NCBI RefSeq assembly: GCF_025685605.1
Contig: NZ_JAGTUT010000001.1
Coordinates: 806,001-870,000 of the forward strand
Direction: 5' to 3'
Length of the DNA: 64,000 bases
From: Granulicella arctica
GTDB taxonomy: Bacteria > Acidobacteriota > Terriglobia > Terriglobales > Acidobacteriaceae
The notes under the pieces were generated by a model that made no database searches, had not been told where the DNA came from, and saw only the letters and a list, made by a program, of their open reading frames with translations. Below, piece after piece: positions 1 through 64,000 of this stretch; position 1 is the stretch's first letter; each line of letters starts with the position of its first letter. The translations under genes were made by a program, and so were the position numbers.

Positions 1-462
1 GGGTCCCAGCCGCTTCAGCAGCGTCTCCCACTTCGCCTGCGTCCAGATCGTGCAATCCGTCGGCCCACGCAACTCCATCCACGCCAGCTTCGGAGCCTCC
101 GTATGCCCCGTCCCGTCATCCTCCGAATACCACGCATGCCGCTTACTCTCACCCGGAGCCACAGGCCGCTTCACCGCAGCCTCATTCCACATCCGCAGCC
201 GCAGCGCACCCTTTAAAGCAGGCAGTGGTCCCGATCCCTCCGAGAAGTCCCCCCGCAGCCCAAGATGCACATGCAGAATCCGGTCCTTCCCAAAGTCATA
301 CCCCAGGTGCTTCCCCACAGCCAGCACCCGATTCAGCTTCTTCCCGTCAATCACATCCGAGTCAACAAACCGTCCCTGCGGCCCATCCACCCGAACCGCT
401 TTACCTGCAAACGCAGCCTCATGCCGCTCCGCCCACCGATGTATCTCATTCCCCTCAGGCAT
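1..462 (-). CDS. nei: Fpg/Nei-family DNA glycosylase, N-terminal part (cut by window edge)
   Basis: Base-excision-repair glycosylase/AP lyase that removes oxidised bases. Translating the minus strand from the ATG at 462 gives 154 codons open to the window edge. The protein begins MPEGNEIHRWAERHE, with the Pro2-Glu3 pair the family uses as catalytic nucleophile and acid; an initial MPEG is more Nei-like than Fpg-like. The segment LAVGKHLGYDF carries the conserved Lys of the N-terminal beta-sandwich, followed by HVHLGLRGDF, typical of the family. The H2TH and zinc-finger regions would lie beyond position 1 and cannot be checked. The gene is downstream of and codirectional with the higBA pair, 94 bp away. 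Fpg versus Nei specificity cannot be settled from this part. Confidence 0.85.
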   Translation of the reverse strand, partial: MPEGNEIHRWAERHEAAFAGKAVRVDGPQGRFVDSDVIDGKKLNRVLAVGKHLGYDFGKDRILHVHLGLRGDFSEGSGPLPALKGALRLRMWNEAAVKRPVAPGESKRHAWYSEDDGTGHTEAPKLAWMELRGPTDCTIWTQAKWETLLKRLGP

Positions 463-556
463 CGTAAAGCTCCCACCAACTCAACTCCGATACCTGGCCG
501 AAGACCAAGGTAATCGAGAGGTACGTGTTGTTGTACCGGACGCAACCCGCCAAATC

Positions 557-880
557 TCAGGCAACCGACAAAATGCGTGGTCTCACTTCTTTCTTGATCG
601 TCGACTGTGCATGCTTGTAAGCGATAGCCAACTCATAATTCCCCTGCATATTCATCCAGAACATAGGCGACGGACCAAAATAACGCGAGAGCCGATACGC
701 CGTGTCGGCAGTAATTCCACGGCGTTCAGCAACAATTTCAGAGATTCGCGTAGAAGGCACATGAAGAGACATCGCCAATGCATTCGCACTGATGCCAAGC
801 GGAACCATGAACTCTTCACGAAGCACTTCTCCAGGATGGACCGGCGCACCAGGATGGCTCATATCGCGCGGAATAGACAT
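557..880 (-). CDS. higA: HigA-family antitoxin (XRE helix-turn-helix)
   Basis: Antitoxin and autoregulator of a type II toxin-antitoxin pair. The protein has the HigA/VapI signature: HPGEVLREEFMVPLGIS near the N terminus, a helix-turn-helix with STRISEIVAERRGITADTAY, and the family ending YRLSRYFG...FWMNMQ. I chose the ATG at 880 (107 residues) because GAGGTGAG sits just before it and it follows the toxin stop codon by a few bases. An ATG at 904 in the same frame would overlap the toxin gene by 17 bases and has no better ribosome site. The toxin gene comes first, the order usual for higBA. The protein probably binds the inverted repeat upstream of the toxin gene. Confidence 0.9.
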   Translation of the reverse strand: MSIPRDMSHPGAPVHPGEVLREEFMVPLGISANALAMSLHVPSTRISEIVAERRGITADTAYRLSRYFGPSPMFWMNMQGNYELAIAYKHAQSTIKKEVRPRILSVA

Positions 881-887
881 ACTCACC

Positions 888-1166
888 TCAGTGATAATCG
901 ACAATTTCTACATTCTCCGCACCGGAAGAAGTCCAGACGAAGCAGATACGATACTGATCGTTGACACGAATACTATGCTGGCCCGCCCTGTCTCCATGGA
1001 GCGCCTCCAATCGATTACCGGGAGGAAACCGCATAGCTTCCAAAACATCGGCGTTATTCAACATAAACAATTTTCGTACGGCTATTTTGGACGACGAACC
1101 AAATTTTCTATGACTTCCTTCTTTGAAGAGCGCTTCTGCTACTCGATCTCGAAACGATAAAATCAC
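888..1166 (-). CDS. higB: HigB/RelE-superfamily mRNA interferase toxin
   Basis: Ribosome-dependent mRNA endonuclease toxin of 92 residues, a usual HigB size. The start ILSFRDRVAEALFKEG and the end RICFVWTSSGAENVEIVDYH match the HigB/RelE fold; the motifs RLEALHGDRAGQHSIRVN and DQYRICF hold the basic and aromatic residues typical of this group. The start is GTG at 1166, supported by alignment with the family's usual N terminus (M-I-x-S-F). No strong Shine-Dalgarno sequence precedes it. Its stop lies 7 bp before the higA start, so the two genes form one operon. A perfect palindrome lies 11 bp upstream. Confidence 0.88.
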   Translation of the reverse strand: MILSFRDRVAEALFKEGSHRKFGSSSKIAVRKLFMLNNADVLEAMRFPPGNRLEALHGDRAGQHSIRVNDQYRICFVWTSSGAENVEIVDYH

Positions 1167-1177
1167 AATTCAGCGTA

Positions 1178-1206
1178 CCACGTTCAACGCTGCACGTTGA
1201 ACGTGG
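1178..1206. promoter_or_regulatory. Perfect inverted repeat upstream of higBA (likely operator)
   Basis: CCACGTTCAACG at 1178-1189 and CGTTGAACGTGG at 1195-1206 are exact reverse complements separated by 5 bases. The repeat sits between the small gene ending at 1216 and the toxin start at 1166. No T-tract follows on either strand, so autoregulatory binding by the HigA dimer is more likely than termination. This is inferred from position. Confidence 0.5.
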
Positions 1207-1215
1207 CGCGGATAG

Positions 1216-1389
1216 CTAGTTCCAGACATGCTGAATCGGCATAGGCTCAATCGTCAACACCAGATCCGGCGCAACCCCATTCAACTTCGACGCAAACTCC
1301 CGGGCCTGCACCTCCGTAAAGAACAACTTGCGCTCCTGCATCTGTCCGGCAAACCACTGCTCGCACTTCCAAACCATTGTGTCCGTCAT
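1216..1389 (-). CDS. Small conserved-looking hypothetical protein, 57 residues
   Basis: I do not recognise this protein. The frame encodes 57 residues from the ATG at 1389, preceded by GAGGTGGGG as a ribosome site. A TTG 15 bases upstream is a weaker alternative. The sequence MTDTMVWKCEQWFAG and EVQAREFASKLNG looks like a compact soluble domain with one Cys and four Trp or Phe near the start. It lies between dnaK and the higBA operon in the same direction and could be read from dnaK if the terminator at 1459-1491 leaks. No function is proposed. Confidence 0.55.
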   Translation of the reverse strand: MTDTMVWKCEQWFAGQMQERKLFFTEVQAREFASKLNGVAPDLVLTIEPMPIQHVWN

Positions 1390-1458
1390 AACCCCACCTC
1401 GCAATGCGTAACTACTGTTAATACAAACACCATTCCCAGAAAAGGACGCGGTATACAG

Positions 1459-1491
1459 AAGGGCGCTCCATCAAATCTCCGGAGCGCCCTT
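1459..1491 (-). terminator. Hairpin downstream of dnaK
   Basis: AAGGGCGCTCC (1459-1469) and GGAGCGCCCTT (1481-1491) pair over 11 bp with an 11-base loop, 28 bp beyond the dnaK stop codon. The T-rich tail on the minus strand is short, so termination may be partial. Confidence 0.6.
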
Positions 1492-1519
1492 CCTTGCTAC
1501 TTGCTACCGTCCAGCCAAC

Positions 1520-3427
1520 TTACTCTTTGACGTCGACATACTCGGCATCGATTACGCCCTCGTCCTTCTTGGGCTCCTCATGATGCTCAGCCGAAGCCGC
1601 ACCATCTGCCGGAGGAGTGGCCGCAGCCGCCTTGTACATCGCCTCCGCCAGCTTGTGGCTCGCCGCCGTCAGCTTCTCCTTCGAAGCATTCAGCTCAGCC
1701 GCACTCGGAGTGCCAACCAGGGTCGACTTCGCCTCGGCAAGCGCGCTCTCAACCTCAGACTTGTCACCCTCGGCAACCTTATCGCCCGAGTCCTTCAGCA
1801 TCTTCTCGACGTTGTAGACCAGCGAGTCCAGACCGTTGCGCGCCTCAACCGCGTCGCGCTGCTCCTTGTCCTCGGAAGCATGGGCTTCGGCATCCTTCGC
1901 CATCCGCTCCACCTCTTCCTTGCTCAGACCTGAAGAGCTCGTAATCGTGATCTTCTGGTCCTTGCCCGTCGCATTGTCCTTCGCCGTCACGTTCAGAATG
2001 CCGTTCGCGTCGATGTCGAAGGTGACCTCGATCTGCGGTACGCCACGCGGTGCCGTCGGAATTCCCGAGAGCTTGAACTTGCCAAGCGTCCGGTTCTGCG
2101 CCGCCATCGGCCGCTCACCCTGCAACACATGCACCTCAACCTCGGTCTGGTTATCCGCCGCCGTCGAGAACGTCTCCGTCTTCTTCGTCGGAATCGTCGT
2201 GTTGCGCGTGATCATGCCCGTAGCTACTCCACCCATTGTTTCAATGGATAGGGTAAGCGGGGTCACATCGAGCAGCAGCAGGTCCTTCACCTCGCCAGCA
2301 AGTACGCCAGCCTGGACCGCAGCACCGATCGCCACAACCTCGTCCGGGTTCACACCCTTGTTAGGCTCCTTACCGAAAAGCTCCTTCACCAGCTGCTGGA
2401 TCTTCGGCATACGCGTCTGACCACCAACCAGTACGACCTCGTCGATCTTGCTTGCATCGATCCCGGCATCCTTCAGCGCCTGCTTCGACGGTCCAATCGA
2501 CCGCTGCAGCAGATCGTCCACGAGGCTCTCGAGCTTGGCCCGCGTCAGGTTGCGAACCAGGTGCTTCGGTCCGCTCGCATCGGCAGTAATGAAGGGAAGG
2601 TTGATCTCCGACTCCTGCGCCGTCGACAACTCGATCTTTGCCTTCTCAGCAGCATCCTTCAGCCGCTGCAGCGCCATCTCGTTACCCTTCGAATGGAGGT
2701 CCAGTCCGGTCTCGTTCTTGAACTCCGAGATCAGCCACTCCACAATTCGCTGGTCGAGATTGTCGCCGCCAAGGTGCGTATCGCCATTGGTCGACTTCAC
2801 CTCGATCACGCCCTCACCCACCTCAAGAATCGAGATATCGAAGGTACCGCCGCCGAAGTCGTAGACCGCAATCGTCTCGTCCTTCTTCTTGTCGAGTCCG
2901 TAAGCCAGTGCAGCAGCCGTCGGCTCGTTCACAATACGCTTCACATCCAGACCGGCAATCTTGCCCGCATCCTTGGTCGCCTGGCGCTGAGCGTCGTTGA
3001 AGTACGCCGGAACCGTGATAACCGCCTCGGTCACCGACTGGCCGAGATAATCCTCAGCAGCCTTCTTCAGCTTCTGCAGGATCATCGCCGAAACCTCAGG
3101 CGCCGTGTACTCCTTGCCCTGCGCCATCACGCCAACGTTGTCGCCTTTGGCCACAACCTTGTACGGCACCATCTTCATCTCGTCGCCTACTTCATTCAAG
3201 CGACGGCCCATAAAGCGCTTTACCGAGAAAACAGTGTTCTCCGGATTTGTAATCGCCTGACGCTTCGCTACCTGACCCACCAGGCGTTCGCCGCTCTTCG
3301 TAAAGGCAACGATCGATGGCGTAGTCCGGCCACCCTCTTCATTCGCAATGACCTTCGGCTCGCCGCCTTCCATCACGGCTACGCACGAATTCGTCGTGCC
3401 GAGGTCAATTCCAATAATCTTACCCAT
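1520..3427 (-). CDS. dnaK: Molecular chaperone DnaK (Hsp70)
   Basis: ATP-dependent cytoplasmic folding chaperone that works with DnaJ and GrpE. The 635-residue length is typical. The start [18 protein letters not shown] carries the phosphate-1 motif, [14 protein letters not shown] near residue 190 is the second phosphate motif, and [11 protein letters not shown] is the adenosine motif. The linker [12 protein letters not shown] precedes the substrate-binding domain, and the tail ends in the usual acidic [15 protein letters not shown] lies 8 bases before the ATG. The gene stands alone: grpE and dnaJ are not next to it. A promoter with an inverted repeat over its -10 and spacer lies just upstream. 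Confidence 0.99.
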
Positions 3428-3470
3428 GTGCTATCCCCTGTCCGGGTTCTTCCCGGGTCATACTCTTGAC

Positions 3471-3505
3471 TCACTCATCATCACATGTGAGTGACTTACT
3501 GTCAA
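3471..3505 (-). promoter_or_regulatory. Candidate dnaK promoter with overlapping inverted repeat
   Basis: On the minus strand TTGACA (3500-3505) is followed after 17 bases by GATGAT (3477-3482), a perfect -35 with a 4/6 match to the -10 consensus. An inverted repeat, TCACTCA (3471-3477) and TGAGTGA (3488-3494) with a 10-base spacer, covers the -10 and part of the spacer. It matches neither the CIRCE (TTAGCACTC-N9-GAGTGCTAA) nor the HAIR (CTTGAGT-N7-ACTCAAG) consensus well, but it is placed like a heat-shock repressor site. Confidence 0.45.
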
Positions 3506-3559
3506 CCTATCTGATGCACGAAACAACAATGACGATTCCTGTCTTGCCAATCGCCACCG

Positions 3560-4846
3560 TTGACATCGGATTGTCGCCTTCGTTACCCTGAACCTACCTT
3601 CTCGGCTGGACCGGATCGTCATCTCAGCACGATCGGGGAGATTCCTATTACGCAACCTGGAAGCGGCCGTCACCACACCAACGCTTCGGTCCTGCTCGAT
3701 CTCATCCGGGCTCTCGCAGCCCTCGTCGTCCTCTTCGAGCATTGGCGGAACTTCTTTTTCGTCGACTTCCACGAGGTCGTCACCCATCGCCTGCTTCTCT
3801 TCGTCCCCTACGTACTTAGTGCTGCCGGACACCAGGCAGTCATTATCTTCTTTGTTCTCAGCGGTTATCTCGTCGGTGGCAGCGTCTTCCGCATGCTCGA
3901 ACGCGGCACTTGGACATGGACCACGTATCTCACCCACCGCCTGATCCGCCTCTGGGTCGTTCTCCTTCCGGGGCTCCTTCTCTGTTATTTCTGGGACTCT
4001 TTTGGAGTCCACCTCCACCTCGCGCCCGCCCTCTACGCCGGGGACGTGCCCAACCACATGCTTCCCCACACTCCCACCATCAAGTCTTTCTTCGAGAACC
4101 TCTTCTTCCTGCAAGGCATTCTCGGACCCCAGTTCGGCTCTGACGGCGCCCTCTGGAGTCTCGCCAACGAATTCTGGTACTACATCCTCTTCCCGCTGGG
4201 AGCGTTGGTCGTCTACCGTTCCTCCAAGATCCGAACCAGCACGGTAATGCGCGCCTCTTTCGCACTTGCCTTCGTCGCCATTGCCTGGCTCTTACGCGAC
4301 ACAGTTCTCTCCGGCTTTCCGATCTGGATGACGGGAGCGCTGCTCTACCGCCTGCCCACCCTCAAGCTGAGCACGCGTTATCGGGTTCTGGCTGCTGTCG
4401 TCTATGTACCGATCTTCTTCGCCCTGGCACACGTCAGCTTCATCACCGGCATTTCCTCCGACTACCTTCTCACCGTATTCACCTTCTTCTTTTTCTGGAT
4501 CATCCTTTCCGCCACCGGACCAGCTACCCCCTCCCTCGCGGAACGAGCCACGCGAACCGTCGCCGGCTTCTCCTACACGCTCTACGTCGTACACATGCCA
4601 TTTCTCCTGATCCTCACCGCCCTCGCCGCAGGTACGCAACGATGGGTCCCGGACCCACGACATGTAGGGATCGCCTCCAGCTTCCTGGTCCTCGCAATGG
4701 TCTATGCCTACACCATCGCCACACTGACCGAATTCCGCACCGACACATGGCGGCGAAAGTTCGAAACCTGGCTGAAGCGCCCAGCCCACCCAGCTTCTTT
4801 GCCCAGCCAATCCAGCTCCCCCACAGGTACATCCCGACTCCCATAG
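3560..4846 (+). CDS. Acyltransferase 3 family membrane protein (OafA/WecH-like)
   Basis: Integral membrane acyltransferase that would move an acyl group, often acetyl, onto a cell-surface sugar. The region LLDLIRALAALVVLFEHWRNFFF holds the family's early Arg and His in the first membrane helix, and AVIIFFVLSGYLVGG is the second conserved segment. About ten hydrophobic segments follow, ending in a Pro/Ser-rich cytoplasmic tail. The start is uncertain. The only in-frame standard start codon before the first helix is TTG at 3560, without a Shine-Dalgarno sequence. GGGGAG appears within the N-terminal region, before an ATT codon. The gene is divergent from dnaK and followed by the DHA2 exporter 40 bp downstream. 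The substrate is unknown. Confidence 0.88.
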   Translation: MTSDCRLRYPEPTFSAGPDRHLSTIGEIPITQPGSGRHHTNASVLLDLIRALAALVVLFEHWRNFFFVDFHEVVTHRLLLFVPYVLSAAGHQAVIIFFVLSGYLVGGSVFRMLERGTWTWTTYLTHRLIRLWVVLLPGLLLCYFWDSFGVHLHLAPALYAGDVPNHMLPHTPTIKSFFENLFFLQGILGPQFGSDGALWSLANEFWYYILFPLGALVVYRSSKIRTSTVMRASFALAFVAIAWLLRDTVLSGFPIWMTGALLYRLPTLKLSTRYRVLAAVVYVPIFFALAHVSFITGISSDYLLTVFTFFFFWIILSATGPATPSLAERATRTVAGFSYTLYVVHMPFLLILTALAAGTQRWVPDPRHVGIASSFLVLAMVYAYTIATLTEFRTDTWRRKFETWLKRPAHPASLPSQSSSPTGTSRLP

Positions 4847-4886
4847 GCTGCCTCTAAGAGGGAAGCCCCTCGAGAGAGCCCTCCTC

Positions 4887-6473
4887 ATGCCCGCAACCGC
4901 AACCGCGCCACCCGACCAGACCGCCGAAGTCACCAAGGGTGTAAACCCCTGGCTCATCGCCGCCGCCGTCATGCTCGCCACCTTCATGGAGGTTCTCGAC
5001 ACCTCCATCGCCGCCGTAGCCCTCCCCTACATCGCCGGCTCGCTCTCCGCCTCAAACGACGAGGCCACCTGGGTCCTCACCTCATACCTCGTCTCCAACG
5101 CCATCGTCCTGCCCATGTCGAACTGGATGTCCCTCCGCTTCGGCCGCAAGAAATACCTGATGTCCTGCGTAGCGGTCTTTACCGTAGCCTCCTTCGCCTG
5201 CGGTGCGGCACCCACCCTCGCCTTCATGCTCCTCGCCCGCGTCATCCAGGGAGCAGGCGGCGGAGCCCTCCAGCCCATCTCGCAAGCCATCCTTTTAGAG
5301 TCCTTCCCACCCGCCAAACGCGGAGCCGCCATGGCCGTCTTCGCCCTCGGAGTCGTCGTCGCCCCCGTCCTCGGCCCCACCCTCGGCGGCTGGCTCACCG
5401 ACACCTACTCCTGGCGCTACGCCTTCTACATCAACATTCCCATCGGGATCATGGCGCTCTTCATGATCAACACCTTCATCCACGATCCCGGCTACATCAA
5501 GAACGCCAAGGTGCCGAAGTTCGACAACATCGGCCTCGGCACCCTCGTCGTCTGGACCGGCTGCCTCCAGGTCGTTCTCGACAAAGGTCAGGAGGACGAC
5601 TGGTTCGGAGCCGTCTGGATCCGTTGGGCCGTCTTCTTCCTCGTCACCAGCTTCATCTGGTTCGTCTATCACTCGTGGACCAAGAAAGACCCGCTCGTCG
5701 ACCTCAAGGTCTTCAAAGACCGCAACTTCCTCGTCGGCGCGAGCCTTATCTTCCTCTTCGGCGTAGCCATCTACTCCACCACCACCGTCCTGCCCCTCTT
5801 CTACCAGGAACTCCTCGGCTATACCGCCTTCACCGCCGGCATCGCCGTAGCTCCCCGCGGCCTTGGAGCCATCTGCGGCATGCCCGTCATCGGCTTCCTG
5901 TCGAACAAAGTCGATCCCCGCTACCTCCTCACCTTTGGCTTCGGCCTCTTTGGCTTCACCACTCTTTACTTCGGCAACATCACCCTCAATATCTCCCCCA
6001 CCACCCTCCTCCTGCCCATCCTCCTCACCGGCTTCGCCCTCTCCTTCGTCTTCGTTCCCATCAGCACCGCCGCCTACGGAACCCTCGACAACAAGCAGAT
6101 CGGCAACGCCTCTGGCGTCTTCAACCTCATGCGCAACGTAGGTGGATCCATCGGCATCTCCATCGCCCAGACCCTCCTTACCCGCCGTGCCGCCGTCCAC
6201 CAGAACGAGATCATCAACTCCGTCCCCGTCACCGGCCAGCAGTTCCAAAGCGCCCTCCAGGCCACCCAGCAATCCCTCGCCAGCTACTACGGCAAAGTCA
6301 ACACCATGGCCCCAGCCCAGGGCTCCCTCTACCAGCAACTGGGCCGACAAGCCTCGAACTGGGCCTTCGTCGATGTCTTCCGCTGGCTCTCACTCCTCTG
6401 CTTCCTCTGCGTCGCCGTAGTCTGGGCCTTCAAGAAAGTAAAGCCCGGCAAAGCCCCCGAAGGCGCCCACTGA
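4887..6473 (+). CDS. DHA2-family MFS exporter (EmrB/QacA type)
   Basis: Proton-driven multidrug exporter of the 14-helix DHA2 family; 528 residues is the usual size. TWVLTSYLVSNAIVLPMS and LRFGRKK give the motif A region between helices 2 and 3. VVVAPVLGPTLGGWL is motif C of drug/H+ antiporters, and WRYAFYINIPIG follows as in EmrB. FMEVLDTSIAAVALPYIA in helix 1 contains the D-T pair conserved in DHA2 carriers. There is no membrane-fusion protein (EmrA) or TetR/MarR regulator next to it, so the partner must be elsewhere or absent. A hairpin follows at 6514-6539. The substrate cannot be predicted. Confidence 0.95.
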   Translation: MPATATAPPDQTAEVTKGVNPWLIAAAVMLATFMEVLDTSIAAVALPYIAGSLSASNDEATWVLTSYLVSNAIVLPMSNWMSLRFGRKKYLMSCVAVFTVASFACGAAPTLAFMLLARVIQGAGGGALQPISQAILLESFPPAKRGAAMAVFALGVVVAPVLGPTLGGWLTDTYSWRYAFYINIPIGIMALFMINTFIHDPGYIKNAKVPKFDNIGLGTLVVWTGCLQVVLDKGQEDDWFGAVWIRWAVFFLVTSFIWFVYHSWTKKDPLVDLKVFKDRNFLVGASLIFLFGVAIYSTTTVLPLFYQELLGYTAFTAGIAVAPRGLGAICGMPVIGFLSNKVDPRYLLTFGFGLFGFTTLYFGNITLNISPTTLLLPILLTGFALSFVFVPISTAAYGTLDNKQIGNASGVFNLMRNVGGSIGISIAQTLLTRRAAVHQNEIINSVPVTGQQFQSALQATQQSLASYYGKVNTMAPAQGSLYQQLGRQASNWAFVDVFRWLSLLCFLCVAVVWAFKKVKPGKAPEGAH

Positions 6474-6513
6474 GCTGACTGCCCTCCGTTAGCCACCCGA
6501 AACGTCCGGGTGC

Positions 6514-6539
6514 CCCATCTCCCGACTCCGGGAGGTGGG
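6514..6539 (+). terminator. Hairpin after the DHA2 exporter gene
   Basis: An 11-bp stem with one G-T wobble (6514-6524 with 6529-6539, loop of 4) begins 40 bp after the stop codon. It lacks a clear T-run, so it may be an mRNA-stabilising hairpin or a Rho-dependent end. Confidence 0.4.
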
Positions 6540-6686
6540 AAGGTACAAAGCTGCCCGCCCGCCTTGCCGTTCTTTGCCCTGCACAAAAGGAACCCGCGTC
6601 TGCCGTAAGCCCTTCCCCAAATTTCTCAAGACAAACCCCACTCCATCCAGTACCGTATTCGCGAAGCAAATTCCGGAGGAACCACC

Positions 6687-7049
6687 ATGGCAAACCCCTT
6701 CGTTCACCTCGAACTCAACACGCCCGACGCCCCCGCAGCCAAAGACTTCTACACTAAACTCTTCGGCTGGACCTTCCAGGAGCACAACATGGGCGACGGC
6801 ATGACCTACAACTCCTTCTCCACCGACAAAGGACCCGGAGGAGGCATCTTCACCGTGCCCGAAGCCCCCACCGACTGGCTCCCCTACGTCGGTGTTGAAG
6901 ACATTAAAGTCGCCACCGACAAAGCCGTCTCTCTCGGCGCAACCCTCATCAAAGGCCCCCATCAGGTCCCCAACATGGGTTGGTTCAGCATCCTCGCCGA
7001 CCCCACAGGAGCCACCATCGCCATCTGGGAACCAACCTCCCAGGCCTGA
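6687..7049 (+). CDS. VOC-family (glyoxalase/bleomycin-resistance fold) protein
   Basis: Small metal-binding-fold protein of 120 residues made of two beta-alpha-beta-beta-beta repeats. The start FVHLELNTPDAPAAKDFYTKLFGW and the second half VGVEDIKVATDKAVSLGATLI...GWFSILADPTGATIAIW are classic VOC segments, with the closing D-P-x-G-A-x-x-x-x-W motif. GGAGG precedes the ATG. Members include glyoxalases, dioxygenases and resistance proteins; nothing in the sequence or neighbours fixes the substrate. A 9-bp hairpin follows the gene. Confidence 0.9.
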   Translation: MANPFVHLELNTPDAPAAKDFYTKLFGWTFQEHNMGDGMTYNSFSTDKGPGGGIFTVPEAPTDWLPYVGVEDIKVATDKAVSLGATLIKGPHQVPNMGWFSILADPTGATIAIWEPTSQA

Positions 7050-7087
7050 TCGAAAAAGGCCACCAGACTCGCCACCACCAAAGAGCA

Positions 7088-7124
7088 CCCCACTCCCTTA
7101 CCGTCTGACCGCGAAGGAGTGGGG
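7088..7124 (+). terminator. Hairpin between the VOC gene and the next gene
   Basis: CCCCACTCC (7088-7096) pairs with GGAGTGGGG (7116-7124) across a 19-base loop. No T-run follows. It lies 39 bp after the VOC stop codon. Confidence 0.4.
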
Positions 7125-7182
7125 CTCTCCGCAAGCCCCGCCGCTCTCCCTCGCCAATCCAGCACACTCTTTGAAAACAACG

Positions 7183-7644
7183 ATGGCCGTCCCCCTCTTT
7201 GTAGCCCAGCTCGTCACCACTCTCTTTATGACCGGCCTTATCTGGTTCGTCCAGATCGTCCACTACCCCCTCTTCGCCGAGATAGGCCCCTACCAACTCA
7301 CCCGCTACGAAAATCTGCACGCCACGCGAACCTCCTGGGTCGTCTTTCCACCCATGCTCATCGAACTCCTCACCACCTTCGCCGCCCTCTACCCTCCACT
7401 GCGCCCCGCTTTCCTCACCTCGCACCAGGCGATCGCCCTGGCCGCGCTCATCCTCATCATCTGGATCACCACCGCCATCGGCCATGTCCCCCTCCACACC
7501 AAAATAGGTCACTCCGAAGCCATCCGCTCCAGGCAATCCGATGTCCCGCTCATCAGCCTCCTCGTCCGCCTCAACTGGCTCCGCACCCTCGCCTGGACCA
7601 CCCGCACCATCATCCTCACCACTGCCCTGCTGCATACGCTGTAA
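7183..7644 (+). CDS. Small integral membrane protein of unknown function, 153 residues
   Basis: I do not recognise a named family. The ATG at 7183 starts a protein with four hydrophobic segments: VAQLVTTLFMTGLIWFVQIV, a second around VVFPPMLIELLTTFAALYP, a third around IALAALILIIWITTAI and a fourth near the C terminus. Polar patches include HYPLFAEIG, RYENLHATRTSW and GHVPLHTKIGHSEAIRS, with several His residues at the membrane edge. There is no clear ribosome site. A longer frame from 6892 overlaps the VOC gene and was not used. The gene follows the VOC gene in the same direction. Confidence 0.7.
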   Translation: MAVPLFVAQLVTTLFMTGLIWFVQIVHYPLFAEIGPYQLTRYENLHATRTSWVVFPPMLIELLTTFAALYPPLRPAFLTSHQAIALAALILIIWITTAIGHVPLHTKIGHSEAIRSRQSDVPLISLLVRLNWLRTLAWTTRTIILTTALLHTL

Positions 7645-7752
7645 GCCAACCCCTTTCTTTGTCATTCCTAAAGGGAATCTGCGTTTTGCACGCCATCCAT
7701 CAAACAACACCAGTAGCAAATCGCGCTGTCTTCAAATCCGTAGCATCCACCT

Positions 7753-7816
7753 GATCGGTGTTAAGCCTCCGTACTGCCCAGATCGGTGTCATCCGCACGG
7801 ATCGGTGTTAAGCCTC
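7753..7816 (+). repeat. Short direct repeats with the core GATCGGTGT
   Basis: GATCGGTGTTAAGCCTC occurs exactly at 7753-7769 and 7800-7816, with a partial copy GATCGGTGT at 7781-7789 between them. Repeats of this type are common between genes in several bacterial phyla. Their role is unknown. Confidence 0.6.
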
Positions 7817-7854
7817 TCCTCCAACCCGCCTCAACACCCCGCTACACTAACCTC

Positions 7855-8946
7855 ATGCGCCTCCTCGGTCTCCTCCTGCTAGCCGTAACCGCCACCGCCC
7901 AGGCTCAATGGGATATCGAAGACCAGCCAACCACCGCCGACCTGCGCGGCGTCATCAACACCGGCGGCGGAGCCGTCTGGGCCAGCGGCACCCACGGCAC
8001 CGTAGTCCGCTCCGAGGACGGCGGCTACCTCTGGCAAGCCTGCTCCATCCCACCCGGAGCCGAGAAACTCGACTTCCGCGGCATCCAGGCATGGGACGAG
8101 AACACCGCCATCGTCATGTCCTCCGGCAAAGGCGACCTCTCCCGCCTCTACAAAACCACCGACGGCTGCAAATCATGGAAGCTCGTCTTCACCAACCCAG
8201 ACAAAGAAGGTTTTTGGGACGCCATCCTGAAGGTGACCAGCAAACAGCTATACCTTATGGGCGACCCAGTAGACGGAAAGTTTGCCATGTTCTACTCCGA
8301 CGACACAGGAAACATCTGGTCCATCGCCGACGACCCCGGCCTCGACGCGCCCAAAGATGCCGGAGCCTTCGCCGCCAGCAACAGCTCCCTCACCATCTCA
8401 GTCCCCTACCTTTTCTTTGGAACCGGCGGCGCCGATGCACCCCGTGTCTTCCACAGCGCTGCAAAATGCACCGTCGGCCAGACCGATGGAAGCTGCCCCA
8501 TAGCCTGGACCAGCACCCCTGTACCTCTCGCCTCAGGCAGTGCGGCCGCAGGTGTCTTCTCCCTCGCGACCCGCACCACCACCAACATGGCTGGTAAGAG
8601 CAAATCCATCATCATCGCCGTAGGAGGAATCTACGACAAACCTGACGCCACAGCTGGCACGTCCGCAACCTCAACTGACGGGGGCCTCACATGGATTCCG
8701 GCGACTACACCACCCCACGGCTACCGATCTGCCGTCGCCTACAACGCAAATCGCCAAATCCTCATCACCGTAGGCCCCAACGGCACCGACATCTCCACCG
8801 ACGACGGCAAAAACTGGCGCCCCCTCAAACCCCTCCCCGGCCAGGAACCCGACTGCGACCAGCACTGGAACGCCCTCTCCTACCCCTTCGTCGTAGGCCC
8901 CAAAGGTCGCATAGGCCGACTCAACACCAACGCCCTCCCCAAGTAG
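7855..8946 (+). CDS. Exported BNR/Asp-box repeat protein (YCF48-like beta-propeller)
   Basis: Secreted or periplasmic beta-propeller of 363 residues. I chose the ATG at 7855 because it begins a good signal peptide, MRLLGLLLLAVTATAQA, with a likely cut after AQA. Asp-box-like turns recur about every 50-60 residues: SEDGGYLW, TTDGCKSW, STDGGLTW and STDDGKNW, as in photosystem II assembly factor-like and sialidase-like propellers. Four or more Cys suggest disulfides. There is no catalytic triad of a sialidase, so a binding or structural role is more likely than hydrolysis. The gene stands alone, followed by a gene-free repeat region. Confidence 0.85.
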   Translation: MRLLGLLLLAVTATAQAQWDIEDQPTTADLRGVINTGGGAVWASGTHGTVVRSEDGGYLWQACSIPPGAEKLDFRGIQAWDENTAIVMSSGKGDLSRLYKTTDGCKSWKLVFTNPDKEGFWDAILKVTSKQLYLMGDPVDGKFAMFYSDDTGNIWSIADDPGLDAPKDAGAFAASNSSLTISVPYLFFGTGGADAPRVFHSAAKCTVGQTDGSCPIAWTSTPVPLASGSAAAGVFSLATRTTTNMAGKSKSIIIAVGGIYDKPDATAGTSATSTDGGLTWIPATTPPHGYRSAVAYNANRQILITVGPNGTDISTDDGKNWRPLKPLPGQEPDCDQHWNALSYPFVVGPKGRIGRLNTNALPK

Positions 8947-9094
8947 CCCCGGCAACCCACCCATAATTGTCATCCTGAGCGAAGTCGAAGGACCTGCGAC
9001 GGCACTTGCCTCTGCCTCTCTAACTCACATCCCCAAAAGAACCCGCATGCCTTTTCAGCCTAGGGAAACCCTGATTCAGTCCCGTCTCGTTAAG

Positions 9095-9152
9095 GGCACG
9101 GCTTCAGCCGTGCCACACGCTCAGTCATTAAAGCGCGGCTTTAGCCGCTGAG
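9095..9152. repeat. Pair of GC-rich palindromes (REP-like)
   Basis: GGCACGGCT-TC-AGCCGTGCC spans 9095-9114. GCGGCT-TT-AGCCGC spans 9135-9148, with a further outer pairing CTCAG (9119-9123) with CTGAG (9148-9152). Tight 2-base centres and pairing in tandem resemble REP elements. Confidence 0.6.
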
Positions 9153-9357
9153 GTACGTCTTCCGTTCCCTATCCGAATGATCGCCAACCGCGTCTGGTCA
9201 GAACTTCGTAACCTCGAAAAATGCGGCGTCTCCCTGAGGGCCGCAGGCCCGCTCGATACTAGCCTGGGGGCAACTCCCCAAGTACCAGATTAGCAATCAC
9301 GCAAGCACTGAAAGCCCGCTCCATAGAAACAGCCCAAGCATCCAGACGGCCCAAGAG

Positions 9358-9496
9358 AAAGTCGAACAATTTGACAATTTCGTACTCCCGGATGGATGCA
9401 AGTCAACGAATAACCCGAAGAGGTCCAGACTCCACCCAGACAAGTCCAGATCTAAGTACATTGTTTACAAGACTTTGGACTTGGAATGAAAAAATA
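9358..9496. repeat. Diverged repeat unit, copy A
   Basis: The start AAAGTCGAACAATTTGACAA, the middle GTCCAGA and CTAAGTACATTGTTT, and the end GAAAAAAT occur in the same order in copy B at 9557-9687. Copy A lacks the perfect hairpin of copy B. Confidence 0.6.
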
Positions 9497-9556
9497 AATG
9501 CAACTCTACACCGCCAGAGCCGCAAAATGTGAACCTCGCACGCTCTGCCAAAAACA

Positions 9557-9687
9557 AAAGTCGAACAACTTGACAATCTAAGACCTCACAGAGGCCCACT
9601 AACCCAAAAAGGTCTGGACCTGCGATAAGCAGGTCCAGACCTAAGTCCATTGTTTTGTTAGACCTTACACTCTAGACGAAAAAATCA
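9557..9687. repeat. Diverged repeat unit, copy B
   Basis: Parallels copy A: AAAGTCGAACAACTTGACAA at the start, GTCCAGACCTAAGTCCATTG in the middle and GACGAAAAAATCAA at the end. The right edge coincides with the stop codon of the SnoaL-like gene, and the unit contains that gene's terminator. Confidence 0.6.
9605..9642 (-). terminator. Strong intrinsic terminator of the SnoaL-like gene
   Basis: AGGTCTGGACCTGC (9610-9623) and GCAGGTCCAGACCT (9629-9642) form a perfect 14-bp stem with a 5-base loop. A run of five T follows on the minus strand (A's at 9606-9610). It lies 43 bp past the stop codon of the gene ending at 9685. Confidence 0.85.
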
Positions 9688-10101
9688 AGCGACCACATCC
9701 GCCCCAAGCTGCTGCAAAATCCCCAACTGGTCCGAACTTCCCCACCGCTCCACAATCTTTCCATCCACAAAGCGAGCAATCTGCATGCCACGCGCCGAAA
9801 TCTCCCGACCGGTAGGCGGAATTCCCATGAACACCCCGCGATGAGTCCCCGTTACCGTGTAGGCAATCGAGATATTATCCTCATCGGCAACAGCATGTTC
9901 AACATCGATCTTAAGGTCCGGAAAGGCCTCGCGGAACTCCGTAAAGAAGGCAATGAAACCCTCAGGTCCCGGCCCCTGCGTAGGGGCTGGATCGTGGTCA
10001 ATCACATCCGCTGACATCAACTGCTTGATTGCACCCAGGTTGCCGCTGTTCACAGCTGCACCGAACTTCTCTTGCGTCTCCATATTCACTTGCTGGCTCA
10101 T
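9685..10101 (-). CDS. SnoaL-like polyketide-cyclase/ester-cyclase fold protein
   Basis: Small alpha+beta-barrel protein of 138 residues in the NTF2/SnoaL superfamily. METQEKFGAAVNSGNLGAI, the Asp-His-rich MSADVIDHDP and the closing ARFVDGKIVERWGSSDQLGI are typical of the ester-cyclase group. The ATG at 10101 is chosen because AGGAGA stands 4 bases before it; a longer in-frame reading to 10371 runs through the neighbouring pseudopilin gene on a different frame and was rejected. The gene follows the pilus operon by 26 bp in the same direction and could be co-transcribed, but its family gives no link to pili. Substrate unknown. Confidence 0.88.
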   Translation of the reverse strand: MSQQVNMETQEKFGAAVNSGNLGAIKQLMSADVIDHDPAPTQGPGPEGFIAFFTEFREAFPDLKIDVEHAVADEDNISIAYTVTGTHRGVFMGIPPTGREISARGMQIARFVDGKIVERWGSSDQLGILQQLGADVVA

Positions 10102-10127
10102 GTTCTCTCCTGGCCAGTAAGATGCGC

Positions 10128-11168
10128 TTACTGAGGCGTCGGAGTAGGCGTCGAGCTCCCAAAACTTCCCGGCCCGGACGAGCTCCCCGACCCAAATCCG
10201 GAGGTCGAACCAGCACCGGTCCCGTTGATTCCAGGCGTCGTCGACCCGCCAATCCCAGGACTCGTAGCACTCGACCCAAACCCCGAAGCGCTCGACGAAG
10301 CAGGCCCCCCACCCAGCAGACTGGCCTTGGCCTTCAAAGCCTCGATCCGAGGATCGTAGATGAACTCCCACGTTGGGTAGGTCGTCTGCTCATTCAAAGT
10401 CACGATCGAGGTCCCCGTAGCAGCACTGCCAACCCCCATGATCGGCGCTCCAGTCCCTGTAAAGCTTGTGGCCGACTGGCTGCTGATCCCGCTCGCCCCA
10501 CCCGTCCCGGAACCAATCCCAGACCCCGTCCCACCCGTCCCCGACTGCCCCGAAGACCCAAACGAAGACGACCCGAACGAAGACCCCGAGGACCCTGAAG
10601 AAGATCCAAACGAGGATCCTGAACTCCCCGACGAGCCTCCAAACGAAGACCCGGAGCTTCCCGAAGAAGACCCGAACGACGAGCCCCCAAACGAAGAGCC
10701 CGATCCCGCAGTCGATCCAGCCGCCCCAGCCCCGACACTCCCGCTTGAAGCCATTCCAGCAGCGCTTCCCAACCCGCCGCTCGAACCAGCAAGCCCGCCC
10801 AGCGGCTGGCCGAAGAAGCCCTTCACCGTCGTCTTCGCCTCACCCACATGGATCAGCTTCCAGTCAGGCTTTCCAGTCATCGGATCGACAAAGCGCTGCC
10901 GGAGGAAGCGGACGTTATTCGACTTCTCAAGCTGCTCAATGGACCCCGGATAGTGTTGATTCTTCTTGTAATACCGGCGCACTGCCTGCACATATTCGTT
11001 CCCGCGATGGATCGACTCGACCTCCCGATCACGCCGCAACTGCTTCGCCATACGCGGTGCAGCAATGCCAAGCACCAGCAGGATGAGGAAGATCGCCACA
11101 ATCAGGCCGACGAGCATAAAGCCCTCCTCCTGCTTTCGCGAACCCGACTTGATCATCATTACGGTCAT
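10128..11168 (-). CDS. Pseudopilin with Gly/Ser/Phe-rich repeat tail
   Basis: Type IV pilin/GspG-like protein, 346 residues. A short basic leader ends in EEG, followed by FMLVGLIVAIFLILLVLGIA, a class III prepilin cleavage site (after Gly16) and hydrophobic helix. Position +5 of the mature protein is Gly where most pilins have Glu. Residues about 35-110 resemble minor GspG-type pseudopilins (RDREVESIHRGNEYVQAVRRYYKKN and a DPMTGKPDW turn). From about 120 to 220 the sequence is a low-complexity repeat of GSSFG and GSSSG units. It is the last gene of the pilB-M-N-O-P row, 6 bases after the PilP-like gene. It may be a minor or tip pilin; function inferred. Confidence 0.85.
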   Translation of the reverse strand: MTVMMIKSGSRKQEEGFMLVGLIVAIFLILLVLGIAAPRMAKQLRRDREVESIHRGNEYVQAVRRYYKKNQHYPGSIEQLEKSNNVRFLRQRFVDPMTGKPDWKLIHVGEAKTTVKGFFGQPLGGLAGSSGGLGSAAGMASSGSVGAGAAGSTAGSGSSFGGSSFGSSSGSSGSSFGGSSGSSGSSFGSSSGSSGSSFGSSSFGSSGQSGTGGTGSGIGSGTGGASGISSQSATSFTGTGAPIMGVGSAATGTSIVTLNEQTTYPTWEFIYDPRIEALKAKASLLGGGPASSSASGFGSSATSPGIGGSTTPGINGTGAGSTSGFGSGSSSGPGSFGSSTPTPTPQ

Positions 11169-11174
11169 AGAGAC

Positions 11175-11807
11175 TCAGTTCATCTGAAGAGGAAGTGTCT
11201 GGCGATTACTGTTCGCTATGTCTTCAACCACAATCGAGCGAGCATCCATGCTGATCACCCGGTACTTCCGTTGCACAATGTCGCCCGGCGAGACAAGGAA
11301 CACGTCCTCGCCATGCAGCAGAAAGGCAAGCTTGACACCCTTTGAATTCGTCTCGACCCCAAAGAACTTCAGGTCAATCGGCGCCGGGGGCGGAGGCCCA
11401 ACAGGCCCCGTCCGAACCGGAGCGATCAGGTCAGGCGTCCTAACCTTCGCCAGCAGCTTCGCAGCCGCGACCGTGGGAGCCGAATTCGCCGAGAAGATAT
11501 TGCGGCCATTTCCCGAATACACAAGCGACTCCGTCACCAGCATCGCCTCCATGTGCAAGGTCGGGTCGAGCTGAGCCTCTGTCGTTAGGGGAGCCTTGGA
11601 CGAGACCCCAACCGTGTTGCCAGTCGAGGGTACCTTTCGGGCTGCCGCAGCACCCGTCACTGGCGCAGAGGTCGCTACGACCGGAGCAGCCGGTGCATTT
11701 GCCGGCACATCCGGCGTGCTCAATTGCGAGTACAGAAAGTATCCGGCAATCAGCACAAATACCGCAAGAATGCTGTAGTTCCGTCGATCCTGTGGACTGA
11801 GGTTCAT
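11175..11807 (-). CDS. PilP/GspC-like inner-membrane pilus assembly protein
   Basis: Bitopic protein of 210 residues expected to link the inner-membrane platform to the outer-membrane secretin. It has a short cytoplasmic start (MNLSPQDRRNYS), one membrane helix (ILAVFVLIAGYFLYS), an Ala/Pro/Val-rich periplasmic linker, and a C-terminal domain IDLKFFGVETN...LLHGEDVFLVSPGDIV...RYRVI-like beta-strands typical of GspC homology regions and PilP. It overlaps the pilO stop by ATGA, and GAGGTG precedes the ATG. No lipobox is present, unlike classical PilP, so GspC-like is an equally good name. Confidence 0.8.
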   Translation of the reverse strand: MNLSPQDRRNYSILAVFVLIAGYFLYSQLSTPDVPANAPAAPVVATSAPVTGAAAARKVPSTGNTVGVSSKAPLTTEAQLDPTLHMEAMLVTESLVYSGNGRNIFSANSAPTVAAAKLLAKVRTPDLIAPVRTGPVGPPPPAPIDLKFFGVETNSKGVKLAFLLHGEDVFLVSPGDIVQRKYRVISMDARSIVVEDIANSNRQTLPLQMN

Positions 11808-12478
11808 TGCGGCACCTCGCTTCCATCAGTCACAGCGGCAGCAGCGTCGTCGATCGAAACCACCTTCGCACTGGTCTCATTTCCAACTGGAGCCCGCAAA
11901 TACGTCGTCAGCTTGATACGCAGATTGACCGTCCCGCTTTGCTGCCCATTCAGCGTAACGCCGCTGATCAGAAAGAACAGGCGATCCCGCTCCAGGCTAT
12001 TCATAAAGACGACCAGCGGGCGATACTCACCAACCAGGCTGGCATCGATGCGCCGCTGCGTCACGGCTCCCACAGCCCCAGCAAGCACCGGCGCTTCTCC
12101 GTATTGGACCCGGCTCAGCTTCACACCCTGCTTCTTGGCAAGCGCGCCAAGCTCTGCAATCACCTGCGAATCAGCGAAAGGCAACCGCTGCTGGTAGAAG
12201 CTGTCCGCATTTGCAGTAGCCCGCACAAGCTTTCCATCCAGACCACGAAGTGGTTGAGCAGCCTGTTCTGCCGTGTTCATCTGTTTAGTCTGCTGAGCAA
12301 TCGCGGCAGCGTCCTGGGTGCGCGCCGACTGCCACGCGAACGCCATGTGCACCAGCAGGTAGAGATTGACCAGCGCCAGCAAAGCTACTCCGGCAAAGTG
12401 CAGGTTGAGAATGGTGACGAATGTCTGCATCCGCTTGGTCACACGCTGGTGCGTTCCCGCGATGGCCTGGCTCATCAT
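11804..12478 (-). CDS. pilO: PilO-like pilus assembly protein
   Basis: Inner-membrane protein of 224 residues that pairs with PilN in the alignment complex. After a cytoplasmic start a membrane helix lies near residues 28-50 (LHFAGVALLALVNLYLLVHM), then a coiled-coil stretch with many Gln and Ala, then a ferredoxin-like periplasmic domain (LGALAKKQGVKLSRVQYGE and LVGEYRPLVVFMNSLERD) typical of PilO/GspM. Its start overlaps the pilN stop by four bases and its own stop overlaps the next gene, showing translational coupling. Confidence 0.87.
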   Translation of the reverse strand: MMSQAIAGTHQRVTKRMQTFVTILNLHFAGVALLALVNLYLLVHMAFAWQSARTQDAAAIAQQTKQMNTAEQAAQPLRGLDGKLVRATANADSFYQQRLPFADSQVIAELGALAKKQGVKLSRVQYGEAPVLAGAVGAVTQRRIDASLVGEYRPLVVFMNSLERDRLFFLISGVTLNGQQSGTVNLRIKLTTYLRAPVGNETSAKVVSIDDAAAAVTDGSEVPQ

Positions 12479-13203
12479 CGCCCTCCCCTTCGCAGAGACG
12501 GGTTGGTCACAGCACTTCCGCGCGGGGTGGTCACCGTCCCCGCTACAGATCCTGGCTTTACGGTAGTCACAGCCAGAGTGGGCAGCGGGTTGTAGCCGCT
12601 GATGATGTCGAACTCGACGCCAGGAGGACCAACAGGTGCCGTCACGGTCGTCGCCACTCCTCGCGGGCCGCCAGCCAATCCGCCACCGGAATCCTGCGTC
12701 TGCGCCGCCTCGTTGCTCAACCGAGGTGCCAGGAAACGGTGCGAGGTTTCGAGATTTCTGACCAATTGAACGGCCCGGTCACGCTCGCCGCTCACACGAA
12801 GTCGAATCAGCACCTCGCCCTCCGGCGTAATCGAAGGGTCGATACTCGTGACCTGCACACCCGCTGGCAGAACCTTTTCGAGGTCCATCATCACCGCTGT
12901 CCAGCTAAAGCTCTTTTTTACGAACAACTCGTTCAAAAACTGTGACCGTTCCAGCACGGACATATTTTGAGGCTGGTGCATGCGTCCTTCGTTCGAGCGC
13001 CGCTCCTGCTCAAAAGCAGCGGTCCTCGCACGGAGCGCATCCATGCGAACCTGCGCGTCATGCGCTTTGGCGTTCAGCAGGTGCAGCCCTAGACCGAGTC
13101 CGACTGCAAGGAGAGCCAGCGCGCCCATTGCGAGTCGAAGCCGCGCAAAGAGCGGCCGAAGTTCCACAAAGGGACGTGTTGCAAGATTGATTGCTATCCG
13201 CAT
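12475..13203 (-). CDS. pilN: PilN-like pilus assembly protein
   Basis: Inner-membrane fimbrial assembly protein of 242 residues. The N terminus MRIAINLATRPFVEL contains the I-N-L-A-T-R-P variant of the PilN INLLP motif that docks into PilM. One membrane helix follows (residues 24-45), then a coiled coil and a periplasmic ferredoxin-like fold (SFSWTAVMMDLEKVLPAGVQVTSID and LRVSGERDRAVQLVRNLE). The C-terminal 60 residues are Gly/Pro/Thr-rich and look disordered, longer than usual. The start overlaps the pilM stop by one base (TGATG). Confidence 0.88.
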   Translation of the reverse strand: MRIAINLATRPFVELRPLFARLRLAMGALALLAVGLGLGLHLLNAKAHDAQVRMDALRARTAAFEQERRSNEGRMHQPQNMSVLERSQFLNELFVKKSFSWTAVMMDLEKVLPAGVQVTSIDPSITPEGEVLIRLRVSGERDRAVQLVRNLETSHRFLAPRLSNEAAQTQDSGGGLAGGPRGVATTVTAPVGPPGVEFDIISGYNPLPTLAVTTVKPGSVAGTVTTPRGSAVTNPSLRRGGR

Positions 13204-14315
13204 CAGCTCTTCAACGCTCCCCGAATGCCGGCGAGCCAGCCTCGCGGGACACTTCCCGTTACGGTTGAATCGATCATCTCCGGGCTGACTATCTCGCGCA
13301 CGCGCATCTCCTGTCCGCCAAATCCAGCCTCACGCAACATATACCCAAGCCGCTCCGCATCTGTAACGCCGGCAGAGACGATGGTGCCCGGCGGTAGTCC
13401 AAGGGTGTCTTCAAAATAGGCAGCGGCTACACTGACCGCCTGTGTCACCTCGCGCGAACCAGAGGTGTGTGCCAACTCGCGAAGCTCCTCACGAACACCC
13501 TGCAGCACTGCATTCGATTCCGATTGCACCGCCTCGCGTGCCGCTTCGGCAGAAACACCCACGCCCACCGGCTGCTGCAATGCCCACTCCTCGATCGAAT
13601 TGTCATGGTCAACCAGGGGAAGCGAAACCATCGGCTCGACATAAGTCTCTTCTGTCGTCATATCGACGGAGCGATGCAGCAACAACACGCCACCCTGAAC
13701 GATCGCGGTCGTCACGCCCTTGGGCCCGGCATTGACGACCAGTGTTGCAGATTCAGAAACATCCAGGCCGGCCAGCACAGCAAGCGTGCTCGGAATCACA
13801 GCGCCAGGCTCAAATCCTGCTTCCCGGACAACTGCCTCATACTCGCGAAGGACCTCGCGAGGCATCGCCACCGCAACAACGCGGACGATGGCCTTGCCCG
13901 TAGACATAACCTGGTAGCTGATCGCAGCGTCTTCTGCGTCAAACGGCAGCATCTTCTTCAATCGAAAACGGACGACCGGTAAAGCCTCTGCAAGTTTGCC
14001 TGGAAGCGAGTCAAAGTCCAGAAGGAGAACCCGAACTGAGGCATCTGGAACGATGAGCGTTACCTCGCGCCCGCGGCCATTCGTCTTATCCGCCACAGCT
14101 TCAAGCGCCTTCCGGAGAGCCGCAGCCACCACACTGCTGCTGGCCACGTTGCCGGGCTTCAATCCTGCGACAATTGCCCCATCAGCGAAGTTGGCCCGTG
14201 ACACGGCTAGAAGGATCGCGGCGGCATCAGCAGCGCGAGCCGCTACTACACCTTCCGCGCGAATCTCTACAGCGAGACGGGGGCGTGTCCCCAGGGTTGT
14301 CGGTAAAAATTCCAT
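13203..14315 (-). CDS. pilM: PilM-like actin-fold pilus assembly ATPase
   Basis: Cytoplasmic actin-like protein of 370 residues that binds PilN. The sequence shows the FtsA/PilM fold: LAVEIRAEGVVAARA as the first phosphate-loop strand pair, EVTLIVPDASVRVLLLDFDSLP, and RFRLKKMLPFDAEDAAISYQ, which is strongly PilM-like. SATLVVNAGPKGVTTAIVQGG corresponds to the second nucleotide-binding hairpin, although the usual Asp-x-Gly is replaced by N-A-G-P. That change may weaken nucleotide binding. The gene follows pilB by 32 bp. Confidence 0.88.
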   Translation of the reverse strand: MEFLPTTLGTRPRLAVEIRAEGVVAARAADAAAILLAVSRANFADGAIVAGLKPGNVASSSVVAAALRKALEAVADKTNGRGREVTLIVPDASVRVLLLDFDSLPGKLAEALPVVRFRLKKMLPFDAEDAAISYQVMSTGKAIVRVVAVAMPREVLREYEAVVREAGFEPGAVIPSTLAVLAGLDVSESATLVVNAGPKGVTTAIVQGGVLLLHRSVDMTTEETYVEPMVSLPLVDHDNSIEEWALQQPVGVGVSAEAAREAVQSESNAVLQGVREELRELAHTSGSREVTQAVSVAAAYFEDTLGLPPGTIVSAGVTDAERLGYMLREAGFGGQEMRVREIVSPEMIDSTVTGSVPRGWLAGIRGALKS

Positions 14316-14347
14316 GCCGTCCTAGACTAACCGTTCCCCTTCATTTC

Positions 14348-15982
<1,635 letters not shown>

Positions 15983-16388
15983 GCCTGTAAGACTCCCCTC
16001 TTTCCAACTCGTCACAATGAAAATCCGGACACTTCCACGTCAAATCGAAACCAGGACACCGACCTTAGTTGTAGTCCATCAGCCAGCCATGCGGAGTGGA
16101 AAGCTTCCAATGTGCGGGAAACATTGCCCCAATGTGGTCATCATACTGTCAGGAGTTCTGGACGCCATCTGGGCAACGAATCTATTCTCCCGCCTATGAG
16201 AGCTACTTTGCTACCGCCGCACCTTCGATGCTGGTGGGAAGACGCCCAGCCCACTTCGACCGAGCCAACCTTCGTTCATTTATTCTGGCACCTGTTGGTG
16301 CCCTTTTTGAGAGGGACGACTCAAGTAGAGTGCGGTCATCCATGAGAGCGAAGGAGTTAAGTGCTGCGCTGGAAGGAGTGATGGTAGA
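15983..16388. other. Gap between pilC and pilB without a gene
   Basis: I find no protein-like frame on either strand. The gap holds a possible promoter region for the pilB operon, including two CCAATGTG copies (16107-16114 and 16129-16136) with the inverted core CATTG between them. A hairpin, GGCACC-TGTT-GGTGCC at 16287-16302, is followed by CTTTTT on the plus strand. Confidence 0.6.
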
Positions 16389-17588
16389 TCACTGGCTGGT
16401 TCCACCTGCACTCAGGCTGAAGATCGGCAGATACAAGGCAATCAGAATCGTGACCACCACGCCGCCCATAACGATGAGTATCAGCGGTTCGATGAGACTC
16501 ATTGCGGCGGTGAGATTTGTCTGCACGTCCTCCTCAAAGAACTCCGCTACGGAGTTCAACATCTGCGGCAGGGCACCCGTGCTCTCGCCAACCTCAATCA
16601 TTTCAATGGCTAGTTCTGGAAATACCTTTGTAGCCTGAAGGCTGACCGAAAGCCCTTTACCCTCGCGAACCGTTTCAACGGAGCGATAGACCGCATTGCT
16701 GATTTGTTTGGAATCAATCGATCGAGCCGCTGTTTCCAGTGAAGGAACCAGGGGAAGCCCGCCGGTCAGGAGTGTTGAGAGGGTTCGGGAAAAGAGTCCT
16801 ACCTGATACTTGAGCCAGACATTTCCAAAGATCGGAAGCGCGATCCTGATGCGGTCCAGCGTGGTCGATCCTGCGTCCGTCTTCGACCAGCGGTATAACA
16901 GATACCCCGCGATGATAAGAACAATACCCACATAGATCCCATCTTTCTGCGCATAACGTCCCAGATCCAGCAGGAAGACGGTCAATCCAGGTAGCTTCGT
17001 CCCGAGCTGATCATAAAGCTGGGCAAATCGCGGCACTACGAACGTGATCAGGAAGATGAAGAGCGCGATCACCATTACGACCAGCAGTGCAGGGTAGATT
17101 AGGCTGGCTTTAAGTTTTTTCCTGAAGGTAAGTGAGACCCGTTGGAAGTCGAGGAAGCGCTGCAAAACCTCCTCGAGATTTCCTGACCGTTCCCCTGCGA
17201 GCAGAGTTGTCGTGTACACAACCGGGAAGCCCCCTTGCGCTTCAAAAGCTGAAGATATCGACTCTCCTGTCTTAACGCGAGAGCTGACATTCTCAAGTTG
17301 GGCACGAAATTCGGGCGCTTTTTGGCGCCGAGCCAGCAGTTCGAGCGAGCCAAGGATCGGCAACCCTGCGCGGATCAATGTCAGAAATTGCTGATTGAAG
17401 ATAAGAAAATTCTCGAGTTTGACCTTCTTTTTACCCGTTCCTCCGAGAGATCCCTTGGATTTGACTGAATAGACGTAATAGCCAGCCTGAATAAATCGTG
17501 CCCGCAGTTCGTCTGCCGTCGCCGCGGCATGAGATTGCTCCTGAACTCGTCCACGTTCGTCCGCCAGCTTGATTACAAACTCTGCCAT
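16389..17588 (-). CDS. pilC: PilC/GspF-type inner-membrane platform protein
   Basis: Polytopic platform protein of 399 residues, a standard size. It carries two T2SSF domains, each of the pattern F-x-R-x-L-x-x-L-x-x-x-G-x-P: FNQQFLTLIRAGLPILGSLE in the first and LFSRTLSTLLTGGLPLVPSLE in the second. Conserved Gly-Glu turns (AGERSGNLEEVL and IEVGESTGALPQML) follow each. Three membrane helices are visible, with the last one, LIVMGGVVVTILIALYLPIF, at the C terminus. It lies 406 bp upstream of pilB and is read in the same direction, so it may have its own promoter. No pilT or pilQ gene is near. Confidence 0.95.
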   Translation of the reverse strand: MAEFVIKLADERGRVQEQSHAAATADELRARFIQAGYYVYSVKSKGSLGGTGKKKVKLENFLIFNQQFLTLIRAGLPILGSLELLARRQKAPEFRAQLENVSSRVKTGESISSAFEAQGGFPVVYTTTLLAGERSGNLEEVLQRFLDFQRVSLTFRKKLKASLIYPALLVVMVIALFIFLITFVVPRFAQLYDQLGTKLPGLTVFLLDLGRYAQKDGIYVGIVLIIAGYLLYRWSKTDAGSTTLDRIRIALPIFGNVWLKYQVGLFSRTLSTLLTGGLPLVPSLETAARSIDSKQISNAVYRSVETVREGKGLSVSLQATKVFPELAIEMIEVGESTGALPQMLNSVAEFFEEDVQTNLTAAMSLIEPLILIVMGGVVVTILIALYLPIFSLSAGGTSQ

Positions 17589-17668
17589 AGCTTCCTAGTC
17601 GATCGACTTCGCCCTGCTTCTGTTCATCTTAGACGTTTGTGCGTACATTTTGCCGCAGACGCAGAAAC

Positions 17669-17688
17669 GCCCCGCGTACCCGCGGGGC
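17669..17688 (-). terminator. GC-rich hairpin after the Fe-S carrier gene
   Basis: GCCCCGCG (17669-17676) and CGCGGGGC (17681-17688) form an 8-bp stem with a 4-base loop, 28 bp past the stop codon. On the minus strand it is followed by GTTTCTG, a weak T-tract. Confidence 0.6.
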
Positions 17689-17715
17689 GTCCTAACATCG
17701 ATTCGGAATCTCGGA

Positions 17716-18099
17716 CTATACGCTAAAAGACGAACCGCACCCACAGGTACTCTTAACCGCTGCATTTTCAAACTTGAAGCCCGCCGCTTCAAGTGTTTCC
17801 ACGTAATCGACAGTGCAATTGCTGAGGTACATTGCGGATGTTGCGTCTACAAACACCTTGAGATCGTCAAACTTGATCACTTTATCCATCATGCCACTCT
17901 GATTCTCGAATGACATGGAGTACTGAAAGCCGGAGCATCCGCCGCCTACCACACCAATCCGAAGACCAGCCGGTTTGGGATCCTGTGTGGACATGATCTC
18001 CCTCACCTTGACGATCGCAGCAGGGGTGAGTGTCACTGGAGTCGAAGCTGAAGCGGCTGTCACGACTTCAGCAGTGGGGGTAACAGTGGCGGTGGCCAT
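17716..18099 (-). CDS. A-type iron-sulfur cluster carrier (IscA/ErpA family)
   Basis: Carrier that receives and delivers Fe-S clusters in the cytoplasm. The protein has 127 residues from the ATG at 18099, preceded by AAGGAG. The three conserved Cys are present: Cys55 in GGGCSGF and Cys119/Cys121 in CGCGSSF, with the usual spacing of 64. The first 20 residues are an Ala/Thr-rich extension absent from most family members. No isc or suf genes adjoin it, which fits a free-standing ErpA-like carrier. Confidence 0.93.
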   Translation of the reverse strand: MATATVTPTAEVVTAASASTPVTLTPAAIVKVREIMSTQDPKPAGLRIGVVGGGCSGFQYSMSFENQSGMMDKVIKFDDLKVFVDATSAMYLSNCTVDYVETLEAAGFKFENAAVKSTCGCGSSFSV

Positions 18100-18442
18100 G
18101 GTAAATCTCCTTATCAACCGTGCTTTGTCTAGTGTATGCCCACCAAACGGTGACAGCAAGACCATTAGGGAATAGATGCGGTCCCCCACCCTCACGATGC
18201 AGCAGTTAACTTGAGACTGGTTACTCGATTCGGCCGCAAGCATGATGAAGGTAAAAAAATCCTAGTTATCGGCAGAAAATTCCAGCTTTAGTAACTTTAT
18301 TTACCAAAAAGTTTGATCTTTGGTAACTTTTGGCATTAGAAACTTCTAATCTAATGCAACCCCATTTAGCTTTCTCGCATACACGTTTCCGCAAACTCGC
18401 TGCTCTCCAGTGAGTTGTGCGTGTAGCTAATTGGAGTTCGAC
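18100..18442. other. Divergent intergenic region, AT-rich, with an inverted repeat
   Basis: No gene seen. The stretch from about 18250 to 18360 is clearly AT-richer than its surroundings and should hold promoters for the Fe-S carrier (minus) and the small membrane protein (plus). TTACCAAA (18301-18308) and TTTGGTAA (18319-18326) form an exact 8-bp inverted repeat with a 10-base spacer, arranged like a repressor site. Confidence 0.55.
18301..18326. promoter_or_regulatory. Inverted repeat TTACCAAA-N10-TTTGGTAA
   Basis: Exact 8-bp arms, centre-to-centre 18 bp. It lies about 120 bp before the plus-strand membrane-protein gene and 200 bp before the minus-strand Fe-S carrier gene. The binding protein is unknown. 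Confidence 0.4.
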
Positions 18443-18718
18443 ATGACGATGCTTCCTATCCTCTACGCAGCTTGGGCTACATTCGCTGTACTGCTGTTCA
18501 CGCTTCTCGTCTACCGCAGCACATTAACACGGTACGAAGACGATAAGTTGTTTCTGGATGGCCTCGATACGTACGGCCAAAACTTGCAAACTGAGATAGT
18601 CCGTAAAGTTAACCGCATGGCTCCTATCGTTCATACCATTGGCATCGCTACAGGGGCCGTAACCGTCGGCATTGTCGGCGTGCATGTATACAGAGCAATC
18701 CTCGTTTTGCAATCCTAG
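18443..18718 (+). CDS. Two-helix small membrane protein, 91 residues
   Basis: I do not recognise a family. GGAG lies 6 bases before the ATG at 18443. The protein has an N-terminal membrane helix (LYAAWATFAVLLFTLLVY), a charged loop RSTLTRYEDDKLFLDG...EIVRKVNRM, and a second helix (HTIGIATGAVTVGIVGVHVY) close to the C terminus. Both ends would lie on the same side. It is convergent with the aldo/keto reductase gene. An upstream TTG at 18431 is a less likely start. Confidence 0.7.
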   Translation: MTMLPILYAAWATFAVLLFTLLVYRSTLTRYEDDKLFLDGLDTYGQNLQTEIVRKVNRMAPIVHTIGIATGAVTVGIVGVHVYRAILVLQS

Positions 18719-18762
18719 ATCGGGCTTGCAAAGTTGTTCGACCTCCGGGGCGGCGAGTGACC

Positions 18763-19785
18763 TCAGCGCTCGCTGTCAAGATGTGCCATGGAATGCTTGT
18801 CATAGCGAGCGCCAGCAACCTGTTCTCCGGGAATTGCTGCTTCCAGCTTTTTCATTTCTTCAGGTGCCAGATGAATGGTCGCCGCCTCAATGGCTTCCGT
18901 TACCTGAGCTACCGTGCGGCAGCCGAGCACCGGTACGATGTCTGAACCTTGTGCGAGCACCCATGCGATCGCCATCTTCACTACAGTAGAACCGCGTTCT
19001 TCCGCTATCTCCCTCAATGCACTAACGAGAGCCTCATTTTTGCTGAGGTTGGTTCCGGTAAAACGTGGCAGAAACTTTCTGAAATCTCCTCTTGCTTGAG
19101 GTTTCGACCCGCTGAGCAGGCCGCGTGAGAGCACCCCGTAGGCGGTCACTCCGACGGCGAGTTCACGAAGACCTGGAAGGATCGATGCTTCGATACCACG
19201 TGTGGCAATGCCATACTCGATCTGCATGTCACAAATAGGAGTGACCCCCAAGGCGCGGCGCACTGTGGAAATGCTCACCTCAGAGAGTCCGACGTATCGG
19301 ACGTACCCCTGCTTTACCATCTCTGCGATCGCGCCAACCGTATCTTCTATGGGGACAGAGTCGTCCAGCCGAGCGGGTCTATATATATCGATATGATCCA
19401 CGCCGAGCTTACTTAAGCTTTGCGCCAGAGCGTTTTTGACCGTGATCGGACGGCAGTCCGCGCCAAGCCACGTACCATTTGGGGCGCGCATCGCTCCGAA
19501 CTTGACGGACAGCTGCACCCTCTCGCGGCTCGATGGCGCCATCTCACTGAGAGCCCTCTGAAGAAGCAATTCGTTCTGGCCCATACCGTAGAAATCGCCT
19601 GTGTCGAAGAGCGTTATCCCAAAATCTACGGCAGCATGGATCGCTCGAATGCTTTCAGCCTCATCGCTCTCACCATAAAGTGCCGCCTTCCCCATACCCA
19701 TGCAGCCAATCGCTAAGGGGAAGACCTTGAGCCCGGCACTGCCGAGTCGGCGATCTGGTATTCCGTTGATACTCTGAATGGTCAT
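18763..19785 (-). CDS. Aldo/keto reductase
   Basis: NADPH-dependent oxidoreductase with a TIM-barrel fold, 340 residues from the ATG at 19785 (AGGTGAGA precedes it; an ATG at 19803 is the alternative). Catalytic residues visible are Asp61 (FDTGDFYG), Tyr66 and Lys95 (SVKFGA). The fourth, a His normally found in the Y-x-x-H-R segment, is Ala138 here (DIYRPARLDD). The cofactor segment near the C terminus, PVLGCRTVAQVTEAIEA, is conserved. The missing His suggests altered substrate preference. The gene is alone on the minus strand. Confidence 0.93.
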   Translation of the reverse strand: MTIQSINGIPDRRLGSAGLKVFPLAIGCMGMGKAALYGESDEAESIRAIHAAVDFGITLFDTGDFYGMGQNELLLQRALSEMAPSSRERVQLSVKFGAMRAPNGTWLGADCRPITVKNALAQSLSKLGVDHIDIYRPARLDDSVPIEDTVGAIAEMVKQGYVRYVGLSEVSISTVRRALGVTPICDMQIEYGIATRGIEASILPGLRELAVGVTAYGVLSRGLLSGSKPQARGDFRKFLPRFTGTNLSKNEALVSALREIAEERGSTVVKMAIAWVLAQGSDIVPVLGCRTVAQVTEAIEAATIHLAPEEMKKLEAAIPGEQVAGARYDKHSMAHLDSER

Positions 19786-20013
19786 GGCACTCTCACCTGC
19801 CATCCTATTCTGCGAACACCCCAGGAAAGAAGCCGAGTAAGTGCCCTCGAGCCAGATTCCAATCGCGCCAACAATCTCAACCAGATTCGTTGATTCGAGT
19901 TGGATACCTGATCAAGTGCTCGAGCTAAGGTGCAACATGCCTCCGCCTGCGAAATGCATTGAGCACGGCATCAGTCGCTACACGCGATACGCTAAGAGTC
20001 ACGACACAAGACA

Positions 20014-20050
20014 AGTGGGCATCGCTGCCGAACCGGCAGCGATGCCCACT
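20014..20050 (-). terminator. Long hairpin after the first TonB receptor gene
   Basis: Positions 20014-20030 and 20034-20050 pair exactly over 17 bp with an AAC loop. The hairpin starts 18 bp after the stop codon. The T-run on the minus strand is poor (TGTCTTG), but the stem is very stable. Confidence 0.75.
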
Positions 20051-20067
20051 GTCTGTCAATACTCTTC

Positions 20068-23000
20068 TTAGAACGTCAGTCTACCGCCAAGCTGTACGAG
20101 CCGCGGGAAGCCAAGCGTGCCGGTGATCTGGCCAGCACTCGAGCTGTCAACGGCCAGGTTAGGCCCATTGAACTGCGGTGTATTGAAGGCGTTCAGAGCC
20201 TCGGCCCGGAACTCGGCATTCACTCTCTCCGTCACTCTGAAGTTCTTGTTGAGGGATAGATCCGAGTTCAGGTAACCAGGTCCATAGCAGTTGACGGTAC
20301 GTGGTGTGTTGCCATACGAGTACTGTGGAGTTGCCGTGAATGCTGCCGGATTGAAGTAAGGAGTGTTGCCGCTCCCGCCAAGGCGACTTTCAGGTGATCC
20401 GCTGTGGCAAGCGGAAGCTCCTGCAACGAGGGTTGGGCGAGTTGTAGCGTTGCCATAAGCCGAGTTGACGTTGGTCGACTGAGTAAGCGGGAGCGGGGCG
20501 CCATCCTGAATTACCATGATGTCGTTGAAGCGCCAGCCACCTACAGCAAGATCGAGCCAGCGGCTGGATCCACCAAGGAACTGCTTTCCATGACCGAAAG
20601 GCAACTCATAGGTTGCAGCAATGGTAGTCCGCTTGGGAATATCGTTGATCGCGCGTGAGTACTCAGTCTTCAGGTTGTAGCTGTCCTGTGGACCATTATT
20701 GCCGGGATTGAGCGTGCTGCCTGCGCCCCACAAATTGTCCCAATTGGAAGACCATGTGAAAGCAGCCAGCAAGGTGAACCCTTGGCTGAAACGCTTCTGT
20801 ACCTTGATATCCAACGCGTTGTATTGCGTCTTGCCATCGCTCACAGAATCAGTGATTCCTTGGTACTGTGGGAACGGCCGGATCGTCTGGTTATAGGACT
20901 GTGTTCCCGTCCCCCAGAAGCCAAGACCCGCATACTTATTGGCTACCTTGGTGTCGAGTGCCGAAGCGCGCGCATAGTTGGCATCTGCAAGTTGGTTGAT
21001 ATTCAAACTATTTGGCTGATTCCGACCGTGTCCGCCTACATAGCCGAGCTTGACTGCGAAGCCGTAGGGTAGTTCTCTTTGGATATCAGCCGAGTAGGAG
21101 TCGTAGAACGGCGCCTTGCGGTTCTGGTCGATTACAGATAGCGTACTGCCGATGCTGGTGCTCAATCCAAACGTGTTTCCGGAAGCAGCGGTGCTCAAGG
21201 TCGGGAATGGATTGCTCAAACTAATTGAAGGGACTCCGCTCTGACCAGGGATGCTGTTAGTCACAACGTAACCCGGTGCAAGTGAAGCTGATCCGCTGTA
21301 TACGAACGGTTGATAGAAGAGCCCGTAACCTCCGCGTATGACGGTCTTATCGTCAATGGCGTATGCAAAGCCGGCTCTTGGCGAATACTTGTTTGTCGTA
21401 TTGCCGGTAGATGTGCGGTATCCGTTCTGACCAGCGAATTCAACACCACCCACCGCTCCGACCGAGCTGCCAAAAGCGTTGTAGCTTGCCGTCTGGTCAA
21501 AGCCGACTGCATAGTGATTGTTCCGCTCGTTTACACCAGGCTCATGCTCATAACGCATGCCAAGGTTGAGCGTCAGCTTTGGCATCACCCGCCAGTCGTC
21601 TTGCACAAAGACAGCGTTGTACTGCGTCGTGATCGCCAGCTTTGCCGGAATAATCAAAGTGCCCGATGTTGGATAGCCAAGCAACATATCCGCCGCTGTG
21701 GCACCAGTGCTTCCTGATGGATGAGCATCAGTTTTACCCGTACCTGAATTCGTCAGCGTACTGTCGAAGGTGAATGCACCGTCGGCACTGCTCAGACTGG
21801 TAAACGTGAGGCTAATCGCGCGAAAGACATAGCCTGCCTTGACATTGTGCTTGCCGAGGCTTTTTGAAACGCCAGCAACGAAATTACGTGAAAAATATAC
21901 AGCCGGACCTGAGTTCGAAGTACCTTCGCTCGAAAGACCAGAATCACCTGTGATGGCTGGAAAGCCGGTTTTCGAAAGCGCGGAGAGATAGTTGCTCGGG
22001 AAGCCCAGCGTGCTCTGATTGAATCCTTTGCTGATGTCCTGAGTATCATTCGGGAAACGATTGAACCCAAAGCCGACAGTGACCACTGTCGTCGGGTTTA
22101 CCGTAATCGTATTTTGAATACCTACTGCGTCGACCTTCCGGTAAAGCAAATAGGAAGATGAGCTTCCAGGTGCTGTCGTGAGCGAGTTGCCGCCGGGCTC
22201 CTTACTGCCGTAGTGCATGTAATAGAAGTCCGAGGCCCACTTGCTACCAAACTGATGGTCCAGCTTGCCGACGAACTCATCGGCGCGATCTCCAAGCGTA
22301 TCTTGACCGGTGAAGTTAGGCGACCCATAAGCAGCCACAGCGCTGTTTGGCGCAGGGTAGTAGCTCAGAATTGCATAGCCAACCGGGTTGATCCTGCTTG
22401 CAGGAATTGTGTTGTTCGGGAAAGGTGTGCGGGCAGTTGCAGGAGAGAGTGGGTCGTAGATGCAGCGACCTGTAACGCACACGCCGCCCGCAACCGTACC
22501 TATATCGGAAAAGTTTCCAGCGGTACCAATTGAGGTGCCTCTCTGAAGCGCGGTCGGCACCTCATATGAGTTCGATGCAGTTAGCGGAGAACGCTGCCGA
22601 TATCCTTCTTCCGTCAACCAGAAAAAGGTCTTATCTTTACCTCCGAGAACCTTGGGCAATGGTACTGGGCCGCCGATTGCGCCTACGTAGCTATAAAATT
22701 CAGCGGCACCGCGTGGTGTAGTCGGCTGCGTAATACCCGTTACGGGATCTTTATAAGCGGTGCGGTTGTTGAAGAATAGATTGGCTCCCCAATTGGTTTG
22801 CCGTGTTTCACCTTGAAGCACCCCATGCAACGAACTGGAACCGGAATGCAACGTCGTGTTGAACATTCCACCGCTCGTTCGCCCAATCTCAGCATCGTAG
22901 GTGTTGGCTTGAACCTTGACTTCTTGCACTGCTTCGATCGAAGGAATTATCACGGCACGATTGCTAAAGTCTGTGATCGGAATACCATCGACTGAATAAT

Positions 23001-23592
23001 TATTCGAGCTTAGCGGTGCACCGGCAATCGAGATAGTTGAAGATCCGCTTTGGTCTTGAAAACGCACAAAACGCGGATCGCCCACGGCTGTCACGTTATT
23101 GTCCAACTTCGAGAACAGGAATGGATTGCGACCAGGATTAGGAAGATTCTGTAGTTTCTGTGAATCGATCAACTGGCCGTTATACGATGTTCCACTGTTG
23201 ACCAGCGGTTCAGCCGCCGTAACTTCGACTGTCTGACTTGCAGAACCAATCTGAAGCGCAATGTCCACCGGAATAGTATTGCCCGAATCCACAACAATTC
23301 CACGGTGGCTTAGCTTACTGAATCCATCAGTTTCCGCAGAGATCGTATAAGTCCCTGGATCAACGGCGCTAAAGGTGTACTCACCTGAACCATTGCTGGT
23401 GGTCGTTCGTGTAATGTGCGTGGACTCTGAGGTCAATTCAACATTTGCCTTGGCGATAGAAGCGCCCTGAGAGTCAGCAACGATGCCGCGAATTGCACCG
23501 TAGTTAGACTGGGCCAGTCCCACAGGAACTATCAAGAGGGAGATTCCAAGAACAACGAGAAGCATATGAAACTTCTTCGACAAGATCACCAA
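20068..23592 (-). CDS. Oar-like TonB-dependent receptor (1174 residues)
   Basis: Outer-membrane TonB-dependent receptor-like protein. After a signal peptide (to about LAQ, residue 28) comes a carboxypeptidase-regulatory domain (YGAIRGIVADSQGASIAKAN...YTFSAVDPGTYTISAETDGF), then a plug-like region with PNPGRNPFLFSKL, then a large beta-barrel. QDDW near residue 664-667 marks the conserved mid-barrel strand; FRAEALNAFNTPQF lies near the C terminus. The last residue is Phe, as in outer-membrane barrels. The start is TTG with GGAGG 6 bases upstream; an ATG at codon 10 is possible. It faces the dipeptidase gene across a 650-bp promoter region. The ligand is unknown. Confidence 0.93.
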   Translation of the reverse strand: MVILSKKFHMLLVVLGISLLIVPVGLAQSNYGAIRGIVADSQGASIAKANVELTSESTHITRTTTSNGSGEYTFSAVDPGTYTISAETDGFSKLSHRGIVVDSGNTIPVDIALQIGSASQTVEVTAAEPLVNSGTSYNGQLIDSQKLQNLPNPGRNPFLFSKLDNNVTAVGDPRFVRFQDQSGSSTISIAGAPLSSNNYSVDGIPITDFSNRAVIIPSIEAVQEVKVQANTYDAEIGRTSGGMFNTTLHSGSSSLHGVLQGETRQTNWGANLFFNNRTAYKDPVTGITQPTTPRGAAEFYSYVGAIGGPVPLPKVLGGKDKTFFWLTEEGYRQRSPLTASNSYEVPTALQRGTSIGTAGNFSDIGTVAGGVCVTGRCIYDPLSPATARTPFPNNTIPASRINPVGYAILSYYPAPNSAVAAYGSPNFTGQDTLGDRADEFVGKLDHQFGSKWASDFYYMHYGSKEPGGNSLTTAPGSSSSYLLYRKVDAVGIQNTITVNPTTVVTVGFGFNRFPNDTQDISKGFNQSTLGFPSNYLSALSKTGFPAITGDSGLSSEGTSNSGPAVYFSRNFVAGVSKSLGKHNVKAGYVFRAISLTFTSLSSADGAFTFDSTLTNSGTGKTDAHPSGSTGATAADMLLGYPTSGTLIIPAKLAITTQYNAVFVQDDWRVMPKLTLNLGMRYEHEPGVNERNNHYAVGFDQTASYNAFGSSVGAVGGVEFAGQNGYRTSTGNTTNKYSPRAGFAYAIDDKTVIRGGYGLFYQPFVYSGSASLAPGYVVTNSIPGQSGVPSISLSNPFPTLSTAASGNTFGLSTSIGSTLSVIDQNRKAPFYDSYSADIQRELPYGFAVKLGYVGGHGRNQPNSLNINQLADANYARASALDTKVANKYAGLGFWGTGTQSYNQTIRPFPQYQGITDSVSDGKTQYNALDIKVQKRFSQGFTLLAAFTWSSNWDNLWGAGSTLNPGNNGPQDSYNLKTEYSRAINDIPKRTTIAATYELPFGHGKQFLGGSSRWLDLAVGGWRFNDIMVIQDGAPLPLTQSTNVNSAYGNATTRPTLVAGASACHSGSPESRLGGSGNTPYFNPAAFTATPQYSYGNTPRTVNCYGPGYLNSDLSLNKNFRVTERVNAEFRAEALNAFNTPQFNGPNLAVDSSSAGQITGTLGFPRLVQLGGRLTF

Positions 23593-24243
23593 GTAACGCC
23601 TCCAAATGTTGAACCATCGTTGTCAGCAAAACACGATTCCAAGCCACGCCTGCCCTAGATGCGAGAGGTCGCTGTCAAGATCGGAAATATTCTGTCTTCA
23701 GATACAGTTCTGCTGAAGCTGCTAATTGTGTCGCTACCGAACGGTAGATAGAGGTCAGCGTGTGCCGGTACAACTCTTCGGCTTCTACTACATTTGTGCG
23801 AGAAACTCTCCAGCGTAAAACATGCCGGAGGCACTACAGGTAAATTGACTTACTAGACTACTGGCACATAGAAAATCAATGTACCAATGCTGCGAGTTAC
23901 CTGCTACGGAAGGAGCTAAATACACTTCGGGGTAAAGATCCTTAAGTAGAGGATCTACTGATGTGAGAGATAGCCTTTTGGTGATGTATTTGAGATTAGC
24001 GAACTACAATGAGGCTGTCAATAAAGAAAGTTAAACGTCTCACTTTCTGCAAGCTGCATTGACATTTACAACCTGGGACTTCACCACGACGACGTTCGAG
24101 GAGATCGCAACATAGATCGACGACGTACGTTACAGTAAGGAATCAAGATCCTGCAACGCTCCTACAGAAGCTTTCACCTTTGCACCAGAATCCGTCGCGA
24201 GACGACAGACATTGAGCAACTCTCTTTTATGAAAGGAAGCAAA
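23593..24243. other. Divergent promoter region between the TonB receptor and dipeptidase genes
   Basis: No gene is seen in these 651 bases. They are AT-richer than the flanking genes. An inverted repeat, AGAAAGT (24025-24031) and ACTTTCT (24042-24048) with a 10-base spacer, is the clearest candidate regulatory element. Confidence 0.5.
24025..24048. promoter_or_regulatory. Inverted repeat AGAAAGT-N10-ACTTTCT
   Basis: Exact 7-bp arms with 17-bp spacing between arm centres, about 200 bp upstream of the dipeptidase start. Candidate operator only; the regulator is unknown. Confidence 0.35.
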
Positions 24244-25509
24244 GTGTCAAAGCTTCTTCGCACTGCATTCGCATTCAGCACACTATTGACGATATCTCTC
24301 ACTGCCCAGCGGCCCCGAACAACTCACATCACCGATGCTGAGGTCGCGCGCATCACGAGCGAAGCCATATTGATCGACACCCATGATGACATTACTTCCA
24401 AGACAGTCGCGGGGTACGACATTGCCACGGCTAACAAGAGCGGTCAGACCGACCTGCCTCGCATGAAAGGTTTTCTAGGCGCCGAGTTCTTCGCTGTCTA
24501 TGTAGGTGCGGAGTACACAAAAGACAATCATTCAGCTAATCGTGCACTCCAAATGATCGATACGGTTCGCACGGATGTCATCGCTGCTCATCCTAATGAA
24601 TTCGTGTACGCAACTACCGCGGACGACATTATCCGCGCTCATGCGCAGCATAAAATTGCTGCCTTGATGGGTATTGAAGGCGGTCACGCAATCGAGGATT
24701 CACTCCGCCTCCTCCGGGATTACTATGCGCTCGGCGTGCGTTACATGACGCTTACTCACTTCAACACCAACAATTGGGCTGATTCACAAGGCGACTTTGA
24801 TGACCCCAAGGTTACACACCATAACGGCCTGACACCCTTCGGCAAAGATGTAGTCCGTGAGATGAATCGACTGGGCATGATGGTCGACATCTCTCATACT
24901 GCTGACAAGACGTTTTTCGATGCACTGGAAGTGTCGACCGCACCCATCATCGCCTCACACTCGAGCTGCCGTGCTGTCTCAGATCACACTCGCAACATGA
25001 CTGACGAGATGATCAAGGCGCTAGCAGCAAAGGGGGGCACCATGCAGATCAACTTCGACTGCGCCTATCTCTCTCAGCGTTACTCGGATGCTTCAAAACC
25101 CATCATGGCTGAGCTACGCCCCCGCTTTATGGAAGCCCAGAAGATTGAGGATCCCGTCGCACGCGAGGCTGCCATAGAGAAGCTTGAAGAAGAATCGACA
25201 GCGAAGCTGCCACCAGCGACCCTCGATGACGTAGTCGCTCAGATCGATCACGCAGTCAAAATAGGCGGTATCGATCATGTCGGAATCGGCACTGACTTTG
25301 ATGGGGTTGGGTGCGTTCCTGCTGAACTCAGTTCCTACGATAAGTTCCCTGCCCTGACCCGGGCATTACTTGAGAAAGGTTATACAGCCACCGACATCAA
25401 GAAGATTTACGGCGGAAATCTCATCCGCGTCATGCGCGCAGTCGAGCAACGTGCCCGAGAACTAAAAACAACTCCGGCTCTTGAAACAACCATCGCAACC
25501 GCGAAGTAG
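24244..25509 (+). CDS. Exported M19 membrane dipeptidase
   Basis: Zinc dipeptidase of the renal dipeptidase family, active on L-L and often L-D dipeptides, here exported. I prefer the GTG at 24244 (AAGGAAG 5 bases before it), giving 421 residues; an ATG at 24229 has no ribosome site. A signal peptide is followed by ITDAEVARI. Metal ligands in the order expected (numbered from the ATG at 24229) are His52 and Asp54 (DTHDD), Glu150 (GIEGGHAIED), His223 (DISHTA) and His244 (ASHSS). GIGTDFDGVG near the C terminus is the conserved substrate loop. It heads a block with a RidA-like protein, an amine oxidase and an M14 peptidase. Confidence 0.95.
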   Translation: MSKLLRTAFAFSTLLTISLTAQRPRTTHITDAEVARITSEAILIDTHDDITSKTVAGYDIATANKSGQTDLPRMKGFLGAEFFAVYVGAEYTKDNHSANRALQMIDTVRTDVIAAHPNEFVYATTADDIIRAHAQHKIAALMGIEGGHAIEDSLRLLRDYYALGVRYMTLTHFNTNNWADSQGDFDDPKVTHHNGLTPFGKDVVREMNRLGMMVDISHTADKTFFDALEVSTAPIIASHSSCRAVSDHTRNMTDEMIKALAAKGGTMQINFDCAYLSQRYSDASKPIMAELRPRFMEAQKIEDPVAREAAIEKLEEESTAKLPPATLDDVVAQIDHAVKIGGIDHVGIGTDFDGVGCVPAELSSYDKFPALTRALLEKGYTATDIKKIYGGNLIRVMRAVEQRARELKTTPALETTIATAK

Positions 25510-25525
25510 TCGCCGCGATCGCGAG

Positions 25526-25556
25526 GCAAGAGGGGCTCACGGGGAGCCCCTCTTGC
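25526..25556. terminator. Bidirectional terminator between convergent genes
   Basis: GCAAGAGGGGCTC (25526-25538) and GAGCCCCTCTTGC (25544-25556) make a perfect 13-bp stem with a 5-base loop, midway between the dipeptidase stop and the RidA-like gene stop. Confidence 0.8.
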
Positions 25557-25568
25557 TGGATCAAAGAT

Positions 25569-26054
25569 CTACTTGCCTCGTACGGCAATCACTTCAATTT
25601 CTAACAAAGCCCAAGGGGCCGCCAAGGCGGCAACCTGGAAAGCGGAACGAGCTACCTTGTTTGGCTGCTCCTTGGTGCCGAAGTATTTGACATACTCCGA
25701 TTGCATCCCAGCAAAGTCCAGCTTGCCTGTCTTGGGATCAGGTCCCAGAAAGACGGTCATCTTTACGACGTCCTTCATATCAAGTCCCTGTTCCTTTAGG
25801 AGCGTCTGAATTTTTGAGAAGATACTCGCCGCTTGTGCTTTTGTGTCTCCATAATCAGCGGCAGTACCCTTAGCCGTGTCCGCTGCTGTGATGGGCGACG
25901 CAAGCTGTCCGCTCAAATAATAGGTATCACCAGCCCAGACGCCAGTCGCGATCGGCGATTTATCCGTTTGGATGTGCTTCACGATAACTTGCGCCTGCAC
26001 TATGCCTGAGAACATCACCAGTGCAGCAGTCATTAAGATGTATTTACGTTTCAT
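25569..26054 (-). CDS. Exported RidA/YjgF-family protein
   Basis: RidA proteins hydrolyse reactive enamine/imine intermediates. This 161-residue copy has a clear signal peptide, MKRKYILMTAALVMFSGIVQA, unlike the usual cytoplasmic form. The body keeps the family landmarks: YYLSGQL, DVVKMTVFLGPD, the catalytic Arg136 in VARSAFQVAAL, and Glu152 in LLEIEVIAV. The conserved Pro after AAL is replaced by Ala. It lies 57 bp downstream of the Tat-exported amine oxidase gene in the same direction. Because flavin amine oxidases make imines, a joint extracytoplasmic role is a reasonable inference. Confidence 0.92.
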   Translation of the reverse strand: MKRKYILMTAALVMFSGIVQAQVIVKHIQTDKSPIATGVWAGDTYYLSGQLASPITAADTAKGTAADYGDTKAQAASIFSKIQTLLKEQGLDMKDVVKMTVFLGPDPKTGKLDFAGMQSEYVKYFGTKEQPNKVARSAFQVAALAAPWALLEIEVIAVRGK

Positions 26055-26111
26055 TCAAATCTCCATTTCAGCAAAACTACCAGGTTAGGTAAGTGCATCT
26101 ACTTCTAAACT

Positions 26112-27695
26112 TCAAGCTGAAATTACCGAGGGCAGGCCCGCGAGCTTTGCGGATTTCACCTTCTCGCTGATCATCGATACGGCTCTTCGACCGCTCAGAG
26201 CCGCACCCTCCTGCCAGCCAACTATGTGGCTGATGGTATCCCCCGCGAAGTAGATTGGCCCATCCGCTTGGATCACGACATCATAGCCGCTTAGGCCGCC
26301 GCCGTAGCTCCGAATCCACGAGCCTTCGTTCCACTCGATGTGCTTCCAGCCACAGAAGATCGGGTTCGTCAGTTCCTTGCCATGGCCAGGATGCAGCTTC
26401 TCGATGGTGCCGCGGCTCGCGGCGAACTTCTCCTGCATCGTCATCTTCAAGAAGGCCGGATCTGCTCCCTCATCGGTATAACCAGCCACTACGATACCGG
26501 TCGGGTGCATCAGCCGCGAGCTTGGATACCAGACTGGACTTGGCCCCTGCGACACGAAGGATAGACCCCCGTAAATGTTATAGTCCTGCTCCCAGAAACG
26601 CCGTGATTCCCAAGCAACCTTATAGCTGCTCGCCATGGTGCTTTCGTCAATTACCTTTGCGAATGCTGGAGAGAAGTCATGTGGAATCTTCTTGATCATC
26701 GAGAACGGCATAGCACAGACACAGTAAGCTGCCTCCAGTTGCTTCGCAGATCCGTTTTGCGTGTAGGAAATCTGCACACCTTTTGCCGTCTTTTTAATAG
26801 CAGTTACAGGTGAGCTGAATTGAATTACCGGGCCTAAAGCAGCAGCAAACGCAAACGCAATTCTGTCCATGCCGCCAACTGGCTGCATCATTGTTGCCTG
26901 CCAGTCCCACGTCTCTTCATACAGCATGCTGTTCCAGAAATTCTCATCGAGCAGCATGTGCATATCCATCGGATCATCAACAACGGGAAGCTGCGAACCG
27001 GCTCCGGGAGGCGTTTTCAGCCCCGCCCGATCTGATCCAATATATTTGCCTGTTTTATCCAGCGGTCCATAGACCTTCAGAAACGCCGTCATGCGATCAC
27101 GATCTTCCTTCGTAATCTCCGAATCAAGAGCGCCCTGCGCGATACACTTCGACAGCAACTCAGACACATGGCCGCGCGTATCGTTGATCGCCTTCCGCTG
27201 GGGCACCGCCGCTCCGCCGTTCGCCTTATCGTTCTGGAGGAGCGACGATCGCGAGGTGTTTATCTCTACTTCCATCGGGACCTTCAACTCGCGCGCGTAC
27301 CCGAGCATCGTCCAGTGGGTGCTCGGAAGTCGTGCCGGCCCTAGATTCTGATAGTTCCCGTCCTCCCACGCAATGGTCTGCTCCGTGCCATCAACAAACT
27401 TGACCTTGGCGCCCTTGCGGCCCGTCCAGGCACGCCCACCCGGACGTTCCCGCGCTTCAAGCAGCGTTACATCGTACCCAAGCTTCTTCAACTCGTATGC
27501 AGAGACCAGGCCTCCAATCCCCCCGCCCAGTACCACTACCTTCACGCCCTTGCCAACCCCTGCCGGAGCGGCGATCTCCTGTGCCTGTATACCTTTCATT
27601 GGCATCAGCCCGAGAGACTGCATGGTTGCAAACGCAGCGCTGTACCCACCAGCCTGCCCGACTCGCATCAAAAAATCACGCCTGGAAATTCCCAT
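26112..27695 (-). CDS. Tat-exported flavin amine oxidase
   Basis: FAD enzyme that would oxidise a primary amine or amino acid to an imine, 527 residues. The ATG at 27695 follows AAGGTGAT; a GTG four codons upstream is less likely. MGISRRDFLMRVG is a twin-arginine signal. VVVLGGGIGGLVSAYELKKLGYDVTL is the FAD dinucleotide fold, followed by EARERPGGRAWTGR. GPIYFAGDTISHIVGWQEGAALSGRRA at the C terminus is the second FAD-binding motif. Substrate unknown; it resembles bacterial monoamine/L-amino-acid oxidases. The neighbouring RidA-like protein and two peptidases suggest use of peptide-derived amines. Confidence 0.93.
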   Translation of the reverse strand: MGISRRDFLMRVGQAGGYSAAFATMQSLGLMPMKGIQAQEIAAPAGVGKGVKVVVLGGGIGGLVSAYELKKLGYDVTLLEARERPGGRAWTGRKGAKVKFVDGTEQTIAWEDGNYQNLGPARLPSTHWTMLGYARELKVPMEVEINTSRSSLLQNDKANGGAAVPQRKAINDTRGHVSELLSKCIAQGALDSEITKEDRDRMTAFLKVYGPLDKTGKYIGSDRAGLKTPPGAGSQLPVVDDPMDMHMLLDENFWNSMLYEETWDWQATMMQPVGGMDRIAFAFAAALGPVIQFSSPVTAIKKTAKGVQISYTQNGSAKQLEAAYCVCAMPFSMIKKIPHDFSPAFAKVIDESTMASSYKVAWESRRFWEQDYNIYGGLSFVSQGPSPVWYPSSRLMHPTGIVVAGYTDEGADPAFLKMTMQEKFAASRGTIEKLHPGHGKELTNPIFCGWKHIEWNEGSWIRSYGGGLSGYDVVIQADGPIYFAGDTISHIVGWQEGAALSGRRAVSMISEKVKSAKLAGLPSVISA

Positions 27696-28021
27696 ACGAT
27701 AGATCACCTTGTCTTTACAAAATTCACATAACCACTAGAAATGCAGAAAATGGAAGTCTGAATCGAGCTGCGGGATAACGAATGATGGAGTGCTTCCCGG
27801 GACATCGCAGGACGAATCCTGCAAGCCGGGGGCGAAGGTGAAAGAGGCACCCATATTGAATCGTGATAACTACACTTTATCGCAAATCGTGAGAATCCGC
27901 GCAAGAGACCAGTAGCAGGCGCTATGTTGTGTCAAGGCCAGATTGCGTTCGTCTTGAAAGTGGAAGCCTCCTCCAGCGAAGATTGAGGCTGAAGAAGACT
28001 CTTACGGGGAGGCAACGAATG
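27696..28021. other. Gap between the M14 peptidase and amine oxidase genes
   Basis: No gene is seen. The region should hold the promoter of the amine oxidase. GCAGGA-CGAA-TCCTGC (27807-27822) is a small hairpin that could end the peptidase transcript. Confidence 0.45.
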
Positions 28022-30994
28022 CTACTTTGTTGCTTTGTTAGCATCTCCCAGATGGTCGTAGTTCATGATCGCGTTGAAGACAAGTGGGTAGGTGCCGACA
28101 GTTTCTCCGCGGTAAACGGGATTGTTCGCAAATAGGAGAACATTTCCCTTACCTAAGTGAGCATTGACCACGATAGCTCGTTCAGCGATCGAAGCCTGCT
28201 TATCGAGCAGACCCGAGAGAAGCATGGTCTTAGAGTCACTAAAGCGCAGAATCACCTCAGGTCTGTACTCCTTGGGAATGACCAGCAAATTGTTTCGCAT
28301 CTGGTCTTCGTTGAGGACCTTGGCTTCCCATGGCTGTTGTTTGATAAGTGGTTCAGGGTCTATGTTGTTCTTCCGCCCTTGTGGAGCGTCACTATCGTCG
28401 ACCGTCCCCCTACCGGTAGGCCTTTGCGTATAAGGATCCATAAGAACGCGACCGTTGGCGCGACCGAGGGTGTTGCTGATATTGAAGGCAAGACCGTTTG
28501 CGCTCATCACAGGGACAGTGGGTCCAAAGCCAGATGCGACGGGGCTACCGACCGAAACGAAGATGCTGTCGAGCACCGTTCCGGTAACCCGGGCATCGCC
28601 GCGTGGAACGACACTGACGCCGGGCGCAAGGCCAGTATCGATGGCAAACTCCGCAGTGTCCTCACACGTGATTAAGAGACCACCCTTCTCTATAAACGTT
28701 CGAAGATGCTGAAGGCCGCTATAGCCCATCCCTGGTCTGGTGTCAGGCGTCGAATCGAGCAGGCCTAAGTTGGGCGTAAGTTCCGTCTTCTGCCACGGAA
28801 GAGCATTGCCGTACATGGGACTTCCATCAATGATGTCGTGAGTTGAAGCGCGGCCGATGGGAGCGAAGACAATCACATCGTACTTACCGCGGAGATCGTC
28901 CATGCCGGTGATCGTCTGGGTGCTGATGTAGTCGAAGGGAACGCCAGCTTTATCGAAGGCGTACCGCCACCAACCTTCCGTCTGGGTCGCCTGCCAGGAG
29001 TGCATGAAAGCGATGCGAGGCGCTGCTGCAGGGTGAGTCGAGATGGTCGGCTTGGCGCTCAATCTAGATCCATCCAGTGACAGTTCCTTCAGGATCGGCG
29101 TGACAGCCGATTCTAAAGCGTCTTCAATGAGCAGGGATCCTGCAGGGAAATGCTGTCCTTCGGAATCAAAGGCTTTCTGGGTGACGGAGATATGGGCATT
29201 CTTCAGTTTATAAAGCAGCGCCAGCAAGGAACTCTGACCTGTGTTCGCTACGGCGAAGACTGTTCCACCGCCATTGAGTTTGCCTAAAGCGGTGGAAAGA
29301 TCTGTCGCTAGAGTCATAGTCGCGTTGAGGAAAGCCGGATCGGTCACGCGCAAGACTTTGACATTGAAGAGTTGGCTGAAGGACCATCCGGTGTCGTCGT
29401 ACGGGTGCTTCTGCGGATCGTCCGGCGCCCAGTACTGTCGATCGAGCAGCGCGTCAGCTACGCGGGAGTACGGCTGATCGAGTCGAACAACAAAACTTCC
29501 CGCAGGAATGATCTCCTGCGTCGGCTTGTCGCCTCGCTTGGCCGCGGGAATCGAGGTAGTGACCGCGCTAGAAAGTTGGCTGATTTCGAGATGTTGCCGT
29601 TTCAGCACTTCGAGCAATTGGACCTGACGATTAGCTTCCGACTCGTTCACTGGAAAAACGTAAGCCGCCGGACCATCGGTCGAAGGCTTCTGTTCGGCGC
29701 GCTTGCTCTTGATGTAATAGTTCTCAAGGAAGTGATGCGCATGCTGTGAAAAATAAGAGAGCGTCGTCAGCAGTGCCGTCTCTTCATAATTATTGTTATC
29801 TCGTTGCGACCAGGTGACGACCGGCAAGGGAGGGTTTTGGCGATACCAAGTGCGAGAGTATTCTTCAGGCTGCAGAATGCGCTTTTCCGTATCGGCGCCA
29901 CCGTTCCCGAAGGTCTCGTACAGGCGACTGATGCCGTTGTGCAATCCTGCAAGAAACATTAGATAGCCGGGACTCCATGTGTCGAAGTCACCATGAGTAA
30001 ACACCCCGGGCATCTTCAAGCCCTGCATCTGCGCGACGTTGTTCCAGCCAAGCTCAGCCCATTCATCGGCAAGCGTCGGATCTATCCATGCATTGTAAGG
30101 ACCGTCCCCGACGGTATTGTCATAAAGGAATGGCACAGATTCGTGTAGATCATGAAGTACCTGGGCATGAAAATCAAGATAGGTATTGAGGACGTTCTGT
30201 GTGAGGTTCAGCGTCATGCCCATGGCGTCACGATTGTTGTCATGGGCAACGTAGTGGCCCCAGTATGTCAGTCTGGGCCACTGCTTTCCAGGGTTAGCTT
30301 TGTGCCACTTATAGATGTCAACCATGCGATCCCGACCGTCTACCTCGACTACAGGTGTGATCAGAACGATCATGTGCGAACGGATGTACTTGATGTATGG
30401 AGAGTCATCTACAGCAAGCCTGTAGGCGAGTTCCATCAGAGCGGTAGGTGCCCCGGTTTCGGGTGAATGAATAGTTCCCGTGATGTAGTAGACCGGATAA
30501 GAAGCGTCTACAAGGGTTCGGGCCTTGGCGTCATCCATGCCGATGCTTCGCGGGTCGGCGAGTTTGGCCAGCCTTTCCTTGTTTTCGCTCATGTTCTTGA
30601 GCAGGTTCTCGTCAGCAATGGCAGCAGCGATCATCTCGCGCCCCTCTTCAGTGTGGCCGATGGTATAGACCTTCACGCGCGGGGAGCTTGAGGCAAGAAG
30701 ACGGAAATATTTGTAAACATCCTCTGCATAGGGCAGCATATCCGGAGCACCTGCGACATCGCCAAGGATCTTCATTGGGGTCGGCACGGTCTTTGATGCA
30801 GGAAGATAATCGACCAGCGGCGAAGTGAACGAAGGATCTGTCGTATATTGCTGCATGTGTTTCGCATACTCTTCGTCAGCCAGTTGCTTCGGGTCACGGG
30901 CGAAGTCGCCGTTCAGCGCCTGTGCTGCGAGGGACATGTTGACGGACAGTAGGGCGAAGACCGTCATCAGAGATGCCGCATTACGAAGATTCAT
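28022..30994 (-). CDS. Large exported M14-family zinc carboxypeptidase (990 residues)
   Basis: Signal peptide MNLRNAASLMTVFALLSVNMSLAAQA, then an M14 peptidase domain (about 85-400). Zinc ligands His176 and Glu179 lie in GTIHSPETG and His284 in DLHES. NNRD in the HDNNRDAMG segment matches the family's substrate-binding Asn-Arg. The probable catalytic Glu360 is in RLYETFGN. About 550 residues follow, including a segment PRIAFMHSWQATQTEGW...YDVIVFAPIG that resembles a class I glutamine-amidotransferase-like fold, as found in other large bacterial M14 proteins. It is the first gene of a minus-strand row with the amine oxidase and RidA-like genes. It would trim peptides outside the cytoplasm. Confidence 0.9.
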   Translation of the reverse strand: MNLRNAASLMTVFALLSVNMSLAAQALNGDFARDPKQLADEEYAKHMQQYTTDPSFTSPLVDYLPASKTVPTPMKILGDVAGAPDMLPYAEDVYKYFRLLASSSPRVKVYTIGHTEEGREMIAAAIADENLLKNMSENKERLAKLADPRSIGMDDAKARTLVDASYPVYYITGTIHSPETGAPTALMELAYRLAVDDSPYIKYIRSHMIVLITPVVEVDGRDRMVDIYKWHKANPGKQWPRLTYWGHYVAHDNNRDAMGMTLNLTQNVLNTYLDFHAQVLHDLHESVPFLYDNTVGDGPYNAWIDPTLADEWAELGWNNVAQMQGLKMPGVFTHGDFDTWSPGYLMFLAGLHNGISRLYETFGNGGADTEKRILQPEEYSRTWYRQNPPLPVVTWSQRDNNNYEETALLTTLSYFSQHAHHFLENYYIKSKRAEQKPSTDGPAAYVFPVNESEANRQVQLLEVLKRQHLEISQLSSAVTTSIPAAKRGDKPTQEIIPAGSFVVRLDQPYSRVADALLDRQYWAPDDPQKHPYDDTGWSFSQLFNVKVLRVTDPAFLNATMTLATDLSTALGKLNGGGTVFAVANTGQSSLLALLYKLKNAHISVTQKAFDSEGQHFPAGSLLIEDALESAVTPILKELSLDGSRLSAKPTISTHPAAAPRIAFMHSWQATQTEGWWRYAFDKAGVPFDYISTQTITGMDDLRGKYDVIVFAPIGRASTHDIIDGSPMYGNALPWQKTELTPNLGLLDSTPDTRPGMGYSGLQHLRTFIEKGGLLITCEDTAEFAIDTGLAPGVSVVPRGDARVTGTVLDSIFVSVGSPVASGFGPTVPVMSANGLAFNISNTLGRANGRVLMDPYTQRPTGRGTVDDSDAPQGRKNNIDPEPLIKQQPWEAKVLNEDQMRNNLLVIPKEYRPEVILRFSDSKTMLLSGLLDKQASIAERAIVVNAHLGKGNVLLFANNPVYRGETVGTYPLVFNAIMNYDHLGDANKATK

Positions 30995-31502
30995 GTTCCA
31001 TATATAAATGCTTTACAGAATGCAGATCGAGAATTCTTCGAGACTGCTGCAAAGCTTACTTACAACCGCCTACTTCTGCAGCGGCGTGTAGTTTCTGTCC
31101 GCTGATACTTGTATCGGCTTTCCCAATCAAGCCAGATTGTCCGTTGCTCACATCGCCGGCAATAAAGCTTAACGCCAAAGTTACCGCCATACCTCTGTGA
31201 GACCCTGCGGGCCTAAGGTGTGCTTAGCTCCAGCTATGGCGCCAATTGCACGCTAGACAAAAGCGCCGAGCTATCAAGTTAAGATAATATGACTTACGTT
31301 TTGTTGCGTTTCAACTACATGCTGGTTCGGTTACCTCATCTCATTAGCGAGCTTTCAAAGTTGCCATTGCTCCTTAATAGTTCATCTTGTCCAAGCGGTG
31401 ATCCAATTTCACAATCACGATTGCTGTTTCGGTGCCCGCAATGCCACTCCTATACTGTGCGCAACCAATCAGAGTAAAAAGCCAAGGAATGCAAAGGAAC
31501 AT
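30995..31502. other. Intergenic region with a possible 44-codon frame
   Basis: Divergent promoter region between the M14 peptidase and amidohydrolase genes. The only protein-like element is a 44-codon minus-strand frame at 31056-31190. The rest is AT-rich and shows no clear repeat. Confidence 0.5.
31056..31190 (-). CDS. Possible 44-residue peptide (very uncertain)
   Basis: The frame starts MAVTLALSFIAGDVSNG and ends AAAEVGGCK. GAGG lies almost against the ATG, which is too close for a good ribosome site. Composition looks protein-like (Ala, Gly, Val and Ser rich, few rare residues). It could be a small gene, the remnant of a larger gene, or chance. No function is proposed. Confidence 0.2.
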   Translation of the reverse strand: MAVTLALSFIAGDVSNGQSGLIGKADTSISGQKLHAAAEVGGCK

Positions 31503-32591
31503 ATGAAACAGGAATTACGAGGAGCAGGGTCAACCACCGCGGTTGACAAGTTCGTCGATATGGTGAGTGCCACTGCGGAGGTAGACCTGCGGCTGAGCGA
31601 TTTTAAGCCCCTTTCGGCATTGCGATCACCCGTACATCTACCCGAGCGCGGACGCTTCCCGGTCATCGACTATCACAACCACCTCGATTCCATGCAACCT
31701 GCAGAGGTCCTAAAGGTCATGGATCAGTGCGGTGTAGAACATATCGTCAACATCACGATGCAGGTTGGCCAAAAAGCACTCGAGATCATGGATAATTTTC
31801 GCCGGTATGCGCCGGATCGTTTCTCATCGATTGGGTGGATGGATTGGAGCGGAGTAGAGCGGCACGACTTTGTGCAGGTGACAACGGATCGCCTGCGCAG
31901 AATGATTGATCACGGCGCCTGCGGGATCAAGTTCTGGAAAGATCTTGGCCTCACCCTTAGAGATACTGATGGTTCCCTGCTGCGCATCGACGACGAACGC
32001 TTCAGCCCGATTTTTGAAGTATGCAGCACTTTGGGTTTGCCCGTCATGTTTCACACCTCTGATCCAAGCGCTTTCTTCGATCCGATCGACGCCCATAACG
32101 AACGTTATGAAGAGCTAGCCGCACACCCGGACTGGGGTTTTCATGGGCTTCCGGTGACAAAACGCGATCTCCTCGAACAGCGCAATCGAGTGATCGCCCG
32201 GCATGCTAAAACGACCTTCGTCGGGGCGCATTGTGCTGAAAGTGGCGAAGATCTCGCATATCTCGCTCAACAACTGGACGCCCTGCCGAATCTTCAGATC
32301 GATATAAGCGCTCGAACTCCGGAGTTAGGGCGGCAACCTTATACTTCTCGCGCCTTCTTTTTAAAGTATGCGGATCGCATCATCTTCGGTACCGACCTAC
32401 TGCCCGAAGTAGATATGTACCGCCTCTACTATCGCTTTTTAGAGACAGCGGACGAGTACTTCGAATATCCGTCCCATGCCTCTCGACAAGGGCGCTGGAA
32501 TATCTACGGTATATTCCTGCCTGACGACGTTCTAAAAAAAATCTATCGCGACAACGCGCTCCGGTTGCTCCCTCGCTTGCGTCAGCCTTGA
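31503..32591 (+). CDS. Amidohydrolase-2 family metal-dependent hydrolase
   Basis: TIM-barrel hydrolase of 362 residues. AAAGGAAC lies 5 bases before the ATG at 31503. The metal site is complete: His58 and His60 (DYHNHLD), a His in VMFHTSDPS, another in GAHCAES and an Asp in FGTDLLPE. The form resembles the COG2159 group (decarboxylases and lactonases) rather than NagA-type deacetylases. There is no signal peptide. It is the first gene on the left of the galactosamine-type block and faces the same way as agaS and gatZ, with pfkB between them on the opposite strand. Its step in the pathway is unknown; lactone opening of a sugar acid is one possibility. Confidence 0.85.
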   Translation: MKQELRGAGSTTAVDKFVDMVSATAEVDLRLSDFKPLSALRSPVHLPERGRFPVIDYHNHLDSMQPAEVLKVMDQCGVEHIVNITMQVGQKALEIMDNFRRYAPDRFSSIGWMDWSGVERHDFVQVTTDRLRRMIDHGACGIKFWKDLGLTLRDTDGSLLRIDDERFSPIFEVCSTLGLPVMFHTSDPSAFFDPIDAHNERYEELAAHPDWGFHGLPVTKRDLLEQRNRVIARHAKTTFVGAHCAESGEDLAYLAQQLDALPNLQIDISARTPELGRQPYTSRAFFLKYADRIIFGTDLLPEVDMYRLYYRFLETADEYFEYPSHASRQGRWNIYGIFLPDDVLKKIYRDNALRLLPRLRQP

Positions 32592-32752
32592 TCTGATCGT
32601 GCTGTGGCGGTCAGCTGGGTGCCGGAAGAATCGCCAGGCATGGAACCTGCATCCACTTGTCGATCTTCATCTCGGACTGGCCAATGATGTGGTTCTACAA
32701 GGAGAACAATTTAGTTACGGCGGCTCGAGAGCCGCTTCAAGCGATCGTCCTT

Positions 32753-33688
32753 TCAAGTTTGGAACCGCTTAAGGAAGCTCTCTCTCATTGCAGCATCCCG
32801 AAACGCTTCGGTGCCTCCAGGGGCAAGCGTCGACAGAGCACCCGTAATATTACCCATGTGTGCAGCCTGCGTCGGGGATGCCCCGCGCAGATATGCACTC
32901 AGAAATCCGGCGTTGAAACTGTCGCCCGCTCCGATCGTGTCTACAGGAGTTACCGCGATTCCAGGCACAAGTTCGCTGACCCCATGATGATGCACAAGTG
33001 CTCCGCGCGGTCCGCACTTCACGACGATGAGGGGCACAGCTCTGCCGAGAATACCCAGTGCCTCGTTGAGCGTCGAGGTTTTGGTCATTCGCATGGCTTC
33101 GTCTTCGCTTGGCAGGAGAATATCCACCAGGGGTAAAAGTTCTCCAACCAAGGCCCACTTATCTTCTGGATCATCATTCGTGTCGAGCGAGATGGTCAGT
33201 CCCGCCGCTCGAAGCTCGCGTAGTAGTGTCGGCAAGCCTGGGTGCAATGCAAGTTGAAGAAAGAGCGAGGAAAGATGGAAGTGCCGCGAGGATGAGAGAT
33301 ACTTTAGCGGAAGATCCTCAGCAGCCATCTCCGCCATCGTACCGAGGTAGGTGAGAATATGCCGCTCCTTTCCATGTGGCATTAAGATTGTGACACCCGT
33401 GCCAGCGCTCCCTCTACCGGCCTGCACCTCTGAAAGATCGACACCTGATTCCGCCAGGCGCGCGAGTGCTAGCTTCCCGAGATCGTCTGAACCCGTTCGC
33501 GTCACAAAACCCACTTTCATCCCGAGCGATGCGAGGTTGTGAGCAACGATGGCAGACGAACTTCCAAGCGTCACCTCGAATCCTGAAGCCAAAAGCTCAC
33601 GTTCTACAGGCATCTGCTGCGGAAGTCCGTATAGGATCAGATCGAGATTGATCTCTCCGGCTATCGTCACATCAAAGCGGCGTTCCAT
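32753..33688 (-). CDS. PfkB-family sugar kinase
   Basis: ATP-dependent kinase of the ribokinase fold, 311 residues. The N-terminal GEINLDLILYGLP, the mid-protein SLDTNDDPEDKW and the signature DTIGAGDSFNAGF (residues 250-262, catalytic Asp256) are clear. The gene is divergent from agaS with only 113 bp between, so they probably share control. In this context it could phosphorylate GalNAc/galactosamine or tagatose-6-phosphate; the sequence alone does not decide. No partner aldolase catalytic gene is in the window, which makes tagatose-6-phosphate kinase a less complete explanation. Confidence 0.92.
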   Translation of the reverse strand: MERRFDVTIAGEINLDLILYGLPQQMPVERELLASGFEVTLGSSSAIVAHNLASLGMKVGFVTRTGSDDLGKLALARLAESGVDLSEVQAGRGSAGTGVTILMPHGKERHILTYLGTMAEMAAEDLPLKYLSSSRHFHLSSLFLQLALHPGLPTLLRELRAAGLTISLDTNDDPEDKWALVGELLPLVDILLPSEDEAMRMTKTSTLNEALGILGRAVPLIVVKCGPRGALVHHHGVSELVPGIAVTPVDTIGAGDSFNAGFLSAYLRGASPTQAAHMGNITGALSTLAPGGTEAFRDAAMRESFLKRFQT

Positions 33689-33740
33689 GGTCTCTCTCCA
33701 AACGGCGTCTATTGTTTGCCTTCGTACTCACATCAATATG

Positions 33741-33770
33741 TTACTATTTCTTGTGTTTCATTTCTTTTAA
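33741..33770. promoter_or_regulatory. TTTC-repeat box in the pfkB/agaS divergent promoter
   Basis: TTTC occurs at 33747, 33756 and 33761, and the last two plus TTTT give TTTCATTTCTTTT. This fits the tandem TTTC-R-TTTY-R-TTTY form described for AgaR sites in enterobacteria. It is 32 bp before the agaS start codon. The DeoR-family gene at 42574 in the same block is the likely regulator. Inference from pattern and position. Confidence 0.45.
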
Positions 33771-33801
33771 TAGCAGTTTAGATGATCGAGGATAATCTAT
33801 C

Positions 33802-34986
33802 GTGTGCGCTTTACTTAACCTGCTCGATCTATCAATCACCGAGCAAGAGACACGCGGCTTACTGTTCACGCCACGGGAGATCGCTCAACAACCACATACC
33901 TGGCAGAAGACAGCTCTCCTCTTCGAAGAGACTCAAGAGCAGATCCGCAGCTTCCTGGTAAATGTAGGTGTTACTAGCGCTCTCGAAATGCGCCCCGTGG
34001 TGATGCTTGTGGGTGCAGGTACCTCCGACTATATCGGCGAATCGCTTGCCCTGCTATTCCGTCAACGATGGGGCTGTGAGGCGAGTGCAGTTGCGAGCAC
34101 CGATCTGCTGCCGAGCATGGCGGAATACATCGTGCCAGGGAGACGCTACCTTTGGATCTCCTTCTCGCGTTCGGGCGACTCTCCGGAAGGTGTCAACGTG
34201 ATTGAGCAGGCGTTGGAGGTCTATCCCGACATCTCTCATCTCATCGTCACCTGCAATCCACGCTCCCGCATGGCCGCTCTTGTCGCTGGTCACGCTCAGT
34301 CTTACACCGCAGTCCTTGATGACGCCGTTAATGATCGTAGTCTGGCGATGACAAGTTCCTTCACAAACATGGTCGTCTTTGGCCAGTGCCTCGCTCATGC
34401 GTGGAGCTTTGACGAATACAAGCCTGTTCTCTCGGCAATGATTATCGCCGCACATACCTTTCTCGAAGATTCCGCCGAATTAGCTGAAAAACTTGCAACA
34501 CGCACACAGCGTCGCCTGTGCATGATTGGTTCAGGTGTACTGTCAGCTGTTGCCAATGAATCTGCGCTCAAGGTGCTTGAGATGTCCGGCGGTCAGGTTT
34601 CGACCATGTCTCAAACCTCACTTGGCCTGCGACATGGCCCTATGGCCGCTCTGAATGCAGATACAGACCTCATTTGCTTTCTCTCTTCCGATCGGACGCG
34701 TCTTCCCTACGAGGCCGACTTGATCCGCGAGATCCGGTCCAAGAAGATTACGGCTGCTCTTATTGTCGTTGGCCTGAAGTGCTGCGAAGCTGAGATTGCC
34801 CCCTTTTGTGATACCTATCATTCCATTCATGGTAATTTCGGGGACGCCTACCGCGCTCCGGTTGACGTCATCTTTGGTCAACTTCTTGGCCTCTACTATT
34901 CAATAGCTCTGGGGATGCGTCCCGATACTCCCAGCCCGGCAGGAGTTATCAACAGGGTTGTAAGTAGCTTCACAATCTATCGCTGA
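33802..34986 (+). CDS. agaS: AgaS-like SIS-domain galactosamine-6-phosphate isomerase/deaminase
   Basis: Converts galactosamine-6-phosphate to tagatose-6-phosphate with loss of ammonia. Two SIS domains are visible: LVGAGTSDYIGESLALLFRQ with WISFSRSGDSPEG in the first and CMIGSGVLSAVANESALKVLE in the second; the closing LGLRHGPMAALNADTD is typical of AgaS. The length of 394 residues is the family norm. The start is GTG at 33802 after GAGGAT. The stop is 2 bases before the gatZ-like start, so the two genes form an operon. Confidence 0.93.
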   Translation: MCALLNLLDLSITEQETRGLLFTPREIAQQPHTWQKTALLFEETQEQIRSFLVNVGVTSALEMRPVVMLVGAGTSDYIGESLALLFRQRWGCEASAVASTDLLPSMAEYIVPGRRYLWISFSRSGDSPEGVNVIEQALEVYPDISHLIVTCNPRSRMAALVAGHAQSYTAVLDDAVNDRSLAMTSSFTNMVVFGQCLAHAWSFDEYKPVLSAMIIAAHTFLEDSAELAEKLATRTQRRLCMIGSGVLSAVANESALKVLEMSGGQVSTMSQTSLGLRHGPMAALNADTDLICFLSSDRTRLPYEADLIREIRSKKITAALIVVGLKCCEAEIAPFCDTYHSIHGNFGDAYRAPVDVIFGQLLGLYYSIALGMRPDTPSPAGVINRVVSSFTIYR

Positions 34987-34988
34987 TC

Positions 34989-36275
34989 ATGACCACCACG
35001 CTACAAGAGCATCTTTTACAACAGTCAGACATGCCGCAGCCTGGTATCTGCTCGGTATGCTCTGCCCATCCTTTGGTGATCCGAGCAGCTGCCGAGCTAT
35101 CAGTCGAAAACGGCACCCTCCTATTGGTCGAAGCGACTAGCAACCAAGTCAACCAAATGGGTGGGTATACTGGAATGCTTCCCGCAGATTTCCGCGCCTT
35201 CGCGGAGCACATCGCCACGAAAGCAGGACTTGCTCCCGAGAAACTCTTGCTAGGTGGCGACCACCTCGGCCCCAATCCTTGGCGCAGTCTCCCAGCCGAG
35301 CAAGCCATGCAGCACGCCGAAACCCTCGTTACTGCGTATGTCTCTGCTGGCTTCGCAAAAATCCATCTTGATACGAGTATGTCCTGCTTTGGCGACCCTC
35401 CCGCTCTTAGCGATGAGGATGTCGCGGCTCGGAGCGTACGCCTTTGTCGTGCTGCCGAAGAAGCTCATAGAAAGTCTCCCGTACAGGGCCAAAGACCTGT
35501 CTACATCATTGGCACAGAAGTTCCAACGCCAGGGGGTGCCACGCATCCATTGGATGGCCTAGCGATCACCCCTCCGCAGGCCGCTGCTCGTACGCTGGCC
35601 GTACACCGGGCAGCCTTCCTTTCAAATGATCTCGGTGATGCCTGGACGCGCGTGATCGGATTGGTGGTTCAACCCGGCGTTGAGTTTGAACACGATAGTG
35701 TAGTTCACTATCAGCGTTCGAAAGCACGAGAGCTCATCGAGTGGCGACGCCTTCAGTCAGAGAAGATTGTCTTTGAAGCCCACTCCACCGATTACCAGAA
35801 GGCGCAAGCCTACATCGAACTCGTCGAGGACGGATTCGGAATTCTCAAGGTAGGACCAGCATTGACCTTCGCCCTACGCGAAGCGCTCGACTGCCTCGAG
35901 TCAATTGAAGCGTTGCTCATCGATCCCGGGGAACAGTCTTTCCTCAGCCAAGTCATCGAACGGACCATGCTGGCTCATCCAGAGGCTTGGCAACCATACT
36001 ACGCCGGAGACGCCCTACAGCAGGCGCTTCTGCGGCGCTTCAGTTACAGCGATCGGGTGCGGTACTACTGGCATTACCCAGATATAGCATCTGCTGTAGA
36101 GCGTCTGTTCAGCAATCTTGTTAAAAACGTCATTCCGGAGAGCATGTTGAGCCTCTACCTGCCGGCCCAATATACTCGTGTTCGCACCGGCCTCATCGCC
36201 GGTGATCCGGTTTCACTCGTCGTCGACAAGGTGAAGGACGTATTGCGCATGTACTCTAATGCATGTCGTAATTAG
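34989..36275 (+). CDS. gatZ: GatZ/KbaZ/AgaZ-family protein, possible tagatose-6-phosphate 4-epimerase
   Basis: COG4573 protein of 428 residues, annotated in enterobacteria as the non-catalytic subunit of tagatose-bisphosphate aldolase. TIM-barrel landmarks are LLVEATSNQVNQMGGYTGM, LLGGDHLGPNPW and IHLDTSMSCFGDP, then YIIGTEVPTPGGA and VFEAHSTDYQ, with His, Asp and Glu residues in positions that could bind a metal. Some members of this family are established D-tagatose/fructose-6-phosphate 4-epimerases. No GatY/KbaY catalytic partner is in the window. The gene is 2 bases downstream of agaS, so epimerisation of the AgaS product to fructose-6-phosphate is a good hypothesis. Confidence 0.88.
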   Translation: MTTTLQEHLLQQSDMPQPGICSVCSAHPLVIRAAAELSVENGTLLLVEATSNQVNQMGGYTGMLPADFRAFAEHIATKAGLAPEKLLLGGDHLGPNPWRSLPAEQAMQHAETLVTAYVSAGFAKIHLDTSMSCFGDPPALSDEDVAARSVRLCRAAEEAHRKSPVQGQRPVYIIGTEVPTPGGATHPLDGLAITPPQAAARTLAVHRAAFLSNDLGDAWTRVIGLVVQPGVEFEHDSVVHYQRSKARELIEWRRLQSEKIVFEAHSTDYQKAQAYIELVEDGFGILKVGPALTFALREALDCLESIEALLIDPGEQSFLSQVIERTMLAHPEAWQPYYAGDALQQALLRRFSYSDRVRYYWHYPDIASAVERLFSNLVKNVIPESMLSLYLPAQYTRVRTGLIAGDPVSLVVDKVKDVLRMYSNACRN

Positions 36276-36516
36276 GCGAATCGCAGGCATCTTTCTCTAG
36301 ATAGCACGTACAGGCTAGCCGATTCGCCTCGTTCTGCTCCGCTTCAAGAAGGTGGAGAAACTGACGTAGATTGGGCAACTGTGTCATCAGATCGGTCCCC
36401 GCATCATTCTCGTTCGTTTAAAGGACACGTGCCCACCGCACCACCAGGGAGAGCTTCAACTCCCACTGCCAGCACCGTGCGAACATTATTTCAGGAGCCG
36501 TCCGCTTGACCGTGTG

Positions 36517-39000
36517 CTAGCGTTGGTCGGTGCCGCTCGTGGTACCTACTTCGGCTCCTTCATCTGCGGAATACGTAACGGCTGTCATGAAGTGCGCACC
36601 TACGCTGCACCTCGCGAAGCTGATCGGCAGCAACAACGAGCGGCTTGAACCAGGGGCAATATTACCCAAAGGCAACGGCAGCGGAAGCTCCACCTTCGGC
36701 GTGCAGGGTTTACCTGCTGTCTGTAGAAAGGTGACACTATTAAGCCGCGCATCAGCTGCGGTACCTAATCCTGTATTGTTGACGCGGAATAGCCACAATT
36801 GCTGACCTCCGAATGCGACCTTGCCGGTCAACTGTCCACCTAAGGACGCTGAAGCAAGAGTTGGTGCAACCACGATGCGATCGATATCCGGCGCAGGTCC
36901 GTTCGGATTGTTCAGCACGATCGTGTTTACTCCAGCATTCAGCTGTACTGGGATGGAGGTAGTTGCGGGCTGACTGAAGGTAGTTCCGTTCAGGTCGAGC
37001 TCTGTTTGCGTGCCACCATTTACGCCCACGAATAGAGACCGTACTCCCTGCGTCTGATAGTCGATCTCCAGCTGGTAAATTCCATCTTGCAGTACAGTTA
37101 CGTTCGGAAACGTCACAGTGCCAAGGCCTCCTACGTTGCCCGCCTTCGCCAGACCGGAGGAGTAGTTGCTAAACGTCGGGCTCGTCCCTCCGCTTAGCGT
37201 GGCAAGCTCTGCCTCGTAGGTCTGCGTAGTAACATCGGGCGCCGTGCCGTTGCCGCGGATTACTATCCGATCCAAATCCGGCGGATAGCTGTACGGGTTT
37301 AGGAACTCTATAGAGTTGGTTCCATGCTCAAGATGAACGATTACCGTGGCGGTGGCTGGCTGATCAAAGCTACCACCACCCGAATCCAGCGTGCGTGGCA
37401 ACCCTCCGTTGACGCTATAAAGCACCGAGCGCAGACCCTGCGTCATGGAATTGATTTGCATGTAGTAGTTGCCATCGCGTGGCGCCTGAACATTGTTAAA
37501 CGTCACCACATTGGTAGCGCTCAGGCCATAGTTGCCGACCTTCGCCCCACCAGAGCACGCATCGCAGGAGCCTGCGGAAGCCGATCCGCCAAGCGTCGCG
37601 GCCTCGGCCTCGTAGCTTGTGCCTTCTAATGTCGGAGCATTGCCCACCGCGGACACTTTGAACATGCGCGTTCCGTGGCCGACAACGGTTGTTGTTAGTT
37701 CTTGAAGCTCGGCACCGAGGTCAAGATGGCTCCATAGGTCGCGCACCGCCGTCGCATTGCGAAAGCCGAGCAGCGTCCATGGCACGGAAATTTTAACCGG
37801 CACACTCAACATGTTCGAGACAGAGACGTAGTAACTGCCATCATCGTTGTGAATTGACCATACTTGAGTGTCACCGCCAAGCACTTGGATCGCAGGCTTT
37901 CCAGTCTGCTGCACCGCGTTGACCTCATCATTGGTCGCAAGCCGTTTTCCGGTGTCGTCCAACTTGCTCAAATCGCCGCCGAGGGATAACGGGGCATTGG
38001 CCATCGCCCAGATGGAGTACGCTGTCTGCTTCTCATCATCACTCAGACCGTCTTGCGCGCCGTTGATCACGTCGAGCGAGTCTAGATCGTTCCAACCCAC
38101 GGTCGGCCCCGCTGCAAACTGCCATGCTGAAAGCTCCCGAAATCTCTGATAAATGCGTGACCAGTCGGTCGTAGTTCCGCAATTACCCTCGCACTCTACA
38201 TCATCCTCAATGCGCCTGGCATTGGCCCACTTCTGCCAAACAGGAAGGTAGTCAGAATCAAGAGCCCACGAAATGGTGAACCAGATGGGTCGGCCCGTCT
38301 TGGCAATTGCCTTCGACCACGCTTCGACGTCGAGACGGTTGTCGATACTAAGATTGTCGTTGTACGAACCCGGCGTCACACCATCTATCTTGATGAAGTC
38401 AATGCCCCAGGACGCAAACAATGCCACAACAGAGTCCATATACTCCTGTGCGCCTGGTTTGGTGAAATCTATTTTGTAAAAGCCGAAGGCATTGCCGGCC
38501 GTCAGCGGCTGGGCCAGGATGTCCTGTAGATGGTTGGGTGTGCCGAGAATCGGGTAGTTCGCCTGCGCATCGCCCTGCTGTACGCCCGTGATCCAGTAAA
38601 TCCCAAGCTTCTGGCCGTTCGAGTGAACGTGATCCGCAAGCGCTTTGATGTTCGGAAATGTTGTGGTGTTCGGAACGGGACGACCATACGCATCGTAGCC
38701 GCCCATCCAACCCGAATCCATGTTGATGTACTGATACCCATGCGCAGTCAGGCCTGCCGACGCCATGGCATCGGACTGAGCCTGCATGTTGGCCTGTGTG
38801 AGAAAGCCGCTGGCGATCGTCTGCTGACTGAAGGAACTCCAGCCAAGGTAGGGCTTGTCTCCGGCGCCGTTTACCTGTGCGAAGGCAGCTATACCGAGGC
38901 TGAGCAGCGCAACTCCACAAGCTAGGGACCCTACAAATGGTCTGAGAAGGCTGGGCAGACGAAGCATGCAACTGGCGAGGCAACGACGGAGGTTTCGCAT
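36517..39000 (-). CDS. Exported GH27 alpha-galactosidase/alpha-N-acetylgalactosaminidase with tandem CBM-like modules
   Basis: Secreted glycosidase, 827 residues from the ATG at 39000 (in-frame ATG at 39015 and TTG at 39042 are alternatives). Signal peptide to about AFAQ. The GH27 domain has PYLGWSSF, INMDSGW, the nucleophile Asp in DFIKIDG (about residue 206) and the acid/base Asp in RRIEDDVE (about 266-267). The linker barrel ends near MFKVSA. Two similar carbohydrate-binding-like modules follow, beginning TSYEAEAATLGG and TQTYEAELATLSGG, both ending PDLDRIVI/PDIDRIVV. The tail LWLFRVNNTGLG...GNIAPGSS is a separate beta domain. It sits beside GH109 and agaS, so terminal alpha-GalNAc or alpha-Gal are likely substrates. 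Confidence 0.92.
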   Translation of the reverse strand: MRNLRRCLASCMLRLPSLLRPFVGSLACGVALLSLGIAAFAQVNGAGDKPYLGWSSFSQQTIASGFLTQANMQAQSDAMASAGLTAHGYQYINMDSGWMGGYDAYGRPVPNTTTFPNIKALADHVHSNGQKLGIYWITGVQQGDAQANYPILGTPNHLQDILAQPLTAGNAFGFYKIDFTKPGAQEYMDSVVALFASWGIDFIKIDGVTPGSYNDNLSIDNRLDVEAWSKAIAKTGRPIWFTISWALDSDYLPVWQKWANARRIEDDVECEGNCGTTTDWSRIYQRFRELSAWQFAAGPTVGWNDLDSLDVINGAQDGLSDDEKQTAYSIWAMANAPLSLGGDLSKLDDTGKRLATNDEVNAVQQTGKPAIQVLGGDTQVWSIHNDDGSYYVSVSNMLSVPVKISVPWTLLGFRNATAVRDLWSHLDLGAELQELTTTVVGHGTRMFKVSAVGNAPTLEGTSYEAEAATLGGSASAGSCDACSGGAKVGNYGLSATNVVTFNNVQAPRDGNYYMQINSMTQGLRSVLYSVNGGLPRTLDSGGGSFDQPATATVIVHLEHGTNSIEFLNPYSYPPDLDRIVIRGNGTAPDVTTQTYEAELATLSGGTSPTFSNYSSGLAKAGNVGGLGTVTFPNVTVLQDGIYQLEIDYQTQGVRSLFVGVNGGTQTELDLNGTTFSQPATTSIPVQLNAGVNTIVLNNPNGPAPDIDRIVVAPTLASASLGGQLTGKVAFGGQQLWLFRVNNTGLGTAADARLNSVTFLQTAGKPCTPKVELPLPLPLGNIAPGSSRSLLLPISFARCSVGAHFMTAVTYSADEGAEVGTTSGTDQR

Positions 39001-39565
39001 AGTTTGAGAGTCCATCTCAGAGCAGAGTATGGCCAGAAGCAATCGTTCACCAGATTAGCTACTCACTGGTGAAAAGGTAGTTTCATTAGCCGAAAGAAAG
39101 CTAGCCGGATTGCATTGCACTTGTCAAGCAGAATAGACGCGGCTGGAACGACTAGCCTGCACGTTGAGGCGTGCTGTGGATAATCAGATCAAGGCATGGA
39201 TCGATTCCGAGTGCACTTCTCACCGAAAGGATTCTTTGAAGGCTGAGTGGTATCTCGATGCTGATAACCCCTAGTGCATCTCCCTCATCTGGATTAATTC
39301 AGGATGAGGTGCGGCACCGCCACCTCGCACTAGCACGTTGTTTTTGGCCACTGCCGGCAGGCGTTCATCGATGCCCGAGTTGGTTCCCTTTTCGAATCTC
39401 TGCGCGAAAGCAGCGACCGCTGGTTCTTATCTCCGACAGAGAAACTATAGAAAGTTTCATCTCCCCGATAGCTAAACAACTCGATCCGCGCTTTGTAGTC
39501 TGGTTGGACGATTGTCCGCAGCGGCCATTAGCGAGCACCAATCGATCATTTTCTATTCCTGCACG
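39001..39565. other. Intergenic region upstream of the GH27 gene
   Basis: No convincing gene on either strand. A plus-strand open frame from 39258 runs into the end of the GH109 gene and looks random. On the minus strand TTGACA (39122-39127) could be the -35 of the GH27 promoter. GAAAGAAA at 39092-39099 (TTTCTTTC on the minus strand) lies near the expected -10. Confidence 0.5.
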
Positions 39566-40939
39566 CTACACCTGTGTTGCGATCGTTGACACCGTTCGTT
39601 GCTTCCACTTGCCTCGAGTGAAATCAGGAAAGTCGATGGGCGCACTGCCCTTACTCACCGATGCGACGCTCAGCGGAGTCACCGCAGACCAGGTCGCCGC
39701 GTCGTATACGTCCATATCGGGTGGCAGACCCTCCCGCACACACTCGAGCAGGCGATACAGCATGATGAAGTCCATGCCTCCGTGGCCACCGACCTTCTTG
39801 GCCAATTCCCCTTCTTTTTTCCAGAGTGGATGCTGGAACTGTTTGTAGTTGTCAATAGAGCCAAACGATTCATCCTTGTTCATTCCATCGAGATAGATAC
39901 GTGGTGGATAGTCCTCAAAGATGCCCTTCGTTCCGGCTATAAGGTTGATGCGGTCGTACGGGTGTGGTGTTGAAACTGTATGTTTCACCGTAATCGTAAG
40001 TCCATTTGCAGTCTTGATTAGCGATGTGTTCATATCGCCGGTCAAATAATTTTCAGCCATGCGCGGATCGCTCGGCTTAAGATGTTCTTTGCGATAGGCA
40101 TCCAGCCCACGCTGCGGTGAACTCATGGAAACAATATGTCCGAAGCGATCGCCACGCTGAATGCCCATGTAATTAGCGACTGGCCCCAGACCATGCGAAG
40201 GGTAAAGATTGCCGTCCCGCTTCGTATGTTCCGCACGTCGCCATAGTCCTTCTCCGGCATTAGAAAAAAGCTCTTCGCGCAGGTCGTGGAGGTAGGCTCC
40301 CTCACCATAAAGTAATTCGCCGAACTCTCCCGCATGAACCATCCGCAGGATCAGGGTCTCGTTATACCCATAGCAGCAGTTCTCGAGAATAATGCAGTGC
40401 TTCCGCGTCTCTTCCGAGGTGTTCACAATCTTCCAACAATCCTCAATGGTGCAAACACCCGGCACCTCGATCGCAACATCTTTTCCATGCTTCATGGATG
40501 ACACAGCCATCTCTGCATGCCACAGCCAGGGCGTAGCAACCACGACGAGGTCTATATCCTCCTTCGCCAACATTGCTTCGAACGCGTGATCACCATCGGT
40601 GTAGAGCGCCGGCTTCTTCTGTCCAGCCGCGACCACCAACGAAGCGGCATGCTCCGCCTTTGACTTGACAACGTCGCATAGCGCGACCACCTGCCCATCC
40701 GCAGCCAACAGGTTACCGAGCAAAGATGTACCTCGCCCTCCTGTTCCAATAAAAGCTACCCGCGGATTCCGCCGTGCAAACGGAACATCGATCATCGTGT
40801 TGGCGCTGCTGGCCTCGTCTGCATGCGCTACGCTGCTGAGACTGGCGCTCATCGCTGTGGCAGCACTAAGCTGCACAAATCTGCGGCGAGACCACGCCCC
40901 TGATCCTGATCCAGAAATCTGCTCGTCGTTACCACTCAT
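39566..40939 (-). CDS. GH109 alpha-N-acetylgalactosaminidase (Tat-exported, NAD-dependent)
   Basis: NAD-dependent glycosidase that removes alpha-linked GalNAc through an oxidation-elimination route. The ATG at 40939 has an excellent AAGGAGGATCCG ribosome site; 457 residues. The signal SRRRFVQLSAATAMSASL is a twin-arginine signal, as usual for GH109. The Rossmann motif IGTGGRG (65-70) comes next, then AIEVPGVCTIEDCW, LENCCYGYNE and the hallmark YPSHGLGPVANYMGI (His249), which separates GH109 from other Gfo/Idh/MocA enzymes. It faces the NagX-like gene across a 308-bp promoter region. Strong support for GalNAc as the sugar of this block. Confidence 0.94.
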   Translation of the reverse strand: MSGNDEQISGSGSGAWSRRRFVQLSAATAMSASLSSVAHADEASSANTMIDVPFARRNPRVAFIGTGGRGTSLLGNLLAADGQVVALCDVVKSKAEHAASLVVAAGQKKPALYTDGDHAFEAMLAKEDIDLVVVATPWLWHAEMAVSSMKHGKDVAIEVPGVCTIEDCWKIVNTSEETRKHCIILENCCYGYNETLILRMVHAGEFGELLYGEGAYLHDLREELFSNAGEGLWRRAEHTKRDGNLYPSHGLGPVANYMGIQRGDRFGHIVSMSSPQRGLDAYRKEHLKPSDPRMAENYLTGDMNTSLIKTANGLTITVKHTVSTPHPYDRINLIAGTKGIFEDYPPRIYLDGMNKDESFGSIDNYKQFQHPLWKKEGELAKKVGGHGGMDFIMLYRLLECVREGLPPDMDVYDAATWSAVTPLSVASVSKGSAPIDFPDFTRGKWKQRTVSTIATQV

Positions 40940-41247
40940 CGGATCCTCCTTAACAACTACAACGCAGAACTGTTTTCCGACGATCTCTCCGATAACCAAT
41001 ACAACTGCAGAGCCAACGGAACCAGACTCAAACTTACCTCTCACACCAGATACGCAAGCAATCGTAACAAATCAGTGTTTCGAATGAGACTATGTTTTTC
41101 TCGATACTTTGTCAAAACCTTACCAGGCGATGACTATGAAGACATTCGAAAGATAACGAAGCTTGCTCGTGCTAGAATCACCTACACCATTGAACCTGTC
41201 AAACGCTCGGAGCAAGCTCGGAGCGCGACTACAAACGAGGCCTTCGC
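40940..41247. other. Divergent promoter region between GH109 and NagX-like genes
   Basis: No gene. It holds a widely spaced inverted repeat, TTTCGAATG (41078-41086) and CATTCGAAA (41143-41151). Confidence 0.55.
41078..41151. promoter_or_regulatory. Split inverted repeat TTTCGAATG...CATTCGAAA
   Basis: Exact 9-bp arms whose centres are 65 bp apart, about six helical turns. Each arm contains TTTCG, the core also seen in the TTTC box before the shortened TonB receptor gene. Candidate operator pair for the DeoR-family regulator. Confidence 0.4.
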
Positions 41248-42447
41248 ATGAGCGATCAGGTAGCAACCGTAGCCATCCCCCAGCAGCGGAATATCGCAGT
41301 CGACGCCTACCGTGGGCTTGTCATGCTCTTGATGATGGGTGAGGTTCTGAACTTCGAGCACGTTGCTCTCTCTTACCCTGGTAGCACCTTCTGGCGCATT
41401 CTTTCCTTCAATCAAACTCACGTGCAATGGACTGGCATGGGCCTTCACGACATGATCCAGCCATCCTTTACGTTCTTGGTCGGCGTCGCACTACCCTACT
41501 CACTCCGAAGTCGCCAGAAGAAGGGCGAGCCGTTCAAGCGGATGCTCGGCCATACAATCTGGCGCAGCTTTCTGCTGGTCGCACTTGGCATTTTCCTTCG
41601 CTCCATCCATAGTCAAATTACGAACTACACCTTTGAAGACACCCTAACTCAGATTGGCCTCGGCTATACCTTCGCTTTCCTGCTCACCTTTGTACGACCT
41701 CGCTGGCAATGGCTAGCATTCGGCGGACTTCTCGTCGGCTATTGGCTTGCGTGGGCACTTTACCCCATCCCTGCAGCTAACTTCGACTATGCCGCCGTAG
41801 GTGTACCGGCCCAATGGCACCAGCACCTCTTCCACGGTTTTGCCGCTCATTGGAACAAGAACAGCAATCTCGGTCAGGCCTTCGACGTCTGGTTCCTGAA
41901 TCTCTTTCCCCGCACCAGTCCCTTTCTCTTCAATGAGGGTGGGTACCTTACACTGAGCTTTATCCCGACGCTCGCTACCATGCTACTGGGCCTTGCTGCT
42001 GGCCGTTGGCTGATCGCAGCTTCACCCCGCGTCCCCCTGCGGAAGTTCATCCTCGCCGCCTGCGTGTTGCTGACTGGTGCACTTTTACTTCACTTCACAG
42101 GTATCTGCCCCATCGTCAAACGCATCTGGACGCCATCGTGGACGCTTTTTAGCGGCGGCGTCTGCTTCCTCTTTCTTGCTGCATTCTCCTGGATCATCGA
42201 CGTGAAGCAGAACAAGCGACTCGCCTTTCCGCTTGTCGTCGTTGGTATGAACTCAATCGCCGCCTACCTGATGGCGCACCTCTTTGAAGACTTTGTCGAG
42301 AGCAGCTTTCGGATCAACCTTGGCATGTCCGTCTTGAACATCTTCGGCACCGCACTGGAGCCCGTGTTCCTTGGTCTTCTCACCCTCACCATCTACTGGA
42401 TCATGCTTTACTGGATGTTCAAGAACAAGGTTTTCCTTCGCATCTGA
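41248..42447 (+). CDS. NagX-like / DUF5009 polytopic membrane acyltransferase-family protein
   Basis: Membrane protein of 399 residues with about ten helices, related to heparan-alpha-glucosaminide N-acetyltransferase and to NagX of amino-sugar clusters. The start RNIAVDAYRGLVMLLMMGEV matches the family's R-x-x-x-x-D-x-x-R-G-x-x-x-x-x-M motif, then HDMIQPSFTFLVGVALPYS, and later GMNSIAAYLMAHLF. NagX-type genes commonly accompany GlcNAc catabolic genes, consistent with an amino-sugar role here; the biochemical activity of NagX itself is not settled. The DeoR-family gene follows 126 bp downstream. Confidence 0.87.
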   Translation: MSDQVATVAIPQQRNIAVDAYRGLVMLLMMGEVLNFEHVALSYPGSTFWRILSFNQTHVQWTGMGLHDMIQPSFTFLVGVALPYSLRSRQKKGEPFKRMLGHTIWRSFLLVALGIFLRSIHSQITNYTFEDTLTQIGLGYTFAFLLTFVRPRWQWLAFGGLLVGYWLAWALYPIPAANFDYAAVGVPAQWHQHLFHGFAAHWNKNSNLGQAFDVWFLNLFPRTSPFLFNEGGYLTLSFIPTLATMLLGLAAGRWLIAASPRVPLRKFILAACVLLTGALLLHFTGICPIVKRIWTPSWTLFSGGVCFLFLAAFSWIIDVKQNKRLAFPLVVVGMNSIAAYLMAHLFEDFVESSFRINLGMSVLNIFGTALEPVFLGLLTLTIYWIMLYWMFKNKVFLRI

Positions 42448-42573
42448 ACCGCAGGCACCAACTTCTCATCAAATACGTGCAGCGCGATCCCTGCCTGTGA
42501 CCTGTACTATTTCTTGGGACGCAGGTGATCCGAGAAACCTGTTCGACAATCTCGCGGCACGTATGTGGAGTAG

Positions 42574-43407
42574 ATGATGAAGAAGGAACTTGCAGAGAAG
42601 GTTGCCATGCCCCCGGCTCGCATTGAAGAACCGGTTCACGACGGAATGATGGCTGAAGAGCGCCGCATGCAGATTCTTCAGATACTGCGTTCAGAGGGCC
42701 GGGCCAAAGTCAATGAGCTTGTCCGTCGTTTCAACACGTCGGCGGTCACCATTCGCAACGATCTCAATGAACTCGACCAACGCGGCCTCGTCCAGCGCTC
42801 ACACGGCGGTGCCGTCATCCAGGACACTGTCTTTCGCGAGTCGCCAGTCCACGAGCGTATCAAGAGTCAATCCAAAGAGAAGCAGCGCATCGGCGCTATG
42901 GCCGCCACCTTGATCCGCGAAGGCGAGACCATCATTCTTGACTCCGGCACGACCACGCTTGAGATCGCGCGAAATTTGAAAAGCATCCCTCATGTTCAAG
43001 TCATCACCAACGGGGTCAACATTGCGGTGGAGTTGCTCGGCTCGCGACATACTCAGACCATCATCATGGGTGGGAGCGTGCGCAATGATTCCGCCTCCAT
43101 CGTAGGCCGGTCCACAGAAGACATGCTCGAGCAATTCTCTGCTGACAAGCTCTTCATGGGCGGAGCCGGATGCGATCCGGACTTTGGCGTCAGTGGCACC
43201 AACCTCGAAGAAACGATGGCCAATCGTGCCATGCTCCGTGCCGCACGGGAGATCATTGTGGTCGCAGACGCCAGCAAGTTCCTCAAGCGCAGTATGAGCC
43301 TCATTGCCTCATTCTCCGAGGTAGACATCGTCGTCAGTGACGTCAGCATGTCGCAGGAGATCCAGGACCGCATCCGTTCTTTTGGCTGCAAACTTATCCT
43401 CGTCTAG
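42574..43407 (+). CDS. DeoR-family repressor (AgaR-like)
   Basis: Sugar-phosphate-responsive transcriptional regulator, 277 residues. An N-terminal extension of about 30 residues precedes the helix-turn-helix: EERRMQILQILRSEGRAKVNELVRRFNTSAVTIRNDLN, with ELDQRGLVQRSHGGA as the conserved wing. The effector domain has the DeoR phosphate-binding segment ILDSGTTTLEIARNL and the closing VVADASKFLKRSM. GGAG is 3 bases before the ATG at 42574; the second ATG is spaced better. Its position in the block and the TTTC boxes nearby make it the probable regulator of the galactosamine genes. Confidence 0.93.
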   Translation: MMKKELAEKVAMPPARIEEPVHDGMMAEERRMQILQILRSEGRAKVNELVRRFNTSAVTIRNDLNELDQRGLVQRSHGGAVIQDTVFRESPVHERIKSQSKEKQRIGAMAATLIREGETIILDSGTTTLEIARNLKSIPHVQVITNGVNIAVELLGSRHTQTIIMGGSVRNDSASIVGRSTEDMLEQFSADKLFMGGAGCDPDFGVSGTNLEETMANRAMLRAAREIIVVADASKFLKRSMSLIASFSEVDIVVSDVSMSQEIQDRIRSFGCKLILV

Positions 43408-43455
43408 CCACGCAGGTGGAGCGCAGCAAAGCTGACTCTGATCTACAAACAAAAG

Positions 43456-45600
43456 CTAGTAATACAGCTTCAATCCAATCTGGACAAGCCTCGGATCCCT
43501 GGCCGCCGTAACGACTCCGAAGTTCGAAGAACCAAAAGTAGTCGCGTTATTTGAGTTCTGCGGGCCGGCAGCAGCAAACAGAAAGTTTGGATGGTTCAGA
43601 GCGTTATAGAACTCTCCGCGTAGCTCGAAGCGTCGAGCGTCGCCAACCGGGATCGCATCCTGCAGAAAGAGCCCGTATACCTTACGGTTGTAATCAACGT
43701 TATTGATATTGTTGATTGCACCCCCGGCTGGCTGTCCCGTCAGTAGCGTAGCCAACCCGCTTCCACCGGTACCCTGACTTCCAGGATTATCCGTAAATTG
43801 TGTGCCAAAGGTCAGGGTGCCACGCGGAGCAGCGGGTTGAAAGATCGTGAACTCTTCCGGCCGAACCTCTCCACCAAACTTGATGCTGTGGTCATGAACG
43901 ATCAGGGTGAACGTATCAGATACCGAATACGTGTTCTGGATTTCGTTCGACGGCAGGTACGTCGGGCTACCGAGCGTAGCCACATCATTGAAGAACATCT
44001 GTGGCAGGCCGCCATTGTCAGTGCCCGCCTGATACGGAACGCCCGGAAAACCGATCGTACCCGAGACGTCAGTACCCGAGTTGAACTGGAAGCGATTCGT
44101 ATGCAGCCGGTTGTAGCCGAGCCGTACTTCATTGACCCGGTTCGGAGTAAACACATGCGTCTCACTGATCGCGATCGAGTAAGCCCGATTGTCCCCTACA
44201 CCTGAAAAGAAACCACCGCCATCCGCCAGCCCCGGAAAGGGTGCCGGAATCGTCGACGGAGCCCGACTCATGCTGTAGCGATAGAAAATGTTGTCGCTAT
44301 GCGTCAACACTTGATCGACACGCACATCACCCTGGTTCGAAGTCCTCAACAACTTAGGATTCGACACGTAGTTATACCCTGCACCGTTAGCATTCGGAAG
44401 AGGATAGAGGGCTGCGAGCTTTAATCCCAGCGCATCGATGCTCGCTCTTGGGATCACGTTCGAAGGTGTTCCGTCCGCCGCATATCCAAACGGCACCCCA
44501 CAGTATCCCGTCGGGCTCGCTGCAGAAACCTGCGTCTGCTTTGTATCGAATAATTCACCGGCATAGGTCGCTCGACCGTTGCAATCCGCCACTCCAGTAT
44601 TCGAGGTCAAATCGAGTTGGCTGGAGAAATCACCGGCTCTCTGCAGCGCTGTTGGTACGAGTGAAGTATCCGTCTGTCCCTGCGATACCCGCAGCCCTTC
44701 GTAATCTGCGAAGAGAAACACCTTGTTGTGCACGATGGGCAAACCGACTGTCGCACCAAACTGATTCTGGTGATAAGGCGGCTTCGTCTGGTCGAAGTAG
44801 TTCTGCGCGTCGAACGTCTGGTTACGAAGGAACTCGTAGACTACGCCGTGAACATGATTCGACCCACTCTTCGTTGTTGCATTTACGACCGCACCCGTCG
44901 CCCGCCCAAACTCCGCCGAATACGAATCTGTCTCAACACGAAACTCTTGCAGCGCATCGACTGACGGCATCACTACGTAGTTAGCCTCGTTCAACAGGTC
45001 GGGCAGGTTCGAATTGTTATCGACGCCGTCCAGAAGAAAATTGTTTTGTAGCGATCTAGCCCCGTTTGCACTGAATCCAAAACCCTGCTCGTCACGAGCA
45101 CCGGGTTCGCTGATCGTTACCCCTGCTGTCAACTGTGCAAGTTGCACTGGATTGCGGCCATTCAAAGGCAGCGTCCGCATCGTCTCGCTATCAATCAACT
45201 GGCTGCGCTCTGAAGTTGCCGTCTCTAGCATTGGCGCACTATCGGTTACCTCGACTGAAGAACTCACAGCACCAGTGCGCAACGTCAAATCTAGCTGCTG
45301 CCGTTGCTGCACACTAAGTGTGAACGGTCCCGCAAGCGCCTGGTTGAAGCCTGATGCACTTACCGCCAGCCGATAGGTACCGATGTGCACCGGACTGATA
45401 GTCCATTCACCATTGGCCGAACTCTTGGCATGGTAAACGAAGTTAGTATCGACGTTGGTCACAGTAATTTCAGCCTGTGAAATCGTTGCACCTGTTGGAT
45501 CAGTAACACGACCGGCGACCGTGGCAGTATCGATCTGCGCCAGGAGCATTGAGCTTCCGGCGAAGAGGAGAGCAAAAAAACAAAGATTCGCGATCTTCAT
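43456..45600 (-). CDS. Oar-like TonB receptor with a large internal in-frame deletion
   Basis: The protein has 714 residues from the ATG at 45600 (AAGAAGAAT before it), whereas the other two receptors in the window have over 1120. The signal peptide, carboxypeptidase-regulatory domain (ATVAGRVTDPTGATISQAEITV), plug (LPLNGRNPVQLAQLTAG) and first half of the barrel are normal up to YGLFLQDA. At this point other receptors read QDDW followed by about 440 residues of barrel. Here the sequence jumps at about 43654 straight to the C-terminal IPVGDARRFELRGEFYNALNHPNF, so roughly 12-14 beta-strands are missing. The reading frame is intact. It may be a non-functional barrel, a shortened receptor or an assembly collapse. 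Confidence 0.88.
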   Translation of the reverse strand: MKIANLCFFALLFAGSSMLLAQIDTATVAGRVTDPTGATISQAEITVTNVDTNFVYHAKSSANGEWTISPVHIGTYRLAVSASGFNQALAGPFTLSVQQRQQLDLTLRTGAVSSSVEVTDSAPMLETATSERSQLIDSETMRTLPLNGRNPVQLAQLTAGVTISEPGARDEQGFGFSANGARSLQNNFLLDGVDNNSNLPDLLNEANYVVMPSVDALQEFRVETDSYSAEFGRATGAVVNATTKSGSNHVHGVVYEFLRNQTFDAQNYFDQTKPPYHQNQFGATVGLPIVHNKVFLFADYEGLRVSQGQTDTSLVPTALQRAGDFSSQLDLTSNTGVADCNGRATYAGELFDTKQTQVSAASPTGYCGVPFGYAADGTPSNVIPRASIDALGLKLAALYPLPNANGAGYNYVSNPKLLRTSNQGDVRVDQVLTHSDNIFYRYSMSRAPSTIPAPFPGLADGGGFFSGVGDNRAYSIAISETHVFTPNRVNEVRLGYNRLHTNRFQFNSGTDVSGTIGFPGVPYQAGTDNGGLPQMFFNDVATLGSPTYLPSNEIQNTYSVSDTFTLIVHDHSIKFGGEVRPEEFTIFQPAAPRGTLTFGTQFTDNPGSQGTGGSGLATLLTGQPAGGAINNINNVDYNRKVYGLFLQDAIPVGDARRFELRGEFYNALNHPNFLFAAAGPQNSNNATTFGSSNFGVVTAARDPRLVQIGLKLYY

Positions 45601-45640
45601 ATTCTTCTTCACCAGCAAAAGGCTAAATTTGCCTTCTGAA

Positions 45641-45696
45641 ATTTTCGTTTGTTTACGTATGCTTTGGATTTTCATGCACATCGTGCATATTGTCAA
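45641..45696 (-). promoter_or_regulatory. Promoter and operator-like sites of the shortened TonB receptor gene
   Basis: On the minus strand TTGACA (45691-45696) is followed after 17 bases by GAAAAT (45668-45673). The spacer holds a perfect palindrome, ATGCAC (45674-45679) and GTGCAT (45683-45688). Downstream of the -10 lies TTTCGTTTGTTTA (read on the plus strand, 45643-45655), matching the AgaR-type TTTC-R-TTTY-R-TTTY form. Confidence 0.5.
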
Positions 45697-45872
45697 TCAA
45701 TCGATTCCTATAAACCTCGTTCGCTTCTCTTGAAGGAGGTGCACTTGCTCAATAGTGCGGAGGACCGCTGAAGACGCTCATTCGTCTTTCGCTGGCTTCC
45801 ACTCACACAAGAGCTTCCCATAGACATCCGAGTGGAGTACATTTCTCTCGAGTAGTCATTCGAGGGAACGAC

Positions 45873-46220
45873 ATGGGACCAAAGAAAGCAGCAGCCGGTG
45901 ACATTCTCCAGGGAACTCTAGACATGCTCATTCTTCGCACCCTCGTCACAGGCCCGGCTCACGGACACACTATTGCTCAGGTCATTGAGCGTACCTCCGA
46001 GAACGCTTTGGAGGTCGAGCAAGGCTCTCTCTATCCTGCACTCCATCGCCTCGAAGATCGTAGCCTCCTTGAATCCGAGTGGGGCATCAGCGACAACAAT
46101 CGTAAGGCGAAGTTCTATCGCCTTACCCCACAAGGCCGCAAGGAACTTATCGCCGTCACCGGCCGCTGGCGTCACATGATCCGCGCGATCAGCCTTATTC
46201 TCGGTGAGGCGAGCGAGTAA
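45873..46220 (+). CDS. PadR-family transcriptional regulator
   Basis: Small winged-helix repressor of 115 residues. LQGTLDMLILRTLVTGPAHGHTIAQVIE and the signature LEVEQGSLYPALHRLEDRSLLESEWG are typical of the PadR group, followed by RKAKFYRLTPQGRKEL. GAGGGAAC precedes the ATG. It lies 15 bp before the ADOP permease gene, an arrangement repeated many times in acidobacterial genomes, and probably controls that operon. Confidence 0.96.
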   Translation: MGPKKAAAGDILQGTLDMLILRTLVTGPAHGHTIAQVIERTSENALEVEQGSLYPALHRLEDRSLLESEWGISDNNRKAKFYRLTPQGRKELIAVTGRWRHMIRAISLILGEASE

Positions 46221-46235
46221 CAAAGGGGAAGCCAC

Positions 46236-48896
46236 ATGCATCTGCAGCGTTTCATGCACCGCCGAAGGAAAGACGCCGACCTCGCTGAAGAAATGAGCGC
46301 TCACCTCGCCTTTGAAGAGGACGCCAACACCGCCCGCGGTCTTCAGCCCAAAGAAGCTCACCGTCAGGCTCGCCTTAGGTTCGGTAATCCCCAGACCACG
46401 CGCGAACAGGTCTGGCGCTATCGCTCAATACCTTGGCTCGACGACATCGCGAGAGACCTCCGCTTCGTCATTCGCTCCCTCGCCAAAACTCCCGGCTTCA
46501 GCATCATCGCCATCCTCGTCATCGCCGTAGGCATAGGGGTCAACACCGCTGTCTTTTCCGTCATCAACACCGTCCTGCTCAAACCCCTCAGCTATCCTGA
46601 TCCACAAGCGCTTGTGCAACTCATGAACTCCGGACCGCGAGGCTCCTTTCCCGGCGCGAATGTTCCCAAGTACAACATCTGGCGTAAACAGACCAGCGTC
46701 TTCCAGCAAGTAGCCGGATACGACTTTGGCGGAGCTGGCCTCAATCTCACAGGTGGCGATCATCCCCAGCAGGTACAGGGCATTCACGTCACATCCGATT
46801 ATTTCGCCATGTTTGGCGCACCTCTCATCATCGGCCGCTCCTTCACCGCCGCTGAAGATAGCCCCAACGGTGGCCGCAACGTCGTGCTCAGCTACAGCCT
46901 CTGGAAGTCGCGCTTCGGCGGAAACCCCAACATCGTCGGCACCCCGATTCAGATCGACAACCAGCCGTACCTCGTCGTCGGTGTTGTCGGACGTAGTTTC
47001 GTCACCGATCCCGTCGGCGATCTCTGGCTCCCGTTCCAGTTCGATCCGAACTCCCACGACATGGCTCATTACTTCACCGTAGCTGCGCGGCTCAAATCTG
47101 GTATCACCATTCAGCAGGCGAACGCCCAACTCAAACTCACAGCCGAACAGTATCAGCGCGAATACGGCGGAGCGCCTGCTTCCCAGGAAGGCTTCTCCGT
47201 GATCTCCCTGCAAGAGTCGATCATCGGTGACACCCGCTACTCGCTCTTCATCCTCTTCGGTGCCGTCATCTTCGTTCTCCTCATAGCGTGTGCCAACGTG
47301 GCAAACCTTCTGCTCGCCCGCGCCTCGGTGCGCAAGCGCGAGTTCGCCACACGCGCCGCCCTGGGTGCCGGACGCGCCCAGATCATCCGCCAACTCCTCA
47401 CCGAAAGCCTTGCTCTCTCACTTACAGGCGGTCTGCTCGGCCTGATCGTCGGCTTCGTCGGCCTTCGCCTGCTACTCAACGTCAGCCCCGGAGGCATCCC
47501 GCGGCTCGGCGAAGATGGCTCCGCTGTTACCCTCGATGCCCACATCCTCATCTTCACCCTTGGCATCTCCGTACTCACCGGCATCCTCTTCGGCCTTGTT
47601 CCCGCCATCAGCGCCTCCCGCACCAACCTCGCCGCCACCCTCAACGAGAGCAGCAGCCGTTCCGGCCTCGGTCTCCGTAGCGGCAAGATTCGGTCGGGCC
47701 TGGTCGTTACCGAGATGGCCCTTGCTCTCATTCTCGTCATCGGCGCAGGCCTCCTCATCCGCACCTACCTCAAGCTCCAGGCAGTCGACCCCGGCTTCGA
47801 GACGCACAACGTCCTCACCATGGCCATGTCGATAAGCGGCGACCGCTTCCAGAAGTCTGCCAACGTCGACCAGATCATTCGCGATGGTACCGACCGCCTC
47901 AAAGCTCTCCCTGGGGTAGCCAACGCCGCCGCAGGATGCTGCCTGCCGCTCGTCGGCGGCTTCGGCGTTCCCTTCGACATTGTTGGTCGCCCCAAGGGGG
48001 CCAACCGCTCCACCGGTGGGGCGGGCTACTACTCCGTATCCGGCAACTACTTCGATGTCTTCAGAATTCCTGTCCTTCGCGGCCGCGTCTTCACCGACCG
48101 CGACAACGCCGCCTCACCCAACGTCGTCATGATCAACGAGACCATGGCGAAGCAGTACTGGCCCAACGGTGATCCCCTCAAGGATCGCCTCCTCACCGGC
48201 GTCGGCATGGGTCCTATCTTCGCTGAGCCTGCTCGACAGATCATTGGCATCGTCGGCGACACCCATGATGGCGCCCTTAATGAGACCCCCCGCCCAACCA
48301 TGTACTTTCCCGTAGCCCAGATGCCCGATGCCGAGACCGCCCTCAACTCCCGCGTCGCCCCGCTCTGGTGGGCTATACGCACCAAGGGTGACCCGCACGA
48401 CGTAGTGGCTTCCATCACTGCCGCTCTTCGCGACGCCACCGGAGGCCTTCCCGTAGCCCACGTCCTGACAATGGATGAGATCGTCCTCCATACCACCGCC
48501 CGCCAGCGGTTCAACATGCTCCTCCTCATCATCTTCGGAGCCTCCGGTCTTCTCATGGCCGCCATCGGCGTCTACGGCCTCATGGCCTACTCCGTTCAGC
48601 AGCGCACGCAGGAGATAGGCATCCGCATGGCGCTCGGCGCACAGGCCTCCTCCCTTCGCAACATGGTCATCCGCCAGGGCATGACGCTGGCCCTTCTCGG
48701 CGTAGCGGTCGGCATCGCCGGAGCATTCTGGCTTACCCGCCTTCTCGCCAGCCTTCTCTTCGGCGTTACGGCTTGGGACCCTGCTGCTTTCCTTGCCACA
48801 CCATTTCTTCTAACTGCCGTCGCTCTTCTCGCCATCTGGATACCCGCCCGCCTCGCGACTGATATCGACCCCATGACTGCCCTACGCTCCGAGTAG
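46236..48896 (+). CDS. ADOP-family (MacB-like) ABC transporter permease
   Basis: Orphan duplicated permease of 886 residues. A soluble N-terminal helix pair (LQRFMHRRRKDADLAEEMSAHLAFEED) is followed by a first MacB unit: helix FSIIAILVIAVGIGVNTAVFSVIN, a periplasmic MacB-PCD domain, and three helices (residues about 340-450). A second such unit covers about residues 490-886, ending with IPARLATDIDPMTALRSE. No ATPase gene adjoins it, as is usual for ADOP members. The role is likely mechanotransmission or export of an unknown compound. The opposite strand also has long open frames, an effect of GC-rich codon use. Confidence 0.95.
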   Translation: MHLQRFMHRRRKDADLAEEMSAHLAFEEDANTARGLQPKEAHRQARLRFGNPQTTREQVWRYRSIPWLDDIARDLRFVIRSLAKTPGFSIIAILVIAVGIGVNTAVFSVINTVLLKPLSYPDPQALVQLMNSGPRGSFPGANVPKYNIWRKQTSVFQQVAGYDFGGAGLNLTGGDHPQQVQGIHVTSDYFAMFGAPLIIGRSFTAAEDSPNGGRNVVLSYSLWKSRFGGNPNIVGTPIQIDNQPYLVVGVVGRSFVTDPVGDLWLPFQFDPNSHDMAHYFTVAARLKSGITIQQANAQLKLTAEQYQREYGGAPASQEGFSVISLQESIIGDTRYSLFILFGAVIFVLLIACANVANLLLARASVRKREFATRAALGAGRAQIIRQLLTESLALSLTGGLLGLIVGFVGLRLLLNVSPGGIPRLGEDGSAVTLDAHILIFTLGISVLTGILFGLVPAISASRTNLAATLNESSSRSGLGLRSGKIRSGLVVTEMALALILVIGAGLLIRTYLKLQAVDPGFETHNVLTMAMSISGDRFQKSANVDQIIRDGTDRLKALPGVANAAAGCCLPLVGGFGVPFDIVGRPKGANRSTGGAGYYSVSGNYFDVFRIPVLRGRVFTDRDNAASPNVVMINETMAKQYWPNGDPLKDRLLTGVGMGPIFAEPARQIIGIVGDTHDGALNETPRPTMYFPVAQMPDAETALNSRVAPLWWAIRTKGDPHDVVASITAALRDATGGLPVAHVLTMDEIVLHTTARQRFNMLLLIIFGASGLLMAAIGVYGLMAYSVQQRTQEIGIRMALGAQASSLRNMVIRQGMTLALLGVAVGIAGAFWLTRLLASLLFGVTAWDPAAFLATPFLLTAVALLAIWIPARLATDIDPMTALRSE

Positions 48897-48913
48897 ATGC
48901 GTGCGCAGGAACA

Positions 48914-51721
48914 TCATTGCAGCGCCTCTTCCTTGAGAAGGATGCGACCAAGAAGGCCTGAGGATATAGGTTCTACCTTGTCGAGATCCTGCATTTGAAA
49001 GCGGTCGCCATACCTGGCGATCAGCGGCTTGTAGTCATGTGCTGGCAGACCAGACCAGGAGTTGAGCGCGGTGTTGTAGACACGAATTTCGATGTGGTTG
49101 AGGCCGCGCACGAGGAGCTTTGAAACTTCGATACGATACGGTGGATGCCAGAGGGCACCTGCCGCCTTGCCATTGATGAAGACCAACGCAGCTTCATGAA
49201 GAGGCGGGTCGTAGTAGGCATGCATGCCGGGCCCCGGTTTGGTTAGCAATGGATCAGGAATGCCGTTCGCACCCAACACCGCCGGCTCTGCTTGAGAGTT
49301 CGGACTACCGGGGAGAGCGACACCCCCTTCGACCTCGAGATAGACCGCCTCGACAGGCTTTGACTCAAGTGTGAAATCCCGCGTATAAGCGGCCTCCCCT
49401 GAGTAATGAAGCGTAGCGCGATCAGCAATCCAGTCAGTTAAACTGTGCTCCGTCACCGTCTTGCCGTCACCGCTGAACCTGACCTGCCAGTCGGAACTAA
49501 GATCTGCCAAATTCCGAACGGAAACAACTTTCGCTGGGCCCGTCCGCAAATTCGAGAAGATAAAAATTCGCGACTCGTAAGGTGCCAGATGGATACTTTG
49601 GCGTACAGCTAAGACAGATGAAACCATTGCGCTCTCTGGGTCGATAGTGACGCCAGCACGATAGACGCTCCCGAAAGTAGCGAACATAGCAAGTGCCTGA
49701 TTTCCTGTATTGGCGACAAAGTAGATATCTGCATCCGGAAGCTTACGTCGAATGAAGCCAACGCTACGTCGTAACTCATCTTCGGTTGATGACATCTCTA
49801 GGGTCTTGCGGACGGCTTCAATACGAAGGTCCGGTGCCACGGTTCGGTGAAGAGCTTCTGCAAGATCCGCAATCGTGGCAGCCCGAGCCCCACCGTCCAG
49901 AACCTCGGACGATATCCGAAGAAGATCCGCATCAGGGTTCCCGCTTTCATCAACAAACTTCTGCTTCCCTACTACCATCACCTTGCCTCCCGCGGCGGTA
50001 TATTCCCGAAGCTTCTTCATCGTCGCCAGCGGCACACGTTTCGTCGGCGGGATAATTACCACCGGATAGCTGATGCCAAGACGCTCGATCGCATCGGCAT
50101 CAATAAAATCGACGTTATAACCAGCCGCGAGAATCGCAGACATAAGTTCAGGATTGATGAGCTTCGTCATCGCTCCCGACACGGATACCTTCCCCGGCGA
50201 GAAGCTCGCCCAGGCATCATCTGTAGGCAGCAGGATGGCGACTTGGTTGGCGGGTTTACCTTGGCGAAGAAGATAGCTGATGCGGGCGATATAGTCATTG
50301 ACCGCGGGCATGACCGGATGCCACGGGTTGCGGTCGTTAAAGACAGCAGCAGCGTAGAGGCTCCAACCCGGCTCACCGTTAGCGCTTGCCTGGGGTGGTG
50401 AATAGGGCCAACCATGGAAGATCAGTTGGTTTTCGCCCATGATGAAATCAATGTCAGCTTCGGCTTTCATATCCAGTGGAGTAGCCCGGAAGACGGGCGA
50501 ATGCAGCCAGGTAAATGTTTCGCCAGAGGAGACCTTGTTCCCGAAGACGTGGTTGGCTGAAGTCGCCCACCGGAGAGTAGAAAAAGCACGCCACTGAGGG
50601 CCTTCTCCTTCAGGCAGTGCAGCTAGCCGCTGGCTGGAAAAGCTGACGGCCGGCTCACCATATGTCTGCGACCGGAATTTCGTGCCATGCGTTTCAGCCC
50701 AGCCGTTGATCTGCGTGAGGTAGTTTTCGTCCACTAACTCCGTCAAGGTCCGACCGTAATCGTGACGTACTTTGTCAGCGGCAATCGATCCCCCAGCAGC
50801 AAACTCAGGAAGGTGCGGGATGAGGTCATAGCCTCGACGCTTTTTAAACTCATCAGGCAGACGGGGAGTCCAATCGGCCCCGTAAGCCTCAAGAGAGTCC
50901 GAGAAGATTGCGTAAGGCGGTGTAGCACTAAACGCCTTCAGGAGGGGCTCCCCGACTGATCTCAAATGACTTGCCACGGCTTCATGGCTGAAGGGGTCCA
51001 GGACAAATCCCTCCGCTCCCACCGCCGCTCGCTTGACCTGCTGACCAGTGTGGCTGGCCATAAAGAAAAGCGCCACTTGCGGAGTGTTCGATGTGACGGC
51101 ATAGTCCTTTCGGAGGGGCTTGGCAGAGGAAGGATCCCAGTGCTTCGGCTCACCGGAAACAAGGAAGGCTGCGATGAGTGTTTCGCCCTCAGCCAGCCGC
51201 GGAGAGACTCCCGAAGTGGCCTTCGACGGAACCGGCATCTCCACAATGCGAAGCCGACCGGCGGCCTCGGTAAGCGTGGTGGCAGGGCCGCCATAGGGCC
51301 AGCCACTACAGAGTGTTAGATCGATCCGGAGATCAAGCTTACGTGCTTCAGCCTGAGCGTACGTAACCGCAGCGAGCATCTCCTGTCCCAGAAACGGCAG
51401 GTTCTTCAGATTGAGCGCGGGGTCATCCAAAACCTCGGGATAGACGAAAGCAAGCTCCGCGCCTCCTATCCCATCCGCCTTCATCTGCCGCAGCTCTCGA
51501 AGAATCTCAGGCTTCTCCACAGCCGCTCCGAACCACCACCACCGGACCATGGGTCGGCTTTCGTTGGGTGGTGTCATAAAGGTCTTCTCGATGCTCGCGA
51601 TCGACGGAGCCATCTGCGCTTCAATAGAGACGACACCAGACGCGAAGAGCAGGACAATAGGAATCAGGAACGCAATCGGCAACTCCATTGCAATTTGTTT
51701 GCAGGTCTCCAAACGATCCAT
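48914..51721 (-). CDS. GH106-like alpha-L-rhamnosidase
   Basis: Exported glycosidase of 935 residues from the ATG at 51721, which has AGAGGAAC before it; a TTG 30 bases upstream is an alternative. The membrane-like segment ELPIAFLIPIVLLFASGVV is the signal. RPMVRWWWFGAAVEKPEILREL and DGIGGAELAFVYPE form the start of the family TIM barrel. DSLEAYGADWTPRLPDEFKKRRGYDL is the most characteristic GH106-like segment. A C-terminal galactose-binding-like domain ends the protein (GALWHPPYRIEVSKLLVRGLN). It faces an SGNH hydrolase gene across 340 bp, suggesting joint breakdown of a rhamnose-containing, possibly acetylated glycan. Confidence 0.85.
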   Translation of the reverse strand: MDRLETCKQIAMELPIAFLIPIVLLFASGVVSIEAQMAPSIASIEKTFMTPPNESRPMVRWWWFGAAVEKPEILRELRQMKADGIGGAELAFVYPEVLDDPALNLKNLPFLGQEMLAAVTYAQAEARKLDLRIDLTLCSGWPYGGPATTLTEAAGRLRIVEMPVPSKATSGVSPRLAEGETLIAAFLVSGEPKHWDPSSAKPLRKDYAVTSNTPQVALFFMASHTGQQVKRAAVGAEGFVLDPFSHEAVASHLRSVGEPLLKAFSATPPYAIFSDSLEAYGADWTPRLPDEFKKRRGYDLIPHLPEFAAGGSIAADKVRHDYGRTLTELVDENYLTQINGWAETHGTKFRSQTYGEPAVSFSSQRLAALPEGEGPQWRAFSTLRWATSANHVFGNKVSSGETFTWLHSPVFRATPLDMKAEADIDFIMGENQLIFHGWPYSPPQASANGEPGWSLYAAAVFNDRNPWHPVMPAVNDYIARISYLLRQGKPANQVAILLPTDDAWASFSPGKVSVSGAMTKLINPELMSAILAAGYNVDFIDADAIERLGISYPVVIIPPTKRVPLATMKKLREYTAAGGKVMVVGKQKFVDESGNPDADLLRISSEVLDGGARAATIADLAEALHRTVAPDLRIEAVRKTLEMSSTEDELRRSVGFIRRKLPDADIYFVANTGNQALAMFATFGSVYRAGVTIDPESAMVSSVLAVRQSIHLAPYESRIFIFSNLRTGPAKVVSVRNLADLSSDWQVRFSGDGKTVTEHSLTDWIADRATLHYSGEAAYTRDFTLESKPVEAVYLEVEGGVALPGSPNSQAEPAVLGANGIPDPLLTKPGPGMHAYYDPPLHEAALVFINGKAAGALWHPPYRIEVSKLLVRGLNHIEIRVYNTALNSWSGLPAHDYKPLIARYGDRFQMQDLDKVEPISSGLLGRILLKEEALQ

Positions 51722-52060
51722 CCCGTTCCTCTGAGTCAAGTTATCGGGCAAGTCTATTCCATTTGACCAGGGAGCGCCCTACGGCTTCATCTGCACGGTC
51801 AAACTCAGCCGCCATGCTATCGGCATCGATGCCTCTCACGAGCGACGACCAAACCGTGCAGTCCCATCGGCCAAGCGACGAATCGCATCATTCGGTTCGC
51901 TTCGTCGTCCGGGAGAATAATGGAAATAGTGCGGTTTCTGAGCAATCCGGTATACATCAACCTATAACCAGCCACTATTCTGTCCCTTCGCCGATGGAAG
52001 GATATTCTTGAATGGTCAGGGCAGTTGAGAAACTCGTAAGCACATCAAGAGAGCAGTCAC
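51722..52060. other. Divergent promoter region between GH106-like and SGNH genes
   Basis: No gene and no clear repeat are seen in these 339 bases. Promoters for both flanking genes are expected here. Confidence 0.4.
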
Positions 52061-52756
52061 ATGTCGATGCCGTACAAACTCCTTTCACTAATTGCCTCTT
52101 CCTGCATCCTCTTTGCTCCTCTCGCTCGATCGCAGCAGGAGAAGCAACTACCAGCCTCTCGCCCCGAGGAGATTGAATGGACTTGGGAAGTACGCCCGGC
52201 ACATGTCAATCCAACTCTGCCCAACGTGCTGCTCGTCGGCGATTCAATCACCAGGAACTACTACCCAGAAGTCCAGCGGGAGCTTAGCCAGGCGGCGAAT
52301 GTCTACCTCTTTGCCACATCTACCTCTGTAGGAGATCCTCGCCTTCCTCATCAGCTAGCCGAGTTCGCCTCGCTGCAACACATCGACTTCCAAATAGTCC
52401 ACTTCAACAACGGGATGCACGGATGGACCTACTCCGAAGCTGAGTACAAACAAGCGTTCCCGTCATTCCTCTTCGCACTGCGGGGCATCGCACCACAGGC
52501 ACACCTCATCTGGGCAAGCATTACTCCCGTGAAATCCGAAACACAGCCCGGCCCAACAAACATCCGCATCGAAGTTCGAAATGACATAGCGGGAAGCCTG
52601 ATCAAGGCCGCTGGCATTCCGATTGACGATCAGCACGAACTCATGACTCATCACACGGACCAGTATGAGGATAGCGTGCACTTCAACACCACTGGAGCCA
52701 TCGTTCAAGGTCAGCAGGTCACGAAAACAATCCGTCTTTACCTCATGAAACCCTGA
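52061..52756 (+). CDS. Exported SGNH/GDSL-family hydrolase
   Basis: Esterase/lipase-fold protein of 231 residues. After a signal peptide ending near ARSQQ comes block I VLLVGDSITRN with the nucleophile Ser62. A Gly is in block II region, Asn-Asn-Gly in block III (VHFNNGMHG), and the catalytic Asp204-x-x-His207 pair is in YEDSVHFN. All residues of the active site are present. It lies opposite a GH106-like rhamnosidase gene, so deacetylation of a plant or microbial polysaccharide is plausible but not shown. Confidence 0.9.
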   Translation: MSMPYKLLSLIASSCILFAPLARSQQEKQLPASRPEEIEWTWEVRPAHVNPTLPNVLLVGDSITRNYYPEVQRELSQAANVYLFATSTSVGDPRLPHQLAEFASLQHIDFQIVHFNNGMHGWTYSEAEYKQAFPSFLFALRGIAPQAHLIWASITPVKSETQPGPTNIRIEVRNDIAGSLIKAAGIPIDDQHELMTHHTDQYEDSVHFNTTGAIVQGQQVTKTIRLYLMKP

Positions 52757-52847
52757 GGACTCGCTGGGTTCCTGCCTGACTGTGTCGACCTGTCACCGCG
52801 TCAGCACCAGGTGCAAGTAAAATCAGTTTGAAGTTGGAGACGAGACC

Positions 52848-53282
52848 TTGCCGAACGGACCCGCAAAGAGCACCGCAGCAGTACCAGAATCAAGCTCCTG
52901 GCTTATAGGGTTGACCAGTTTCCTCTTCATCCTCCTGCAAAGCGCCTGCACTGCAGTGATGGCAATTAGTGGCGTCCGCGTAGTCATTGGCTTTAGCGCT
53001 CTTGCGGCTGCAGCAGGGTTGAATCGTCCAGCCAGCGGCTATCATGCCGACGCTATACGCATCCCCATGATGATCATCGCGATCCTCGGTTCCGTGATCA
53101 ACCTCTATGTCCTTTGGCGCATCCGTTCGCTCAGAGCACGTCCGTCCGCACAGTGGCGAACAAAGCCTGTCACCTCAAAGCAAAAACGAGCGGAGTTTGT
53201 GCAAATAGCCTTGGCCATCGTGACCCTCATTCTCGTCACCGCAGAATGGATCACCCATCGTATCGTTCACAATGCTCCCTAG
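52848..53282 (+). CDS. Membrane protein of unknown function, 144 residues
   Basis: I do not recognise a family. Three or four hydrophobic segments are seen: SSWLIGLTSFLFILLQSACT, a second around VVIGFSALAAAAGL, a third around IPMMIIAILGSVINLYVLW and a fourth near the end (FVQIALAIVTLILVTAEW), separated by a basic loop RIRSLRARPSAQWRTKP. The start is TTG at 52848, with GGAG 9 bases before it. The stop overlaps the stop of the convergent anti-sigma gene by four bases. Confidence 0.65.
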   Translation: MPNGPAKSTAAVPESSSWLIGLTSFLFILLQSACTAVMAISGVRVVIGFSALAAAAGLNRPASGYHADAIRIPMMIIAILGSVINLYVLWRIRSLRARPSAQWRTKPVTSKQKRAEFVQIALAIVTLILVTAEWITHRIVHNAP

Positions 53283-53548
53283 CTCCTCCGTTTCTCAGGA
53301 TGATCTCCGGTCCGCTCGTTCATCTCCTCGTCCAATCGCGCATGCAGACGCTCACTGAACCCAACAGGTAATTCAAACACTCGCTCGTCCGCAGTGAGAA
53401 TCAAAATATTGCGTGTTGAATCGAGAATCGCCGAGCATATCTCGCAATGCTCCAGATGCCGTTGCACCAGCTCCTTCGTCTCCTCCGGCAGTGTGTCATC
53501 CAGATAGTCAGAGATGTAGTCCCAAACATGCTTACACTCTATAACCAT
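53279..53548 (-). CDS. Zinc-binding anti-sigma factor (ZAS/zf-HC2)
   Basis: Cytoplasmic anti-sigma factor of 89 residues, likely partner of the upstream ECF sigma factor. MVIECKHVWDYISDYLDDTLP is followed by the zinc motif His31-x3-Cys35-x2-Cys38 (RHLEHCEIC); Cys5 can be the fourth ligand. No membrane helix is present, so it is a soluble redox- or metal-sensitive type. I chose the second ATG (53548) because AGGAG is 9 bases upstream; the first ATG (53557) directly abuts that site. The start overlaps the sigma gene end by 10 bases, showing translational coupling. Confidence 0.9.
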   Translation of the reverse strand: MVIECKHVWDYISDYLDDTLPEETKELVQRHLEHCEICSAILDSTRNILILTADERVFELPVGFSERLHARLDEEMNERTGDHPEKRRS

Positions 53549-54162
53549 GGGATCCATCTCCTCTTTGGATTGATACTCTTCAGCTGCGGCGTCAACTGTT
53601 TCTGCAGCATCATGCGTGCGCGGTGTAATCGAACTTTCACCGTTCCTATACTGATCGTCAATGCTTCGGCCGTCTCCTTCACGCTGAGTTCTTCAACATC
53701 GCGCAGCAGGAAGACCTGACGATAGATCTCCGGCAAAGTCGTCACTGCCGTTTTCAGAATCTCCCGAACTTCCTTACGCTCCAGCGCCTCCGACGGAACC
53801 TCGTGCCAATCGCGCAGCAGCGCCGGAGAGACGTGGCCGCCATTCTCCGGTGTCTCGTCCAGCGATTCAACGCGGATGGAACCCTGACGACGCAGTCGAC
53901 TGCGAGCCTCATTGAGCGTAATGCTAATCAGCCACGTGCTGAATTTGGCCTCTGCGCGAAAGCTTGCCAGGTTGCGATACGCCTTGAGAAACGCCTCCTG
54001 AGCAACATCTTCCGCATCCGCGTCGTTCTTCATAAATGAGAGCGCCATCATGTAAACGCTGCGCTCATAAGGGCGGATAAGTTCGTGATACAGCTCCGTA
54101 CTCCCATCCAGAATGGAAGCTATCAATTGCTCCTCGTTCCTGTTCCCGGGCTCCGCAATCAC
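53539..54162 (-). CDS. ECF-subfamily RNA polymerase sigma factor
   Basis: Group IV sigma factor of 207 residues. Region 2: YERSVYMMALSFMKNDADAEDVAQEAFLKAYRNLASFR, with KFSTWLISITLNEARSRLRR as region 2.4. Region 4: LPEIYRQVFLLRDVEELSVKETAEALTISIGTVKVRLHRAR. The start is GTG at 54162 with GGAG 8 bases before it. The gene overlaps the zinc anti-sigma gene, a standard ECF/ZAS pair that responds to oxidative or similar stress. Confidence 0.96.
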   Translation of the reverse strand: MIAEPGNRNEEQLIASILDGSTELYHELIRPYERSVYMMALSFMKNDADAEDVAQEAFLKAYRNLASFRAEAKFSTWLISITLNEARSRLRRQGSIRVESLDETPENGGHVSPALLRDWHEVPSEALERKEVREILKTAVTTLPEIYRQVFLLRDVEELSVKETAEALTISIGTVKVRLHRARMMLQKQLTPQLKSINPKRRWIPWL

Positions 54163-54404
54163 AGGTTTGCTCCGTCATAAAAACGGGTTGCAAGACGAGC
54201 TATGACCACTGAAATGTCAACCGAGAAGAGAATCTTCAAACCCCAAACTGAAATGTCTGCGTGAACCGCATGCAACTAGCCGCAATTAAACCAACAGAGC
54301 CCGTTACTCCAAGTTAGAGTGAATGCCAGCTGAATAGTTACAACAGAAGGCACACCCTTACGCCAGACGTTCTGACTTCCATTAGAGGCTGAACGTAAAC
54401 AACG

Positions 54405-54554
54405 TTACGCCTCGCTACGAAGTTGCTGGTTCTTGTAGAGCAACTCCAGCACAAGCCGTTGCAGGCGAGCGTTCTCACGCTGCAACTCCTGCAGAAGAGT
54501 GGCAAGTGTCATCGAGGACTCGGGCGAAGATTCATGTGAAGGCGTTAGCGTCAT
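54405..54554 (-). CDS. Small coiled-coil protein, 49 residues
   Basis: The ATG at 54554 has AGGAGT 8 bases upstream. The sequence MTLTPSHESSPESSMTLATL is followed by LQELQRENARLQRLVLELLY, a heptad pattern of Leu and Val that would form a short leucine-zipper helix. A longer frame from 54839 in the same phase overlaps the membrane-protein gene and was rejected. It is the third gene of a row headed by the second ECF sigma factor. It could be an adaptor or dimerisation peptide; no family is recognised. Confidence 0.6.
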   Translation of the reverse strand: MTLTPSHESSPESSMTLATLLQELQRENARLQRLVLELLYKNQQLRSEA

Positions 54555-54583
54555 CTGAGCTACTCCTGAGATCTTGGAGAAGA

Positions 54584-54928
54584 TTAAACCGCAGTCTGTT
54601 CGGAACCGGGCTCTACTGGGCCAAACCCGCAACCCCGTCCACGCATCCCCGATCGAAATCGTTCGCGCTGTTCCGGAGTCATAGTCGCAAAGCGTTCGTC
54701 CATATGCCGCTTCCATCTGCGACCGCCAGAATGCCGATGAAAGCCCCCGAAGAGAATCTTTGTCAGCAGCAGCAGACCGAGAGCCTGCGCAAAGCTGAGC
54801 GTTCTCAGGCCAAAGAGCGCAGGCATCAGCCAGTTCCAAAGACGCATCACTATCTCGCCGAAAACCACCACTGCGACAAGAACCATCGCGACAATTCGTA
54901 AACCTTTTACAACACGATACTTGTTCAT
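54584..54928 (-). CDS. Small membrane protein of the second ECF sigma operon
   Basis: Protein of 114 residues not matched to a named family. Two hydrophobic segments are seen: GLRIVAMVLVAVVVFGEIVM and LSFAQALGLLLLTKILFGG. The basic C-terminal part, RRWKRHMDERFATMTPEQRERFRSGMRGR, contains the M-T-P-E-Q-R-E-R-F pattern common in small periplasmic or stress-linked proteins of the CpxP/Spy kind. It starts 9 bp after the ECF sigma stop codon, so it may sense stress or regulate that sigma factor. Confidence 0.72.
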   Translation of the reverse strand: MNKYRVVKGLRIVAMVLVAVVVFGEIVMRLWNWLMPALFGLRTLSFAQALGLLLLTKILFGGFHRHSGGRRWKRHMDERFATMTPEQRERFRSGMRGRGCGFGPVEPGSEQTAV

Positions 54929-54937
54929 ACCTACTCC

Positions 54938-55507
54938 TTATTCACTTACAAAATCACGATTGAGTTGCTGCAGGCGTCGCCTCAAATGCAACACGGCGTA
55001 ACGCTTACGTGAGAGAAGCGTGTTCACACTCACACCGCTCTCCTCCGAAAGTTCCTTGAAGCTTCGGCCAAGCAACTCGTGTGCAATAAACACCTCACGC
55101 TGTTCACTCGGCAGTTCCTCGAGAGCCTCATCGAGCGCTTCGAAGATCAGGTTGCGCGCGTAGATAGCATCCGGCCCACCATCCTCCGAGGGCAGCAGAT
55201 CCAGAAGAGTGTCAGAGTCCGGACCGCCAGAGAGTGAAGCATCGAGTGAATCCGAACTCTGCCGGCGGAAGAGATCAGTAATCCGATTCCGTGCGACGCG
55301 AAACAACCAGGCTGTCACCTGCTCGACTGGCTTCAGCAGCCGATAGCTCTGGATCAATTCATAGAAAACATCCTGAAGCACATCCTCGGCGTCCCCCGCG
55401 TCAAAGACCCGTTTGCCGATGAAGCTCCGGAGCCGCGGTTCATCGCGCTTCAGTGCCTCAGCAATAAAATGGTCCTGCTCGGCGATCGTCCAATCCTGGC
55501 TCAACAT
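54938..55507 (-). CDS. Second ECF sigma factor
   Basis: Group IV sigma factor of 189 residues from the ATG at 55507 (GGGAG upstream; a longer reading to 55654 adds an unlikely leader that overlaps dinB). Region 2: FIGKRVFDAGDAEDVLQDVFYELIQSY and VTAWLFRVARNRITDLFRR. Region 4: ELPSEQREVFIAHELLGRSFKELSEESGVSVNTLLSRKRYA. The region 4 helix-turn-helix is intact. No zinc anti-sigma gene accompanies it; the partner may be the membrane protein next to it. It lies 103 bp beyond the dinB stop codon, in the same direction. Confidence 0.94.
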   Translation of the reverse strand: MLSQDWTIAEQDHFIAEALKRDEPRLRSFIGKRVFDAGDAEDVLQDVFYELIQSYRLLKPVEQVTAWLFRVARNRITDLFRRQSSDSLDASLSGGPDSDTLLDLLPSEDGGPDAIYARNLIFEALDEALEELPSEQREVFIAHELLGRSFKELSEESGVSVNTLLSRKRYAVLHLRRRLQQLNRDFVSE

Positions 55508-55610
55508 CGGCTCCCGTGCGTCGCCCGGCAACGATCTCTGCAGGGCTTCTACAAGTGTTAACGGGTGAACTCGAAAAATATTGTAAAGAAGTTTTAAAAC
55601 ATACAGACCG

Positions 55611-56720
55611 CTACAACTCTCCAAAGATGGACGATGGTGATTCAGTAGTCTCACGGAAGTTACTTAGCCCCACACCCACAAGACGGAATCGCTGCATCGC
55701 CGCAACATTAACACGCTCTCGCAGCAAAAGAGCGATTGCAGCAAGCTCTTCCCAAGTCTCTGGCGGAACAAGCGGTGTGAGACTGCGCGTCAGCGTCTTG
55801 AACTCACTCGTCTTCAACTTCAGCACAACTGTCTTCGCCACACGCATGTCCCTGCGCGAAGCCGCCCATACCTTCTCTGCAAGCCGCAGAATGACCTCAT
55901 CCATCTCAGTAAGCGGAATGTCCCGCTCGAACGTATCCTCAGCTGATATCGATTTAGCGGTTCTATCGGGAACCACGGGATGATGATCCACACCGCGTGC
56001 AAGCTCGTACAGCCTTCTTCCATACCGTCCGAAATGCTCTTCAAGAGCGGCTTGATCGCGAACCAGCAAATCCCCTACCGTCGCAATCCCAATTGTCTTC
56101 AGCCGAGCCTCTGTGACCTTCCCTACCCCCGGTATCCGGCCCACCAGCAACGGTGCAAGAAACACCTCGATCTCCTGCGGCTGAATCACAAACAATCCAT
56201 CCGGTTTCCGCCAGTCAGAAGCAATCTTCGCAAGGAACTTGTTCGGCGCCACCCCTGCGGACGCGGTCAAGTGAAGTTCCTCACGTATCTGTTCCCGAAT
56301 CGTTTTGGCGACCCGCGTCGCCGTAGGCAGCCCCGTCTTGTTCTCCGTCACATCCAGGTAAGCCTCATCAAGCGATAGCGGCTCAACAAGGTCAGTATGC
56401 CGCAGAAATATCTCCCGAACCGCGCGGGAGACAGCCTTGTAGCGCGTAAAGTCCGGCGGAACGAAAACGGCCTCGGGGCACAGCCGTTCCGCTGTGATTG
56501 CAGGCATTGCCGATCGCACCCCAAACTTGCGCGCCTCGTACGAAGCCGCGCAGACCACCGACCGATTGCCCCGCCATGCCACCACGACCGGCCGTCCCCG
56601 CAATCCGGGATTATCCCGCTGCTCGACCGACGCATAGAACGCATCCATGTCGACGTGGACGATCTTCCGCATCGCCACGCTCTCTGTCGATCCAGTCCCT
56701 ATCTCAGTCTCAGAGAGCAT
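55611..56720 (-). CDS. dinB: DNA polymerase IV (Y-family)
   Basis: Translesion DNA polymerase of 369 residues. The ATG at 56720 has GAGG 5 bases upstream; an ATG at 56672 would start directly at the palm domain. HVDMDAFYASVEQRDNP carries the first catalytic Asp and steric gate Tyr, SLDEAYLDVT the Asp-Glu pair, and LVGRIPGVGKVTEARLKTIGI the helix-hairpin-helix of the thumb. The little-finger domain follows (FERDIPLTEMDEVILRLAEKV). The C terminus is normal in length, but no clear beta-clamp motif is obvious. Confidence 0.97.
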   Translation of the reverse strand: MLSETEIGTGSTESVAMRKIVHVDMDAFYASVEQRDNPGLRGRPVVVAWRGNRSVVCAASYEARKFGVRSAMPAITAERLCPEAVFVPPDFTRYKAVSRAVREIFLRHTDLVEPLSLDEAYLDVTENKTGLPTATRVAKTIREQIREELHLTASAGVAPNKFLAKIASDWRKPDGLFVIQPQEIEVFLAPLLVGRIPGVGKVTEARLKTIGIATVGDLLVRDQAALEEHFGRYGRRLYELARGVDHHPVVPDRTAKSISAEDTFERDIPLTEMDEVILRLAEKVWAASRRDMRVAKTVVLKLKTSEFKTLTRSLTPLVPPETWEELAAIALLLRERVNVAAMQRFRLVGVGLSNFRETTESPSSIFGEL

Positions 56721-56890
56721 TGCATCCTCGATCGGCCCAGATAGCAGCCATACTCGATACCGGAGAGCACACACCCATCATAAGCGAAGAAATAGCGAAG
56801 TCCGATGCAAAAGCACACAGCATCACGAAAACTCAAATTCCAGTCTGAGTTCCAGTTGGCGCGAGGAGCACCCGCTCCTCGCGCCGACCT

Positions 56891-57439
56891 TTACTGTGCC
56901 GTCACCTTCACAAACTCGTCCGTCTTCTCCCACTTAATGTGCAGCTCCGTCGAAGCACCAGAAGTGTTCTCAAAGCTAAGCGACATCACCTCCTGAGGGG
57001 AGCTAAGCGCCTTGCCCGTCAGCGGCGTTCGTCCAAGATCCTGCCCCTCGCTGTACTCCGTACCCCACTGGCCGGTCTGCTTGTTCACGATCAACAGCCA
57101 CTTGTCCGCGTTCGGCAAGGAGTAGATGGTGTAAGTCCCCGCCGGAACATCAAGCGTACCGATCTTCAGGTTTGTAGAAGTCTTTAAAGTAGTCGCTGGA
57201 TTGGCACCCGTCCGCCAAACCTGTCCGTACGGCACCAGGCCGCCGACGATCTTGCGCCCGCGCATATGAGGAGTGTTGTAATCGATCGTAACGGACTTGC
57301 CATTTAACATCACGGAAGCCTTCGCAGGAGGGCTCGGCATTGGCTTGGCGGGGTCGGCTTTCATCTCACCCATCTGGGCGACACACGCGGTGGTCACAAG
57401 GAGACTACAGGCAAAGGAGGCGAACGAGCGGAGGAGCAT
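56891..57439 (-). CDS. DUF2911-domain exported protein
   Basis: Secreted protein of 182 residues. The ATG at 57439 begins a signal peptide (MLLRSFASFACSLLVTTACVA). The body has the DUF2911 landmarks: IDYNTPHMRGRKIVGGLVPYG, QVWRTGANPATTL, VPAGTYTIYSLPN and the late WEKTDEFVKVTA. The fold is a beta sandwich; the biochemical role of the family is unknown. It stands between dinB and the tRNA gene. Confidence 0.92.
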   Translation of the reverse strand: MLLRSFASFACSLLVTTACVAQMGEMKADPAKPMPSPPAKASVMLNGKSVTIDYNTPHMRGRKIVGGLVPYGQVWRTGANPATTLKTSTNLKIGTLDVPAGTYTIYSLPNADKWLLIVNKQTGQWGTEYSEGQDLGRTPLTGKALSSPQEVMSLSFENTSGASTELHIKWEKTDEFVKVTAQ

Positions 57440-57494
57440 AAGCGATCTCTCTTTCAATATCGAATCAGGTGTGGTCATGCTACGCTTAACTTAC

Positions 57495-57571
57495 GCGCCT
57501 GTAGCTCAGCTGGATAGAGCGGCAGCCTCCGAAGCTGTAGGTCGCAGGTTCGACTCCTGCCGGGCGCACCA
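57495..57571 (+). tRNA. tRNA-Arg (anticodon CCG)
   Basis: A 77-base cloverleaf with encoded CCA. The 7-bp acceptor stem pairs GCGCCTG with CGGGCGC (one G-U). The anticodon stem GCAGC/GCTGT closes the loop CTCCGAA, giving anticodon CCG for the codon CGG. The T-arm GCAGGTTCGACTCCTGC is standard. It is convergent with no gene and lies beside the third TonB receptor gene. Confidence 0.97.
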
Positions 57572-57624
57572 CATCTCCTTCAACTAGGACCGACACCCTC
57601 ACCAAATAATTCCCCTCCTCAAAA

Positions 57625-57656
57625 GCAAACGGCTCCGGATAACCGGAGCCGTTTGC
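57625..57656 (-). terminator. Terminator of the third TonB receptor gene
   Basis: GCAAACGGCTCCGG (57625-57638) and CCGGAGCCGTTTGC (57643-57656) pair perfectly over 14 bp with an ATAA loop, 16 bp past the stop codon. The minus strand continues TTTTGAGG, a short T-run. The tRNA-Arg gene ends 53 bp further on. Confidence 0.85.
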
Positions 57657-57672
57657 AGGTTAGCAGTGCTGA

Positions 57673-60600
57673 TTAGAAGAACAGCTTTGCCGAGACCTGC
57701 AGTTGACGTGGTCCATACAGGGTATTGTTCGTGCCCGAAGCAGCGTCGAACGCCGCGGTTCCCGTGCCGGTAAAGGGGGTGATGCATCCCTGTACAGGAG
57801 ATCCCGCTGGAGCGGCAGCCGTCGTCTTGCAGGTGGTGGACGTCGCAGTCGCAGGGACATACGTGGAGTAAGTCGAATTCACGCTTGTGATGATGCGATG
57901 GTTGGCAAGGTTGAATGCCTCTCCAATGAACTGAAGTTTAATGCTGTCGTGGATCGGGATATCGCGCGAGACACGAAAATCCAGATTGTTGAACCCGGGG
58001 CCAACGATGCTGTTACGTCCGATCTGGGGAGGCCGACCGGTCGTTGCGGCGCCAGATCCGGAACTGATCGCACCGCCATAGATACCGCCTGCCGAACCGT
58101 AGCTGCTTGCGCTGCCGTTATACACGGTGCCGCTCATGCCGGCGACGATCGGCTGACCCGCAGAAGCGGTCTCCGTACCCGAGAAGACGAACCCATCAAT
58201 GATGTTCTTCGCCCACTTATTGTCATGGAAAAGCTGCGGCTGATAGACCAGGCTCAGCACGAAGCGATTGCGAACATCGATGTCCGAAAGACCATTCTCC
58301 GCCCGTACATTGTTCGGATCGAGAACGGTGTTACCACCGTAGAACGTTCCGAACGCTCCCTGTACCTGGTCGGTGTCCGTTGCCCGCGCCCAAGTGTAGT
58401 TACCAAGAACTTCCAGCCCGTTGGCAAAGGGACGCCGTACCGTCACAGCAAGCGAGTTGTACCAGGCATTAGCCACACTGAAGCCGGTGTTATAGGACTG
58501 GAGTCGTGAGTCACGGCGATCCGAAAGAATATAGACCGGAACCGTGATCTGCTTGACGAGATTGTTCGATGCATCAAGCACGTTGTAGCTGCGCGAACCA
58601 TGCGGTGTCTGCCCAATCAGGTTGGCATCGAGAAACACCGGGAGCCGCAGCGACCGCGAACCAACATATCCTACGCCCAGCGAAATCTTGCCGGGAAGCG
58701 CCTGCTCCATCCCGAACTCCGCCTCATGGGAGAGCGGCGGAACGAAGTTGGGATCGAGCCCATGGAAGCTCTGCGTGCCAAGCTTGCCTGCACCGGCAAC
58801 CGCAGGTGCCGTACCGCCGCTCGGAAAGAGTGCGCTCGAGAGCGGGGGGCCGGTAGGCGAGAAGGGAACATTGGGGTAGAGCAGGCCGGCGGCCGCTGCT
58901 GTCGTAGCCGTGCAGATATTGGTGCAGCCCTGGTAGTTGTAGTTCACCTGCACAACGCCATTCTCAACCCGCATTGCATAGTACGTGCTGCCTTGGTTCA
59001 GGCCGGAGTAGAGACCGTAGCCACCACGAAAGACCGTCCCTGGGTGGGGCGAGTAGCTGAAGCCGATGCGGGGTTGTACGCGATTTGTAACGTTCTTGAT
59101 CGTGCTGCTATAGGTCGTCGATAGCGGGGCGAAGTTCGTGTTGTTCTGGATCGGAGGCGGTGTCAATTGGATGTCGTAACGAACGCCGATGTTCACCGTC
59201 AAGTTTTGACGAACCTTCCAGCTGTCCTCTGCGAACCCGTCGAAGATCTTGAACCAGAAGTCATCAAGCCCGGCCTTGTTCCCCGTGTTGATCTGGTCAA
59301 CCGTCTGGACGAAGGTGTTGTAGTGGGCGCCCGCAAACGGATCGGTATCGCCTGGCTGGCCACGGAACGAGTCGGCAATCCAACCTTGAAAGCTGGACGT
59401 GTTCGTACCGCTGCTGTATCCGTAAACGCCGCCACCCTGGAAGAGATTAATCATCACTTCATGGATGATGTTGGCGTCCCCACCGAACTTGAAGGAGTGA
59501 TGGCCATGCACAGTTGAAAACACATCGGTGATCTGCGTCCGATGCTCGTCTGGCTCTGCAATACGAGGCAGCGCGTTCGGCATACCGTACGTAACGGCTC
59601 CCATGGCAACGCTCGGTCCGGAAGCATTCGCACCGGCAGTCTCGAGATCGCGACCATACTGGAAGTGAACCTGGTTGACCGAACGGCCAGAGACCTGCGT
59701 CGTCAGACCCGCAACAAGAAAACGCTCATGGTAGCTCGTAGGACCGTTGGTGCTTGGCGAACTGTTACTGAATGTTGGTGCCGGAGCATATCCGTAGGTG
59801 CTATCGAAGTTCGCAAAGTTGTAGTTCACAAAAACGTCGTTCTTGCTGTTGATGTGATAATCCAACCGCGGAAAGAAGATATTTTCCTTGCTGAAGCGAG
59901 ATGGCGGAGCCGAAGTAAGTCCCGCAGTCGTCAACAGAAAATTGATGCCGCTCTGACACTGTGCCGCAGTGATCGTCGTCGGGCATTGGGTCGGCGTAAT
60001 GATATTGGTGTTCGCCGTCGGACCTGAAGGCGTCAGCGAAATAGTATTCGTATCGGTGTAAAGCGCGCGACCCACACGACGGAAGCCGTCATAGGTAAAG
60101 AAATAGAAGAGACGATCCTTGATGATCGGACCACCGACGCTGCCACCGAACTGCTGCTGCTGATGGATCGGCTGGGTCAGCAGGAACGGGTTACCATTCG
60201 CGTGAAGCGCCTGGTACTTGCTCACTGGATCAAGCGCATTCAGTGTCGGGTAGCGCAGATAGTAGAAGAGGTCTCCGTGAATCGCGTTCGTACCAGACTT
60301 GGTGATCGCATTCACCTGCCCACCAACCGCTTGTCCGAACTCTACGGAGTAGTTCGAGGTCTCAGCCTGAAACTCCTTGATCGAATCGAGCGAATACACG
60401 TACGGTGCGCCTGACGAACGACCGCGAGCCTCGGAGAACAGCATCTGGTTGTTGTTCGCACCGTCCACATAGTTCTGGTTGTACAAACCGCTGATGCCAT
60501 GGAAGCTGACCAGGCCCGTGCCGCCATCCTGAACAACGTTCGGCGTTAGCAGAACGAAGTCGCTCCAGTTGCGCCCATTCACCGGCAGATTCGAGATGAG

Positions 60601-61044
60601 TGTCTGGTCGACGGTCTGTGAAACCTCCGTCTTATCCGTGTCGATCAAAGGCGACTGGCTTGTCACCACAACCTCAGTCGTAACGGACGCAGCAGGGAGC
60701 ACTGCATCGACGCTCAGAAACTGTCCGACGGTGAGAACTAGATTCTTGCGGTCCACCTTACCGAAGGTCCCGCCACCCAGCGTGACCTCATAGTGACCCG
60801 GCTGAAGAAAGCTCGCCGTGTAGGAACCGTCCGAGTTCGTCGTAATGGACCGTGACACACCGGTGTCGGTATCCAGCACGAGTACTGGCGCATTCGGAAC
60901 GGCAGCGCCGCTCGCATCTGTCACGTTGCCCGTGATGTTGCCGACACCGGAGGTCTGCGCGTGCAGTGTTAGGCCCGTGGAGAGAACAAAGGCAGAAGCA
61001 ACGGTCAAAGAGAGCAGGTGTTTCGAAATACTGGACAAGGTCAT
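57673..61044 (-). CDS. Oar-like TonB-dependent receptor (1123 residues)
   Basis: Full-length outer-membrane receptor. The ATG at 61044 begins a signal peptide (SKHLLSLTVASAFVLSTGLTLHA); a longer reading to 61146 is unlikely. The carboxypeptidase-regulatory domain reads GNITGNVTDASGAAVPNAPV...GSYTASFLQPGHYEVTLGG. The plug-like region contains LPVNGRNWSDFVLLTPN. The barrel includes EDSWKVRQNLTVNIGVRYD and ends FNLANHRIITSVNSTY...LQVSAKLFF, with a terminal Phe. It is a third paralogue of the two other receptors in this window but not close to either. No regulator or enzyme gene next to it hints at the ligand. Confidence 0.94.
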   Translation of the reverse strand: MTLSSISKHLLSLTVASAFVLSTGLTLHAQTSGVGNITGNVTDASGAAVPNAPVLVLDTDTGVSRSITTNSDGSYTASFLQPGHYEVTLGGGTFGKVDRKNLVLTVGQFLSVDAVLPAASVTTEVVVTSQSPLIDTDKTEVSQTVDQTLISNLPVNGRNWSDFVLLTPNVVQDGGTGLVSFHGISGLYNQNYVDGANNNQMLFSEARGRSSGAPYVYSLDSIKEFQAETSNYSVEFGQAVGGQVNAITKSGTNAIHGDLFYYLRYPTLNALDPVSKYQALHANGNPFLLTQPIHQQQQFGGSVGGPIIKDRLFYFFTYDGFRRVGRALYTDTNTISLTPSGPTANTNIITPTQCPTTITAAQCQSGINFLLTTAGLTSAPPSRFSKENIFFPRLDYHINSKNDVFVNYNFANFDSTYGYAPAPTFSNSSPSTNGPTSYHERFLVAGLTTQVSGRSVNQVHFQYGRDLETAGANASGPSVAMGAVTYGMPNALPRIAEPDEHRTQITDVFSTVHGHHSFKFGGDANIIHEVMINLFQGGGVYGYSSGTNTSSFQGWIADSFRGQPGDTDPFAGAHYNTFVQTVDQINTGNKAGLDDFWFKIFDGFAEDSWKVRQNLTVNIGVRYDIQLTPPPIQNNTNFAPLSTTYSSTIKNVTNRVQPRIGFSYSPHPGTVFRGGYGLYSGLNQGSTYYAMRVENGVVQVNYNYQGCTNICTATTAAAAGLLYPNVPFSPTGPPLSSALFPSGGTAPAVAGAGKLGTQSFHGLDPNFVPPLSHEAEFGMEQALPGKISLGVGYVGSRSLRLPVFLDANLIGQTPHGSRSYNVLDASNNLVKQITVPVYILSDRRDSRLQSYNTGFSVANAWYNSLAVTVRRPFANGLEVLGNYTWARATDTDQVQGAFGTFYGGNTVLDPNNVRAENGLSDIDVRNRFVLSLVYQPQLFHDNKWAKNIIDGFVFSGTETASAGQPIVAGMSGTVYNGSASSYGSAGGIYGGAISSGSGAATTGRPPQIGRNSIVGPGFNNLDFRVSRDIPIHDSIKLQFIGEAFNLANHRIITSVNSTYSTYVPATATSTTCKTTAAAPAGSPVQGCITPFTGTGTAAFDAASGTNNTLYGPRQLQVSAKLFF

Positions 61045-61383
61045 AAAAGGCGAAGCTCCTGGGATACAAACACCGAGACACAAAACTTGCGAAGTGAACG
61101 AGGCCTGACCGGGATTGAAGATGGAACTGCGTGCCAAAAGGGTCACGCGTTCAGGTCCGGCCAGAACATAAATTTTGTTATTCCTCTACGCTCTTTCACT
61201 TCAGGAGCGATGTCAAGCAGAGATTCGTCCGCCATTCCTATGTTTTTGTTGCATCTCGCTCAGAAGCTACAGCTTCCAATAGAAATGTACGTCTTCTCGT
61301 AAGACACAAAGAAAAATGCAGGAAATCCGCACATTTCCTCGTCTCCACAATGAAGATTAAGGAATGGAAAAAAACTCAGAATT
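61045..61383. other. Intergenic region upstream of the third TonB receptor
   Basis: No gene and no clear repeat seen in these 339 bases. The part from 61290 to 61380 is AT-rich and probably contains the receptor promoter. Confidence 0.4.
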
Positions 61384-61779
61384 CTAGTGCAGTTGGTCGG
61401 GAATAACAGCGTATTGGATCAGCAGTTCGAAGGGAACAATCTTCAAAGTAGCCTCATGCGTCGCTTCCAGCACGATCGGACACGCCGCTCCGGCCTGCTG
61501 TACCTGCAGCCACCGTGCCGCACACACGCACCACCGGTCACCCGGCTTCAACCCTGCAAAGTAAGAACGCGGCGTAGACAGATCATTGCCTAAAGCCTTC
61601 GAAGCGGCAAGAAATGGCTCATCCACAATGCAGCAAACGGTGTGAACACCCAGATCGTCGGGGCCCGTCTCGCAGCAACCCGTCCGATAATACCCAGTCA
61701 TCGGCTCGCAACCGCAGGTTGCAAGTGGTTGACCAAGAACGTTCTTACCCTGTGCTTTTTGTGGTTCCGCTTTCGCCAT
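61384..61779 (-). CDS. DUF2237-family protein
   Basis: Protein of 131 residues with the conserved DUF2237 pattern: NVLGQPLATCGCEPMTGYYRTGCCETGPDDLGVHTVCC, then FLAASKALGNDLSTPRSYFAGLKPGDRWCVCAARW and PIVLEATHEATL. Nine Cys are present, including CC, CGC and CVC groups that suggest metal or cluster binding. The family is widely conserved in bacteria but its role is not known. It follows the ABC-F gene in the same direction, with a terminator between. Confidence 0.92.
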   Translation of the reverse strand: MAKAEPQKAQGKNVLGQPLATCGCEPMTGYYRTGCCETGPDDLGVHTVCCIVDEPFLAASKALGNDLSTPRSYFAGLKPGDRWCVCAARWLQVQQAGAACPIVLEATHEATLKIVPFELLIQYAVIPDQLH

Positions 61780-61855
61780 AATTTTCTATCCTGCCGCTCA
61801 CCATAATACAGACGCATGGTGTCATCTGGCAGCCGCCACCCTGCACCCATCAACG

Positions 61856-61899
61856 AAAAAGCGCCCCATGCCACTCGTTCAACGAGCGGCACAAGGCGC
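61856..61899 (-). terminator. Terminator of the ABC-F gene
   Basis: GCGCC (61861-61865) pairs with GGCGC (61895-61899), with inner stems GCC/GGC and CTCG/CGAG. On the minus strand the stem is followed by a run of five T (61856-61860), 16 bp beyond the stop codon. Confidence 0.75.
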
Positions 61900-61914
61900 C
61901 TCAACAAATCATGA

Positions 61915-63552
61915 CTACTTCGCGGACATAGCCATCTGCTGTTGATACTCCTCATACGGTCCCTTGTGGTCCGTAATGTGGAAGTCAGTCGGCCCACCCT
62001 CGAAGTGCCAGATGCGCGTCCCAGCCTCCTCGATCAAGTCCTGGTCATGCGTCACGAGAAACACCGTTCCCTCATACTTCTGGATCGCTTGGTTCAGCGC
62101 ATTGATGCTCTCAAGATCCAGGTGGTTCGTAGGTTCATCGAGCACCAGCACGTTCGGCTTCTGCAGCATGATCTTGCAGAATAGCAACCGTGCAGCCTCT
62201 CCTCCAGAAAGTGAATCGGTCTTCTTCAAACCCTCTTCACCCTTGAAGAGCATCTGCCCAAGAATGCCGCGAATATCTTCCTTAGTCGCCGAAGGATCGA
62301 ACTGGTGCAGCCAGTCGCTCGCCGTCATCCCAAGCTGGATCGAGCCCTTATGGTCCTGCGCGAAGTACCCAATCGACACCTCGTGGCCCCACTTGACCGT
62401 GCCCGAGTCGATCGAAACATCCTTCTCCTCGATCCCCGGTCCATTCGCCAGCAGAGCCTTCAGCAGCGTCGTCTTTCCCTGGCCGTTGCGCCCCATCAGG
62501 ATGACCTTATCGCCCCGATTGACCGCAGCCGAGAAGCTCTTGATCACGTGCTCGAGCTTGCCGTCCTTCTGCTCATACGTCTTGTTCACCTGCTCAAACT
62601 CAACCACCGTCTTGCCCGAAGGACGCTCCATCTTGAAGCTGATAAACGGGCGCGCAATGTTCGACCGCGCAAGCTCCGAAGTCGCCAGCCGCTCGACCTC
62701 CTTCTTACGTGAGTTCACCTGGCTCGAACGTGTACCCGCCGAGAACCGCGCGATGAAGTCGTTCAACTGCGCAATCTTCTTCTCACGCTGCTCGTTCTGG
62801 CTCTCAATGCGCGTACGGACGCTAGTCTTCTGGAACACCATGTCGTCATACCCGCCGTTGTACGTGATGATCGTCTCGTAATCGATATCCGCGATATGCG
62901 TGCAGACGTTATTCAAAAAGTGGCGATCATGCGAGATCGTGATAACCGTCCCGTTATAGCGAACCAGGAAGTCCTGCAGCCAGTGGATTGACTCAAGGTC
63001 AAGCGAGTTCGTAGGCTCATCCAGCAGCAGTCCCTGCGGATTACCGAACAGCGCCTGCGCCAGCAGCACGCGAACCTTCTGGCCGCCCTGCAACTCCGCC
63101 ATCTTGCGCTCGTGCAGTTCATCCGGAATATCAAGCCCCTGCAGCAGCACCGCCGCGTTTGACTCGGCCTCGTAGCCATCCTCGTCGCCGACGACGCCCT
63201 CAAGCTCGCCCAATCGGCTGCCGTCCTCGTCCGTCATCTCAGGCTTGTTGTAGATGATTTCGCGCTCTTCCATCGCAGCCCAGAGAGCCTTATTGCCCAT
63301 AATGACCGTATCGATCACGCGATACGCGTCGAACGCATACTGGTCCTGCGACAGCACGCCGATCTTCTTCGGACGCACCACAGTTCCCTTCTGCGGATCG
63401 ATCTCGCCAGTCAAACACTTCATAAACGTAGATTTACCGGCACCATTCGGCCCGGTCAGGCCATAGCGGCGACCCGTTGTAAACGTAACCGAAACATCCT
63501 CGAACAGGAGCTTCGAGCCATAGCGCATCGTGACATTAGAGACAGAGATCAT
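61915..63552 (-). CDS. ABC-F ATPase, YbiT-like
   Basis: Cytoplasmic ribosome-associated ABC ATPase of 545 residues with two nucleotide-binding domains. The first has Walker A GPNGAGKST (about 34-42), a variant signature LQGGQ and Walker B GLLLDEPTNSLD. The second has GRNGQGKTT, signature LSGGE and VLVLDEPTNHLD. The inter-domain linker, rich in Arg and Lys (VRTRIESQNEQREKKIAQL and SRKKEVERL), is the P-site tRNA-interaction motif. No membrane domain is present. It is of the housekeeping YbiT/EttA kind, not a resistance type, judged by the linker length. Confidence 0.95.
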   Translation of the reverse strand: MISVSNVTMRYGSKLLFEDVSVTFTTGRRYGLTGPNGAGKSTFMKCLTGEIDPQKGTVVRPKKIGVLSQDQYAFDAYRVIDTVIMGNKALWAAMEEREIIYNKPEMTDEDGSRLGELEGVVGDEDGYEAESNAAVLLQGLDIPDELHERKMAELQGGQKVRVLLAQALFGNPQGLLLDEPTNSLDLESIHWLQDFLVRYNGTVITISHDRHFLNNVCTHIADIDYETIITYNGGYDDMVFQKTSVRTRIESQNEQREKKIAQLNDFIARFSAGTRSSQVNSRKKEVERLATSELARSNIARPFISFKMERPSGKTVVEFEQVNKTYEQKDGKLEHVIKSFSAAVNRGDKVILMGRNGQGKTTLLKALLANGPGIEEKDVSIDSGTVKWGHEVSIGYFAQDHKGSIQLGMTASDWLHQFDPSATKEDIRGILGQMLFKGEEGLKKTDSLSGGEAARLLFCKIMLQKPNVLVLDEPTNHLDLESINALNQAIQKYEGTVFLVTHDQDLIEEAGTRIWHFEGGPTDFHITDHKGPYEEYQQQMAMSAK

Positions 63553-63743
63553 GGGATTTTTCCTAGTTTATAGGGCTGGATGTTGCGGCGCGATGAATGG
63601 CGCGGCGTTCCTGGTGATGCGTCAACGGGTATTTCGAATGCGGAAACACTTATTGGATGCTGTACAGATAGATCAGGTCCATAAAACCATTCACTCCGCC
63701 CGGCGGCTGGTTGGCGCGCTGGGCGGAGCAAGTAAGTATCGAG

Positions 63744-64000
63744 TTACTGACCGCGACGGGCTGGGCCCGAGCGGCTGCTACCGGGACGATTGCTGCTGGC
63801 GCGCCCATTCGAACCCGGACGTCCGCCGGAGTTTCGTCCGCCGGCAAATCCGCCGCCACCACCATTGCCGCTACGATTGCGGAAGCCACCGGCTCCTGCA
63901 CCCGCGGAACGGAACGGCGCATTCGGAGTCATCGGAGAGACCGGCTCATTGCCCTTCCAGGACCGCGTCTCAAGCGACGTAAGATCGTTGCTCTGGCTGA
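63744..64000 (-). CDS. C-terminal Gly/Arg/Ser-rich tail of a gene cut by the right edge
   Basis: On the minus strand a frame is open from the window end to a stop at 63744, giving at least 85 residues. The part nearest the edge reads TRSWKGNEPVSPMTPNAPF, followed by a low-complexity tail of GGFRNRSGNGGGGGFAGG and SNRPGSSRSGPARRGQ. RGG-like tails of this sort are seen on DEAD-box RNA helicases and other RNA-binding proteins. The folded part lies outside the window, so the family cannot be named. Confidence 0.6.
   Translation of the reverse strand, partial: SQSNDLTSLETRSWKGNEPVSPMTPNAPFRSAGAGAGGFRNRSGNGGGGGFAGGRNSGGRPGSNGRASSNRPGSSRSGPARRGQ

Follow-up and report, generated by a model that had tools for sequence, protein, structure and literature searches.

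The window analysed here, a 64,000-nucleotide stretch of the Granulicella arctica genome, carries a TonB-dependent receptor gene with an internal deletion, beside a set of genes that resembles a sugar utilisation cluster. The features that bear on the receptor are as follows:

43456–45600, minus strand: TonB-dependent receptor gene carrying the internal deletion; translation from the ATG at 45600 yields 714 aa
43656–45600, minus strand: N-terminal part kept, with a signal-like N-terminus (by eye), CarboxypepD_reg at aa 27–108, plug at aa 132–237 and the barrel start from aa 242
43655–43656, minus strand: deletion joint; the left part ends at 43656 with CTGCAGGATG and the right part begins at 43655 with CGATCCCGG, the two directly abutting
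43456–43655, minus strand: C-terminal barrel part kept, ~65 aa, ending in IGLKLYY as in the intact orthologue L007
45668–45696, minus strand: sigma-70-like promoter match TTGACA-17-GAAAAT, a consensus match only
42574–43407, plus strand: DeoR-family regulator, best NCBIfam match AgaR at 247 bits, just under the cut-off of 260
41248–42447, plus strand: NagX-like membrane N-acetyltransferase, 128 bits, below the cut-off of 480, with no Pfam match
39566–41044, minus strand: GH109-like oxidoreductase-type glycosidase
36517–39042, minus strand: alpha-galactosidase-like protein (Melibiase_2) with CBM35
34989–36275, plus strand: AgaZ/GatZ tagatose-bisphosphate aldolase subunit, 588.1 bits against a cut-off of 568.8
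33802–34986, plus strand: SIS-domain isomerase resembling the AgaS family, 273 bits against an NCBIfam cut-off of 529.2, which it does not reach

The receptor lies in an open frame of 746 aa (43456–45696, minus strand) that contains no stop or frameshift, and around the joint the protein reads YGLFLQD-A-IPVGDARRFELRGEFYNALN. CarboxypepD_reg (PF13620) is present at 69.8 bits against a cut-off of 32.3, and the plug (PF07715) at 23.9 bits, which is exactly its cut-off of 23.9 and therefore only just reaches it; with these two domains in place, the central claim of an earlier sequence-only reading, an in-frame internal loss that keeps the N-terminal domain and plug, holds. The barrel profile PF25183 (OMP_b-brl_4) is matched at positions 1–376 and 788–838 of 838 only and is thus incomplete, and the paralogue at 20068 matches the same profile over positions 2–838. 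The C-terminal strand ends in an aromatic residue (IGLKLYY; by eye), and this ending is identical in L007. That reading had also described the promoter as looking intact; what stands of this is a single putative promoter, agreeing with the consensus at 10 of 12 positions, with one such match found against a mean of 0.3 in shuffled sequence.

Taken together, the genes between 32753 and 43407, which include a sugar-kinase-like frame at 32753–33688, look like an aga-type galactosamine/N-acetylgalactosamine utilisation cluster, several of whose members score below curated cut-offs. DNA matching the regulator and the NagX-like gene also adjoins the receptor in two intact orthologues, L007 and L005. 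The substrate of the receptor, guessed from these neighbours, would be galactosamine- or N-acetylgalactosamine-containing glycans. On the strand opposite the receptor, immediately upstream of it, a PadR-type regulator is followed by a MacB/FtsX-type permease gene (45873–48896).

Six near orthologues set the size of the loss. The segment from LQD to GEFYN spans 443–445 codons in these genes and 16 in the window receptor, corresponding to a loss of 427 codons (1,281 bp) relative to five of the six and of 429 codons relative to the sixth. The joint, at 43656/43655, falls within 43640–43670, where the sequence-only reading had placed it; its estimate of 440–445 lost residues had been measured against the paralogue at 20068, a yardstick that overstated the loss by ~15 residues and that the orthologues replace. 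The closest comparisons are with Granulicella sp. dw_53 (L007), to which the window receptor is 87% identical over aa 12–648, and Edaphobacter lichenicola M8UP22 (L005), at 84% over aa 1–648. Both orthologues share CarboxypepD_reg, plug and a PF25183 barrel with the window receptor, whereas the 427 barrel residues are missing in the window copy only. The gene is thus disrupted relative to its intact orthologues, as a pseudogene or loss-of-function allele would be.

A search of public bacterial genomes returned 18 related loci, in Acidobacteriota. The left breakpoint is reached by 17 of them, and all 17 read through it uninterrupted, so the deletion is not chance variation; 16 of these continue to the C-terminus, which lies 1,127–1,147 codons beyond the point where the match begins. 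Contig ends account for the remainder, cutting L008 after the breakpoint and L022 before it. When a full-length query was run against the 61 other genomes of the genus, it returned, among the matches listed, 11 further loci at 51–100% identity, some of them the same genes as in the 18-locus set; all are intact, with frames of 1,151–1,211 aa against the 746 aa of the window receptor. The other 50 genomes held, among the matches listed, paralogues at ~40% identity or less. The intact version that the sequence-only reading had proposed to look for in related strains is found at the 17 related loci that reach the breakpoint and at the 11 same-genus loci.

The joint itself appears private to this genome. 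A probe of 151 bases over the joint, searched against 398 family genomes with two candidates per genome scored among the matches listed, matched something in 14 of them, and a match across the joint occurred in the genome of origin only; in the 13 others, every match lies on one side. Three of these (G012, G039 and G249) match both sides separately, 1,281–1,283 bases apart, the distance seen in an intact gene. In G007 and G008, which both hold intact orthologues, the probe gave no match, and the absence of the joint elsewhere is accordingly weak evidence beyond near relatives.

With one genome per species and a single strain compared, an artefact has to be weighed: the gene could truly be full length, with 1.3 kb dropped in assembly, or the deletion could have arisen during laboratory passage of the isolate. 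Assembly collapse needs repeats, and in the genome's own sequence the 150 bp to the left and the 150 bp to the right of the joint share no direct or inverted match of 8–12 bp. The joint region, moreover, has one match in the genome and sits inside a 4.7-Mb contig of a 9-contig assembly. Given that the joint lacks repeats and is single in the genome, collapse seems unlikely, as far as sequence can tell. A deletion that arose in the laboratory would be compatible with all of this evidence against collapse; we nevertheless regard the artefactual explanation as a whole as unlikely.

The same absence of repeats bears on how the deletion came about. In the six relatives, short matches are scattered around the two sites, direct ones of 6–8 bp and inverted ones of up to 9 bp, with none placed at both breakpoints. 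Recombination between repeats, or between similar hairpin-coding DNA, was considered and set aside for want of a linking match of 8–12 bp, although the sharing of a single base cannot be judged without the lost sequence. No second copy of the lost segment was found in the rest of the genome at the identity of an orthologue; the receptors that score next best there are 36–39% identical. The deletion probably arose by repeat-free (illegitimate) recombination.

We then considered the age of the lesion. A tree was built from 25 proteins, of which 24 are different, after four duplicate or incomplete rows had been left out. The window copy clusters there with six intact relatives at a support of 96/95, and its end branch, at 0.11, is at the median. 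A codon model covering 8 taxa was fitted to 687 of the 714 codons, with 22 N-terminal codons, 3 at the joint and 2 gapped ones left out. Omega is 0.036 on the window branch against a background of 0.039 (LRT 0.07, p 0.79), and a window branch that is neutral throughout is rejected (LRT 50.5). The 64 C-terminal codons, taken separately, agree with this, at 0.020 against 0.030 (LRT 0.41) and an LRT of 13.8 against neutrality. When the window branch was divided into a constrained stretch and a neutral one following it, the best fit had no neutral stretch; one of ~0.04 substitutions per codon, about the most that fits, was 1.92 units worse (interpolated), on branch lengths that are rough because synonymous sites are saturated. 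No further inactivating lesion was seen in the frame and no relaxed selection in the 8-taxon codon model. With omega like the background and room for at most ~0.04 neutral substitutions per codon, little or no time without constraint has passed. These estimates fit a recent deletion, which would leave neither further lesions nor a mark of relaxed selection; they are no proof of function, as a young lesion and a kept function would look alike, and we take the lack of other lesions to reflect youth rather than function.

What remains of the barrel was approached through structure models. AlphaFold2 reached a mean pLDDT of 46.7 for the truncated protein (21 sequences) and 41.8 for the intact L007 (20 sequences). 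Counted by hand on the intact model, with short and doubtful strands left out, the barrel has 22 strands, and the breakpoints fall within strand 10 (646–664) and strand 20 (1077–1089). The net loss would be ~10 of 22 strands, leaving ~12, counts that are provisional given the low confidence of both models. An alternation scan returned 37 peaks beyond residue 255, exceeding the 22 strands counted by hand and leaving that count unconfirmed. The truncated model shows no convincing barrel, and the intact control is no higher in confidence; one strand is drawn across the joint (aa 635–652), followed by others at 656–665 and 705–713. In Foldseek searches against the PDB, the intact model, despite its low confidence, gave 188 matches at E <= 0.001, the best 50 of which are all TonB receptors, with BtuB, FecA, FoxA, OprC and FhuA among the proteins matched. 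The truncated model gave 11 at that threshold, none of them a TonB receptor and most of them small beta domains akin to the N-terminal one; YddB (E 2.0e-3) and FhuA (E 4.6e-3) follow lower down. A comparison of models this weak is suggestive at best and falls short of showing that the truncated protein fails to fold.

One reading of these data is that the product is a functional reduced barrel, in which an even number of strands (~10) has been excised and part of strand 10 fused to part of strand 20, so that the protein would fold as a ~12-strand barrel, its N-terminal domain and plug lying in the periplasm, and serve as a small pore, a binding protein or a sensor. Several observations agree with this. 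The frame and the C-terminal IGLKLYY are kept, the strand predicted at the joint runs on across it in the truncated model, and the net loss on the full-length model, being an even number, would preserve the up-down order of the strands. Alternation also seems to be kept, with shifts of -2, 0 and +2 scoring better than -3, -1, +1 and +3, and the codon model gives no sign of relaxed selection. On the other side, the count of 22 omits short and doubtful strands and rests on models of mean pLDDT 42 and 47, the deletion occurs in one genome only, and a plug built for a 22-strand barrel would not be expected to fit within 12. An exact hairpin-for-hairpin register, which looked convincing by eye in the alignment, failed when the profile was compared with itself: breakpoints at equivalent hairpin positions were unremarkable in all eight variants (z 0.39–1.20), with ranks of 106–259 of ~830–850 with L007 and 124–344 of ~990–1,010 with L036, and the shift of -2 beat the observed one. 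We consider a functional reduced barrel quite unlikely, and very unlikely the specific case of a natural, apparently recent strand deletion in which excising ~10 strands from a 22-strand barrel, with even parity, would leave a foldable ~12-strand barrel with a full plug.

The frequency of damaged receptors in this and neighbouring genomes sets the background for the lesion. Searching the 5.85-Mb genome of origin with PF25183 gave 69 matches, read as 65 genes, a lower bound in that 65 were scored of 97 first-look candidates. Three of the 65 are not full length, namely the window gene and those at C1:2391141-2392556 and C1:1338102-1341631. Among three neighbours, whose rows were read by hand, broken receptors number at least five in G012, at least three in G008 and at least two in G003. 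All four genus genomes scored thus hold dozens of such receptors, with a few broken in each, and the breakage of a receptor is routine on these counts. The decayed receptors of the four genomes resemble the window receptor in no longer being full length and differ from it, among the matches listed, in being split between frames, carrying stops or missing one end, a comparison in which the two of this genome were also inspected as sequence. Among those matches, no short frame other than the window gene covers both ends of the profile, though smaller in-frame losses would not show here.

The two other broken receptors of this genome have features of their own. The one at C1:2391141-2392556 (L061:1394-3165) retains the C-terminal half of the barrel only (profile 363–838); upstream of it, on the other strand, lies a short open frame that by eye resembles the end of a tyrosine recombinase, and the gene looks as if it had been cut by a mobile element. 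The one at C1:1338102-1341631 (L062:1579-5231) is spread over two frames, of 591 and 762 aa, that overlap, as a single frameshift could produce.

Could the truncated product have a use other than transport? The N-terminal domain and plug are present and might act as a soluble or half-folded decoy, competing for TonB or binding ligand; alternatively, the allele might be kept because losing surface loops removes a receptor for phage or bacteriocin. Beyond the presence of these two domains such roles are conjecture, no result of the analysis points to them, and we regard them as very unlikely.

The window gene is most likely a recently disabled receptor and not a new kind of protein. We think it probable that an acidobacterial TonB-dependent receptor beside an aga-like cluster, once full length at ~1,150 aa, suffered one private, recent, in-frame deletion of 1,281 bp and became transport-null. 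An intact receptor gene would have undergone this deletion by illegitimate recombination; since ~10 of the 22 strands would be gone, the plug could not sit in a normal barrel and the truncated product would no longer transport, the fragment being cleared by periplasmic quality control or lying unused. Several findings count against a transport-null receptor: the loss is in frame, which has a chance of one in three; the C-terminal end, which BAM would recognise, survives; and there is no second lesion, the kept codons evolving without relaxed selection. As an ordinary receptor lesion the deletion would matter little, given dozens of receptors and a few broken ones in each genus genome. If the product folds, it would give a clear example from nature of a large barrel losing strands and would make possible a direct test of barrel shrinkage by hairpin excision.

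Solved structures provide a limited point of reference, as none is close by sequence to the PF25183-type receptors searched against the PDB; with two receptors of this genome and one orthologue profile as queries, no barrel relative was found, the sole matches (E 0.13 and 0.45) being to the N-terminal domain. Oar of Myxococcus xanthus and FhuA-type TonB receptors are 22-stranded barrels with a plug (PMC11658791). The window receptor has this plan of plug and barrel in common with them and differs in matching about half of the barrel profile (376 plus 51 of 838 positions). A published survey reports that it found no clear case of strand deletion (PMC6340704), which is why a folded product would matter. 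The same survey aligns strands 10–19 of 22-stranded barrels with strands 4–13 of 14-stranded ones (PMC6340704); by count on the modelled strands, the loss from within strand 10 to within strand 20 would come close to this module shared by 22- and 14-stranded barrels.
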